Shown here: positions 1 through 64,000 of the stretch, piece after piece
Numbering within the stretch: position 1 is the stretch's first letter
How the letters are laid out: every line of letters begins with the position of its first letter
Source of the DNA: Pisolithus tinctorius
Taxonomy: Eukaryota; Basidiomycota; Agaricomycetes; Boletales; Pisolithaceae
Direction: 5' to 3'
DNA length: 64,000 nucleotides
NCBI GenBank assembly: GCA_024663395.1
Contig: JANFAH010000003.1
Span: 558,001-622,000, forward strand
Program-made: the position numbers and the translations under genes
Notes under the pieces: generated by a model
Told to the model about the DNA's origin: nothing
Seen by the model: only the letters and a program-made list of their open reading frames with translations
Databases searched by the model: none

Positions 1-51
1 GAACTCCCCAGTATCAATCATCTCCTTTTTCCCTCGTAGCGATTAGAAGCT

Positions 52-1396
52 ATGTCACACAGGGCATACGTCCCGAACCACATGGGTAGATGGGTTGTGC
101 GCAAGCCAGCCATCCTTGATGGCTGGACTTATGATCAGCTCACTTTACCTCGTGCTCAACTATCCGGCGACAAGAAGTGTTCCAATGTTCGGCCACTCGC
201 TCCAGTAATCCAGGAGTTCCAGCAGCTCATAGAGGATGATCCCGAACTCTTCATGTACTTCCACACGATGTTTGATGAAGTACGCCGACCAGACGGTGAC
301 CTAGATCATGTAAGTAGCTTTACTTGATGTCCAGAAGCTTTGAATAACAGCGAAATAGGTTAACGATTATAAGGAGTTAATGAAGACCCTCGACCGTATC
401 ATCACTCAGGCGCCCAAATTCGGTGGTGCCAATAACCTTGTCATCGGTGTTCCCATGTATGCTGTCCTTGCTCCATTTTGCAACACTTCATCTGGTTACA
501 ACATCTTCACCAATCCAAAAGTGAACGCCCAACTTCACAAAATCTTCGACGTCTGGGCTGCATTCCTCGTCTCTCCCGAATCTCGTTACGTTCTTACTAC
601 GAACGAGCAATGCTGGTTTAGCCCCATTGCCGTAGACGTCATGTCGGAGAGACTTGGGACGAGTTTCTATGATGCGTGGGTTTGCAGAGACAGCAACCCT
701 CGGAATCACTACGGCTTCACGTCCTGGGACGATTTTTTTACCAGACGCTTCCGGCCTCACATGCGCCGAGTCATCGATCCTGATAATTCGAATCTAATTA
801 CTGCCGCATGTGAGGCACACGTTCACACGATCCAGTCCAACGTTCGAGCCGTGGACAAGTTTTGGATCAAGGGGAATTCGTACTCGCTCTCCCACATGTT
901 TAACCACGACCCCTTTACACCGCTGTTCGTAGGCGGCACTGTTTATCAGGGAATTTTAAGTTCTCTCGATTATCACCGTTGGCACAGTCCCGTGGATGGA
1001 ATAGTTCGAAAAACTCGCCTCATCCCTGGCATGTATTATGCCGCACGTTTGGACAATGACCCCCACCCGGACGTCGTCTCTCGCTCCCAAGACTTTGTAA
1101 CGGCGATCGCTGCGCGTGCTTTGATCTTCATCGAATCGGACAACCCAGTGATTGGACTGATGTGCTTCACCGCGGTTGGTCTCGGGGAAGTATCGACGTG
1201 CGCGGTTACGGTGAAGGAGGGAGACAGACTGAAGAAGGGGGATGAGCTTGGGTCATTCCATTTCGGTGGCTCCACGCACTGTCTCGTCTTTCGCCCACAG
1301 ACGCCTTTGAAACCGTTCCCTCATCTCCAGCCGGGGACTGTGCATAACGTCAACAGCAATATTTTCTATATTGAGAACGGAACTGAGAGTAACTAA
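52..1396 (+). CDS. PsiD/PSD-type decarboxylase (L-tryptophan decarboxylase-like)
   Basis: Two exons, 52-309 and 374-1396, joined in phase 0 across a 64-nt GT-AG intron, give a protein of about 426 residues. The N-terminal part resembles the PSDC-associated domain. The C-terminal half is the phosphatidylserine decarboxylase catalytic fold, with the conserved stretches GFTSWDDFFTRRFRP, AACEA, NDPFTP-like HDPFTPLF, YHRWHSPVDG and FHFGGSTH. In this family the Ser of the GGS motif (about residue 386) is the site of autocatalytic cleavage that creates the pyruvoyl prosthetic group, so the enzyme needs no PLP. Length, absence of a membrane segment and the overall motif order match soluble PsiD-like enzymes that decarboxylate L-tryptophan better than mitochondrial PSD. 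Substrate is inferred, not proven; a PS decarboxylase or another aromatic amino acid decarboxylase remains possible. No PsiH, PsiK or PsiM-like genes are nearby. Confidence 0.85.
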
Positions 1397-2179
1397 CTAC
1401 TCCATTCCGATGTGGACAGTATCGCATGACATCTTCTGTATATATTCAATACGCAACCGTTGTTCATACCTTCACCTAGATGTAGTTATCTTTCAAACAA
1501 AAATAGTACAGGTTTGTGGCATATTCAACTCGATCGACCTCCCTGCAGGTACCCAATGCAGAATGTTCACAGAAGCTGTTAAAGATCCGAGACTTCGGCC
1601 ATTTGTTTCTGTTGGCGTCAACGGTCACGTGGCCACGCGCGTCTGTACTTGTAGGTTTGTTTGCGTTGCTTTGCACCTCAGCCGTTGTGTCTACAACGCT
1701 GAGGTGAGTACGATAGCCCCTGAGGACCCGTCTACATACTCATTCTCGTAGCGTGTCCGATCAGGTAGAGTTAAGCCGTTGTGTTTGCGTGTGTTCAGTT
1801 TCTCTACAGTTTCTAGTGGTAGGCGAGCGTAGTAAATATTAGAAATCAGAATTGTTCAGCAGACAAGGGGATCGGATCCCACCCATCACACTTCCGGTTC
1901 ACGCGCACAGTTGTTATGTAATACTATGTAAAAAGGCTCTTCTATCGGGAACTGTATGTGCGATTTCACTGAACCACCAGGTAAAGGCCATCCTCGTACA
2001 GTCGCATAAGCTCTACGTCGAGTGTGGCTACTCCATCCTGGAGACTCTTTGTGATACGGTGAACCAACAGCCGACGCTGATGATGTAAGTAAAGCCCCTA
2101 TCCACGTTGCTTACATAATCCAATTGACTTCCCATGTATGGTCCGAGGACCCTGAGACGGAGCTTTACTGCTTTCACCT
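1397..2179. other. intergenic region, no gene seen
   Basis: About 780 nt between the decarboxylase stop and the E2 start. Short open frames occur but none shows recognisable motifs or joins to a plausible spliced protein. It presumably holds the decarboxylase terminator and the E2 promoter. Confidence 0.5.
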
Positions 2180-3913
2180 ATGGTATTCGCGCGTCCCCTC
2201 CAGCGTACACTCATCCGCACATCCCTCTTCCGTTCGCATTTCCATGCTAACCACTGTCTTCTTGCAGCACGAAAAAGCTTGCGTACCTTCAAGCTTGCTG
2301 ACATTGGGGAGGGTATCACAGAGTGTGAAATCATACGATGGTGAGTAGAACCGTGCATGTTCCGGCCGAGCCATTCGTTCGCAACGCGAGGAAACCTTTG
2401 ACAAACGCGCACTTGGTTGTAGGGCGGTCAAGGAGCGGTCGGCTGTTCAGTCGTTTGACCCGTTGTGTGAAGTGCAAAGTGACAAGGCCAGCGTTGAAAT
2501 CACGTCTCCTTATGATGGCGTCGTCAAACAATTCCTTGTAGGCGAAGGAGAGGTAGCAAAGGTTGGACAAGGGCTATGTCTCATCGAAGTAGAAGACGAA
2601 GACGATACCACTGGTGTGGAGATCACGGAGACGACGGACCGATCCCCTGTCCAGCAGCCGATCCAGGCGGAAGATAATACTCGAACGGAGGCACCTCAGT
2701 CGGCACACGTTCTCCGGCAAAGGCATCCTCTAGACCCGGCCAATGTCGCAACCGGAACTACTGATCATGTGCTAGCTACACCTTCTGTACGTCAGCGCGC
2801 CAACACGGGGTCGATCTTGCGGCGATCGCTCCGGGTAGTGGACGCGATGGGCGAGTGGAGAGAAAGGACGTCGAGGCTTATATATCAAGTATACCCGTAC
2901 CGGAAGAAGTTGAGACTACACCGAGTCAGGAAGGGGATGCAGTAGTTGACCTCGGAAGGACACGGTATGGAATGTGGAAAGCGATGGTACAAGTGAGTGT
3001 AATGTCACTTCAATATTGGACCTTAACTTGAGTCTTCACATATGTGCAGAGTCTTGAGATACCCCGTTTCGGGTACGTCAATGGACACCATTTAGAGCGT
3101 CCGTGTGTTTTATACTTCTCCCCCTAGATACACTACCTCACTTGACCTTACACGCTTCCACGGCCTACTGCCCATACTCAATGCCCATATCCCAGCACAC
3201 TACTTGCCTTCGTCGTCAACCCAATCCTCTTCGCGCGTATCTCATATGGTCAACCCTTCTGCGCTGTATCCAGTGCCGCAGCCTCCTCCGTGCCCGAGAG
3301 CGGAAGGTTTTCAAAGATGACCTACCTCCCATTCCTCCTGAAGACTTTGGCAATCTCGATGATGGAATGGCCGCTCTTCCGGGCTTCCATAACACCAGTT
3401 ACAGCCCAGGAAACCAACAACAAGCCCACATTAACAATCCGGCCAACCGCTGACCTTGCACTGGCACTCTCCACCCCGACAGGACTATATACTCCCACAA
3501 TTTCTTCTACACAGTCTCTTTCCCTACACGCTCTTGCTTCTCGTGTCACTCACCTCGCTCATCTTGGTCGCCAGGTCCCATGTGGACTTACTGTCAAAGA
3601 TATGCCGAGGCGTGGTGGCACAATAAGCGTGTCGAATGTTGGAGCGGTAGGCAAGGGTGAAGGTGCAAGCCCTGTCTTAATTCCAGGAGGTGGCGTTGCA
3701 ATTGTGGCAATCGGGAGGGCAAAATGGGTGTGGGATGTAAGCGATGAATTCTACCGTCCGAATGAGGGCATGGAGGGTACGCGAAGGTTAAAGATCGACG
3801 TGAGCTGGAGCGCAGATCACCGCGTAGTTGAAGGTGCAGAACTTGCTGCTTTCGTTGAGACTTGGCGTGGATGGGTCGAAAACCCAGAACGTCTAACTGC
3901 AGAGGCCACTTGA
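2180..3913 (+). CDS. BCKDH E2, lipoamide acyltransferase (two apparent frameshifts)
   Basis: Dihydrolipoamide acyltransferase core of the mitochondrial branched-chain 2-oxoacid dehydrogenase, acting in Val/Leu/Ile catabolism. The ATG at 2180 opens an Arg-rich, acid-poor presequence (MVFARPLQRTLIRTSLF) typical of mitochondrial import. Exons are about 2180-2340, 2423-2992, 3050-3072 and 3128-3913. The lipoyl domain has KLADIGEGITECEI and CEVQSDKAS, with the lipoylated Lys in DKA. The E1/E3-binding domain reads ATPSVR then VDLAAIAPGSGRDG. The catalytic domain ends with SADHRVVEGAEL. Two breaks are seen: near 2790-2803, between ATPSVRQ and RQHGVDL, consistent with loss of 1 or 4 nt; and near 3287-3291, between PQPPP and PESGRFSKMTYLP, consistent with loss of 1 nt. 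The usual DHRxxxDG active-site motif here has Glu for Asp. It is either a recent pseudogene or an intact gene with sequencing indels. Confidence 0.85.
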
Positions 3914-4677
3914 GCTCGGCTTGGTCAACTAGGTGACTTGTACTATATACTGTATTTTTATTGCAATCTGGATGTCACACTGTACCATAGGAGATGCATG
4001 GATGCCTGGTAGATAGTGTACATCCACTCTAGTACTACGTTTACCATGGCACGGCGAAGTCAGTCTGCACGGTAGCATCAACTCGAATGTCGAAGGCTGA
4101 CGTCGAGTGACGTCTGCTTATACTCAGCGACTCTGGTCAGTTGTAGACCGGTGACGAATACTACTTTTTCGCGGCAAACCTAATCACGGACCCTCGGCGA
4201 CGAGTCCTTGCACGGTCTTCTTACTTAGGAGTCACTATCAAGGGATTAGAGTTACCACTGCCACGTGATCCGAGCCGGCGCTTTTCTGATAATAGTTGAA
4301 CAACACGGAGTTTTACGCATGCTCACCATGCAGTGGGCCAGGATGTCGATGAACGTGCGTACGGGACCGTACTCTAAGAAAAGCTCTTGACGTGGGACTG
4401 GAGACTTGTCGTTTGACAACCTCGTTCGTGGTTCCAGCCTATCAAACGAAGATAATTCGTCAGCTCGCCATGTATCTGTCACTTTTCTCCTGGCTCGCAG
4501 ATAGCTTCTGGTCTGGTACCACATGGTCACGCATGAACCTGCACGAACTCGTGACCACCATGGTTACTATGCATATACTCTATTTTCCAGGAACCGTGCC
4601 TGTGACCGCCGATTAAATAGCGCAAGTTCCCTCCACGAGGACTATACACCGCGCGCCTCTTCTCATCGCCACGCAAG
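3914..4677. other. intergenic region upstream of acid phosphatase
   Basis: About 760 nt with no supported gene. An AT-rich TTAAATAG at about 4614-4621, some 60 nt before the phosphatase ATG, is a possible TATA-like element. Confidence 0.4.
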
Positions 4678-6692
4678 ATGTGGGTGCGATTGGTATTAGC
4701 TGCTGCTGTACTGCTTCGTTCAGGTGTACATTCTCAAGCTGTGAACGAGACCGACTCCCTGTCTTGTATCATCGAGTCTAAAGGCGTGCACATCCCTGGA
4801 ACGGTTCCTTGCAACCCCTACGAACCGCTGCAGCACCGCCTTGCCTATGCAGGACCAAATGGCATGACAGTCAGCTGGAGTACGTATGCGCAGATCGAAT
4901 CCCCCCAAGTATACTACGGATCGTCTCCGTTCGATCTCTCTTCCGTTGCGACTGGCTATTCTGTCACATACCCTACTTCGAGAGTGTATGACAACCATGT
5001 CAAGATAACGGGACTCAAGCCCAATACGAAGTATTGGTATCGTGTACAATATCAGTTGATTGTAGTGTTTTTTTCATCGCAGGTTCATCTGTGCTGACCA
5101 TGGTGTTGAAGAAATTGTCCAGGTTGTGCTTACAGAGCAACCGACACTTTTGTAACTGCACGTGAGGCCGGCGACGATACCCCCTTTTCCGTCGCAGTTG
5201 CTGTGGATCTCGGTCTTATGGGTAGAGATGGGCTTAGTACGTCTGTCGGACCTTTAGGTGGCTCGTCTGCCGCAGCAAATCCTCTTGGCCCACGTGATCT
5301 TAATACCATTCAGGGCCTTTTGCAAAACAAGGAGTACGTGGTTTCCAGGCTTGTTGGCTGCGCTACTCATGGCTTGATAGTACATATGAATTCATTGCTC
5401 ACTACGGAGATATCGCCTACGCGGACTACTTTATCAAGGAGAGCTGGCAAGGCTACTTTGGAAATGAGAACCTGATCCCCAACGTGACAAGTGTGGTGGA
5501 TGGCTACAATTCGTTATTGGAACAGTATTATGACCAGATGACGCCGCTTACCAGTGCAAAAGCCTATATGGTCGGTCCGGGAAACCACGAGGTCAGTTTT
5601 TGCCTTTGCTCGTCATCACGGATGGTAACCTGAGACACCTGTTCAGGCAAACTGTGACAACGGGTACGTAAAATCACTTTACACTGTAGCCCATGGGCTC
5701 AGAGTTGGTTGTAGTGGTACGACTGACAAGGTTCACAATATCACTTACACCACCTCGATTTGTACTGGACAGACTAACTTTACCGGCTACAGTAGGTGGC
5801 TTTCGCTGTCTTTGCGAGGTTTTCATAATCTAATGGTTGTAGTTAATCATTTCAGGATGCCCTACGACGAATCTGGTGGAAACGGCAACTTTTGGTACTC
5901 CTTCGACTACGGTCTCGCTCACTTCATCACTCTTGACTCCGAGACTGACCTTCCAGTGGGACTACAATCCCCTGACGAGGCTGGGGGCTCAGAGGCGGGA
6001 GCAGACAATGGCCCCTTCGGATACCCCAATGAACAGATCGAGTGGCTCGAAAAGGATCTTGCTGGTGTCGATCGCAGTAAGACCCCGTGGATCATTGTCG
6101 GTCTTCATCGTCCGTGGTACATCGCCGCCCAAAATGATTCGGGTGATGTTTGTCTCGCCTGTCAACAGGCATTTGAACCATTGTTCTTGAAGTACAATGT
6201 CGATCTCTACATGCAGGGACACGTGCACGTGGGTTCTGTCCTGCCGCTATGACCGCCGTTCTAGGTCCTGATTCCCTTTTTAGCTTTATGAGCGCAACAA
6301 GCCAATTGCTAACTGTGCGTTTCTATAGTTCAGCTGCATTTTCTGTGTCCTATTGTTTTTTAAATCAGATTCGATTGATCCCGCTGGGCTTAACAACCCC
6401 AAGGCCCCGTGGAACATCGTCAACGGTGCTGCAGGTCACTACGATGGGCTCGACACGCTTGTTGGGTCGCCCTACTGGACGGACGTTGCGTTTGACAAGT
6501 AAGTACTCCTGTCACAGCACATCTACTCACCGGTTTGACACGCTTTCAAGCGCCTACGGCTGGTCGCGACTCACTTTCCACAACCGCACGCATTTGACGC
6601 ACGAGTTCGTGTCGAGCGCGAATGGAACTGTTCTCGACAGTGCGACTTTGTACAAAGAGCACAATTTTTCGACAATTCCCAACATTGAATGA
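4678..6692 (+). CDS. secreted purple acid phosphatase (metallophosphoesterase)
   Basis: Multi-exon gene with about seven to nine short introns; exact junctions in the 5050-5160 and 5330-5400 parts are uncertain. A hydrophobic signal peptide (MWVRLVLAAAVLLRSGVHSQA) predicts secretion. The N-terminal fibronectin-like PAP domain has GPNGMTVSWSTY and GLKPNTKYWYR. The catalytic domain shows the metal-ligand blocks in order: VAVDLGLMGRDG, HYGDIAYADY, VGPGNHE followed after an intron by ANCDNG, VGLHRPWY, and GHVH joined across an intron to LYERNKPIAN. The C-terminus is AYGWSRLTFHNRTHLTHEF, as expected for fungal PAPs. The enzyme hydrolyses phosphate monoesters at a binuclear metal centre, probably for extracellular phosphate scavenging. 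Several N-x-S/T sites fit a glycoprotein. All expected metal-binding blocks are present, so the gene looks functional. Confidence 0.9.
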
Positions 6693-9600
6693 ACCAACTT
6701 ACAGTTCTCCTCGCTTTTGATATTGGGTATAGTATCCAGTACGATTCGTTCCTTCACCACTTATAACCGATACCACGTAAATTCGCTCTGGATGTTGATT
6801 TCACACATTACATGTACGCACGGACGTTTCCAGAACTTACTCGTCATTTCATTCATAACTGTGCCGCCGAAATTCTGCGAAGGACAGCAGCATCAATCAA
6901 TATACTTCGTTGTCAAAGCGCCATTATTGACGCGGGTGGTATTTCCGAGCTTGCATTCGACGATGTTTGGTTCGGAGATATTTGAGCGTAATCACAATCT
7001 CTGGCGCAGTTTGCACATTCAATGTACTTGTGCTGCCTAATTCATGCCTCTGGTAACGCCGATGCGTTCCATTGAGATAGTTAATCAGACCCACAATAAG
7101 TGCTGGGTCCAGCATGCTCAAAATCTTGCATTGGCGCATCATTTTGGTGACTAGTGGAATACTGTTACGACAGCTCGTACGACCCCTAGATTTGGGCGCA
7201 CTGGTCTCATAACTCGCCGCATGGGGCTGATACCCTTAGCTGTCGTGTGCTGATAGTCCAGTCAAAAACTGGCGCCGCGTCTCGGTGAAAGGGTGTAGTA
7301 GGGGAGCGAGAAGCCGGAGGTCACCAGTGGTTAGGGGCTGGGAGTGCCAGGGATCTCACCGGCTGGGAAATGGTTTGTAGAGAACGGTGTAGGCTTGCTA
7401 TCATGCAACCTGTTCACCGCTAGCACCAAACGCAAGGCAACGAAGTTAGGAGTGGCTAGTCTAACGGATTCTTGATACGCTTGAGATCAGGAAGGTCATC
7501 TACTGCGAAAACAAATCAGGCTCACGACGACGATCTCGAGTCGCCTCGACCGCAGATCGTGAACCCCGGTCTGGTAGTTGCGCATACCAATGTTGTACGC
7601 CTGCCCAAAAATTCCGAGCACACCAAGTGGAGTCAGCCTTGCGTAGCACTCGTATATTCTGCCTGAAATGAGTCATTGAACGTCGGAGCACTGGACTTCC
7701 GTGTGCTGCGGAGGCCGGTATCCAATTTATATACACCTCTTCCTCTGCAGGGGAGTTCTTGGCTGTATCACGCCAATATGAAATGAAATGCTTACAGCCA
7801 CCTTGATCAACGCATCGACATCCTTGGCCACCATCCGTCCAACTTGCAGTGGATCCGAATCTCCAAAACTTAGCACAGCGAACACTTGCGTTGGACTAGT
7901 CTGTAGTGCTTACAAAGCAGGTCTGTTATCCGGCAAGTCTCTGCTGATGAATCACGCTCCATTCCGGAAGGCAGTACTGTAGTCACGATGACCGATGCTT
8001 GTGAACACTGGCGAGGTCGGTGAACGGCTTGGCGGGCTGACATGGCTCCGGACATACGGCTGAACTTTAGTCCCAAATAGGGCCGCTGGGCGCATGGCCA
8101 AGTAAGCGGCCCTGAACAGTCTTCGAGAAAGTTGGCCAGCGTCCAGTACCAGGGGTTCCCGCCTGTGTATACGGAGACTGCGGAAGATGACTCGGGTGAC
8201 TCTATAAGGATACAACAGTCGAAGTGGCGGCGGATGTCAGCTAATTGGTAATAAATGATTCATGACTTACCGTCATCTCTTCTAGACAGATCTGCCACAC
8301 GAGCTACTGGAATGCTGCGCGATATTAGAGCTGTGATACGTAGGTACGATACGTATGGAGAAAGCGTACTGGAAAGATACAAATCTTGTCAGTGCACATT
8401 AGGACATGAGCAACTGTAGGGAACGCGGCCTTTCCATCCTGTTTGGGGGGTTTTCTTGCGGAGTCTCCGTGCATTTTTACTTCTGAGGAGATCTGCGGCC
8501 TCTAAGCTTGTCGTAGTGACTCGACCGACAGCCTGGCTGGAGGCGCGTCGTGGAGTTTGGTCATTCGGCCAATAAAGCTGCATCATGATCCGCTCATTGG
8601 CCAACATGTCTTTCCGAATGATCCGTTCCACTTTTATCGTGCAAAAAAAAACACTTTTGCGTTTACTGTGATTCCTGGTTGAGACTCAAGTTGTATAGAT
8701 GGATCAGTGCCTGTCGACCACGTTTGTATAGGCGTAAGGTAGGGTCTAGGCCAGAAGTTAGCCCACTGCTGAAGCTCGTACATACCGCGAATGGGTATTT
8801 GCCAGTACTTGTCACTGTTGGTACCACTCTTACAAGTACTTGGTGAAACAGGGCGCGGCCCCGAGCGCTGGTGTCGGCGACTCATCATTTAATAATGACA
8901 TAATATGTTTTACTGGAACTCACCTTCCTAATTTGGAGTGTCAGCCATAATTTGTTTTTGCTCACCTTCCTAATATGGCGTGTCAGGAATCAATTGGGCG
9001 CGGCAGGCCAGAGTCACTGACATTCAAATAAAGCCCCTGCCGACTTCGAGATGTCTGCACTCCAGCGCCTGTCCGCCTTGACCTCCCTCTACAAGGATCG
9101 GTGGGTCCTACTTCTCGTAAGCCCGCCCTTTGCTATAAAGGTCGTTCCCATCCTAATCCCCCCTTGTGTCCCTTGTTCATGACACCGTCACCATGCCAGG
9201 TTGTCCCTTCTGCTTCCTCTTCCCGCGATTCAAGACGTACACCCAGGTTAACTCTGCAATGTGGGACATGAGAGGAAACAATCCCCCAAACAGCCCAAGA
9301 TCACCCTACCCTCATTTTCCAGTTCCCTTGTGAGTACGGTGATTCGTGTCCTACGGACGTGTTTGTGTCGATAACGAAAAACTTTGTCAGCCCAAGAGCC
9401 CCCCCAGAGATGAGGCACGTAGCCTACGTCCCTCACTTGATGAAAACTAAATTGTTCTCGCAGTGAATCCCGATCGGCATACCAGAAGTCGTATGTGCCA
9501 TTCGGCACACCAATAGCCCCGCCTGCCAGAATGCACAATACAAAGTAACCATTCTGTTTTATTTTTCACGCCGACTTCAGAATTTAACTACTCTTTGTTC

Positions 9601-9727
9601 CTATCAGCCCTTAGTAAGTTAGTTGCCAACGCGACCTTGTTCATACGTAACCATTAAAAGCTCGTCATATAACACCTTTCCGCGATCATCTCCTCCGCGG
9701 TTCGAATCAGGGGTGTTTCCATCTCAC
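6693..9727. other. 3 kb without a recognised gene
   Basis: Short open frames occur on both strands, for example minus-strand frames at 8389-8631, 8634-8888 and 9248-9538. None carries motifs I recognise or can be spliced into a known family. An imperfect 26-bp direct repeat lies near its right part. A short unrecognised gene, for example one starting at the ATG at 9051, cannot be excluded. Confidence 0.4.
8919..8986. repeat. imperfect direct repeat, 26 bp, period 42
   Basis: CTCACCTTCCTAAT followed by GG and GTGTCAG occurs at 8919-8944 and again at 8961-8986, with two mismatches. Function unknown; it could be a small local duplication. Confidence 0.7.
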
Positions 9728-11612
9728 ATGGGACAACGACCGTACTTGCGTATGCCCACTCCTGAGCCAGCTCCGCTCGCCCAGTTGTCTCGTGAACAGC
9801 ACCGTGAACATCGCACTCGCACTCGCGCTCGCACAAAGTCAAACGAAACCCGTCGTGTTCACTACGCAGACAATATACCACCCGGGACGTCCCCTCCCGT
9901 TAAGGTTCCGACGACCCTCAATCGTGATGGCAGTTCACAGCAGCTGCGAAGACCCGCAACGCCTGTCCAGCCTAAGCAATCCAATGGCGGTCATCGAGCG
10001 CGCGCGCATTCAACTGGGAGTGCAGTGCCAAGACCTGTTTTGATCCATCCAGCACGGGGGCAACAAGTTTCACGAGGTCACCAATACTTTCAATACTCTA
10101 AATGCACCGGGAGGAAGAAAGCGTTATGTGTGAGTAGACGATATTTCGAGTAGTCTGCGGCACTGATATGCGTCGACGTAGATCGGAATTAATTATACCG
10201 GGCAAAAACGTCAGTTGCGTGGGTGTATCAATGATATCCGAAACGTGAAGAGATTCCTCACTAGTCTGTATCTTGATCTCTTCCCCCTTTCCTAGCTGAA
10301 TTGAATGGGTATCAGCCTACCGCGGATATCATGACGGAGATATCGTTATGTTGATGGACGAAACGACCAACCCTCGCCAAATGCCCACGAGAAGAAATAT
10401 CATCGATGCAATGCGATGGCTTGTGAAAGATGCTAAACCCCACGACTCCCTGTTCTTCCATTGTAAGTCGGCGAAATCGTGCTATGATGGAACTGGTTCC
10501 CCTATCATTGTTGACTAGATTCGGGACACGGGGGTCAGATACCCGATCACAATGGCAGTGAGACAGATGGCTACGATGAAGGTACGATGAAAGCCTTAGT
10601 TGTGTGCACTTGCTGACCAAAGAGTTCAGTGATATACCCGGTAGATTATAAGACAGCAGGTGTAATAGTCGACGATGTAAGGCAATTCTTTGATTCTTTT
10701 CTGCTTCGCTTATTGTTGGGATGTAGGAGATGAACCGTATCATGGTATGGCCGATGTTCTTTGAGAATTTGAGTGCACTTGCCCACCCTAGTTCTGAAGG
10801 TGCAATCGCTTCCAACTGGATGCCGCCTGACTGTAAGCACATTACAGTGGGTCTACTTCGATTGTTTCTAACGGCCTGTGCAGGCTATATTTGATGTAAG
10901 AACTTTCCAGCACCATGGCGAATGTCTCACGATTATTATAGTCATGCCACTCCGGAACAGCGCTCGGTACGTCCCTATCTGGTTTGCCGTGTCTTGTACC
11001 TGACACTTCTCTAACAGATCTCCCGTATATCGTACGTGATTTTTTGGGTACACATACTCGTACTGGGAAATTAACCAACCACGTAGTATCATGCCGACGG
11101 CCGCCTCAGAGGTATCCAGATGTCCGACAGGGCAAGGGCACAAAAGGCGACGTCGGCCGATGTAGTACGTACTTTCTTCTTAGGGAAGCTTCGGCTAACA
11201 AGTGCATAGATATCTTTCTCGGCGTGCAGAGATGACCAAACTAGTGCAGATACCGTCCAGAGGGGCGTTGCCGTTGGTGCCATGAGCTATGTAAGCCACT
11301 GTATTCTACATGCCGAGAATCCAAATTCAGCTAACACTGCTGTGGCAGGCTTTCGTAACGTCTCTCTGTGAGTGGCAGGGGCTCATACGAAATCAGCCAG
11401 GGGTTCTGACTACATGTAACAATATCACAGCCCAGAATCCTGTTCAGAGCTACCAAGAACTCCTAAGGTCCGTTCGGGAGATTTTGCGGCGATACGAACA
11501 GAAGACACAGTTATCAAGTTCTCACCCTATCGTGCGTATGCTTATTAATGTTCTGGTGTAGTGCGTGCCCCTGATCATTGTACAGGACACGAATCTTCGA
11601 TTTATACTGTGA
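9728..11612 (+). CDS. type I metacaspase
   Basis: Caspase-fold cysteine peptidase (clan CD, C14) cleaving after Arg/Lys, known in fungi for roles in programmed cell death and aggregate control. I read at least a dozen exons. The first is 9728-10129; others include 10182-10263, 10316-10462, 10519-10581, 10630-10676, 10727-10744, 10800-10832, 10884-10895 and 10942-10966, all in consistent phase. The first exon gives a Pro/Arg-rich low-complexity prodomain of about 130 residues without a clear zinc finger. The p20 region reads [18 protein letters not shown], then [19 protein letters not shown], then the catalytic His in HYSGHGGQ (split by the intron at 10463-10518). The catalytic Cys is in [17 protein letters not shown]. 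The p10 end reads [23 protein letters not shown] and QLSSSHPI, then DTNLRFIL before the stop at 11610. No disruption was seen. Start codon chosen as the first in-frame ATG. Confidence 0.93.
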
Positions 11613-13538
11613 ACACTTCAATTCAATTCCCATACCCGTAAATCTACTGCGATTAAAGCTCAAGTGTTCCGACTCTTTTTTTTTCTGAGACAATAATATA
11701 CTTATCTTACCTACTATGCGTAATTAGATGAAGTGATGTAGCAGTACTACGGGAATATTTGTGTATACTTGTACTCGTTTATGACTGGATGGCTTAGCGT
11801 TCGTAGTACTAATAGCTTACAATCACCCAATTACTACATATGCAGTGTGCTTCAGTTGCTCAGTATGTTGTAGGCCGAATTCTACGTGTACATGAATATG
11901 TATGCCCATGCTTCCATGCCATTTCCTGTCCCCCTCAAGGAGCCCATAATATAAGGTTAGGGTTATGCATTACTATTAGTTGGGAGAGAACGATTGTCTT
12001 CCATCGAGTCTTTGTTTGCCTGGGGAAGACTGGCACATAGTACTCATGAACACCTGACAACACAAACTGCTTATCGGATAACCGGCCACAGCACAACTGC
12101 GACGCCTTTGCGTTAGCGCCGGCCTCGAGCTCGGACACGCTCAGCCCGTGCTCTCTCAGATTAAGCTCCTTCCGTGCTGCAAGTCACTTGCTGTGATCTC
12201 GGAAAGCTATGATAGAGTGTATCGCGTATTCCTATGGCAGCAGATGGACACCATCTATCGTGCTACCGGAGCGAGGGGGAACAGAGTTCCGTGATGAGGT
12301 CTACTGCGGTAGGCGTGCGGACGAGTACTGCGAGGGCAATCACGTCGAACCAGATTGGGTCTTGATGAGAAACCAGAAGAACCTCGAGCAACCTGGACCG
12401 TCGTACGCCTGCAGAAGGAGAGGTAGAGTTAGCACGAGGGACGCTTGTCACTAGCCTACAATGAGTACGTACGTACGTTCGCAGGTATATAGCTGGTGAT
12501 TTTTCTGCTGCGAAAATTGGACCATGGACAAGGCGCTTCGCGGGTGAATACATGCTTAAACCCTAAATGGTAGAATCCGGACAGCCGTCGGCATTGGCAT
12601 CTGGCTGTTGCATATCATATCATCCGTTTATTATCTCAGCCTGGGTAACGTCCCGGTAATTATCCAGATTCGAGTAGGATTGATAAGTAGTAAGGGATCG
12701 CTTGTAGCAGGAGTATGAAATGGTATTAACGATGATAGAATGATGGGTATGCCGTGCCAGCAAATCGAGGAAGTTGAGCTCCAATGTGTAAACATGTCCT
12801 TCGGCCACCAAGCGATAATCGCAAAAGATAAAATCGAGCTACCAGAAGGCGCAAAGAATGGCTCCAGGGTATCCAGGAGAGTTAGGGCTGTCATATGCAC
12901 TTCAGGAAAGGCTGGAACGAGCTGCGCTCGAACAGAAATCGATGCAGGTGTTAGTGAGTGGATCTTACTATTAGGGCAAGTGAAGCAACTCCAATCCCGG
13001 TGTCTAGGATAACCGAACCGTGTTGGCATTAACGCCAAACTTGACAAAACGTAGTGGTGAGAGAGACGAGGAACGTAGGGTTCCTGAACGTGTTGGCATT
13101 ATGGCCGAGCTTGACAAAACATAGCTGTGAGAGAGACGAGGAATCCGAGGTTCCCGGTCGGAGGAGGGAGGGATAGAACCAGAGTGGTTCTTGATTGTGC
13201 CCCGGGAGTCACGGAAGATATCGGTATTTTCTCTGGTTCTGTAGGTCGATAGGTCCCAAGTGTGCTCGTTATATGTGCGTAGTACGTGGAAAGGTTTGCC
13301 ATATGTCATGATCATCCCATTCAACACCCAATTCACCTGTGCTTGTGTGTCATCTCTATCTGGAAATGTGACAGGATGGGGGATGCTGAAGGAAGTTGTT
13401 GACTTTGCGCTCGTTCCCGGCGTCCATGTCACAGATTCAGCCGTGAGGTGGTTGGTTTCCGAGTCACAATGCACTCGCTGAAGTTGAGATGAATGGTGAC
13501 ACAGATGTCACTGTCAGAGCCGAAACACATGAGTACTT
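11613..13538. other. 1.9 kb with only weak open frames
   Basis: No gene could be supported. Minus-strand frames at 12631-13047 and 13004-13474 and a plus frame at 12740-13012 are open for 90-156 codons, but show no family motif. Two of these frames overlap a 70-bp tandem duplication, so the openness may reflect duplicated low-selection DNA. Confidence 0.4.
13021..13160. repeat. 70-bp imperfect tandem duplication
   Basis: TGTTGGCATTA starts at 13021 and again at 13091. The following blocks (CTTGACAAAAC, GTGAGAGAGACGAGGAA, GGTTCC) recur with the same 70-bp spacing and about 80-85% identity by eye. Confidence 0.75.
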
Positions 13539-14920
13539 TCATTTGCCACGAAATTGCGAATAAGGGACTTCACTTCCTCTGTCGGCCCATCGCCGTTGGA
13601 TCGTGTTCTCTCTTTTGGGTTGTTTTTCACATCTATGCTTTTGGTACGTGGGACCTGAAATTGTTGCTTGCACCGGTAACTTGTTGTTCGCTGTAAGCTC
13701 TGCCAGGGAGTAGAAGACCGTCACTAACCAAGTGACGCAGCAGCCATGTGCTAATGCGTCCGAAAGGGTGGCAGTGTCAGTTTTTAGAGAGTTCCAGGTT
13801 CCGCAATGGCACCGGTACCTTGCGGAAAATGAGCTGACGACCTCGTCGATAACGGCCCTCATGACAATCTTGGTTCCCGCCTAAACTCTTGACCGAAGAT
13901 CATTATCACTTGTGAGTCGTGTTACACTAGTGCCATCATCAAGCACAAAATTATATTGTCCCTTGTCAATATACCACCTTTGGACCTCAGCTTCATCTGG
14001 TCGACATTGGTGCAGCAAGCCAGGGAGCATGTCACGAATTTGCTGAAAACGCATACTGTAAGCTTCCCGTCACTCATATTCGTGCCCCAGAAGCACACCT
14101 GAAAGGAGGCACACTGATCAAGCAGCATTTTGTGTTCCCATCCTGTTGCGTCCACCAGTGTCACATAGCCAAGCGGGATGGTTGCTGGTAAGTGTCTCGC
14201 CTCCAGTGCCATCATAGTTTGCTCGATAGATTGAATTTTCGTTACCAGCACTTGCATAAGGTCTGCGACGTGGTGTGCATCGGCCTTGAGTTCCATTTGG
14301 GACAAGTCCTGAACAAACGGGGAATAAGTCAGAAGCAACTGTATGAAGAAGCAACACAACCGTATATTCTAAGAGATGGTTGTTAATTTTGCTGGAGCAT
14401 CTGACTATCTGTTGTGTGAGGAGGGTGGATCCATGGATACGGCTTCGCATCTCTCTCAATCGTTTTGTGGTGTCCTCCAACACTCTGATCATAAAGTGAC
14501 GTTTCGACGTCAGAATGTTCCACGCGTACATCGTCGAGCGACATACTGGATCAATGCCCGTCGGCTAATTTCTTCGAAGGGTGTTCGAGCGGTTGGGGCG
14601 ATGGCTATATGACAGCTAAGATTGTAAGTCGGCGAGTGAGGTCGTTTAAGTCTTCCTTGTTCTGAATGCGATTCTATGATGTTGAGGTTTAGAATGAAGA
14701 ACTGTACTTGAAAACGGAGCAAGGTCACATCAATGACTTGAAGGATAGCCAGCAATCCTCCAATCGCAGCCTTCATCGGAGCGCCGGCGACCGGGATTGC
14801 CTCCGCGGCTGCCTGTACTACAGGTGCAGCTATCTGAATGATGTCGGAGACATCACGGGCACAAGATGTGACGTAAGAAGTCTTGGAGGAAGATGGGATT
14901 GACGCTTGGAGACCTAACAT
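13539..14920 (-). pseudogene. ULD_2-like ubiquitin-fold protein, probably decayed
   Basis: Minus-strand gene of a family common in agaricomycetes: an N-terminal helical region followed by a C-terminal ubiquitin-like domain. Exon 1 reads DVSDIIQIAAPVVQAAAEA and PVAGAPMKAAIGGLLAILQ. Next come NKEDLNDLTRRLTI, then SCHIAIAPTARTPFEEISRR, LREMRSRI, and the domain start LGYVTLVDATGWEHKMLLDQ. The end reads GTKIVMRAVIDEVV and RCHCGTWNSL. Between LTI and SCHIAIA the frame shifts by one base (about 14603-14610), and a second shift is suggested just before GTKIVMR (about 13870). Between the ubiquitin-like start and the C-terminus, the expected central segment is poorly conserved. Function of the family is unknown. 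Exact 3' end uncertain. Confidence 0.6.
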
Positions 14921-15887
14921 AGGATGCCCTTGCAGTACAAGAAGTGGAGAGAGAGAGAGAGATCCTGAGGTGTGTTGGTGCGTTTGTTTCGCTTCCGAGC
15001 AGTCAAAGGATTCCTGAATTTGATGCGAAAGGCAATGACCTTGCTGGTTTCTTCGCAGGGCATTTTACCAAGAGGACAAATCGGAGAAAACAAATGCGGT
15101 AGGGGAATGAGGGGGGGGGATTTCATTGGACTTAAATACAAGGATGCCTGCACTAGCACAGCCGTGCCTTGGAAGCAATGGCAATGGATTCCCCCGAAGG
15201 GGACTGTTGCAGCCGTTGAGGGTTGTGTTCTGTGATGGCGCTCACGAGCAAGATCTTCGAAGGAGTTTCTGATCATCAATGAAGAGAACAAACGCGAACA
15301 TGAATTTCATATGGACAGCACAAGATCGGCCAGGCTGAAATTGTGTCACGTGCTTTTGATTTTCTGGACGTGATTTGTTTACGCGTTGTTTGGCCAAATA
15401 TGCTCCCCCCACATGGCCAAACAAGTTCGACTTGGAGTCGGGTCTCTTCTTCCCTTAGCGTCGTCGCTGATAGCAAGTGCTCGCCTCCGTCGACTCCACT
15501 GCCGCCGTGACTGCGGGCCTTGTCATTTAGGGCCGTGAGTTTTCTGCTTCGTCGCTCTCAAGGTAAGTGCGCTGGACCCTATCCGTGACGCTGACCGCTG
15601 ACATGGGACGCGCAGAGATTCCATTTACTGACTATAAGACATTAACGAGGTTACTTGGCTAACGATCCGTTTTCGAATCAAGAAACTCTAACAACGCACA
15701 CACGATCTAACGACGCTTACCGACCGTCAAGATTTGGGCACGCGCTAAATCGTAACGACCTAGAACAACAACATAAACCAATCTGCCTCTAGGGCCAGTC
15801 TTCTTCCCTTTCTATTCGTCTTCTGAATTTCGAACATTTGTTTTCATAACGACTTTGACGACTTCCAAGATTTATTGTTTTCAGCTC
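14921..15887. other. intergenic region with GA microsatellite
   Basis: Divergent intergenic region between the minus-strand ULD gene and the large plus-strand gene. A short (GA)n tract lies at about 14947-14962. No gene seen. Confidence 0.5.
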
Positions 15888-18800
15888 ATGCCGTTGTCAT
15901 TATTGTCACGAACTACTACGGACACTGTCCGCGTTCGCTCATCGTCCCCATTCACAACACCAGCAACCAAATCCCAGGTCCCCACCATTCGTCTTACTGC
16001 ACCGACCCCTTCAGAACACAACGTGTCGCTCCATCCGCCTGCTGTCGGGCCATGGACAGCAGAAACCATGCCCGCTCCCCTCGCACCCAAGTCATCTGGC
16101 GATCCTCCCCGAAAGCGCCTCATTCCCAAGAAGTCTAAGCTTGGACTTCTGGGATCCTCCTCAAGCAGAGGGGAGCGCGAGCAAGACTTTTCCGACCTGA
16201 CGCGACGCGTAGGGGCCCCCGTGCAGAGTGGGACTGGCTTTGAAATCTACGTCGACCCTGCGGAGGACCCCGACATCGGGGATATACTGCTGGTAAGGAA
16301 GAAGAAATCACGCGCAGCCCTTGATGGGATGACATGGGGAACGCTGGGCGAAATCACGAATGTTCCTTCCGTCACGAAACCTAAGGAGAACAAGGAGAAG
16401 AGTGGGAAAAAGGAGAAGGAGGGGTTGTTGAAGGTGAAGGTAGATGAGAACCAGAAGTGGTGGAGTATTGGCCGCGGAAGGAAAGACTCTAAAGAGAAGG
16501 AGGAGCAAACCAAATGTACACGTTCGAATTATGCATTTTTCATAAAGTACTAACGAGCCCCTAGCCCCTGATCCAGCTGCAAAACCAGCCGACACACGCA
16601 CGCGCTTCAACTCGCTCGACTCGGGTATATTGCTTAGCAGTCCCGTCCTCACAGAGCATCCCAGGGCGCCTGTAGAGTACCTCCAGGTTCCTACACCAAC
16701 TGCAACTCTCGCGCCGCCTGGAGCTGGCGCATTGGGGAATGGCAAGGACTCGGTTGCCATGCGGGCTATGCGTTCCGTTCGTTCGCTTGCTCGTATTGGC
16801 AGCTGGGCTCAGCTCAAGGGCCCTACCACCACAGAAGACGTTGATAAGAAGGACAAGAACAACCCGACGCGAAGAAAAAAAAGAAAAAGAAGGAGAAGGA
16901 GAAGACAAAGGTGAAAGAAACCGCACGCTACTCAGGCAGCAGCTTCGAAGCGGGTGCGCTGAGCGCAAGCCCCGCGGCGTCCAAGACTGACAGCAAGTCA
17001 TTGGGGAAGAGGAAAACGAGCATTTTGGGCTTGGGTTTACCGTCGACTATGCGTCTCCCCTCATCGCGGAGCGGGTCCACAGCTTCGTCAGTCCTGGCTT
17101 CGAATGGCGTTGGGAGTCGGCTCTCTGTCGATTCCGCTAATATATTAGGAGGCGGGATTCTGGCACGTGGACGATCTGGCTCGACAATGTCTACTGCGTC
17201 TTCCCTTCGACCCATGTCAACCGCTTCAGGTGCATCATCCAATTCCTCTATTTCTGTTCGTTGGGACGAAGCGGGGTTGGAGACTGTCAAAGAGAACCGA
17301 AAGAAAGAAAGAGAGTGCAAGAAGGCCACGAAGGAAAAAGACAAGAAAAGCAAGAAGTCCAAGAGCGAGAGGGATTCGAATAGGCAAGCGTCCGATAGTA
17401 GGAAGAGGAAACCGCTGGCGGCAATCTTCCCTGGGACGCTCTCTGAACACCAAGAGGAGGATGCTCCTCCCAGCCCTGTTACACCCATTGTTACAGTGGA
17501 GGAGGCCACGATGGAGGAATGTTCGGCGAACGAGGGAACGCTTTCCACTGTGACCCCTGTGAAACGAACTCGCCGTCCAATGTCTGAACAACTTCTACTT
17601 CGGTCACGCCCTAAGGCAATTTACGATGACGGTGACGGTATGTACTAGTCGCGGTGCTTGATGCATTTTGTGGTTAAACTTCTTGAACAGATAATGCTGT
17701 TATCTCGCTCCTGGATGCTGCGACCAATGATTTAGCCCAGCTCATCAATAGACTGGATTTGGAAGCCACTCCAGGTAGTCGTGATCTGTCCCCGAGAAGT
17801 AATCGTTCACCATCGTTGCTCGACCAACATGGCAGTCCAACACCTTTGAAGAATCGCCTTACGATGGACAGTCCAGTCAGAGCTCTGCGCACTAATGTCG
17901 CTTCTATCACTTCGCTTCGACCTTATGGTCAGCCGTCTTCTACCGTCGGCCAGGTGCAGATTGGGCAAAATATCGCGCCCTGGGCAACCCTAAATGCTAG
18001 CATCTCACCGTCGAAGCCGTCCCCAGCGACCATTAGAGCTAAACCTAAAGAGGACCCGCCCACAGTTCGAATGACGCACAAACGTACTTTGACTCCCGCC
18101 CCTGCATCTGATCCACCGCCAGTTTTCAAAGCTCTTCGACCAGCGGTATCCAAAGTCCCTAGAGCTGCTGCAACAGTTCGGTCATCTCCTGCTGTCCCAC
18201 CGTTTGTTCTTGGTGTCGATGCCAAGGAGACAGATCGCTCTCCCTCGGCCTTTACATTCGGTTCAGCGCATTCGAAATCCGATTCGCATGGTAGTTCAGT
18301 GGCATCGCCTGTATTCAAGAAAGCCCAGGGCCATGCCAGGAAACTGTCATCTCTCGTCCCCATCCAAGATCAAAGCGGCAGTCTACCGATTCCTCCTGAA
18401 GCTAGACGCAACCTAGGCCTCACTGGAACGATGGGGGGCTCCGTCGGTAGCGTGGCAGAGCAGGAATTTGACGCGAGCGATCCTGATTCTGATATCCCGG
18501 ATGAACTTCAAGTCATCCTGTCTAACTCTGATCAGGAGCTTGACGATACGCTGTCTTTCAATCCTAACATGCCCTTACCCTCGCGCCCGGCTGCCCCCGG
18601 AGATGCCCCTTCCTGTTCCAGGTTCCGAAGCGCTGTCACAAGACGCAGTGCCTGAATTCCCTGTCTTCCGTGCCACGTTAATCGACGAAGATGACCGCCA
18701 AGCGGATATCGAGGAAGCAGGAGCATTATCATCATCTGAAGAGGACACTAAGAAATCATTCGATTTCACTGGGGAGATCAATAAACTCAACGAATCTGGC

Positions 18801-21800
18801 GCATCGCACCGCCGTAGCTTCGTGGAGCAATTGGAGTGTGCCTTCCGCACCCCTGCCAAGATCGACCTTCGTTATGACATTGGCAATTTCTTCCAGAGTG
18901 ATGTCCCGCCTGTGCCCAAGAACTCTCTGCAGGACGAATTGTCAAGAGCCGGACAGAGTACATTTAGCCTCCCAGATGACTACGAATCTCGCGAACTTCT
19001 CCCTGCTGATTTCCCTGCCGACGTCAATGCTGAGGCATCGCTCCTCCCTGGCACCGATAGCTTTGCCTCCACCGCGTCAGACGATGACTTGTTGAACATC
19101 ATCGCGCCTCAAATGTTGCGCAAACCTAGTTCAATGGGATCTCGCACTTCGGATGGTGAACTGAACAGGGATTTCAAGTTTGGTGGCAAGCCGTCGCCCA
19201 CAGTCGCTGAGGACGACTCCCAGGAGGATGCGCCACTTACTTTGTCGGACATCATTCCTCCCCCAACTGTAGCCCACTCGCTGTCGACAGGAAGCCTAGC
19301 TGCCGATGAAAGCTCACTCTTGAAATCTATCTTTGCTAAGGCCGTGGAAATCCCGTCCCAACCACCTCGATCTCGCTTGCAATCGGATTCCAGCTCTCAA
19401 CGCAGTGCCCGAGGTGTCGTACGAAACTCCCTTGTTGGAAACGGTCATCAACGCAATTCATCCGCCCTCAGTTTTGGAGGCTTTGACTCATTCACTGAGG
19501 TTAGACGAGGCTTCGAGTTCCACGACAACCGTCCGGGCTTCTATGCAGGTGTTGGTGCGACCTCTAGACACGGGAAACACGAATCAATATTTAGCATCGC
19601 GTCGGTATCTTCGTACGGTCGTGTTTTGCATGCTGGCTCGGTTGATCCGTTCGACTACGGGTCACTTGCTGCGATTGCTAACCAAGATAAACGGCGGTAC
19701 TCGGACGAATTCTCGTTCTCTATGTCAACAACGGTTGATGATACATTCTCCTTCATTCACAAGCAGCCCCAACGAAGGCGAGTCGACAGTGATGCATCCA
19801 GTTTCTACTTCCGTGCCCCTGCGCACTCGCAACTGCATCCTTCTAACCGCAGCCACGCCCGCCACGAATCTTCTGCATCTGTCACGTCTCTTGGTCCCCC
19901 TATCAGCCTTTACAACCGCAGCTTTGCTCATCATCGTCGTGGTGATTCCAGCACTAGCATCAGTAGCGTTGCGCAATCTTACGCATTATGCGGTGCCAGC
20001 GGTGGTCGGGCGGCATGGGCCAGACACCGGCCAGATTTCTCTGTGGATTCGGTGCTTAGTAACTACTCGGATGCTCGTCTCGGGCGCCCAGGATTGGGAG
20101 ATAAAATGCTCGAGTCTGCGTTCGACCATGGCATGCCACTCACGTCCATCTCCGCCTCACCCCCAGAAAGTCTCGCGGGAAGTGTGCGCAGTGAACGGAT
20201 TGCCTCTGCAGAATTTGAGAACCGTACTTCATATGACTCTCTCATGGACAGCCGTAACGAGTTGCAAAAGACCACCGCAGAGGACTCGCTCTTTGAGAAG
20301 ACAGGCTACAGAACGTCCGTTTCGTCGTCGGATTCCATGTTCTTTGGCAAAGATCCCATGGACGCCCGACATGTCGACCTTCCTCGCTACCGGCCAATTT
20401 CAAGTTTCAGTGTCTCCAGTACACATAGTCCCGCGCAAGAAGATGACACGATGATCAGTGTAAGTGTCATCGTTTTCTGTTAAAGTAATCTTCTTAACCT
20501 TTGCTTAGATGCTTGGAGGCGGACATGTTCGACGCTGCTCGGTAGGCTCTATGATCGAGACTTCACCTTGCGTTCGCGTGGAGAGGCGCAAACAGTTACC
20601 GAATGATCTGCTACCTAAGCCAGTTTTCAAGGGCGCGAAAGGAGACTACGACTCTCCCGATAAATCTCGAGTCATTGAATCCAAGCCATCGATCGCTTCC
20701 ACAATCAATTCATTCAAGTTTGGAGACGAACGCATGATCCGCGCTAAGCACGGTCTCTTGGAACGTCAAAGCTTGGAGAATACTGCTCTCGCAGCCGACG
20801 GTGAAGATACTTCCGGGTCTTGTACGTGTTATTTCCATCTACACGTTGTGTTTCCGTGTTTAATCCCGGCATGTCCTAGTCCGGATACAACCAGTTTTTA
20901 CCCGGCCGCCCGTCACAACGCGTTCCCGTTCCAGTACGTGCACTTCCAGCTCCGGTGCGGAGACTCCTCCACTCTCTATTTGCGATGGGTACTCGTCGCT
21001 TTCCGAGGGTTCCCAGTCGAGCATTGATTTGGCTCAACTCAATCACATGCTTGCAAATGTTACGCATCCCGCGGCCATTACTGCCTTTGATCGAATGCGG
21101 CCGCGCGCTCGCGGCCATGGGCATCGTCGACGCATTTCCCAAGCTCGGGCATCGAGAACGTCAATATACGAAACTATCGAAGAAGAAATGACCAGTTCCC
21201 TGTCTCCCTTTAGTTCTCCCGATCGATCCACCCCTGGATCTGCAACAAAGACGGTTCAGCTGCCTGAATCTGTGACGAAGACCATGGGCCCATCGCGTGT
21301 TTTCGTCGTCGACCCTGAGACATCTTCGGTCGATTCAATTTCTCCATGGGACGAAGAAGGGGGCATCACGGTCCTTCGGAAGTACTACGCTCTGAGGGAT
21401 GAGGCGCAGGACGCTGTCACCGAGAGCAAGCGCACTTGGATGGACACTCCCTTTTCCATTTTTGCAGTACAATGTACGTCGGTGGTTACCGACGTGGGGG
21501 TAGTTCGAGACTGATCTGTTGTTTTCTTTCTCAGCGTTCGATCCACCACGTCACCGGTCTGGGATGCAGGCATTGCTTGAACATTCAATCCAGAATTACC
21601 AACCTCTCCCATCGGAATTGGGTCCACGCCGTATGAGGTCAAGAGCTGACAGTCGTCCTTCTCCGTACCCGCGTACGATAATGACGTCACATACGCCCTC
21701 CCCAGCCGCAGAACAACTTAGGCCCGCCGTCGTACATCCCATCACTAAAGCCGCCGCCACCGATATTGTTCCAGCCCAACCAAGATGTAATGCACTCCAA

Positions 21801-22205
21801 GAAGTTGCCATCGATCCCAACGTTAACACCTTATCTGAACATATTGAGAAGCTTGCAGACGAGAAAGCTGTGGCATCGATGGACAAGCCTGAGCAAGTCT
21901 TCGGACTGCCTCCCCGTCCTCGCGTCGCCTCCCAAGCCCGACGCGCAGCACTAGGGTGGAGCAAGAGGAGTACGGGAAAAATTGGAGCAGAAAACAAGGA
22001 GAATAACACGAGTCTAGGCAACGTCAGCCTCGGTACCGGCCTGGCGAATGTCTCACAAGGCATCATCATGACGTGCGTATGCGGCTGGTTTTATTTCCTC
22101 TCATTGATTAACCGGTTTCATAGACCATCGGAAACCCTTCGATTGAGTCGGCCCCGGCCTCGCGGGCGCCCAACTCCGGCGTCGACGAGGCCCATCCGCG
22201 TATGA
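15888..22205 (+). CDS. large Ser-rich low-complexity protein, function unknown
   Basis: One long plus-strand gene of roughly 2,000 codons, read through exons of consistent phase. It starts at ATG 15888. Introns lie near 16515-16564, 17640-17691, 20460-20508, 20824-20879, 21474-21534 and 22073-22124; the stop is at 22203. The protein is rich in Ser, Pro, Arg and charged Lys/Glu tracts (for example around 17280-17410), with no recognised catalytic domain. A short conserved-looking segment reads AVISLLDAATNDLAQLINRL. Two frame breaks were seen. At about 16865 an A/G-rich tract shifts frame by minus one base: DKKDKNNP continues as DAKKKKKKKEKEK only in another frame. At about 18570-18600 it shifts by plus one base, between LDDTLSFNP and PEMPLPVPGSEAL. 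Probably one protein with sequencing indels; two or three separate genes are less likely because neighbouring composition is continuous. A scaffold or polarity role is a guess I do not make. Confidence 0.7.
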
Positions 22206-22671
22206 CCTGGGAACACACTTCTGCGACGGTTTGGTGTATGCTCTTTCCTGATCCGCGCAATAATTCTTGTCCCTGCACTGCTGTTCATTACAACCTCGCT
22301 CTCACATCTGACCCATGCTATGAATATTGCCCTATGCTGTATCCTTTATCTCTGTATCAAACTCGTGACACAAGATCGTACTATAGTGAGCCGTTCTATT
22401 CTTTGCGAAGTACTATGTCGTAGTACATCTGACATTTTGAGAATGGAATGGTTCTTGTCACAACCGTAACCTGGTTTCGTGGTAAATTTCTGTACAGCAA
22501 ACAAGTGTGAGCTTAGCTATGTATCCTAGAATATCAAGAGTCCAGAGAATGAGTGTGTACCAAAAGTCATGATTGTAACTATACGTGTTTCGTACAACAA
22601 ATTTCATTTCGTCCAAGAAATTTCAAAGGGAGTAGTACGCGGTTCTAATCTAACAAAGCAAAGGATTTCCC
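22206..22671. other. convergent intergenic region
   Basis: 466 nt between the convergent 3' ends of the Ser-rich gene and the minus-strand Pro/Ser-rich gene. Nothing recognised apart from presumed polyadenylation regions. Confidence 0.5.
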
Positions 22672-24531
22672 CTACCAGGGACCCGGCAGAGGAAACCCAG
22701 GCGTCTGCTGGATTTGAAACCCACCACCCGTGCCAGAAGGTGAGTAAGGGGCAGTGGATGGGCGTCGCACACGATTAGGCACTGGCGGGGGCCGCCGCAG
22801 TTTGCGGGGAGGCTGTTGTGGTGCAGGATATAAGGAGTGCTGAGGAGCACAAGAGTGAGGTGATATAGGCGAAGACGAGGGTGAACTGAGCGAGGAATGT
22901 GTGGGTAATGGCTGAAGAGTGGAATCGCCGGTGGGCCTACGAAACATCCCAGTAGTATTTGTTGGGTATGTATGTATGGCTGACCCGTCTGATGGGTGGT
23001 AATGGTTCCACGAGGAACTGTCATCGGGTAACTGCATAGACATATGGCTGGTAGACATATTATTTGATGGAAACGGTGGCGGCGTTACCCGAGTCGATAT
23101 AGGAGAGATCCCAGCGTTTCTGCCACCGTGCATAGCCATCATCCCGTCGGTAGCAGTTGTCAATGGGAACATGAGTGGAGGTGGAGGTGGAGGTGGAGCG
23201 AGGATGGAGTTGGCATGACTGCTAGTAGAACGAGTGCGTTCACGGATGGAGTTTCCTGGTTGACGGCCATAAGAATGACCATGCAGATCCGTCGCGAACT
23301 CGGTATTCAAAGTTGTAGACGAGGAGCGCGATGATATGGTGGATTGTCGGCCAGATCGCTCGTTACGACCTACGACAGAAGATGGTTCGCAGACCCTGAG
23401 TAGTACCATTGGTGGTGGACACAGCGGGCGATCGAGCACGCTGTCCAGGATCTGGAAAGCTTACAGGCGGTGAATTTACAGAAGTATACGATGGGACTGC
23501 AGGGAACGAATCCCCGCTGGCGGGAGAATTAAGTTGAGCACTCAATTCCCCATGTCCTGCATCTGCATCCGCAAGGTCAGCATCCAGCTCCGGAGGAGGG
23601 GGCGTTTCATCTACTAGAGTATATGGAGGAACTTCCTCTGCTACATCCTCCGAGTCCGGGGGCAGTGTATCGAGGGTGGGTGCTGTATCTGGGGTAGAAG
23701 ACTGGATTACATCGACGGGCGCGTTTTCAGAGCTCGGTGGCACTTCGCTAGGCCCACCGCAAGGGATTGTCGGGGACGATGCTGGGGCCTCGTATTGGGG
23801 TGCCTCGATCACGGGACTTGGTATTGGGTGGTCATGTGAATGTGGTGAGGTACGTGACGGAGCCAACACTATTGTATGTGAAGGCACTGCTCTTTTCTCG
23901 TCGGAAATTCCCGGATATCTATCCCATTCTTCACCACGGTGAGGTGAGGGGGGAGAAGGCGATAAGAGAACTGCTTTCGAACTGAAATCTCGACTCAAAG
24001 CTTCGATATGTTGCTCAGCAGGCGGTGGTCCGAGGTTGATGTGGCGCCGGTTCACGGTACGATGATTGGCAAATCTGGGAGGCGCCACGGACTCATCCAA
24101 ATAAGCGATATTTTGTGACGGGAGAGGTGGCTCCTTCTCCTTGGGTTTTGCGCTGGCATAAAGACGTTGTGCATATGTCCCAGCAGAAGAAGAAAGGGAG
24201 CTCCGGATTTGAGTGCCCGAAAATATCGAATGGGCAGGCAACTGGCTTCTCTCCCGAGAAGCAGCTCGGCGCTCGATGGTATATACTAAACTATTCTGCC
24301 GCGAATCCTGCGGGAATGATGACGCAGGGGAACTTCCAGGGGGTAGGGATGTTGGTCCAGACTGTGCTCCTGCGGGGTAGCCGTACGCTGGTGTAACCCT
24401 GGTCCATAAAAGCATGGAAAAATAAATGGAAAACGTAGAAAAAGAAGAAAAGAAAAGAAAAAGGTAAGAACTCACCCTCGTGTGTGCGGTTCCAGTCCAT
24501 AAGGGTGTCCTTGTCTGTTATTTCCAGACAT
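22672..24531 (-). CDS. Pro/Ser-rich hypothetical protein (one frameshift)
   Basis: Minus-strand gene. The start chosen is ATG at 24531, giving MSGNNRQGHPYGLEPHTR, joined across an intron (about 24404-24476) to VTPAYGYPAGAQSG. The protein of about 600 residues is disordered in composition: long Pro and Ser runs, including a seven-Pro run near 23185, and acidic patches such as LDADLADADAG. No domain recognised. Near 23375-23395 the reading frame must shift by one base to pass from TTNGTTQG to EPSSVVGRNERSGRQ; no good intron fits there. Either a pseudogene or a single-base sequence error. Function unknown. Confidence 0.6.
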
Positions 24532-25337
24532 CTCGAGTCCAACTGGCAACGAAGTGGTGAATGGGAAAGAAAAAGGTGCTAGAGTCGGCACCCTTATCCC
24601 TGTCGTTACAAACCCCTTGTAAAGGCACCAGGTGTCCATGTCAGGAACCTCAGTTGGCCAACGGGTATATAATATGCCCTTTGGCAGTCCTTAATGAAAT
24701 TGTTTCTATCAGCCTCCGAACCGACCATCGGGTCCAAAGACACTAAGACATCACAGTGGGCTCCGAGTCCGACATGTTGATTGTTCGCTTGACCCAGGCC
24801 AACGGGTCCCTGCAAGTGTTCGGTAACTATTGCCTTGCCAAGGTGAGGCGAGAAGTCAAAACGTCGAACATCATCCTCGTGTCAGGGATGCTGTGCGGCC
24901 CGAGTTCAGTCATACCGGTGTCCAGAGAGAATACCGTGGGGATATCGAATACTGATCAGTTGATCAACAGTTGGGTATCACACCTTGATCACACCATTAG
25001 CGGCCGATCAGGTGGCTAAGCGATTAGTGCAACTCAAAAGATGCATTCAGTCACCATGAATTCATGACCAAAAGATGTATATTCCGTAACAGTCATACGA
25101 GGAAGTGTGTCGCGGTCAATGGTATAAGGAAAGAACTACAAGCTAAAGCGCGATGACAACAGAGTAACTAAGATTAACTTGTCAGTAATTACGCTTGGTA
25201 CACTCAGTAGGGTATGGCTAATGGAGAAAGTGGGCAAGTGAAAAAGCAGGGAAGGATGTACAGACGAAGGTGATATTAGACGTCGTGAGCCAGGAAAATC
25301 ACAGGACGCAGAGGTCCGAAGCACATCCAGAAATGGC
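24532..25337. other. intergenic region before the duplicated array
   Basis: About 800 nt; short open frames only, no recognised motif. It marks the boundary between single-copy gene space and the X/SSP array. Confidence 0.4.
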
Positions 25338-26851
25338 TCACATTTGCACGTTGAGCCCACCCCCGCCCGTTCCAAATGCGCTAACACCTCGAATGACATC
25401 TGCAATGACTTGCCGTGGGGAGCTCCCAGAAAATGACCTGAGAAATCTCCTTGAGTGGGTGACGTGGACAAAACCGGCGAAACTGGGGGTGATACGGTGG
25501 AAGTGGACGGGACCTTCTTCGGCGTAGAGGGTAAAGCAGCCTGATGTGTTAACTTGGGGTACCTTCATGGGGCACGTGCTTTCGGTAGACCGAGGATCTG
25601 AGGGATTTTCCGGTTCTTTGACGATTGGATAATGGGCAGAGAGGTGAGGATGTTGGTGACGGCGCACGCGGAGGGTCATCTGTCAAGGAGATACTAGACG
25701 CCAATGCCTTTGGAAGGCTCAGCAAGGACATGAGGCTGCAGGGGGACAAAGATATTGACCATGAGTGGACGATTCTGTTGAGTTTGATGGCGAGGAACTG
25801 TTCGTTAAGTTCGGCCCCGGCCAACTTGTCCGGCTTGTAAAGAGGATAAGGAAGCAGAGGGGCTTGGAGTAGCAGAAGAGCATGGCGAACGCTCGGGACG
25901 GGAGAGGAAAAAGTTGATCCTCTTCGTCGTTATCATCAACCTCTTCAGATATCTGATAGTAGCTAATGCGGTACTCGAATCGGGGACAAACGAGGACGCC
26001 CATGAGCACTTGAGGGTGAGTCTGGTGCAACAGGAAGCGGCTTCTCCACGGATGCACTAGTATCTCCTGGCACGTTCGAGCTGGCGATAGAGGCGCCGTC
26101 AATTGATCGGCGACGCTTGTCAACCTCATCCACACTAATTGGGATGTCGCGGGCGAGAGAACCATAGAATGCGGAAGCAGCACTGCCAGCTACTGTGATC
26201 GTGCGGGGCTGACTATCTGTACTGTGACACCGACGATAGTACGCAGCGGGTGAAAAACGTTCGGTCCATGTGTCTCCCTGTGAACGTGCTGCATCCGTGA
26301 CTTCCTGACACGCCGCACAACATGGTCGAAGTGGTACTGTAATTAGATCTGTCCGCATGGGTGAGGTTGGTGATTTACTTCGTGTGCGTCGACTTGTGGA
26401 TGGAGACCCAGGGACAACAGTTGCGCCAACTGAGACGAGCGATGTACCAAGCATGGGGTAAGAGGCATTGAATCAGTGCATCTCGTAGGGGATTGCATCC
26501 TCGTCTGGAGTCTATGATTGCATAGTTAGATCGTGGTGTGCAATGCTTATCTCCGTGGATAGTTTTACAGACCGTGGAAGTGAAAGTTTGAGTACGACAT
26601 GCTTATCAACCTCTGGACAAGCAGGCTGGCGAGAAGAGTCTGGGTCCGAAGAGCCGGATGTAGAGCCCCGTCGCTTCCACAAGGGCACCGAGTAGGTTTT
26701 GGTGACGAGGCGGGGCCGTCGTGAACGAGGACTGAGTTTCCGGAATGACGACGCACTGCGAGTCGAAGCGGACGGAGCTTCGCTCGTCGTTGGGGTCGGC
26801 GTGCATCGACAAAGCTGCACCCTCGACAGCTACCACTGTTGGCGTCGACAT
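25338..26851 (-). CDS. array gene X, copy 1 (fullest copy), function unknown
   Basis: Minus-strand gene starting at ATG 26851 (MSTPTVVAVEGAAL). Recognisable blocks in order: RSSVRFDSQCVVIPE, SPRSRRPRLVTKTYSVPLW, KHVVLKLSLPRS, TVPLRPCCAACQEV with a CCxxC motif, DTWTERFSPAA, SVDEVDKRRRSIDG, DDNDEEDQLFPLPS and a Gly-rich end RGVSAFGTGGGG. I recall a conserved agaricomycete family with CCxxC, VDEVDKRR and DDQLFPLPS elements, but know no function. This is the only copy keeping both the VDEVDKRR block and the C-terminal end. One extra base near 26738 relative to copy 3 breaks the frame after VVIPE, and the 3' exon structure is uncertain, so it may also be decaying. Confidence 0.55.
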
Positions 26852-27185
26852 TCACAACATACGGAGAGCGAGTTGGGCCAGACAATGTTGAAGAAGAAGA
26901 AAAAACAGTTAATAGACTGGGAGCTCCGCAAAAACGATTGTCATACGACTTCGGGGTAATTACGTACTAGTGCTGATGCTTCACCAAATCGAACTGGTAA
27001 CTTGTTGGTACTACCATCAAAATTCCGCCTGCTCCTCCAAAAGGTGTAGACTTCCGATCTCGCCAAGTGGGTCCATTCACACAGCACCAAAGTCCATCTC
27101 GTGTTTCATCATACCGTCATGGTGGTGATCCCATCATCGATTCCATGGCATGCTTCGTGCTGATATGATGTCCAAGAGAAGTCGA

Positions 27186-27563
27186 TTACTTATGTAATGG
27201 TTTATCCTTGTGCGGACCGGTCTGACTGCCGGTGCAAGGGAAAGGGTTAATTTTCGTAGGGCGACGGTGCTTGGACTGAATCCTGATATAAGAATCCGGT
27301 TGATTTGATCCTGGAAAATTTTCCGAGTCGGAAATTACTGGGCTGGGCCTGCGCTGGACGGCCTCGTCCTTGTAGTCTTCGCTCGACGGAAGACAATCGT
27401 TGCCTGTCTCGATTTCATCATTAACGTGGAGAATTGAATCTGCTGTGGCTACTATGCCCGGAGTATGCCGAAGGGCCGTGGTGAGGGGGGCGCCGATATA
27501 ATGGAACTGTGCAATGAAGCGCAATCGAATACGCACACGACTTGCTGTAGAACTGGCGTACAA
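27186..27563 (-). CDS. possible minus-strand gene in array spacer (Y), low confidence
   Basis: Open frame of 125 codons between X1 and SSP1. Homologous DNA occurs in units 2 (about 31.95-32.35 kb), 3 (about 36.0-36.5 kb) and 4 (about 53.7-54.05 kb). The frame is not kept cleanly: units 2-4 carry about 60 extra nt near the start. It may be a spliced gene or merely conserved duplicated spacer. No domain recognised. Confidence 0.25.
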   Translation of the reverse strand: MYASSTASRVRIRLRFIAQFHYIGAPLTTALRHTPGIVATADSILHVNDEIETGNDCLPSSEDYKDEAVQRRPSPVISDSENFPGSNQPDSYIRIQSKHRRPTKINPFPCTGSQTGPHKDKPLHK

Positions 27564-28052
27564 TTCTCAAGGCGCCCGATGTCAATCGGATACGTCCGTC
27601 GAGGTGCCTCGTTCACGGCTCACGGCCCCCTCCGAACCGTAAAGGGCTATACTGCGATGTTGCCATGTCTTCCACTCCCTTGCGCTTCTTGGTCGGGGCC
27701 GAAATTCCCTGCGCGCACTGGTGAAACATACTTGGGGACAATGGATCCCCTTATATATGTATGTATATGTAAGTATATGCCAGCAGTTGCTGTGTGTCTA
27801 GGCCCCAGACCCACTGACGAACCGAATTGCAGTTGTGACCTTTACGTATGTGAGGCTTCAAGCAGTCGCAGCACAGTGGCCAATCGACATCCGTCATGAT
27901 AGATTTGTAGCACACAGGGTAAAGCAGCGACCGGAGACCGGATGGACCGTATCGATACCACGAACGAAAGCACCTGCTAGGTTCTGGATCTTTTCATTTT
28001 GCGCGCCTGCGCAGCAACTTTTAGGCTTCATTTTGCAAACACGTTTGCGCAT

Positions 28053-28058
28053 TATATA
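28053..28058 (+). promoter_or_regulatory. TATA-like box of SSP1
   Basis: TATATA in the conserved context GCGCATTATATATTGGGCAC, about 95 nt before the SSP1 ATG. The same block precedes SSP2 (about 32900) and SSP3 (about 36916) and is degraded before SSP4 (about 54527). Confidence 0.5.
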
Positions 28059-28148
28059 TTGGGCACTAGTGCGGTTTCTAGGCCATCTCCTCTTACCCTC
28101 GAGCACTCCCTGAATCAGTAACAAGTGCCAGGAGAAAACTCTTCCAAA

Positions 28149-28940
28149 ATGCGAGTCGCCTCACTTGTGATCGCAGCGTTCGTGGCCGTGAGCGGTGCTC
28201 AGAACATCGGCCCTGGCCCATACAGCGTGGACGCCCATTCAAGCGTTGTACAATACCTCCGTCGTATCACAATGTGCGACTGCTTGTAGTGTTCTATCGA
28301 ACAATACCAGCCTGTCGGCAAGCAATGTTACTCACTCGTTGTGTCAATTCTAACGATGCATATACATTTACAGGGCTGTCAAGCATCCCTGTGCTGTACA
28401 TCGAATTTCATTCAAAACTACCGTAACTGCCTCGAATGCATAAGTGAGCTTCTCGACGGCTCCAGTACCACTAGCAGCACGAAAAGCGCAGTTAACCGTA
28501 GGTCTTTCTGTTCGTTGCACGATCGGAGGTTAAACGTTAATCTAAATGTCCGATAGAGCTATTGACGTCCTGTATTCAAGTGGGTGCCCTGCCTCCACCC
28601 CCAACGGCGTCTCAAAACCACACGAACCACACTTCATATGCTATGATGTCTCAGACGGGGTCCCAGTGTTGGTGGCAATCTCACTATGTTACATTCAACT
28701 TCGCTGACCATGTCTCTCAGTGTCCCCAACTAACTCCCCTGCGACTGGCACTGGCGTCGTCTCGGTACCCCTGCCAGCAGTGTGATCAGCCCTACTAGCC
28801 CCTTCTCCGGTTCTCAAACTAGCACTACATCAGTGGGTGCGACGCCCTCGTCTACGAATAGCGCAGTCAGAACGACTGTTGGCCAGGCTTACAGCGGTAT
28901 CGCGACAGTGCTTGCATGGGCTATTCTCCAAATGATGTGA
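28149..28940 (+). pseudogene. small secreted Cys-rich protein, copy 1 (frameshifted)
   Basis: Begins with the same signal peptide as copy 2 (MRVASLVIAAFVAVSGAQ) and the mature start NIGPGPYSVDA. It then carries one extra base at about 28233-28237 (GACGCCCATTC against GACGCCATTC/GACGCCGTTC in the other copies), which ends the frame after about 20 further codons. Later exons (GCQASLCC, NCLECISEL) and the Ser/Thr-rich end remain similar to copy 2. Probably a pseudogene unless the extra base is a sequence error. Confidence 0.7.
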
Positions 28941-29659
28941 TCAAAACCTGTGATGCCTGCACTGAGCCGGACTCAGCTGATACACATGCATAATCCAGAT
29001 GGCACTTCCACCAACCCCTCCCCCTGCCGGATGTTTGCCTGACACCACGTTCTTTTGTGGTATCTCTGCCGTTCGTTGTTCCTTGGGTGATTGTGTTTCC
29101 TTGACGTCCACTTATTACCTGATTGACAACCATACGTACTCAGTATTGTTCCCTGCTATTTAGTCATGTAGTGCAAACTTATACTTGTTGTCAGTCACCA
29201 ATGAGCACAGTTAACCACATCAATGCACCAGTCACTTCGTCGCATTAATACAAGACACTTAGTACCCTTCTTTCCCCGTTTGCAGGAGATATGTATATGG
29301 CATGGATATCATCAAGGCGATCCCTGTGAGTAGGTCCACGAAGAGATCGATGGCAGGCAAGTGCTACCTCGTGTGTTCGTCATCCAACTCTCAGTTCATG
29401 CGGCTTCGTGGGTGATCTGCCGAAAGAAGTCGAGGAGGCAGCGAAGTAAACCTCACCGTTTTGCACCGCGGATCAATTCGTTTTCCTTGCGTTATGACAT
29501 CATTTACGACCCAGGATCTTCCTTCCTTCCATGTTCTTGACTCTAAATAATCTGGGATCGAAGCATTGATGACACATTAATCAGACATGGTCGGAAGGTT
29601 AACTTAAAGAGTCCGCGACTATGGATTCAGACGTATGTAACAGGAAGGAGGCACCTTCT

Positions 29660-30787
29660 TCGGCGTAAGAGGTAAATGCGAGATTGACCTGTTAGTTTAG
29701 AGGTACCTTCCCAGGGAAGATACCTTCTGGTGACGTAGGCTGGGAGATGTGAGAGTTAATTTCCTGGTTCCTTTGACGGTTGGATAGCAGTGGAGAGATT
29801 GGACACAGGGGAGCGAAGATGTTGACCGTACATGTACGATTCTCCCGGGCAGGTTGATGGCGAGGAACCTAGCCGTCAGAGTCTGTCCAACTTGTAATTA
29901 AGATAAAGAAGCCAAGGGCCCTTGGAGTCGCGGAAGAACATGGCGAACGCCTCAGAGACGGAAGAGGGAAGACCTGATCTTCTTCACCGTCATTATCAAA
30001 TTCTTCTGATATGCCATGTGTAGTTAATTGTGGTACCCGAATCTGGGACAAACAAGGACACCCATGACCTCTTGAAGGTGAGTCATTGGGATGTTGCAGG
30101 TGAGAGAGCTATAGAATGCAGAGGCAGCACTACCAGCTACTGTGATCGTGCAGGGCTGGCTGTCCGTGCTGTGATACCGACGATGGTTTGCAGCGGGTGA
30201 AAAACGTTCCGTCTGTCTCCCTGCGAATGTGCTGCATCCATCACTTCCTGGCACGCCGCACAACACGGTCGAAGTAGTACTGTAATTAGATTCTTCCGCA
30301 CGGGTGAGGTCGGTGATTTGCTTCGTGCGTGTCGACTTGTGGATCGAGATCCAAGGACATCAGTTGCACCAACTGATGATGGAGCGATGTACCAAGCACG
30401 GAGTAAGAGGCATTGAATCAGTACATCTCATGGGCGACTGTATCCTCGTCTGGAGTCGATGATTGTGTAGTTGGATCGTGGTGTGCAATGCTTGTCTCTT
30501 GGGATAGTTTCACAGACCACGGAAATGAAAGAATGAGCACGACATACTTGTCAACTTCCGGAAAAGCAGGCTGGCGAGACGAGTCTGAATCTGAAAAGTC
30601 GGATATAGAGCCCCGTCTCTTTCACAATGGCACTGAGTACGTTTCGGCGACGAGGCGGGGCCGTCGTGAACAAGGACTGAGTTCGGAAATGACGATGCAA
30701 TGGGAGCCGAAGCAGACGGAGCTTCGCTTGTTAATGGGATCGACACGCAGTTGCACTCTTGACAGCTACCACTGTTGGCGTCGACAT
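29660..30787 (-). pseudogene. array gene X, copy 2 (deleted copy)
   Basis: Starts at ATG 30787 with the same N-terminal block. It retains TERFSPAANHRRYHSTDSQ, TVAGSAASAFYSSL and GEEDQVFPLPSLRRSP. The stretch encoding VDEVDKRRRS and the next roughly 35 residues in copy 1 is missing: SSLTCNIPM runs straight into the later segment. The Gly-rich C-terminus is also absent. One or more frame changes are needed to read it through. Likely non-functional. Confidence 0.55.
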
Positions 30788-30913
30788 TGCAACCTACGTC
30801 GGGCCGGACGGCGTTGAGGACAAAAAACAGCAACAACTATTAGACTGGGAGCCCCACAAAAATGATTGTCATAGGACTTCGAGGTCATTATGTCCAAGTG
30901 CCGATGCCATATT

Positions 30914-31924
30914 ACGGTCGGCGAGAAGGATCAGCTTAAGAATTCAAGGGTTGAGGTTTCCAGGGCTCCATGTACCCGAGGCTCTGCCCACAATTAGTGT
31001 GTTACGTGATGGATCTATACCATATTGGGAAATATTGCGGTACTTAAGTTTTATGAGATCGTGGACCCCAGAACTGCCTAGTAACTAATAATTTAAGTTA
31101 CTAGAAGTTATGAGCAAATAACCCTTGAATGTGTTTTCAGAGGAGCAAACCCTTAGCTTCCCTTGCTCAACCACCCCTTGACATGTCACATGACATACAA
31201 GTCTTCTGAGTCTGACATGTGCATGTTTTGTACAATGCAACCCATGTTATCTTAGGCCCTGGGCCCACAGATGCCTTCTCAAACTGTCTGTCATCTCTGG
31301 CTAAGCTGCAACTTGTCTATTATTTTTGTACAGTATGCACTGGGTGCTGACTAAGCATGCAAATTTGCACACTATGAAGCAAAAACACAGTAGTCATAAG
31401 TTAGAAAGGAAAACAACAAAAATAATGCACATAAACTACAACTGTTTGAAAGGTCTCATTGAGTGGTACTGTATTCTGAAAAAGCAAGAAGTAGGATGGC
31501 AAAATGGGCAAACTATTGTGCACACACCTGTGAGGTATTAGCTGGGGGAGAGAGAGGGAAGGCCCTCAAATGATAACAGCTGGGGGGGGTCAACACCAAA
31601 CTATGGAGGTGGTAGGAAACCCATAGATGTACATGGATAAACATGAACCACACTATTTAGACCACCCAATCCAGAGCTATACTCAAAGTTGCCTCACTGC
31701 CCTCTGAATACAAAAACAGGCATATCTTGACAGTGTCTGCATGGAACCAGATGGACCAAGACATCCCCAGGAAGGGTTAAGTGAGGGGGATAAACTGCCC
31801 AAAAAGCAAAAGGAATGGCAGAGAAACATGTGAGATACAATCCCAAACCATCAAAGGTGGGGAGAGGAGAATCACCTGAATGACAATGGCTGGTGAGATC
31901 AGCACATGTGGTATACTGTGTTTT
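30914..31924. mobile_element. about 1-kb insertion in unit 2, with CpG-free core
   Basis: Comparison with unit 1 shows extra DNA between GATGCCATATTA (about 30911) and the resumption of similarity at TTTCGTGTTGATATGATGTCC-like sequence (about 31922). From 31062 to 31924 there is not a single CG dinucleotide, while TG and CA are abundant. An 8-bp inverted repeat TAGTAACT/AGTTACTA lies at about 31079-31103. No intact ORF of a known transposon protein remains. Best read as an old, methylated and deaminated transposon remnant. Confidence 0.6.
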
Positions 31925-32996
31925 CGTGTTGATATGATGTCCAACAAGAGTCGATTGCTTATGTAATGATTTATCTCTGTGCGGACCGGTCTGACTGCCG
32001 GTGCAAGGGAGGAGGTTAATTTCCGTAGGGCGAGCAAGGCTACGGTGCTTGGGCTGGTCTGATTTGTATAAGAAGGTCAAGTTGATGCTGGAAATTTTCC
32101 GGGTCGGAAATTACTAGGCTGTGCCTGCGCTGGGACAGCCTCACCGTTGTAGTCTTCCTGAGACAAAGGCTCGACGGAAGACAGTCGCTGCCTGTCTCGT
32201 TTTCATCGTCGACGTGGAGAATTGAACCTGCTGTGGCCACTATAGCCGGAGTATGCCAAAGGGCCGGTGAGGCGGGCGTCAATATCATTCAATCAATCGT
32301 TGGAGAAGCCCAAATAAAGATCGTGCCATGCCGCCGCGTCTGCGTAATGGAACTGTGAATGAAACGCAATCGAATACGCACACGACTTGCTGTAGAACTG
32401 GCGTACACCTCTCAAGGCGCCCAGAGTCAATCGGATACGTCCGTCGAGGTGCCTCGTTCACGGCCCACGGCCCCCTCTGAACTGTAAAGGGCTATACTGC
32501 GATGTCGCCATTTCTTCCACTCTCTTGCGCTTCTTGGTCGGGGCCGAAATCCCCTGCGCGCACTGGTGAAACATTCTTGAGGACAATGGATCCCCTTACA
32601 TACGTATGTATATGTAAGTATAATATGCCCACAGTTGCTGTGTGTCTAGGCCCCAAACCCACTGACGAACCGAATTGCAGTTGTGACCTTTACGTATGTG
32701 AAGGTTCATGGCAGTCGCAGCACATAGTAGCCCAATCAACATCCGTCATCATAGCTCTGTAGGACCCAGGGTAGAGCAGCGAGCGGAGCCCGGATGGACC
32801 GTATCGATACCACGTGAAAGCACCTTCCAGGTTCTGGATCTTTCATTTTGCGTGTCTGCACGGTAACTTTAGGCTTCATTTTGCAAACACGTTGCGCATT
32901 ATATATTGGGCACAAGTGCGGTTTTCTAGGCCACCTCCTCTTACCCTCAAGTACTCTCTGAATCAGTAACAAGTGCCAGGAGAAAACTCTTCCAAA

Positions 32997-33783
32997 ATGC
33001 GAGTCGCCTCACTTGTGATCGCAGCGTTCGTGGCCGTGAGCGGTGCTCAGAACATCGGCCCTGGTCCATACAGCGTGGACGCCGTTCAAGCGTTGTACGG
33101 TGCCTCCGTCGTATCACAGTGTACAACTGGTTGTAGTGTTCTATCGAACAATACCAACCTGTCGGCAAGCAACGTTACTCATTCGTTGCGCCAATTCTAA
33201 CAATGCATACATACAGGGCTGTCAAGCATCCCTATGCTGTGAATCGAGCTTCATTCAAAACTACCGCAACTGCCTCGAATGCATAAGTGAGCTTCTCGAC
33301 GGCTCCAGTACCACTAACAGCACGAAAAGCGCAGTTAACCGTAAGTCTTTCTGTTCATTGCACCATTGGAGGTCGAGCGTTTATAATCCAAATGCCGGAT
33401 AGAGCTATTGACGTCTTGTATTCAAGTGGGTGCCCTGCCTCCACCCCCCACGACGTCTCAAGACCACACGGACCACACCTCATATGCTATGATGTCTCAG
33501 ACAGGGTCCCAGTGTTGGTGACAATGTCACTGTTACATTCAACTCCACTGACCATGTCTCAGTGTCCCCAACTAACTCCCCTGCGACTGGCACTGGCGTC
33601 GTCTCGGTACCCCCTGCCAGCAGTGTGATCAGCCCTACTAGCCCCTTCTCCGGTTCTCAAACTAGCACTACATCAGTGGGTGCGACGCCCTCGTCTACGA
33701 ATAGCGCAGTCAGAACGACTGTTGGCCAGGCTTACAGCGGTATCGCGTCAGTGTTTGCATGGGCTATTCTCCAAATGATGTGA
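32997..33783 (+). CDS. small secreted Cys-rich, Ser/Thr-rich protein, copy 2
   Basis: Signal peptide MRVASLVIAAFVAVSGAQ, then NIGPGPYSVDAVQALYGA and a Cys-rich part: SQCTTGCSVLSNN, intron, GCQASLCCESSFIQNYRNC, LECISELL. After another intron come LLTSCIQVGALPPPP and a Ser/Thr/Pro-rich tail (SPFSGSQTSTTSVGA) ending in the mildly hydrophobic SGIASVFAWAILQMM. About 200 residues over about five exons; the last two introns have alternative possible borders. Eight or so Cys, signal peptide and Ser/Thr tail suggest a secreted wall-associated or GPI-anchored protein. Agaricomycetes carry many such lineage-specific secreted proteins; function unknown. This copy appears intact. Confidence 0.75.
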
Positions 33784-34504
33784 TCAAAACCTGTGATGCC
33801 TGCACTGAGTCGGACTCGGCTGGCATACGTGCATAATTCAGATGGCACTTCCACCAACCCCTCCCCCTGTCGGATGCTTGCCTGACACCACGTTCTTCTG
33901 TGGTATCTCTGCCGTCCGTTGTTCCTTGGGTGATTGTGGTTTCCTTGACGTCCACTTATTAACTAATGGACAACCATACGCACTCAGTATTGTTCCCTGC
34001 TATTTAGTCATGTAGTGCGAACTTATACTTACCTGTTGTCAGTCACCAATGAGCACAGTTGATCACATCAACGCACCAGTCACTTCGTCGCATTAATACA
34101 AGACACTTAGTACCCTTCTTTCCCCGTTTGCGGGACATATGTACGTGGCATTGATACCATCAAGGCGATCCCTGTGAGTAGGTCCACGAAGAGATCGATG
34201 ACAAGTAAGTGCTACCTCGTGTGTCCGTCATCCAATTCTCAGTTCATGCGGCTTCGTGGGTGATCTGCTGAAAGAAGTCGAGGAGGCAGCGAAGTAAACA
34301 TCACCGTTTCGTACCGCGGATCAATTCACTTTCCTTTCGCATGACATCATCGAAGACCCAGGATCATCCTTCTTTCCATGTCCTTGACTCTGGATAATCT
34401 GGGATCGAAGCATCGATGACACGTTAATCAGACATGATCGGAAGGTTAACTTAAAGAACCCCCGACTATGGACTCAGACATATGTGACAGGAAGCGGAAG
34501 GCAC

Positions 34505-35628
34505 CTTCGGCGTAAGAGGTAAATGCGAGATTGACCTGTTAGTTTACAGGCACCTTCCCAGGAAAGATACTTTCTGGTGACGTAGACTGGAAGATGTGAG
34601 GGTTTATTTCCTGGTTCCTTTGACAGTTGGATAACGGTGGAGAGATTGGACACAGGGAAGCAAAGATGTTGACCCTAAATGTACGATTCTCCCGAGCAGG
34701 TTGATGGCGAGGAACTTAGCCGTCAAAGTCTGTCCAACTTGTAAATAAGATAAAGAAGCTGAGGGGCTTGGAGTCACGAAAGAGCATGGCAAACGCCTCG
34801 GAGACGGGAGACCTGATCTTCTTCACCGGCATTATCAGATTCTTCCGGTATGCCACGTGTAGCTAATTGTGGTACCCGAATCTGGGACAAACAAGGACTC
34901 CCATGGCCTCTTGAAGGTGAGTCATTGGGATGTCGCAGGTGAGAGAGCTATAGGATGCAGAAGCAGCACTACCAGCTACTGTGATCGTGCGGGGCTGACT
35001 ATCTGTACTGTGACACCGACGATGGTTTGCAGCGGGTGAAAAACGTTCCGTCCGCGCCTCCCTGTGAACGTGCTGCATCCGTCACTTCCTGGCACGCTGC
35101 ACAACACGGTCGAAGTAGTACTGTAATTAGATTTGTCCGCACCGGTGAGGTCGGTGATTTGCTTCGTGCGTATCGACTTGTGGATCGAGATCCAGGGACA
35201 TCAGTTGTGCCAACTGATGGTGGAGCGATGTACCAAGCACGGAGTAAGAGGCATTGAATCAGTACATCTCATGGGCGACTGCATCCTCGTCTGGAGTCTA
35301 TGATTGTGTAGTTGGATCGTGGTGTGCAATACTTGTCTCTTTGGATAGTTTTACGGACCGTGGAAATGAAAGTTTGAGAACGACATGCTTGTCGGCTTCC
35401 AGAAAAGCAGGCTGGCGAGACGAGTCTGAGTCTGAAAAGTTGGATATAGAGCCCCCTCTCTTCCACAATGGCACTGAGTACGTTTTGGTGACGAGGCGGG
35501 GCCGTCGTGAACGAGGACTGAGTTCCAGAATGACGATGCACTGGGAGTTAAAGCAGACGGAGCTTCGCTTGTTGATGGGATCGACACGCAGTTGCACTCT
35601 CGACAGCTACCACTGTTGGCGTCGACAT
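34505..35628 (-). pseudogene. array gene X, copy 3 (deleted copy)
   Basis: ATG at 35628. The first exon is open further than in copy 1 (VILELSPRSRRPRLVTKTYS, KHVVLKLSFPRS). It lacks the VDEVDKRRRS stretch, as copies 2 and 4 do, and the Gly-rich end. Contains RAVHREARTERFSPAANHRR-like sequence and GSAASASYSSLTCDIPM. Likely non-functional or a shortened variant. Confidence 0.5.
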
Positions 35629-37000
35629 CGCAACCTACGTCGGGCCAGACAACGTTGAAGACAACAAACAGCAACAACTATTAGACTGGGGGCTCTGCAA
35701 AAATGATTGTCATAGGACTTCGGGGTCATTACGTGCAAGTGCTGATGCCATATTATACTTGCTAAAATCGAACTTGCTCCTCCAAAAGGTGTTGGGCTCC
35801 AACTAATATCTCGCTAGGTAGGCCCATTCGCACAGCGTCAAAGTCCATCTCGTGTTTCGTCACACCATCGTGGTGGTGATCCCATGTCTGGACTCATCTC
35901 ATGTGGCCTACTATGTTTCGTGTTGATGTCCCGAAGAGCCCGAATACTTGTGTAATGGTTTACTTGACGGTCCGACGGCCAGTGCAAGGGAAAGTGTTAA
36001 TTTCCGTAGGGCAAGCATGCCAATCTGTAAAACGATCGAATTACAGCATACACATTGGACAATTTTTTGAGAACTTGGCACGCACCGTTACTTCACTGGG
36101 TAAACGCCAAGTGTCAAGTTGGCCAGCCAACCTAACCTGGTTTGTATAAGAATTCGGTTCAGTCGATGCTGGAAAATTTTTAAGTCGAAATTACTGGGCT
36201 GTGCCTGCGCTGGGACAGCCTCATCGTTGCACATAGTCTTCCCGAGACGAAGGCTCGATGGAAGACAATCATTGACGAGGAGATATGAACCTGTTGTGGC
36301 CACTATAGCCGGAGTATGCCGAAGGGCTGGTGAGGCGGGCGTCAATGTCAAGTTCAATCACTGAAGTAACCCAAATAAAGACTGTGTTTTTTGCCAACTG
36401 TCGTGCTGCCGCCTCTGCGTAACGGAGCTCCTGTAGCCGTGTAACGGAACGCAATCCGATACGCACACAGCTTGCTGTTGAACGGGTGTATTACCTCTCG
36501 AGGCGCCCAGTGTATCGGATACGTCCGCCGACATTTGCAAAAGCGTCGGACTACGTTATGCGCTGGCTGTTTTTCAACTTGGGGTTTACGACAAAACTAA
36601 GCCAAGCGGGGACCATCTCGCTCCGTGAGTCCAAAAACTGTCTAATGTGCATGCTGTAATTTGGCTGCCTCACTGATCGGCGCTCGCTCACAGCTCCCTC
36701 TGGACTGTAAACGGCTATATCATCGCGATGTTGTCACTTCTCCCATTCTCTTGCGCTTCTTGAGGACACTGGATCCCCTTACATATGTAAGTATATCACT
36801 TGCTGTGTCTCTCGGCCCTACCACGAACCAAAGCACTTGCTAGGTTCTGGATCTTTCGTCTTGCGCGCCTGCACGGCAATTTTTAGGCTTCATTTTTGCA
36901 AACAGGTTGCGCATTATATATTGGGCACTAGTGCTGTTTTCTAGACCATCTCCTCTTACCTTCAAGCACTCCTTAAATCAGTTGCAAGTGTCAGGAGAAA

Positions 37001-37789
37001 ATGCGAGTCGTCTCACTCGTGATCACAGCGTTTGTGGTCGCGAGCGGGGCTCAGAACATCGGCCCTGGTCCATACAGCGTGGACGCCATTCAAGCGTTGT
37101 ACGGTGCCTCCGTCGCATCACAGTGCGCGACTACTTGTAGTGCTCTAGCAAACAAGGGCGGCCCATCGGCAAGCAATGTTACTCACTCGTCGTGTCAATT
37201 CTAACGATGCATATATACAGGGCTGTCAAGCATCCGTATGCTGTGCATCGAACTTCATTCACAGCTACCGTAACTGCCTCGAATGCATAAGTGAGATTCT
37301 CAACGGCTCCAGTACCACTAGCAGCACGAAAAGCGCAGTTGACCGTGAGTCTTTCTGTTCATTGCGCCATCGGAGGTGAAACGTTAATGATCCAAATGCC
37401 TGATAGAGCTATTGACGTCTTGTATTCAAGTGGGTGCCCTGCCTCCACACCCGACGGCGTTTCAAAATCACATGAACCATACCTCATATGCTATGGTGTC
37501 TCAGACGGGGTCCCAGTGTTGGTGACAAGTTCATTGTGTTACATCCAATTCTTCTGACCATGTCTCAGTCTCCCTGACCAATTCCCCTGCGACTGGCACT
37601 GGGGTCGTCACAGTACTCCCTGCCAGCAGTGTGATCATTCCCACTAGCCTCTTCTCTCGTTCCCCTACTATCACTACATCAGTCGATGTGACGGCCTTGT
37701 CGACGAATAGTGCAGTCAGAACGACTGTTGGCCAGGCTTACAGCGGTATCGCGTCAATGCTTGCATGGGTTGTTCTCCAAACGATGTGA
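37001..37789 (+). CDS. small secreted Cys-rich protein, copy 3
   Basis: Signal peptide MRVVSLVITAFVVASGAQ and NIGPGPYSVDAIQALYGA. The Cys block reads SQCATTCSALANK, GCQASVCCASNFIHSYRNC, LECISEIL. The Ser/Thr tail is more diverged than in copy 2 (ITTSVDVTALSTNSAV) and the end is LAWVVLQTM. The frame through the tail depends on accepting an intron with donor GTGACA at about 37521. Whether this copy is expressed is unknown. Lacks the 8 bp CTCTTCCA preceding the ATG in copies 1 and 2. Confidence 0.65.
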
Positions 37790-38221
37790 TTGATACCTGT
37801 GATGCCTGCACTGAGTCGGACATGATACAGGTGATATTTCTATGAATCCCTCCCCTCGCCGGATGTTTGCATTACATTATCACGTTCTTCTATGGTTTCT
37901 CTGCCGTTCGTCGTTCCTTGGGTCCTTGTGGTTTCCTTGACGTTCACTTGTTATTTGACGGACAACCATGCACACTCAGTACTGTTCCCTATCTACTTAT
38001 TGCTAACTCTGTGCCTATGATATTCAGTGCAAACCTACACTTACCCGTTGTCAGTTATCAATAACCACAGTTAACCACCAATGCACCATTCATTTCGTTG
38101 CATTACAAGACACTTCATTCACTTCATGCCTTTTGCAGGACAGATGTAGCACGGATATCATCAAGGCGGTCCTTGTGAGTAAACTAGCATCACAGCCTTC
38201 AAATTATTGTTTATTCTCCAG

Positions 38222-38229
38222 TGAACCGG
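38222..38229 (+). other. left part of interrupted Z exon
   Basis: Follows an intron-like segment (GTGAGT at 38174 to TTCTCCAG at 38221). Reading continues on the far side of element A at 51560-51763, where an open frame (EPGKLVACWMIVYPSE and GDLPKEVEEAAK) ends at TGA 51761. The insertion therefore lies inside a coding-looking exon. Equivalent sequence in units 1, 2 and 4 is rearranged or broken, so Z may itself be a remnant. Confidence 0.4.
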
Positions 38230-38386
38230 TGGAGCAGTGGACTGGACTTCGGTCTGATGAACTAGACTGAGCTCGTGGTTGTTCTGTCGTGTCTGTACAT
38301 GTGCACCTCCGTGTCTAAGTGTGTCCGTCTGACTAAGCGCGCTGTGGCTGTATCCTCGCCTCCTGTCCCCGGGCCTCCCCACTCCA
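38230..38386 (-). repeat. element A LTR (3' LTR on minus strand)
   Basis: 157 bp, identical by eye to 51403-51559; starts TGGAGCAG and ends CACTCCA. Unusually short LTR. Confidence 0.95.
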
Positions 38387-38404
38387 TGTGCCCCCTTCAA
38401 AAAA
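38387..38404 (-). promoter_or_regulatory. element A polypurine tract
   Basis: On the minus strand a purine-rich tract containing GAAGGGGG lies immediately before the 3' LTR, as expected for plus-strand DNA priming during reverse transcription. Confidence 0.6.
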
Positions 38405-38469
38405 TGACGACGTCCTCGTCGTCCGCATGCGCCGCTACATCTGTTCGCCCTCCCTCTTGGTTGTCTCGT

Positions 38470-40423
38470 CTATGCCCTCTCCGCCAAAGCGCTCCCTTCC
38501 TCCGGGGGATCCTTGCCATCCTCGCCTACACCATCCTGCTCGTTGTCTTCATTGCTCCCTTCCTCTTCCGCGGTTCCTTCTCTCCCGCTTTTCGCATTCA
38601 TACTGTTTTCACCTCCACTCTCGTTCTGCTGTAGTTGTTGTACATAGCGTTGTTGGTTACTGTGCAGGCGTGTGCCCTCTCTCGGTTCGAATGTGCGTAG
38701 GCGTCGTGCACTGAATTCACCCTCGAGCGGTGTACCCGCTAGTGTTTCTAACCTGTAGGAGTTTCTCAGACGCGTAGCAACTCTGTGGGGAGTGGACCAC
38801 TTAGGTAACAGTTTTCGCTCTGTCTTGAAGGTATAGTCCAAGTCGTTCCGGTATATTTGTACGAGGTCTCCTATGTTGAATACAACTTCTGCCGGCTGTT
38901 GTTTCAGCACGCGACGATCAAATGCTGTTTTTCGTTTGATCGCGTGTCTCACTGCTTCGTCATAACCGTCTAGGCGTTGCTGTGTGGCATATGCCATGTG
39001 TATTGTTGCGTCGAGTTCGGACGGTTCTGTGGTACTAGACGTTAGCTCTGTGCGCTTTGTGTCGACGACTAAACCTAGGAGTAGTTCTTTTGGTGTGAAC
39101 TTGAGGGACGGAAGGAGGCGATTGTTCATGGCCCGGACTGCGTCGTCCAGGTGGTCTGGCCACGTTCTCGGCAGTTTTTCCCAATCGTCATTCTCTGCAC
39201 CATCTTCTCCCACGTTCGGCGCGCACAGGCGTTTGAGGACGTGTAATAGTAGCTTGTTGGTTCCTTCGACTAGTCCGTTGATCCATGGTGAGTATGCGGC
39301 TACTACGTGATGCGTGCATGACCACTTAGCGCAATATTCTTTGACCAACTCGTTGTTGAAGTGGCGGCCTCCGTCCGTCATGAACGTTTCCGCGGCGGTG
39401 AAACTGTTGAAGATGTTTGCCAGGCTGTCGACTGTCGTTTTGGCTGTACCTGCTGTTTTGAACTTAGTAACCCACAGGTGCTGTGAAAACGTGTCTAAGA
39501 AAAGGCCTAGCGTGTGATACCCGCCCTTGCCCGTTGGCATTGCTAGGTAGTCTCCGACTAGTAATTCGAACGGGTGTCTTCTTGTTATGGGCTCTAATAA
39601 CGAATTTAGTTTGGGTGTGCCGAAGTTTTTGCATTTTGCGCAGTCGTGTATGGCTTTCATTACTGCGAGATCCATCTTCGGTGCGTAGTAGCGATCTGTT
39701 AGGGCGATTTTTAGCGCATCCCAGCCCCAGTGTCCTCCGGTTTCATGCGCTTGTCGCGCTTTTTCTTCGGCCTCTTCCCGTGAGATGCACTCCACCTTGT
39801 GTCGCGGCCTGATACTGGTGCCGCCGTACAATCTCCATAACTTACCCTCCTGTATTACGTACTGTTTTGCCTGATGTCTTGCCTTGCTACGGTCACGAAT
39901 GGGCGTGTTTGTGTCGGTGTTGAGTATGGCGTCCACGACCTCGCGGAACAGCGGTTCGCTGTTGAAACGTTGTCGTAACTCTTGGTCGCTCTGGGATAGT
40001 TTGTTGATGGTGAATATGTCGTTAACGAGTCCTAGCGTTGTTTCGGGGTCTGGGCTGACCGACCAGCTACTCCTGTCCTCCTCATTGTCGCGTTCCATAT
40101 TGTCCCATTGTCGGCTTAGCCCGTCCGTGACTACGTTGAGTCGTCCTGGTATGTGTCGCACCGCTATAATGTTGTGCGCTAATATCCCGTCTCGCCATTG
40201 TGCGTGTGCCGCGGATATATTGTCGTTTGATAGGACGTCCTTGAGGGCTTGACAGTCTGTCTCGATCTCCACCGGGAAACCCCACACTATATCCGTGAAG
40301 CGGTCCAGGCCGAACTTTAGCGCTGCGAACTCTAATAGGAACGGCTTGTAGTTCCTCTCGGTCGACGACGTTCGTTTCGATGCAAACGCTATTGGTACCG
40401 TTTTTTTCGATGGTCTTGCCCGT
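38470..40423 (-). CDS. pol: element A pol, C-terminal part: RNase H end and integrase
   Basis: Continues the pol frame beyond element B. The RNase H remainder reads PIAFASKRTSSTERNYKPF and VEIETDCQALKDVLSN. The integrase zinc-binding domain has the HHCC pattern (ARQAHETGGHWG, then DCAKCKNFG). The catalytic core carries the three acidic residues in VGDYLAMP, MTDGGRHF and NGLVEGTNK. The C-terminal chromatin/DNA-binding region includes VQIYRNDLDYTF and LPKWSTPHRV, and the protein ends in an acidic Glu/Gly-rich tail. A run of seven T at about 40401-40407 shifts the frame by one relative to the expected RNase H start; six would restore it. Confidence 0.9.
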
Positions 40424-40888
40424 TGTAGGAATTGGTAATAAGATATACCTAGAAATAGTAATAGTCAGTAATGATGGGCGAGTATACTTCTCGACCCAAG
40501 AGGGAGGTTCTCTCTGGAGAAATGAAGTGTAGTAAAAATGTAAAAATGCGAACTAGAAGAGAAAACTTAGCTCTGCCTGTCTAACAACTGTTGCCAGTCC
40601 TCCTGGCACTTTGGGTACTCCCCAAAGTAATAAATCTAACTTTGAAAACTCGCCGAATTGCGAGACTAAATCACCCTGCTACTGAGGGCCTGAGACATGT
40701 ACTGGTTGTTTTTGGTAAACTGAACTCGCGCGAACACAGCACACGCGCTTAGTCAGCGACACGGCTGCTCGTCACCAAGTCCAGGGGTACAAACACAAAA
40801 ACAAAGGCAAGAAATAAAACAAGTCCTTCCACCCCTAAACTCCTGACCAAGACGGATTCTCCTAGGGAACTCGAACTCGTTCCCTACA
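40424..40888 (-). repeat. element B LTR (3' LTR on minus strand)
   Basis: 465 bp; matches 47046-47510 except for one C/T difference in the context CACACGCGCTT versus CACACGTGCTT. The difference falls at a CpG. Confidence 0.95.
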
Positions 40889-41692
40889 TCCGAGGGGTGG
40901 TTTAGAATTCGACCGTCCTCGGTCGCTCTCCTCCTCGCACGAACATCCTCATCCTCGCATCTGCTTCCCTCGACCTCACCACATATCCTCATGCCCTTCA
41001 AACACAACTCTTTGCCCCTAACCTCCTCACTACTCGAACATGACCCCCTTCCTTCCCAAAACACGCTCCTGATCTCACTGAACAACCCTCTTCATCCTCA
41101 AAACCTTTCGCCCTCAAACACAACCCTTTCCGCCTACAGAGCGCCACCTGGCCTCTCGAACACACCCTGCCTCTCGAACACTCCCCTCAAGGCCCAAACC
41201 TCGAACCAAAAGACGACGGAGATAATCTCCAGGCAAGCGAACAAGTGAGTAATAAATCGAGTGCGGAGCAAGTCAAAGACTGCTCTTCGAGGCACAGTCT
41301 CTGTGCGAACGGTAACAGAGTGTAATGCAGCTCTGCGGCTGGTACAGCGGATGCTGGCCCTCTACGAGGCAGCTCGAAGACGTATATATGTACCTAAAAC
41401 AAACCTTGATCAGTCGTGTATTTACTATCCTTATATGCATATGTGCTCTCGACTACTGCTCGTCCTTAAGACGATTTAGCACCAAGAAAAAACAATGGAA
41501 CTCGAAACTATAAGTCGGGGTGAGTAGAACCACCCAAAGACTACTGCGACTCGGTTGAACGACGTCGCTCGAAGCAAAACTCAAATGAAAGAAAAACTAT
41601 ATATATACGCTCACCGGGACCTTCGCTCCGTCCACCCGTCCCATTCCTATTTTCACAGTCTCGACTCGCTGTGCACGCGCGCCCTTGATTTC

Positions 41693-44600
41693 TCATACTT
41701 CATCCGGTATTTCGTCTGGTGGCCGAAGCTCTCGCACTAAGTGTCGCCGAGCGACCTCGAGTCGCCCATCTTCGTCTACCACTTGTTCACTGCTAGAAAC
41801 AAAATATCTCGAAGTAGCACATGTTTGAACTATAATAAAAGCTGTCACCTTAAGTCTGTAGATCCTCAAGCTCTCTTCGATGATAGGTCTTCGGCCCCGA
41901 CGGGTGAAGGTGCTAACTTCTTTCGATCCTAAGCTCTGGCCTTCGACCTCGTAGTCAGGTGGACGACGTTTTGATGCTAAGTACTGATGGATGGCCTGAA
42001 GCCGCCCATCCTCGTCGATCGCCTTTTTCTTTGCACTAAAGATTCTGTACCTCGCAGTAGAACATACTCGAACGAAAACCGAAAAGGTCACCTGGATTTT
42101 GTATGTCCCTTTCCTGAGTTTCCCCTCCCATACTGTCGCTCTTGGCACTCCTCTCGCCTCAAAGGATTCCACCGAATACCCTGTACTTCGTAGCCCTTCG
42201 CGTATTCTAGAATAAAGCAGTCGTAAGCAAAGCCTCACAAGAATAAAAGAGGAAAAAAGGTTCTTGGGCTCTGTGCGTGAGCCTGCATTGCCTCTAATGC
42301 GCGGTGCATGCTCCTCATTCAACCGACCGCCCCTCAGAGCTCCCATCATATCTCGTAGTCTTTTGTACTTCTCCTTAGATACCAGGTTTTTCCTGACGTA
42401 GGTATAATCGAACAAATTATTGTTGTCGCTGATCCGGTTGTCCCTGGACTTGAACATTTCCTGGGCATCATTATACGCGTCGAACGGCTTCTCCAGATAG
42501 GGCAGGACACCGGCTGCGATGGCTGTTTCGACAACGGCTCGGGTGCCTTCGACGTAACCCCATGAGTAGACAGAGGGGTCTTCCGCACCTCGCCGTAGCA
42601 AGGCATCCTGTACAATATATGTAATGCCCGATCTCTCCAATATATCCAACACGTCCCATTCGTCTGTGGTGTCCCCCGAATAAAATGAGACTTCGTGATG
42701 TCTCTGCACGATATCCAACACGGGGATGGAGTCTCCATTCGCTAACCGTTCGACAATGTGTCGACCTACTAACTCGCTTCGGTCGACAGTAATGTAGGCA
42801 TCTTCATCTTGAAGGGAGGCGGTCGCAGGTTGTCCCGATCGGGACCTTTGTACTGTAAGCGCGTCGACACTCAAGGATTCGATGGTGCTCTGTAAAAATT
42901 CGTGATCCCTAAAACGCGGTAGCTGTAAGTAAAACGGCTTAAAGAGAAGGCTAAGACTTGGGCCTTCGAGCCCACTCGGCATGGCTTCGATGCTCCTCGC
43001 ATCTCGCGCGTCTTGCTGCGACTTTGAAATTCGCTGTTGTACTGTATATAGATGCGTTCCTTCTTCGACGTCTTCGTCTATTCTAATACGATGTAGCTGT
43101 AAGTAGAAATTTGCAAAACGAAAGTAGAAGCTAGAGCTGTCACGCTCATTATCCATCCTCGATGATTCGTCGATACTCTGTGAACACTCGTATTTCCTGA
43201 AACAACGTAGCTGTAAGTTAAACGCTTCGAAGAAAAAACTAAAACTCAGGCCGTCGGGCCCACTCGATGTGACTTCGACACTTCTCGCACGTCTTGCTTC
43301 TTGTCGCGACTTCAAACCTCGCCATCGCGCCGCTCTTGTGGCATTTCGCAGTCGCTGTACTTGTCGCTCTGTATGTTGATACCTTGTTTCTTCGAAGTCG
43401 TTGTCTATCCTAAAGTAACCTAACTGTGAGTAAAAAGCCGCGCCACTAAAATCGAAACTTGGGCCATCGCGCTCGGCGTCCATGTCTGTCGAATCTTGTA
43501 TCTTCAGTGATCGTTGCCGTAGATCGAACTGTAGTCTTCGCAGTTGTTTTGCCGTACTTCGTTCGTGGTTTGTTGTAGCTTCGTGGATACCTTGTAAAAA
43601 GTCACACTCCCTAAAATGGCGTAGGTGTAAGTAAAACGGCTTAAAGACAAAACTAAGACTTGGGCCTTGGAGCCCACTCAGTGTGGTTTCGACACTGTCC
43701 GCATGTCGCGCGTCTTGTTGCGACTCCGAAATCCACTGTCGTGCGGTATACAGACGCATTCCTTCTTTGATGTCGCCGCCTACTTTAGAAAAATGTACTC
43801 GTAAGTAAAAACCTGGGAAACAAAAATAAAGACTTGAGCCGTCGGGCTCCCTATCCATGCTCGTCCGATGCTGTATCTTCGACGCTCGCCATCGTAGTTT
43901 GAACTGTAGATATCGCATTTGTCTTTCTGCACTTCCATGCTCACGTGGCCGTTGATTCGCGCTAAGTCTAATCGTTGTCGTCGTTCCTCGTACTGCGATA
44001 GTTGTCCATTGTAGACATCTGGCTTCCCTAGAATAACGAAGGTGTAAGTAAACTATCATAGGACCAAAATGGAACTTCGAGCGTTCGAGCTCGGTGATCT
44101 TCATCGCGCATCGTTTCCTTTGGACGGCCGTTCTCGCCTCGCATAGCCTTCGGTCTGTGTCAAACATTATCGTCGCTGCCGCTGTATTCGTCGTACTTCT
44201 GCGCAACCTTCGATCGTAGTTCGTCATAGTTTCTTGTACCGCGATTGTTGTTCGTCGTAAGTACCCGACTTCCCTCCCTCGAATGACTATTTTCTCTTCG
44301 TGCCGCCTTCGGTCAGCATCAAGTGCCGTCGCCGCCGTCACTCGTGCCTGAGTCGACACCACCATCGCTCGTTCGTAGCTTGCTGTAGAATCTTGAGTTG
44401 CGATCGCCAGGATGTCGGTTGCATTTCGTCGCAACCATCCGCTATCCCTAGAGTAGGATAGTTGTAAGTAAAGCATAATGGAACCAAAACAGAACCTTGG
44501 GCCGTCGAGCCCAGTACCCGCGCTCGTCGCGCTTTGTTCCCATCGAACGGCATACTCAATCTTGCCTAGCCATTGATCTGTGTAAAACGCTGTCATCGTC

Positions 44601-46867
44601 GTCATTCTTGGTATCGCGGTCATCTGGGCATCATTCGGCCTTCGTCGTATATAGCCATTCTCCCTAGAATAACGTAGATGTAAGTAAAGCGTTTTGAAGT
44701 CGAAACGAACCTCTGAGCCGTCGAGCTCAGTACCCGCGCTCCTCGCGCTTCGTCTGTATATAACGGTAGTTCTAGCCTCGCGCGGCCCTCGATCTGTGCC
44801 GAGCGTCAACGACGTTGTTCTTCTTTGTACCGCAGTCGCTGTTCGTCGTAGATATTCATTTGACCTAGAATAGAAACGTTGTAAGTAAAACGCTATGAAA
44901 TCGTAACAGAACCTTGGGCCGTCGAGCCCAGTATCCGCGCTAAGTAGGTTCGTCGTCGTCGTCGCTATCGCACTATCCGCTGCTGCTGTCGCCATCGCTC
45001 TGGTCGCCATCGCTCGTAACCGCGGTACCTTGCGCGTGGTACGTCGTTCACCCCATTCTTCATATCCTTCGATTGCAGCGATCTTGCGTAGTCGGTCTAT
45101 AACTGTAGAGTCGTCAGTATGTAGTACTTGAATGCGCGCGGCCACAACACGCAGAGCGGTCACGTGACTCCGCTTAGTCAACATCGCAGAACTTTCTGTG
45201 CAAGTCCTAATACCGAATGTGCGCGTCGATTCGCTCGACGAATCCTCGAATAAAACATTTATTGCCGACACTGAGCGGCCGCGGAATATTTCGAGTGCGA
45301 GGTCGTCCACCCTCGCCGCGTGCTTCAACATTTCAATTCGCAAAACTTCATCCGGCGGCTTCCTTCGTATAATGAGCCTCGATGGCTCCTCGATCTGAAT
45401 TCTTCTTGCAATAACCTTCGACTTGATGTGATTCATGTTCTGCGGCGCTCTGTGTGAGTCAACGACCTCTTTGTATGCCAACCTTTCCACTTCGAGACTG
45501 CCTGTGAGTGCTTCGAGCCCTTCGACTCCAACTCCTGCGGGCTTTGGGTGTTCTTCGAGCCTTTCGGCTTCGAATTCGAGCGGAATCTTTGACCTGAATA
45601 GGTCGTCGGTTAACTGATGCGTATTTCTGCTGACTGCAGGAACTCCGAGGTCGCTCCTTTCACTGCCTCGACCTCTTAGGTAGGACTCCTGTAGTGACAC
45701 ACCAGTAGCCATCAGAGAAACTCGATACGAACAAAAAGAAAAACCCCTTTGAGTGTTGTAATTTGCTTCGAATTCGAACGGGACTTTCGTTGTGAGTGGT
45801 TCCTCCACCAATGCAGGTTCGACTCGCTCGAGTTCTACTGCTTCCTGTAACTCAGTAGTCAGTATTCTGTTTGTACTCAAGGAAAACTCTCCCGTCTCAA
45901 AACAGGTTGCTGCGGCTGCTTCGACGAGCCTGCCAGGACTTTGGTCTTCACTCTTTGTCTTCTCGGATGAACTCGGTGGCTGCGCATGACTTGTCGAAAC
46001 TAACTTTGGTACTTTCTCGCACTCTATGTATCCTGATAACTCTGTAGATCCCTGTACACTGGACGTCAGCGAGTCATGTGTAGCTGTAGGCAGAAAACAC
46101 TTCGTAGATAGATGTTGCCTGCCCGAACTCGATTCTGGGTCACTTCGTGGCTCATAGTAGTCTCCCGCGCTTGTTCGTGCTCGCTCCGAGCGAAATCCTT
46201 TGTGTAGTAGTCGTGTTGCTGTGTATGTTACCTGCTCCATGGGCCATGGATCGTCCGAGTGTCGCCGTCGATCGTCGCGTCGCATTTTCCGAATAATTTC
46301 ACGCCGGAATTCCTTGTCGAAGCCTTGTACATAGAGGTCTTCGAGCTCGTCAGCCTCGAGTTGCTTCGAAACCCGTAGAAACGTTGCTAAATCTAGAAAA
46401 TATAGTCTGTAGTTCATCAGTTCTTCCTCTGTACGAATTTCTCTTCTTGCTCGGCTGTCAACGAGGCTGTAAAGGTCATTCCTCAAGTACTGTTGATCCA
46501 TTTTTCGGGACCCAGGATACAAACGCGCAATGGCCACCACGAATTCGGGCCAACTCAGGTGATCTTCGACGAATTCATACCATGAGTCCGAGACTTCGCT
46601 GCTTGCATACCAGCAAACCCATTTCGCCCATTCTTGGTCATCGAAGCAATTCTCGCGCTCGCAAAGACTTCGAACCTCTCTGAAATACCTAAAAAGGTCA
46701 GATGCATACCCCGAGAACCATGGTGCACCCCTCGAGTGCCTCAGTGGCATTCCCTCGAGCTCTCTCGGCGCGTTCTCACGGCTTCTTCGCAAAAATTCGA
46801 CTATTAGTTTCCCTTCGGACTTGCTTCTCGGCTCGAGGGATCTTCGACTTCGACACTTGCTTGACAT
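41693..46867 (-). CDS. element B 1,724-aa ORF: gag-like, repeat modules, ERG26-like insert
   Basis: Single uninterrupted frame from ATG 46867 to the stop at 41693. Residues about 40-240 resemble basidiomycete retrotransposon gag: MPLRHSRGAPWFSGY, SDLFRYFREVRSLCERE, DSWYEFVEDHLSW and IARLYPGS. No CCHC knuckle seen. Residues about 240-620 are Ser/Glu-rich. Residues about 640-1330 hold around ten degenerate modules with a core like GPRFCF....YLQLRYSR....LRR. Residues 1357-1491 resemble ERG26. The end (about 1590-1724) contains two related copies of a block with VDEDGRL or IDEDGRL and RPPD. Composition is rich in Arg and Thr/Ser. The absence of stops over 5.2 kb implies recent activity or selection on the frame. 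Function unknown; presumably a structural protein of the element. Confidence 0.8.
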   Translation of the reverse strand: MSSKCRSRRSLEPRSKSEGKLIVEFLRRSRENAPRELEGMPLRHSRGAPWFSGYASDLFRYFREVRSLCERENCFDDQEWAKWVCWYASSEVSDSWYEFVEDHLSWPEFVVAIARLYPGSRKMDQQYLRNDLYSLVDSRARREIRTEEELMNYRLYFLDLATFLRVSKQLEADELEDLYVQGFDKEFRREIIRKMRRDDRRRHSDDPWPMEQVTYTATRLLHKGFRSERARTSAGDYYEPRSDPESSSGRQHLSTKCFLPTATHDSLTSSVQGSTELSGYIECEKVPKLVSTSHAQPPSSSEKTKSEDQSPGRLVEAAAATCFETGEFSLSTNRILTTELQEAVELERVEPALVEEPLTTKVPFEFEANYNTQRGFSFCSYRVSLMATGVSLQESYLRGRGSERSDLGVPAVSRNTHQLTDDLFRSKIPLEFEAERLEEHPKPAGVGVEGLEALTGSLEVERLAYKEVVDSHRAPQNMNHIKSKVIARRIQIEEPSRLIIRRKPPDEVLRIEMLKHAARVDDLALEIFRGRSVSAINVLFEDSSSESTRTFGIRTCTESSAMLTKRSHVTALRVVAARIQVLHTDDSTVIDRLRKIAAIEGYEEWGERRTTRKVPRLRAMATRAMATAAADSAIATTTTNLLSADTGLDGPRFCYDFIAFYLQRFYSRSNEYLRRTATAVQRRTTSLTLGTDRGPREARTTVIYRRSARSAGTELDGSEVRFDFKTLYLHLRYSRENGYIRRRPNDAQMTAIPRMTTMTAFYTDQWLGKIEYAVRWEQSATSAGTGLDGPRFCFGSIMLYLQLSYSRDSGWLRRNATDILAIATQDSTASYERAMVVSTQARVTAATALDADRRRHEEKIVIRGREVGYLRRTTIAVQETMTNYDRRLRRSTTNTAAATIMFDTDRRLCEARTAVQRKRCAMKITELERSKFHFGPMIVYLHLRYSREARCLQWTTIAVRGTTTTIRLSANQRPREHGSAERQMRYLQFKLRWRASKIQHRTSMDREPDGSSLYFCFPGFYLRVHFSKVGGDIKEGMRLYTARQWISESQQDARHADSVETTLSGLQGPSLSFVFKPFYLHLRHFRECDFLQGIHEATTNHERSTAKQLRRLQFDLRQRSLKIQDSTDMDAERDGPSFDFSGAAFYSQLGYFRIDNDFEETRYQHTERQVQRLRNATRAARWRGLKSRQEARRARSVEVTSSGPDGLSFSFFFEAFNLQLRCFRKYECSQSIDESSRMDNERDSSSFYFRFANFYLQLHRIRIDEDVEEGTHLYTVQQRISKSQQDARDARSIEAMPSGLEGPSLSLLFKPFYLQLPRFRDHEFLQSTIESLSVDALTVQRSRSGQPATASLQDEDAYITVDRSELVGRHIVERLANGDSIPVLDIVQRHHEVSFYSGDTTDEWDVLDILERSGITYIVQDALLRRGAEDPSVYSWGYVEGTRAVVETAIAAGVLPYLEKPFDAYNDAQEMFKSRDNRISDNNNLFDYTYVRKNLVSKEKYKRLRDMMGALRGGRLNEEHAPRIRGNAGSRTEPKNLFSSFILVRLCLRLLYSRIREGLRSTGYSVESFEARGVPRATVWEGKLRKGTYKIQVTFSVFVRVCSTARYRIFSAKKKAIDEDGRLQAIHQYLASKRRPPDYEVEGQSLGSKEVSTFTRRGRRPIIEESLRIYRLKVTAFIIVQTCATSRYFVSSSEQVVDEDGRLEVARRHLVRELRPPDEIPDEV
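42395..42799 (-). other. captured ERG26-like (sterol C-4 decarboxylase) fragment
   Basis: In-frame within the element B ORF. It shows several signatures of fungal sterol-4-alpha-carboxylate 3-dehydrogenase in the right order: GRHIVERL, VLDIVQRHHEVSFYSGD, VEGTRAVVETAIAAGV, EKPFDAYND and NNLFDYTYV. The N-terminal nucleotide-binding glycine motif expected before GRHIV (GGSGFLG type) is replaced by DRSELVG. The segment normally between AAGV and EKP that carries the active-site region is missing, and later parts are shortened. The fragment cannot be an active dehydrogenase. It contains no introns, which suggests capture via RNA. Confidence 0.75.
42900..44935 (-). repeat. about ten degenerate coding repeat modules in element B
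   Basis: On the + strand a core GTAAGTAAA (or close variant) recurs at about 42924, 43098, 43211, 43433, 43629, 43803, 44043, 44463, 44673 and 44881. Each is followed about 30 nt later by a TTGGGCC/TGAGCC and a GTCGAGCCC-like block. Spacing is about 210 bp in the upstream part (44881, 44673, 44463; then a double step to 44043) and irregular afterwards. On the minus strand each encodes a module with LDGPRFxF and YLQLRYSR-like cores. Confidence 0.75.
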
Positions 46868-47025
46868 TTGCTGCTCGAAAAATAACTCTGAAAATTTCCT
46901 GAATTCCTAAGAGTAGATGGTAGCTAGAATCAAGACTCTGAATACTTAGCTTGTCCAACTCAACCCAGCAAAGACTTCATTCGGTGATAAAACGGTGACT
47001 TCTTTCCCCAAAATGGACAGAACCC

Positions 47026-47043
47026 CCCTCGCGGTGGGCTCCA
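47026..47043 (-). promoter_or_regulatory. element B candidate primer-binding site
   Basis: Two nt inside the 5' LTR on the minus strand, TGGAGCCCACCGCGAGGG. It starts with TGG, complementary to a tRNA 3' CCA end. The matching tRNA cannot be named without a search. Confidence 0.6.
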
Positions 47044-47045
47044 GA

Positions 47046-47510
47046 TGTAGGAATTGGTAATAAGATATACCTAGAAATAGTAATAGTCAGTAATGATGGG
47101 CGAGTATACTTCTCGACCCAAGAGGGAGGTTCTCTCTGGAGAAATGAAGTGTAGTAAAAATGTAAAAATGCGAACTAGAAGAGAAAACTTAGCTCTGCCT
47201 GTCTAACAACTGTTGCCAGTCCTCCTGGCACTTTGGGTACTCCCCAAAGTAATAAATCTAACTTTGAAAACTCGCCGAATTGCGAGACTAAATCACCCTG
47301 CTACTGAGGGCCTGAGACATGTACTGGTTGTTTTTGGTAAACTGAACTCGCGCGAACACAGCACACGTGCTTAGTCAGCGACACGGCTGCTCGTCACCAA
47401 GTCCAGGGGTACAAACACAAAAACAAAGGCAAGAAATAAAACAAGTCCTTCCACCCCTAAACTCCTGACCAAGACGGATTCTCCTAGGGAACTCGAACTC
47501 GTTCCCTACA
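47046..47510 (-). repeat. element B LTR (5' LTR on minus strand)
   Basis: 465 bp with TGTAGG/CCTACA ends, nearly identical to 40424-40888. Followed by CCGT, the second copy of the target duplication. Confidence 0.95.
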
Positions 47511-49635
47511 CCGTTGGTGTCTGTATCTTGCTACGCTGTGTTAGTACGGCTCCGAAGCCTTCTTGGCATCCATCCGTAGTTACTACGAACGGTGTCCCAT
47601 CGTAGCGTGGTGCGTGCAATGTTGGTTGGCTTGTTAGTGCTACTTTGAGGTCCAGGAACGCTGCTGTGTGCTTGGGCTCCCATTTATCTGTGAGCTTGTA
47701 GTTAGTTAGCGCTTTTCGGTACGTGGGTTTAGATATGGGCTTAGGTATGTCGACTTGTTTTATTAAATCCCGAAGCGGTCCTTCGATTTTGGCGTACCCT
47801 CTAATGAGGTCTCGGAAGTGACCCGCTAGTCCGAGGAATGACGTGAGCTTGAGTGCGTCGTCCGGTTGTTTCCATTTGACGATTGCTGATAATTTTGCTA
47901 GGTCTGGTTGTACTCCGTGTGGTCCGATTGTTGCTCCGGCGAACGTCATTTCTGTCATATACAAGCGGCATTTGGTTGGTGACAGCGATAGTTTGCATAT
48001 TCTGCATCGCTGGAAGATCCTTTGTAGTTTTGTTAGCATGCCGTCGAAGGTGTTGTCTGCGCAGCCGCCATCGTCTACGAACAATTCCATTGTATTGTCC
48101 GATAGTATGTCGTGCAGGCAGTTGGTCGCCGTTGCTGAAAACATCGTTGGTGCGCCTGTCCATCCCATCGCCATTCTTTTGTACCAGAAGTACCCTTTCC
48201 CGTCAACGAAGAACGTAAAGTACGGTCGCCATTTCTCCGGGATCTGTATTGCATAGAAGCCCGCTGCAAAGTCGAACACTGAGACATACTTGTGTCCGCT
48301 CAGACGTTGTTGTTTTGCTCTGATATCGCCTTGAAACAGCGGTGGTATTTGGGTGACCTTATTCAAATCCGAGAAGTTTTGTGTTACGCGCCATTTCAGT
48401 GCCTCGTTTGATGGTTTTGTTGTTGTGTCGGGCTGCCATTCCTGTTCGTTTGTTGTTACTGCGAACGGTTGTGCTAGGTTTGCGTCAGCGCATTGTCTGT
48501 TTAGTTCTCGTTGGAGGTCACTCAGCGTCATTCCTCCGTTAACGTCGTGTGTTTTTTGCGCTAGTACCGTTGGTGCGACGTGTTTGATCCGCGGGATATT
48601 GGCTTGTTCGATGAGGTCGGCCTCTAGCATTTGATCTACCCATCTGTGCATGAACTGACGTTGCGGTGGGTTCATTGGCCGTTGATTTACCATTGTTCGA
48701 AAAGTTGTGTCGTCTCGTATGTTTAGGTCGATCTGCGCTCCTGGTATTGGTAGTACCTCACCGAGGGAGCATGCAAATATATCTGCGAATTCCGTGATTA
48801 GCTCTGTTACCTTTCGTTTTTCTTCTTCTGACAGATCGCTGCCGATCTTGATGTTTTGCAGGATATACTTGATCCTTGGCGGTGCAAACGGATCCGTTAG
48901 CCTCGTGAATATTTTTCCTGTGTCCGTTGGTTGTATTTCTTCGATGCTTTCTGGTTCGCCTGCTGTGCTCGTGACGTTGACCCATATTTTTCGTTCTTTG
49001 TTCGTTTTGCACGATCCTGGGTTTCTGATGAACTGGTTCTGTAGTGTCACGGTGGTTGTGTCGTCCGTAATCGTGACTTCATCTGTAGTGTAGTCGTGTT
49101 TAGCCTTGAACGCTCGTAGTAGTGGTTTTCCAAACAGGAAAGACCACCCTCCTCCACTATTGAAGACCTCGAATGTTCCTTCGGCTTCTACTCCATTCAC
49201 CCGTATCGTTCCTGACCACGTTGCTTCCGACGGGACAACTGTTCCGTTTGCCATACGTAGTGTTTGCGTGGAGGGTCGCCACCCTTGTAGGCTGTGCCTG
49301 ATTTTGCTGAATACTGACGAGCACATGGCACCCGTCATGGCGCCATCGTCGAACAAGGCCTGGATTTGGACTGGGTCGGTGCCGTCTGGATTTTTAATGG
49401 TTATTACGTGCGTGAATGGGACAGGTTTGTCTGCTGTGTCTGTCTGCTGGCTTTGGTTGCTGCATGTCGCGGAGTAAAGGTCAATAGCATGTGTTACGAC
49501 GGTTGGTACATGCGAGCCGGGGCGAGCCAACGTAGATACATTTGACGTCCGGGTTGTTGTGCTGTCCTTCACAGCAACCCGTCGTCGTTTTCCTGATCCT
49601 CTAGCGCTACGAGTCTGATGGTATGTGCGACATTC
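47511..49635 (-). CDS. pol: element A pol, N-terminal part: protease, RT, start of RNase H
   Basis: Pol frame opens after a stop at 49636-49638 and overlaps the gag end by about 65 nt, in the -1 frame. The protease active site is in QALFDDGAMTGAMC (DDGA type). Reverse transcriptase shows VAPTVLAQK, FSDLNKVT, YVSVFDFAAGFYAIQIP, MGWTGAPTMF and the catalytic ELFVDDGG (FVDD instead of YVDD). The connection ends with LGLAGHFRDLIRGYAKIEGP, followed by the RNase H start FVVTTDGCQEGFGAVLTQ. The frame is cut at 47510 by element B and resumes at 40423. All catalytic aspartates are present, so pol was intact before the nested insertion, apart from the homopolymer problem near 40404. Confidence 0.92.
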
Positions 49636-51401
49636 TTATTGAACGGCCCGAGAGTCCTATTGCATAGTGCCCTCCACGCTGTTTCGTGACGACTTAGTCT
49701 GGACGAGTCCCCTTCCGAGGCTGGGCAGTCCCTGCTTCCGTGTCCGTGGGTACCGCATCTGAAGCACTCCCCTGAGCATACCATTGCTGTTCCCGGTTTG
49801 AGCGGGTATGGGGTGTGCTCGGTGATTCGTGACGTTTCTCCGTGCTTCGCCGTCCACGCTGCGAGTTGTGCGACATACGTTTTCTGTCCCTCTTCGTCGC
49901 TCTGTTGCTGCAGGTACTGCTGTAGTCCTCTCCGCACCGTCTCCTTCAGCTCTTCTGTGGGTGAGGTGTGCGGCATGGTGCGTCGCGGTGTTTGCTGAAG
50001 GATGAATCGCGTGGTGGATGGTGTTGCTGACGGTGATGTTCGTGGGTTGGTGCGTGCTACTGCGACCTGTCCTATCGTGAGGCGCTGGAGTTGCGCCGTA
50101 AGGTCTGCCGTCGTTGCCCTTTTCGTCGCCTCCATCTTCTGCAGTAGTCTCTGGTCCCGCTCTTCTTCTCTCTTCTTCCGATCCTCTATCTCCTCCCTCT
50201 CCTGTCGCAGTTTCGATGTATTCAGCGCTTTCACGTCATCTGTGAAGTCCTGCCAGTCCTTGTATTCATCGTCCAACAACCTTCTGACCGCCTTTGGGAG
50301 TTGCTTCTTGACTTGCCAGATCAGCGTCGATCCCTGTTCGATTCCTGCTAGGGATGCGAGCTGCATTGCTTCTTCCGCCCATTTCACATGCGCCCATACT
50401 TTTTGTCGTCCTACTGTCTTGGTTACTCCGACGTCTTCTTCAGGCAGTCTAAGTGCTAGCAGTTCTGTCTGGTACTCTTCTGACGTCTGTGTCGCGCTCT
50501 TTAGTGTCGGCCACCTAGTGTTGAACGCTTTGGCTAGCTCGTCCCAGCTGGCACGTTGCGTGGCTGTGAGGTTTTCGTACCAATGCTCCGCTGGGGAGCT
50601 TGTCCCCAGGTAGTTGGCTAGGGCCTTTATCTTCTGTTCGTCGGTAGCCAACGGGTTTAGGAATAGCATGCTACGGTTAAACGCTTTAAGGAAGTCGCTT
50701 GCGTTTTCCGTTTCCGCACGATCTCCGTAGAAGAGTGGCACTGCTTCCGCCATTGGTCGTGGACGTGGCGGAGGTGCTTGTGGTAACAACGGGGGTGGGG
50801 GTGGTTGTGACGTTGGTGGGAGCGGGGGTGCCTGTGGTGTTGGCCGGGGTGGGGGATGTGGTATCGAGGTGCTTGACGGGGCTGAATTAGCTCTTTCTCT
50901 GTGGGTGGTATGTATCGCTGATGAGGCTGGGGGGGTTGGGAGTATTATCGTAGGGAACGCTGTGAAGAAGTCTTCGTCTTCTGGGTGTTCTGGAGAGTTT
51001 CCTCGGGTCGGTGGGATCCCACGTATGGATGTATACTCCTGTGGTGACAACGGCGGGTATTCTTGCGAGGACAATAGCGGAATATCCGGTGATTGAGTAC
51101 CCGACGGGAACGAGTAGTCGCTGGTATACGGGGTTCCGAGGGGTGACCACGCCGCTGTGATCTCCGGTGTACGTGAGGACACGAACTGGCCTCGTACGTT
51201 TCGCAGTTGACTTCTGCGAGGCAGATTGGTAGTAGTACGGTGGTTGTTTCTGGGTTGGCTACTCAGCTTGTTCTTTTGTATCCTCTGTACACGTGTGGGT
51301 CGCGCGGTTGCCTTGCGTTTGTTTACTAACGTCGGTACGGTATCGGTGCGGTGAATACAGTGCGGTGGTGTTGCCTGGGTCGGTTCCACTCTCGTCACCA
51401 C
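49569..51401 (-). CDS. gag: element A gag
   Basis: Open frame running from just inside the 5' LTR to a TGA at 49569-49571. The first ATG (50753) begins MAEAVPLFYGDRAE, which resembles the usual start of basidiomycete Ty3/gypsy gag. The upstream Pro-rich part (many PPP runs, 50760-50880) would need a non-AUG start. The capsid-like part reads FLKAFNRSMLFL, PAEHWYENL and WDELAKAFNTRWP. A coiled, Glu/Arg-rich stretch follows, and a CCHC zinc knuckle CFRCGTHGHGSRDCP lies near the end. Gag ends in a frame different from pol, so pol expression would require a -1 frameshift or re-initiation. Confidence 0.9.
   Translation of the reverse strand: MVTRVEPTQATPPHCIHRTDTVPTLVNKRKATARPTRVQRIQKNKLSSQPRNNHRTTTNLPRRSQLRNVRGQFVSSRTPEITAAWSPLGTPYTSDYSFPSGTQSPDIPLLSSQEYPPLSPQEYTSIRGIPPTRGNSPEHPEDEDFFTAFPTIILPTPPASSAIHTTHRERANSAPSSTSIPHPPPRPTPQAPPLPPTSQPPPPPLLPQAPPPRPRPMAEAVPLFYGDRAETENASDFLKAFNRSMLFLNPLATDEQKIKALANYLGTSSPAEHWYENLTATQRASWDELAKAFNTRWPTLKSATQTSEEYQTELLALRLPEEDVGVTKTVGRQKVWAHVKWAEEAMQLASLAGIEQGSTLIWQVKKQLPKAVRRLLDDEYKDWQDFTDDVKALNTSKLRQEREEIEDRKKREEERDQRLLQKMEATKRATTADLTAQLQRLTIGQVAVARTNPRTSPSATPSTTRFILQQTPRRTMPHTSPTEELKETVRRGLQQYLQQQSDEEGQKTYVAQLAAWTAKHGETSRITEHTPYPLKPGTAMVCSGECFRCGTHGHGSRDCPASEGDSSRLSRHETAWRALCNRTLGPFNKNVAHTIRLVALEDQENDDGLL
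51383..51400 (-). promoter_or_regulatory. element A primer-binding site
   Basis: TGGTGACGAGAGTGGAAC on the minus strand, 2 nt inside the 5' LTR; the initial TGG pairs with tRNA CCA. Identity of the tRNA not determined. Confidence 0.7.
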
Positions 51402-51402
51402 G

Positions 51403-51559
51403 TGGAGCAGTGGACTGGACTTCGGTCTGATGAACTAGACTGAGCTCGTGGTTGTTCTGTCGTGTCTGTACATGTGCACCTCCGTGTCTAAGTGTGTCCG
51501 TCTGACTAAGCGCGCTGTGGCTGTATCCTCGCCTCCTGTCCCCGGGCCTCCCCACTCCA
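51403..51559 (-). repeat. element A LTR (5' LTR on minus strand)
   Basis: 157 bp, no difference seen from 38230-38386; followed by the CCGG target duplication. Confidence 0.95.
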
Positions 51560-51763
51560 CCGGGAAAGCTGGTAGCTTGTTGGATGATCGTATATCCATC
51601 TGAACGCCCCCGAAACCAGGAGAAGATGCTTGCCATAGAGTCGGACCATGATGAAATCGATGATAGGCAATTGCTACCTCGTGTGTACATCATCCAACGC
51701 TCAGTTCATCACGCGGTTTTCGTGGGTGATTTGCCAAAAGAGGTCGAGGAGGCTGCGAAGTGA
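51560..51763 (+). other. right part of interrupted Z exon
   Basis: Open frame with coding character: KLVACWMIVYPSERPRNQEK, DRQLLPRVYIIQRS, VGDLPKEVEEAAK and stop. The final GDLPKEVEEAAK-like block recurs after SSP1, SSP2 and SSP4 but with disruptions upstream. No family recognised; only about 68 C-terminal codons can be seen, so the rest of the gene was lost or lies in unrecognised exons. Confidence 0.4.
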
Positions 51764-51964
51764 ACCTCACCGTTCGTACCGCGGATCAATTCGTTTTCCT
51801 TTTGCATGACATCATCGAAGACCCGGGATCGTCCTTCTTTCCATGTTCCTGGCTCTGAATAATCTGAGATCGAAGCATCAGTGAGACGCTAGTCAGACAT
51901 GATCGGAAGGTTAACTTAAAGGACCCCCGACTATGGATTCAGAGGTATGTAACAGGAAGTGGAA

Positions 51965-52745
51965 AGGAGCTTCTTCGGCGTAGAAGATAAAGGCGAGATT
52001 AACGTGTTAGGTTAGAGGTACCTTCCCAAGAAAGATACTTTCTCGTGACGTAAACCGCGAGATGTGAAAGGTTATTTGCTGGTTCCTTTGACGGTTGGAT
52101 AATGGTGGAGAGATTGGTTGAACACAGGGAAGCAAAGATGTTGACCGTAGGCGGACGATTCTCGTCAGCAGGTTGATGGCGAGGAACGTACTCGTCGAAG
52201 TCTGTCCAACTTGTAAAGAGGACAAAGAAGCCGAGGGGCTCGGAGTCGCGGAAGAGCATGGCGAACACCTCGAAGACGAGAGGGAGAAAGGTAGATCTTC
52301 TTCACCGTTATCAAATTCTTCCGATATCCCATGTGTAGTACCCGAATCTGGGACAAACAAGGACTCCCATGACCTCTTGAAGGTGAGTTGGGATGTCACA
52401 GGAAAGAGAACCCTAGAATGCAGAAGCAGCACTGCCGGCTACAGCGATCGTGTGGGGCTGGCTATCGGTACTGTGACACCAACGACGTACGCAGCGGGTG
52501 AAAACGTCCTGTCCGTGTTTCTCCTTGCGAACGTGCTGCATCCGTGACTTCCTGGCGCGCCGCACAACATGGTCGGAGTGGTATTGTAATTGTACCTGTG
52601 TGCGCGGGTGAGGTCGGTGATTTGCTTCGTGTGCACTGACTTGGGGATGGAGGCATAGGGACGTCAGTTGGGCCAACTGAGATGGAGCGATGGACCAAGC
52701 ACGGAGTGAGAGGCGTCAGGGATCAGTGCTTCCCGTAGACGACTG
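51965..52745 (-). pseudogene. array gene X, copy 4 (N-terminal exon deleted)
   Basis: Middle and C-terminal blocks are present (RSISVGPTDVPMP, SPTSPAHTGTITI, SEEFDNGEEDLPFSLSS). The roughly 400-bp N-terminal exon is gone: sequence jumps at about 52786 from the TTAGACCGAGA context to CAAAAACGACCGTCATACGACTT, which in unit 1 lies upstream of the start codon. Cannot encode a full X protein. Confidence 0.6.
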
Positions 52746-53060
52746 CATCCTCGTCTGGAGTCCATAATTGCAGGGTTAGACCGAGACGCAAAAACGACCG
52801 TCATACGACTTCGGGGTAACTACATACCGATGCATACTACTAAATCGAACTGGTAACTTGTCCGTACTGCCGTTAATCCTGCTTGCTCCTCCAAAGTGGT
52901 GGAAGGCAAGTGAGGAGTCCCTAGTACATATATCTTGCCAAGTGGGCCAATTCACGCGGCATCAAAGAAAATTTCTTCCATCTCGCGCCTCACCATGCCG
53001 CCGTGGTGGTGATCCTCATGATAATATGTCTGGAATCATCCCATGAGTCATCCATGGCAT

Positions 53061-53685
53061 TATGACGCTGCATCTGTAACATTAAACAAACAAAAATAAA
53101 ACAGCTGACTGCGCGACTTTTGCAGTAATGCACGGAAAATTTGCAGGTGGCTGTGCCCACAGCTACTGACTAAGCACGGCACGTGCACGGGAGAGCGAGC
53201 GAGTCAGGGCTACACGCACTCCTCGCCCGTTCCTCGGGACTCGTTTCGATGCTACTGTACATAACCCATGTAATAATGGGTATTTTTCCAAGAAACGGGC
53301 CCAAATTCGCTAGGCCAGTGATGACTTGTGGCGCGGAGTGCGGTCACATGAATTTGCAGGTGGCGATGCCGTGGGAATTTCCCGAAGGAGCAATCCCGCC
53401 ACCAGGCGGGAGGGGAGGGGGTCGAGCGTTCGAGCGGGCCTTGTGGGGCATCACGGCCTCGTGGATTGGGCGGATGACTGAGGAGGGTGCCGACGAACTG
53501 TGTTCACGTCCTGCCTACGTTTATCTATTTTATCTGCCCTCCTAGCTAGCGCAAAGTGGTGCAAGGTGGCTGTGTTAAAAATTATGCAGGGGTAGTATAA
53601 AAAGTTGCGCAGGAGCAGTACTGCAAAAGTCGCGCAATCAGGTGTTTTATTTTTGTTTGTTTAATGTTACAGATGCAGCGTCATA
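53061..53685. mobile_element. 625-bp MITE with 67-bp terminal inverted repeats
   Basis: TATGACGCTGCATCTGTAAC at 53061 is repeated in inverted orientation ending at 53685. The match extends over 67 bp with two mismatches (53061-53127 and 53619-53685). It is flanked by TGGCAT on both sides (53055-53060 and 53686-53691), a 6-bp target duplication; a 7-8 bp imperfect duplication is an alternative reading. The uninterrupted site exists in unit 1 near 27144. No transposase; non-autonomous. Superfamily undetermined. Confidence 0.9.
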
Positions 53686-54611
53686 TGGCATATCGTGTTG
53701 ATGACTGTGGTTGGGCCGTTCTGATTTGTATAAGAAGGTCGGGTCGACGCTGAAAAACTTCCAAGTTAAAATTACTATGCGGTGCCCGTGCTGGGAGCCT
53801 CGTCGTTGTAGTCTCCCGAAGCGAAGCAAAGACTCGACAGAGAACGGTTCCCTCTCGATTTCATCGGACCACTACAACCGGAGTATACCGAAGGACCAAC
53901 TTATGAGTGTGACGGAACGGATCGAGGCTGCGGAGGTGGGCGTCAATATTCAATCACTGGAGAGCCCAAATGAAGATCGTGTTTTTTGTCCACTGTCACG
54001 CTGGTCTGCATAATGGAACTCTTGTAGCTGCGCAGTAGCAAACGACTTGCTTTCAACTGATACGCACCTCTTGAAGCGCCCAATGCATCAGATATGTCCC
54101 TCGAAATGCTAATTCACGGTTCACGGTCCCCTGTATACGGCTATACTGCGGTGCCCTACGATGCTTCCATTTCTCACTATTTCGCGCTTCCTAGGCGGGG
54201 CCGAAGTCCCCTACACACCGGTGGAACATATTTTGGGACAGATTCCCTTACATATGTGTATGTAAGTATCCGCCAACAGTTGCTAGCCCTAGACCCACTT
54301 ACGAACCGAATTGCACTTGGGGCTTTACGTATGTGAAATTCTATAGCGTTGCAGGCCATGACCCGTTAACATCCGTCATCATCGCTCTGTTGAACACAGG
54401 GTAAAACAGCGAGCGGAGCTCGGATAGACCGTATGGATACCACGAACGAAAGCACCTGCTAACTTTTGGATCCTGCACGCCTGCGTAGCGACCTTCAGGC
54501 TTGAGTTTGCAAACACGCTGTGGATTACATATTAGGCCCTAGTGCGGCTTTCTGGACCATTTCCTCTTACTCTCAAGTACTCCCTGAATCAGTAACAAGT
54601 GCCAAGAGAAA

Positions 54612-55403
54612 ATGCGAGTCGTCTCTCTTGTGATCACAGCGTTTGTGGCCGTGAGCGGTGCTCAGAACATCGGCCCTGGTCCATACAGCGCGGACGCCAT
54701 TCAAGCGTTGTACGGTGCGTCCGTCGTATCACAGTGCACGACTACTTGTAGTGCTCTAGCGAACAATACCAGCCCATCGGCAAGCCACATTACTCGTCAT
54801 TCGTCGCGTCAATTCTAACCATGCACGCATACAGGGCTGCCAAGCATCCCTATGCTGTGAATCGAACTTCATTCAAACCTACCGTGACTGCATCGAATGC
54901 ATAAGTGAGCTTCTCGACGACTCCAGTACCACTAGCAGCACGAAAAGCGCAGTTGACCGTGAGTCTTTCTGTTCGTTGCACCGTTGGAGATTAAACGTTA
55001 ACAATGCAAACGCCGGATAGAGCTATTGACGCTTTGTGTTCAAGTGGGTGCCTTGCCTCCACCCCCCACGACGTCTCAAGATCACACGAACCACACCTCG
55101 TATGCTGTGGCATCTCAGACAGGGTCCCAACGTCGGTGACAATCTCATTGTGTTACATTCAATTCTTCTGACCATGTCTCAGTGTCCCCAACTCAGGCCT
55201 CTGCGACTGGCACTGCGGTCGTCGCAGTCCCCCCTGCCAGCAGTGTGATCAGCCCTATTAGCCCCTTCTCCGGTTCTCATACTAGCACTACATCAGTGGG
55301 TGCGACGCCCTCGTCGACGAATAGTGCAGTCAGAACGACTGTTGGCCAGGCTTACAGTAGTATTGTGTCAGTGCTTGCATGGGCTATTCTCCAAATGATG
55401 TGA
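54612..55403 (+). CDS. small secreted Cys-rich protein, copy 4
   Basis: Signal peptide MRVVSLVITAFVAVSGAQ, then NIGPGPYSADAIQALYGA. The Cys block reads SQCTTTCSALANN, GCQASLCCESNFIQTYRDC, IECISELL. The Ser/Thr-rich tail (SPFSGSHTSTTSVGA) ends SSIVSVLAWAILQMM. Coding exons can be joined without frameshift if the same introns as in copy 3 are used. Separated from the other copies by element A. Confidence 0.7.
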
Positions 55404-56189
55404 CGTATGATGCCTGCACTGAGTCGGACTCGATTGATACACATGCATGATACAGGTGGCATTTCCACCCACCCCTCGCCCCCACCGGATGTTTTCCCGA
55501 CATTATCACTTTGTTACTTTCTGTGGTTTTTCTGCCGTTCGCTGTTCCTTGGGTGATTGTAGTTTCCTCGACGTTCACTTGTTATCTGATAGACAACCAT
55601 ACGCATTCACTATTGTCCCCTGTCTATTTAGTCGTGTAGTGCAAACTTATACTCATCAGTCACCAATAACAACGGCTAATCACATCAATGCGCCAGTCAC
55701 TCCGTTGCATTACAAGACACTTGGTGTCCTCCTTTCCCCTGACACATGTAACGTGGAGATCAGCAAGGCGATCCCTGTAGGTGGGCTAGTATAGCAACCT
55801 TCGGTTGCAGTGAACCTGGGAAACCGATAGCTCGTTGAATGTCCATTTGTCCATCTGGACGACTTGCAAACCGGGCGAAGATACTTGCCATAAAGCCAGC
55901 CCGATGACAGGCAAGTACTATCTCGTTCGTCTATCACTCAATTCTCAGATCATCACACCGATTCTGTGGTTACGTGGGTGAGCTATCTTAAGAAGTCGAG
56001 GAGGCAACGAGGTAAACCTCGCTGTCAATCTCAATGTCCTTGGCGCCGCAGATCAATTCGTTTTCCTTCCACATAACATCATCGAAGACCCGGAATCAGC
56101 CTTCTTTCCCATGTTCTTGACTGTGAGTAGTCTGGGGTCGAAGCATCGATGACACGCCAATCAGACATGACGGAAGGGTCTTTCTTCGG

Positions 56190-57363
56190 CGTAGAGGGTA
56201 AATACGAGATTGGGGTATTAGGTTAGGATAACTTCGCAAGAAAGATGCCTCCTGGTGACGTAAACTGGGAGATGTGAGGAGTTATTTCCAGGTTCCTTTG
56301 ATGGTTGAATAACGGTGGCAGTGAGCTAAGGATGTCTGGAGACAGTGCAGGTGGAGGATCATCCGCCAAGGAGTGCTTGGACATCAATGCCTTTGGAAGG
56401 CTTAGCGGAGACGATGGGGCTGCAGGGGGAAAAGATGTTGACATGGGCAGGCGGTTCTCTCAAGCGAGTTGATAGCGAGGAACTGCTCTTCAAGTTCTGT
56501 CCAACGTGCGAAGAGGAACAAGAAGCCGAGGGGCCTGAAGTAGCTGAAGAACATGGCAAATGCCTTGATGTGGGGAGAGGGACGAGTTGGATCCTCTTGA
56601 TCATTAATATCCCGCGTGTAGCTAATTGCGCGTCGCTAGTATCCAAATCTGGGACAAACAAGACGCCAGCGACCTCTTGAAGGTGAATCTGGTGCAATAG
56701 GAGGTAACTTCTCCGCCGATGCAACAAGAGCGCCGTCACTTGTTCTGGGGCGCTTGTCGACCACATCCACACAAATTGGAATGTCGCGGACAAGAGAATC
56801 ATAGAATGCAGCAGCAGCAGCACCAGCTACAGTGGTTGTGCGAGGCTGGCTATCTGCACTGTAATACTGACGATAGTACGTGGCAGTGAAAAACGCTGCG
56901 TCCATGTGTTTTTCACGCCGCACAACTCGGTCGAAGTGTTGTAACTATGTCTGCGTGGGTAGGTGAGGTCAGTGATTTACCTCGTGTGTGTCGATTTGAG
57001 GGGGGAGGGCCAGGGACGTCAGTTGCGTCAATTGAGACGGAGCGATGCACCAAGAACGGAGAAAGAGGCATTGAATCAGTGCATCTCGTAGGCGAGTGCA
57101 TCCTCGTCTGCAGTCTATAATTGCGTGGCTAGACCATGGGGTGCAATCCTTGTCGCCTTTGGATATTTTGACAGACTGTGGAGGTGAATCTGGGTCTGAA
57201 GAGCCGGGTACCGAGTACATTTTGGTGACGAGGTGAAGCCGCCGCGAGCAAGGACTGTGGTCCGTAATGACCACGTACTGCGGGTCGAAGCGGACGATAC
57301 TTCGCCCGTAAATAGGATCGAAACAGCTGCACTCTCAACAGCTACCACAGCTGGCTTAGACAT
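56190..57363 (-). pseudogene. array gene X, copy 5 (diverged)
   Basis: ATG at 57363 (MSKPAVVAVESAAVS). It retains the block deleted in copies 2-4 in altered form (DIPICVDVVDKRPRTSDG against SVDEVDKRRRS in copy 1), so it branched before that deletion. Other segments, such as the CCxxC region, are shortened, and reading through needs frame changes. No SSP follows it. Probably a pseudogene. Confidence 0.5.
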
Positions 57364-57430
57364 CACAGCCTACGGCGAACGGGTAGGACTGGATGACGTC
57401 GGAGAAAAACAGGGAAAACAATAGCTGGGC

Positions 57431-58891
57431 TTGGTGCTCCATAAGACACTGTTAGGTTGCCATAATTAAACGACTTTGGGATGTCACATTAGCCCACTTT
57501 GCCACCCCAAGCCAAGCTGTACTTACAGGTTATCGGCGGAGGGCAATTGTAGAGCTCCGGGCATATCGCAGGTAGGACCATCTGTGCCATCACAAAACTT
57601 TTCTTCCATCTCGTGTTTCATCGTACCATCACGATCCTGTGTCTACGCCCCGGCCAACTGCGAAGCGGCGAGGTTGCCCTTCCCGTCAACTTCTTTACAA
57701 AGGTCGCTGTAACTGGAAATTCATCTCTCGTTACCCGCGAATTCGCATCTCAGCATCCGATCCAAGTTCAGCGGGGAAGTCTGGTACATAGGAGAGCTTG
57801 CTGAGTAGTCCTTTGGTCGAAGGGAACATGGTTGCGTGACTATCAGGCATCCTCTTATCTGTAGAGTGCGCCCGGGGATCTATGGTGCAACCGTAAACAA
57901 GGTGGGACGGCGCCGATATCTTCTAGTGGCATACTTATCGTGCTGATCAACGTGATGACCAAAGGGACCTGCCTTGAAGCGTTGTCGATTCATGTCTTCC
58001 ATATCTTTGCGCAGACTGGCCTACCTGTGCAATCGATGTCCTGTGTTTGATGCGGCAGGCCCTTGCGAGTACTTGCAATCATTTCCCCACACGCACATCG
58101 AATCTTAGATCCGAGCGCCCTCCCATCAGCCTGACTCGTGCCAGGTGCATGCAGGTGCACGTTCAGGCCACTGCAGAGAAACTTGCAAACGTGACTGTTT
58201 TCAGCTGCTTTTTCACAGCCGTTGCCGGAGGCGTTTGGCCTACATACTTTCAGGGCGACTTGTTCAGCTTAATCTTGACGTACTTTCTCATCAAACTACT
58301 TGATGAGAACTTGACGGTGGCGCCCATCTGGTCATGTTTGAAGAGATCTGAGACTCTGCTCGGGTGATTCCACTAACTATTCATTCGTCCAAACCTCCAA
58401 TCGCTTGCTTTTTGGTTATCTCCTTCTCGCTCTGTAATATTGTTAATATTGCAGTCTGTGCTCCTGTTGATACACGAAAATTTTTCCGACAGGCCAATTA
58501 ACCTTTTGAGTGATAACCCTGCTATCGCAAAACACAAGCTCCAATTCAACATGTCATGAGAATTGTCGCATGGGACCTGGAAACGCAAAGCCCACAACAG
58601 AGGGTGTAAGTTTCGCGTCGCAACGTCGCACTTGCCCACTGAAGTGCTCGTTTGACAGAGACTGACATGGATAGATAAGGATACCGTAACCCATTGGATG
58701 ATGACATGTGTCCCACTTGGTCAGTTTTGGGCGCTAATAGCATCCTTATCGGACGACCATTTTCCCCTGCTGTGAAGTCTGCACCTGTGCCAACTAGTTT
58801 AAACAAGGCCAGTCCCGATGCTCGTGCAACTCCTCTTAACCCAATCTAAGTCACGTCTCACACTGCACCACCTTCTCGTTCCGCGTTCTCC
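57431..58891. other. 1.5 kb without a recognised gene
   Basis: Marks the right end of the array. A plus-strand frame (58047-58367) and minus frames near 58373-58806 are open but unrecognised. Confidence 0.4.
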
Positions 58892-60054
58892 ATGGCTCTT
58901 GTCCAGTCCCCTCGGTCCTCCCTCTTCTCAGTCCGTGATCCCTCAGCCCGTGATCCCTCAGTCCGCGATCCGTTCGTGAGTGCTATCGGCAACTGCCAGC
59001 CCTGGACTTTAAACTTCTAACTCTGCTCTCGCTTCAGATGTCGTCTGGAAGAGGAGGTTCTGGGAACATCCGTCGCCCGTCAGTGGGGCGCAGCTCACAA
59101 CCATCCATGGATGCCTCCGACGCCATCTCCTTACGCGAAAAAGAAGGCTCTTCGAGCAGGGTGGGTTCATCCATTTCCGAAGGAGTGCGCACTCTTGTAA
59201 CGGGAACATCTACAGTTTGTTTCTGTCGGTCGGGGCGGGTCCGGAAACATCCAACCACCTTCACCGGACTTAGCGGATCACCCTTTAACCGCCGCCATAC
59301 TCAGCGAGCATAGGGAGACGGAAAATCGTTATGAACAACAGATTCGCAAACATCACGCAGAGTCGAAGGTGGTGGTGAGTCCGATTTGTGACTACCCTAT
59401 ATGTGATTTTCATGGAATTATCCTTAGGCATCTTCCGGGAGGGGAGGCATGGGCAACATTAGTAACAGCCGTCGCTCAAAGTCAAGACCCCCTTGTTCCA
59501 CTTCGGGTCGGAAAGGCCTCCGCCAATCCTCCGAGCACACGGGTATTGACGCACTGTGAGTTTTTTTATGTGCGATTTCCGCTATTCCCATCGGGTAACC
59601 TCGATTTTGACCTTTAATTTCCAGCCATTTGATCAACAGTGAAAGTCTTACGAACGTCACGCCGGACGTCAGGGCCGAGGGCAGTTCGAGGTGTCGCGCT
59701 GAGTTCGGAGATAGTGCTCCGTGTTCTCCTACGTCACAAAACTTCCAACAAAGATCTAGGAAAAAGCGGAGCTTTCTCAAAATTTGGAAAAGATCTTCTC
59801 ATCTGCGACAATCCGTTCCCCCTCTTGAACGCTTCGACACCACCAACGATGATGACCAAAAAGATGCAGACTCGTCACTGGACTATCACAGTCTCCCTCC
59901 AGCCAGTACGAGTTGTCACTCCGGAGATAGAGCCTCAACGATCTCATCGTATTCTTCCTCCACGTCAAGGAGCACTATCTCAAGTCATATGAGTGTACAA
60001 TCCTTGCCCACACTTCCCGAAAATCGCGAGTATGTTTCTTTTTTGGATTTATGA
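58892..60054 (+). CDS. DUF3602 (PAR/GRGG-repeat) protein
   Basis: Exons about 58892-58975, 59038-59163, 59217-59370, about 59429-59556 and about 59625-60054, joined in consistent phase. Three GRGG-type repeats define the family: SSGRGGSGNIRRPS, VSVGRGGSGNIQPPSP (after an intron) and SSGRGGMGNIS. The N-terminus repeats SVRDP/SARDP three times from a 15-nt tandem repeat (58930-58972). A Lys/Arg-rich segment (QQRSRKKRSFLKIWKR) precedes a Ser-rich tail ending REYVSFLDL. Fungal DUF3602 proteins have no established function. An alternative start is ATG 59038. Confidence 0.8.
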
Positions 60055-60574
60055 TATATACCTCCTGCAGGATCGTTTTCTGCTCTTTTAGTGTATTGCT
60101 TACTGTATTGCCGTCTGACTGTATTGTTGACTGTTCTAAATTGTTTAGACAGGGTTCGGGTTCGTGGTCTGTTCATGTTTGAAAGCCGTCTTTCTCAGAT
60201 CGGCGCTGTGCCGGATCATTTGTAAGACGGGCGCTGTCGTTCGTTTGCTATCTATGACGCCCTAGATTTTGTTCCCGCAGATCTGTGGTACCTTGTCCCT
60301 TCTCTGGAATTCCCGTTCCGTCCTCGACGATACGGACACTAGTATTACCGTCCCTCCGTTTTTTCATCTATCATGTTTCGCGGAGTTGCTGGAGTTCGCC
60401 GCATTCACCAGAATTCTTTCCTCATTACTGCATAACCTCGCACAGTATGGGTGGAAGGTGATTGTGCGGCTCTCGGAGCTTGCTATATACCTGTACAGGA
60501 AGTGTGCTTCGTATGATTGATGTAATACTGCTCTATGTATGTGAGCATTGGGCACTGTTATCATCATCATTTAT

Positions 60575-60707
60575 CATACCTGGTTAGCCTCGTTCCCAGC
60601 GCAAGGCTCGAGGTGAATAGTTTCTCGCTACCCCAAGTATGGCGAAATGGAAGTTGCCTAGGAGCAACATAAATGACGTCTTCCACTGGTCCCACTAACC
60701 AGGTATG
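60575..60707. repeat. 13-bp perfect inverted repeat enclosing 107 bp
   Basis: CATACCTGGTTAG at 60575-60587 and its exact reverse complement CTAACCAGGTATG at 60695-60707. It could be a tiny MITE-like element; no clear target duplication. Confidence 0.6.
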
Positions 60708-61183
60708 CACAGTCGGATGACATGCGACACTACTAGTGAACTTGAGTAATGAATAGAGCGTACATAATAATCCCTACAAGTGGAATGAGATCAATTCCGA
60801 TCGCCTGTGCCTTTACGGTATGGAGGAAAAGATGTCGAAAGATCCCGAGTCATTGGATGATGACTCACGCAATTGCTCGACGCAGGGCCGGCGCGGGTGC
60901 CTCATTGAAGTCGTCTTATCTGTCGTGGTTCGTCGGTCCGTGGCGTCACGGTCCCTCCCGGCCATGTCAAGACGGGGTCGGATGCAGAAAATAGACGCCG
61001 ATATGCACTCCTATTTTCACGGCGATAACACCCAATATCTGTGGCGGGCTCGACATTCGCCACAAACCTGAATCTCTCAATAATATTGACAGATGCACAT
61101 GCGTGAACTCTTCGGGATGTCCGGGAGGTGATAATATATATAGATTTGCCAAGATCGATAATAGGTGTTATCTCAGAATAAGT

Positions 61184-61560
61184 GGTGACCAACCCTGCCT
61201 TTGAATTACACCGAGGACCCGGCTTCGAGTTAAGTGGAGGTCCCACGTGGAAGCACCCTAAAGTACCCCACACAGTACTAGCGCGGGTGCCGTAATCGAA
61301 GTTTTTTTCGAGATATCCCTAGGGTCATCAGGGACTCCCTGAGTCGCGTCGCGAGACCAGGACGTATTAGGATTAACAAGTGGAGGAAAGACCCTGCCTT
61401 TAGAACGAACCGAGAGCCCTTCTTCGAGCTGGAGGTTACGTGGAAACATTATAAAGCGCTCCACAGTACTAGTGCAGGTGTCATAAGCAAGGGATTCACT
61501 GTTATTGGTGAGAGTGAGATCTCCCTAGGGTCTTCAGGGACGCATCGCGAGAGCAGAACC
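61184..61560. repeat. imperfect tandem duplication, period about 199 bp
   Basis: Blocks ACCCTGCCTT, CACAGTACTAG, TCCCTAGGGTC and CGCGAGA occur in the same order in 61184-61370 and 61383-61555, with about 70% identity and small indels. Confidence 0.65.
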
Positions 61561-62942
61561 ACTGTTTCCCTGCATGCAGGGAAGTTTACCAGTGTTAGGA
61601 ACCACATATATAGTATGTTTACTAAAAGCTTACAAGACCTATGGTCATACCGGAATCATGTTGAGGGTTTAATATTCACACAGTAGCACGGCAGGCAACA
61701 GCCTAAGTGTGAGGTGCTCCAACTGAAGGCGAGGGCACTAACCAGTGCGACAATGTTCTATACCAACAGGGGCAACGGTATTACCAAACTATTAGCGTCC
61801 GCGGCGATGTGCAGTCAGCTCGCCACTGGCAGTCGTGACAATGAGTAAACAGTCAAGGTACCCACTGAGTCAGTAGCTCGAGTGCTGCAGATAACTAGAG
61901 AGCAATGATATTTGCTGCCAGCCCCAGGCACACACCCCTTGATGTAAATACATATTTGAGTTTGGCAACAGGTGATAAAAGGAGGTTACTTACCTCAGTG
62001 AGGGACAGATATTGAGAAGATACGACCCGTTTCGTCGAGGTCCCAGGCTTAAGTACGGCTTTGATATCCATTGACAGGCATGATGATAGTGGTTCCCAAG
62101 GTATGTTCAACGCAATCCCCTCTCAATGACAAGCGCGTCTCAGCCACCGCTACGGCAGAAACCCGTCCCCTGTGAAGAATGACCAATGGTTCTTACCCTT
62201 GAATCACCAACCCTGACGCCTCGAAATCATAAATGCGACTTTCTGACATACCTGTTCCCACCGCCGCCCGCCGCCGCTGGACCCAAGTTATGCCAGAACG
62301 GTCAGAGGCATTATGCGAGAATCCATATACACTCTGTTACAACTCACAAGATGTATTTCGCTTCCTGTCGAGGATGCGCTCGGGGGCACTCGGGGTGCGT
62401 GAATTCTGACATATCTTTCGGAAGACGAGCTCGGATTGGATAGTGTCTACAACAGTGTAACCTTGAGGAAGTTTTGTATTAGATCGCGTCCACTGAACGA
62501 CGCAGACCTGTGAGGCATGGCCTTGAATAAAAGCGGCAAGACAGCGCTCGTAATGTCGCAGTGATCATACCAGAGACCGCCAGTGGCTGCGAACAGTCTG
62601 TGCCAATGGTCAGTGTGGGTCAGTGTCACCCCATTTTAACTGCTGCTTCCCAGAAAACAACGGACGATCGTTGCTAGTGGGGCTCCCCCCCAGAGAATCC
62701 TAACTCCGCCCTCACCTTTCCGTCGCCGTACAATGCGCGATTGTCGGGTGTGTTTGCGAAGCAGCTGGATGTTACGAATATCAAGCATCTATGTATGTGC
62801 ACGATCTCCGGGACATAATAGTGTTGCCAGACAGCAGTATCTTCAAGAGCATTGCAACCCACGTTCTAAATGACCCAAAGGCAAACCTGATATCTGTGCC
62901 CCACAAATCTCTGAGCGCGCTATGCGACGGAGTAAGTCCTGA

Positions 62943-63710
62943 TCATCGCAGGGACGCTAAATATTGCTGTTTCGAGGTTCATAAAAATTTAAGTGACAAC
63001 TGAGAACTCGTTGACCCTCATCACTTACCGTTTCAGCATTGGCCACAGCTGCCGTGAACAGAGCAACCTGTTTCCAGCATTCCAATGGTGTCGATTCGTT
63101 CGACCTTTTTGTCGAAGTAAGACTTTGTAGGCACAAACGCATGTGAAAGTAACGAACGAGAGACATACCTATAACACGATACGACCGCATCACCTGCCTC
63201 CTTCACTGAGGGAAAGTCAACGAGCTGACGTCGCGCTTGGTATCTATCCACTTTCGCCCTAATCTCCTCCAAATCACCAATGAGCGTCGCGCTGTTCTTC
63301 GGCGGCGCTTCGCCTTCACCCTGAGGAACGCCGCCGCCATCTCCCGAAACCGAGTCAATCTCACGGTCGAGGTTTTCTCTCTCCAGAACCCGCTGAATTT
63401 CCTGCTGCACTTTTTCCTCTTCCGCACGAAGTGTTTGTATCTCGGCTTGGATGCGTGATCGTATGTGGTTGTCCAGGGCGGATTGCCGTTCTGGTGTCGT
63501 CTCCGGTGATGCCACACGGTCTGAGAGATAGTCCACTACATCCTGAGAGAACTTTTTGTCGTCCAAAGAGGGCAGTAAGAGTAAGAGAACACGGGCTAGC
63601 TGGTAAGAAGGGAATGAATGGCGGGTTTTAATAAGACATACCTCTACGGGTGTTCCGCTGTGAATAACTTTTGGCGCAGCAGCGTCTGTTTTAGACTGGG
63701 AAGCACCCAT
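62943..63710 (-). CDS. MIC19: MICOS complex subunit Mic19 (DUF1690 family)
   Basis: Minus-strand gene with about four exons. It starts MGASQSK, a good N-myristoylation signal as in Mic19 proteins. After intron 1 comes FSQDVVDYLSDRVASPE, then the long coiled-coil segment SALDNHIRSRIQAEI, LRAEEEKVQQEIQRVLEREN, and LEEIRAKVDRYQARRQL. The C-terminal module is AVVSCY, then after an intron TPLECWKQVALFTAAVANAE, and a last short exon QYLASLR with stop at 62943-62945. Two Cys (CY and CW) correspond to the positions expected in the C-terminal CHCH-like helix pair. Mic19 sits on the intermembrane side of the inner membrane and helps link Mic60 and Mic10 at cristae junctions. No disruption seen. Confidence 0.85.
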
Positions 63711-64000
63711 TTTTGTATTTTAGGTTGTTATTGGGACACTACGAAAGTCCAAGGCTGACGGTTGTACTTGTCGGAACACATTCGTGCCATGTAGTAGCAC
63801 CTGCTAATTTTGGCTAACGAATCCAGACATCACGTGAAGCTTACGGACCCGAACGACTCCGCCGAAATTTTCAGTAGTCACAACGGCAGTACTAAACGGT
63901 GAAGGCTAAAATTGACGTATGTACAGCGGTATCTGCACAAAGACCTGCTATTCTCATGAGGAAACTTTTTTAACTCCTCAGAGAATAATCATCTATTCGC
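63711..64000. other. region upstream of MIC19
   Basis: About 290 nt containing the presumed MIC19 promoter on the minus strand; no gene seen before the window ends. Confidence 0.4.

Follow-up and report, generated by a model that had tools for sequence, protein, structure and literature searches.

An LTR retroelement family of Pisolithus tinctorius carries an intron-less, in-frame segment derived from the sterol gene ERG26

The window, i.e., the whole stretch of 64,000 nucleotides of Pisolithus tinctorius DNA analysed here (assembly GCA_024663395.1, contig JANFAH010000003.1, positions 558,001 to 622,000), harbours a long terminal repeat (LTR) retroelement of 7087 bp, which sits inside an older LTR element, termed element A, with the integrase of the latter on one side and its reverse transcriptase on the other. 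The interior of the inserted element is governed by a single large open reading frame (ORF), which comprises a Gag-like N-terminal part, a series of tandem modules and a segment derived from ERG26, the gene of sterol-4-alpha-carboxylate 3-dehydrogenase (Table 1).

Table 1. Features of the ERG26-carrying element and of the surrounding element A, in window coordinates
Feature	Position	Strand	Basis or remark
Single large element ORF, 1724 aa, stop included	46867..41693	(-)	
N-terminal 224 aa of the ORF, most constrained part, Gag-like	46196..46867	(-)	position and similarity to the ORF of another LTR element
Tandem ORF modules, most with an intron-like block (GTTCGTTT..TTTACTTACA..TATTCTAGG)	42880..44950	(-)	
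ERG26-derived in-frame segment, 135 codons	42395..42799	(-)	translation, tblastn against host ERG26, Pfam/PDB
Extra ERG26-like codons (SLQ..) upstream of the earlier boundary	42800..42817	(-)	
5' LTR (TGTAGGG..TTCCTACA)	47046..47510	(-)	
3' LTR	40424..40888	(-)	differs from the 5' LTR by 1 substitution over 465 aligned sites
Primer binding site TGGAGCCCACCGCGAGG	47027..47043	(-)	2 nt inside of the 5' LTR
4-bp target site duplication, acgg (element sense)	47511..47514	.	
4-bp target site duplication, acgg (element sense)	40420..40423	.	
Integrase part of the older element A	38473..40287	(-)	
Reverse transcriptase / RNase H part, likewise of element A, on the far side of the inserted element	47509..49572	(-)	

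The same architecture recurs elsewhere in the genome. An LTR pair with TG..CA ends and 0-21 substitutions was found in 19 of 21 sampled loci (the window and L019-L038), 16 of these 19 rows, which represent 13 insertions, being bordered by an exact 4-bp target site duplication and the other three by one that is off by 1-2 bases. The exact duplications all read NCGN (window 40420-47514, L019-L036), and the family thus seems to insert at CpG. The primer binding site is preserved in 17 of the 19 rows and occurs as a variant in L027 and L036, and the junction of LTR and primer binding site was detected 333 times in the genome at no more than one mismatch, with 0 occurrences of the control. A check for a polypurine tract found the 30 nt preceding the 3' LTR not to be purine-rich. 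L024 has flanks that resemble a primer binding site belonging to a different LTR element, inside which this copy seems to have inserted.

No match to pol, with that of element A as the only query, was obtained in any of the 19 element interiors, and because of this the mobility of the family would appear to need the enzymes of another element. Element A itself was rejected as this partner, its Gag profile match being weak (P 0.088) and its LTRs and the bases following them being different. Likewise, a search via the common primer site, in which the best 150 of 2198 reverse transcriptase candidates were scored, placed none of 100 listed sites on contigs C1-C9 within 9 kb of a listed reverse transcriptase (n=62). 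Three other kinds of LTR element (L060, L061, L062 and L063) possess the same primer binding site, and L061 also has the terminal bases of the family.

The first 224 residues of the ORF align with a 458-aa ORF of a 4.1-kb LTR element (L061/L064) at 29.6% identity over 159 columns (E 1.7e-12), and neither the N-terminus nor this 458-aa ORF matches a Gag model. DUF7841 was matched by 7 of 15 N-terminus members (best E 0.0085), a CX2CX4HX4C zinc knuckle is absent from eight intact ORFs, and an AlphaFold model built from the 15 sequences is too poor for use (pLDDT 48). Gag-like, and no more than that, would therefore seem to be the appropriate description of the N-terminus. About ten modules of the ORF (window 42880-44950 on the minus strand, with one more near 42220) contain a block of 47-48 nt, GTTCGTTT..CTTAC..TCTAG, which resembles a spliceosomal intron, yet is translated through in frame.

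The original prediction, drawn from the window alone, held that 135 in-frame codons of the ORF carry ERG26 motifs in ERG26 order, that the dinucleotide-binding Gly motif is altered and that the active-site stretch is missing. All of this was borne out for the window copy: the minus-strand translation contains GRHIVERL, VLDIVQRHHEVSFYSGD, VEGTRAVVETAIAAGV, EKPFDAYND and NNLFDYTYV in the order of ERG26, and DRSELVG occupies the place of the Gly motif. The match starts 18 nt upstream of the boundary given earlier, at SLQ (to 42817), the start ATG of ERG26 is gone, and the alignment extends, in shortened form, up to host residue 207. In tblastn against a small set of loci, the genome's own ERG26 was matched with E 1.7e-37. 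Profile and structure databases responded more faintly to the segment itself, i.e., with an Epimerase match in Pfam below its cut-off (E 0.0012), a weak PDB match to the sterol-4-alpha-carboxylate 3-dehydrogenase 6jkg (E 0.0017) and one chance match in NCBIfam, where the ORF gave none. The longer sister copy P0125, on the other hand, matches 3Beta_HSD with E 5e-32. An AlphaFold model of the segment from 42 sequences is too poor for use (pLDDT 45). Throughout the genome, tblastn of the segment returned at least 169 matches, most of them 97-42% identical, when 150 of 165 candidate places were scored, and at least 136 ERG26-like places were counted, the host exon included. Because of this wide recurrence the match is neither chance nor contamination, the latter having been named beforehand as a way in which the prediction could fail.

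Enzymes of the SDR type possess a GxxGxxG motif and a Ser-YxxxK motif. Neither of these features of a functional ERG26 or SDR enzyme was found in the window copy, which is devoid of the TSSAGVV stretch and of the Lys of YxxxK, both still present in longer copies, while the Gly motif is replaced in all family copies whose alignment covers that place. Judged by these motifs, no sterol-enzyme activity of the segment is expected to remain.

A 3Beta_HSD search of the genome found its best match in the donor gene, on contig C15, whose four exons upon splicing by hand yield a product of 447 aa with the same sequence as P. tinctorius protein P0005. Alignment of the element copies with this gene, as had been proposed for placing the intron sites, revealed that host intron 1 (60 nt) is exactly missing in 13 of 13 aligned copies and that, of these 13, the 9 copies extending to the intron 2 point likewise lack exactly host intron 2 (55 nt); moreover, the intron 1 point is without insert in 41 of 41 segments. 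The longest copies (L010-L012, L037 and L038) correspond to the host protein from residue 2 to approximately residue 346 at 61-63% identity, and by eye some 20 nt preceding the ERG26 ATG may still align. An alternative in which the source gene was intron-less and the host gene acquired its introns later is highly improbable. The intron comparison was made with ERG26 DNA of P. tinctorius only, which leaves some room for it, but the P. albus model P0010 has an extra LVSPDLKPPL at the intron 2 point and P0120 has an unrelated start at the intron 1 point, disturbances which suggest that introns are located at both points in this species, too.

The protein tree comprised 13 ERG26 proteins of Boletales, that of P. 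orientalis not being among them, together with 22 copies from P. tinctorius and one protein from P. orientalis. It united all 23 element sequences in one clade (bootstrap 100), which in turn joined P. tinctorius ERG26 (99) with P. microcarpus and P. albus outside. The P. orientalis protein P0135 combines the element's own upstream sequence with the ERG26 part, and its match to the window ORF covers sequence to either side of the junction (48%, E 6e-61). The most basal sequenced Pisolithus species are said to be P. tinctorius and P. orientalis (PMC10066745). Given the common junction and the basal position of both species, the capture most likely predates their split, with horizontal transfer as a possible alternative.

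An early stage of the family is apparently preserved on contig C30 (274900-277300; L058, L065 and L066), where an ERG26-like piece without intron 1 still contains 17 codons near residue 177 that are missing from other copies. Copies of this type number about 11, at 94-100% identity. Modules of the element are matched directly before the piece, over up to 116 nt (72%, E 6e-12), and after it follows a match to the 3' part of the element (74 nt, 76%, E 7e-05, L023). In a tree that includes the C30 sequence, it joins the element clade at 80, the elements alone being supported at 99 and both together with the host gene at 99. Among 25 sites that distinguish no fewer than 70% of the element copies from the host, it agrees with the host at 17 and with the element at 4, and has a different state at the remaining 4. 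The locus is read as an old family member that would have left before most of the changes had accumulated, and its interpretation as a second, independent ERG26 retrocopy was rejected in view of the element-like sequence on both sides and its placement beside the element clade. The C30 piece is split by a repeat of approximately 0.88 kb with 41 genome matches, at whose break 4 bp of host sequence overlap, as for a target site duplication. The C30 locus also bears on the notion that the source was an already existing processed ERG26 pseudogene beside or around the element, which became fused by read-through or recombination. Such an intron-less pseudogene would yield the same end product, and nothing speaks directly in its favour; the one candidate, C30, has element-like flanks and groups with the elements, and the minority of listed places that were read yielded no further intron-less ERG26 locus beyond the family, rendering this source improbable.

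The family has spread recently. LTR pairs without any substitution occur in five loci (L021, L025, L031, L032 and L036), two of which, L031 and L032, lie at different sites and have ORFs of equal length with identical ERG26 codons. Because these two loci combine identical LTR pairs with the same ERG26 codons, the element appears to have moved together with the captured segment. L028/L029/L030 and L033/L034 have common flanks within each group, so that each group seems to represent a single insertion present on duplicated contigs. The cargo does not accompany every N-terminus: 114 N-terminal matches, of 150 scored, could be typed, 69 with an ERG26 match no more than 9 kb downstream and 45 without. 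L059, the one locus read among these 45, is a close relative of the window copy, to which it is 98.4% identical over 1783 bp, but a stretch of approximately 650 bp that includes almost the entire segment is missing from it; its ORF stops at 1243 codons, just before the break, with TGA in place of the CGA of the window, and 3 of 472 sites are different between its two LTRs.

Copies that kept the ERG26 part have lost different blocks of it. The loss of one codon at residue 26/27 is common to 40 of 41 segments, the 41st being L058, where it lies in the adjoining piece. The approximately 17 codons near residue 177, which in the host gene are flanked by two CCAAAT repeats, are missing in 21 segments aligned across that place, L058 excepted. 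A 24-codon block, which in longer copies ends in GT and AG, is missing in 13 segments, and the corresponding block of the host gene ends in GG, not AG. Another 24 codons near residue 145 are missing in 11 segments, and an 18-codon block with the host sequence GTTCGACC..CCCCTCAG in all 11 segments that reach it. Hence, the retained ERG26 blocks differ from copy to copy. In a first scan of the deletion boundaries GT-AG was found in 4 of 7 merged entries (63, 96 and twice 72 nt), with none for the CT-AC control, although the 63-nt loss also occurs twice without GT-AG. A second scan with other settings found GT-AG in 1 of 6 groups, so that only the 72-nt loss has these ends in both. Owing to this discrepancy splicing was dropped as a general cause of the deletions and is retained as a suggestion only.

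A single frame change was counted in the 41 segments, which stem mostly from the best matches and hence favour open frames, and a change followed by too little matching sequence would escape this count. The 18 stops in these segments, spread over 15 of them, are all TGA, which is the pattern expected from CpG decay; the wider tblastn listing of the segment contains a few TAA and TAG stops. Within the LTRs, CpG transitions are about six times as frequent as other transitions, and since NG86 ignores this bias its omega values (mostly 0.4-0.5 for ERG26) were set aside for simulation-based ones. Of 814 changes, 521.7 were nonsynonymous, compared with an average of 564.1 (532.3-601.5) when neutral evolution under the LTR substitution spectrum was simulated 200 times, which corresponds to an omega of about 0.79. 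This comparison used 40 segments, without L058, which gave 17 independent and informative pairs, three identical ones having been skipped. Intact ORFs were compared in three sets, each consisting of three pairs. Omega of the ERG26 part was 0.65-0.85 (out of 100 simulations, 4, 25 and 3 did not exceed the observed value), as opposed to 0.36-0.41 for the Gag-like part. The other non-Gag parts of the ORF lie at 0.67-0.77, the ERG26 part thus being no more constrained than these, and the 35 codons preceding it at 1.5-2.3, which is not significant. The proposed dN/dS comparison thereby indicates weak constraint on the segment, less than in the Gag-like part. Because one frame change in 41 segments stands beside an omega near 0.8, it seems that the frame is guarded, the residues hardly.

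These figures are relevant to the question of whether the Gag-like protein now uses the ERG26 piece as a functional component, e.g., a spacer, a multimerisation or a binding domain, whose sequence is under selection. Old as well as young copies, from two species, keep it in frame, its nonsynonymous changes fall below all 200 neutral simulations, and substitutions in intact ORFs avoid codon position 2 (214, 107, 270; the pairs are not independent). The effect is small, however, different copies retain different ERG26 blocks, the close relative L059 has lost nearly the whole segment, and the poor predicted fold may count slightly in either direction, which altogether makes a working part rather unlikely. 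The related proposal that the element built an ERG26 domain into its Gag-like polyprotein as a selected structural module, pruned via splicing of its own genomic RNA before reverse transcription, with the ORF evolving through intron-like deletions that preserve the frame, is considered unlikely. Action of the segment at the RNA level on host ERG26, for instance through small RNAs that dampen it or are diluted by it, is very improbable: short stretches are still near the host DNA (around NNNLFDYTYV in the window copy), but long exact identity is mostly gone and the kept frame would be left unexplained.

The reading favoured here, to which a probability of roughly 0.78 is assigned as a whole, is that a spliced ERG26 mRNA was captured once and amplified, and that it now constitutes an in-frame passenger without expected enzyme activity. 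A single capture followed by amplification is indicated by the one clade in which the copies unite with P. tinctorius ERG26, by the older relative below them and by the same junction in P. orientalis. The capture would have taken place once the P. microcarpus/albus line had split off, in an ancestor probably common to P. orientalis. Its most likely route would be template switching in the particle while reverse transcription was under way, with a co-packaged ERG26 mRNA as the putative partner. The resulting copy would have joined the tail of the long Gag-like ORF in the frame of ERG26 itself, and the chimera would then have been amplified, with recent movement. Subsequently, the ERG26 part has lost its start codon and NAD-binding motif and also, in a stepwise manner, in-frame blocks, some of which have cryptic GT-AG intron ends and may have been removed from element RNA by splicing ahead of reverse transcription; at present it would reside as an in-frame passenger within a loosely constrained stretch of the ORF. 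As far as sequence comparison can establish them, the intron-less copy, its single origin in the sampled set, the in-frame fusion and the recent spread are demonstrated. The original idea that a retrotransposon took up a spliced host transcript is thus upheld by the missing introns, by the common clade with P. tinctorius ERG26 and by the open frame in several young ORFs. Of the two fates envisaged for the fragment, retention as part of a structural protein stands as regards the well-kept frame and falters on the weakly constrained residues, the N-terminus without Gag-model match and the loss in L059, so that drift in frame is the better description, albeit with good preservation of the frame as such.

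Most known instances of host-gene capture by LTR elements come from plants. Here, one P. tinctorius genome contains many stages of a capture, from an old ERG26-like relative via near-complete to strongly pruned copies, and with the intron-containing donor gene and a copy from a second species on hand the fate of a captured gene becomes countable with respect to losses, their order and whether frame or residues are kept. For genome annotation these elements call for caution, as several pieces are filed publicly as 3-beta-hydroxysteroid dehydrogenase or hypothetical proteins. The public gene model P0004 joins an element piece with PF18758, which we take to be the KDZ transposase, and probably merges two adjoining mobile elements.

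Compared with ERG26 (P0005; PDB 6jkg), from which the segment originates, the window copy lacks the NAD motif, the active-site stretch and most of the C-terminus. The carrier is akin to the TR-GAG type, i.e., Gag-only non-autonomous LTR elements, in its LTRs, primer site, target site duplication, single Gag-like ORF and in that no pol was found, but differs from it by an ORF of approximately 1600-2000 codons with intron-like repeats and a host gene piece, by the missing Gag-model match and by the lack of a clear polypurine tract. In the literature searched, with most subscription papers outside its scope, no precedent for host-gene capture by a fungal LTR element was met, and the fungal captures described in the papers examined are due to DNA transposons. 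In Pyrenophora tritici-repentis, a histone H3-like gene has been transduplicated by a transposon of the hAT type (PMC3538342), which resembles the present case in that a fungal mobile element amplifies a host-like gene; the hAT element, however, is a DNA transposon whose cargo has its own ORF, whereas the Pisolithus family is an RNA element with its cargo fused in frame. Similarly, the Helitrons of Pleurotus ostreatus (PMC4289320) are mushroom transposons carrying host gene fragments, though as rolling-circle DNA elements in contrast to an LTR element with an intron-less copy. The nearest known case is Bs1, a maize LTR retroelement that carries pieces of a plasma-membrane ATPase and of two other genes (PMC13317346). 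As in Bs1, an intron-less host gene segment lies between the LTRs of the Pisolithus element and contributes to a chimeric reading frame, while the Pisolithus family is distinguished by the capture of one gene in a fungus, by more than 100 listed segments, by its occurrence in two species and by the stepwise loss of in-frame blocks.
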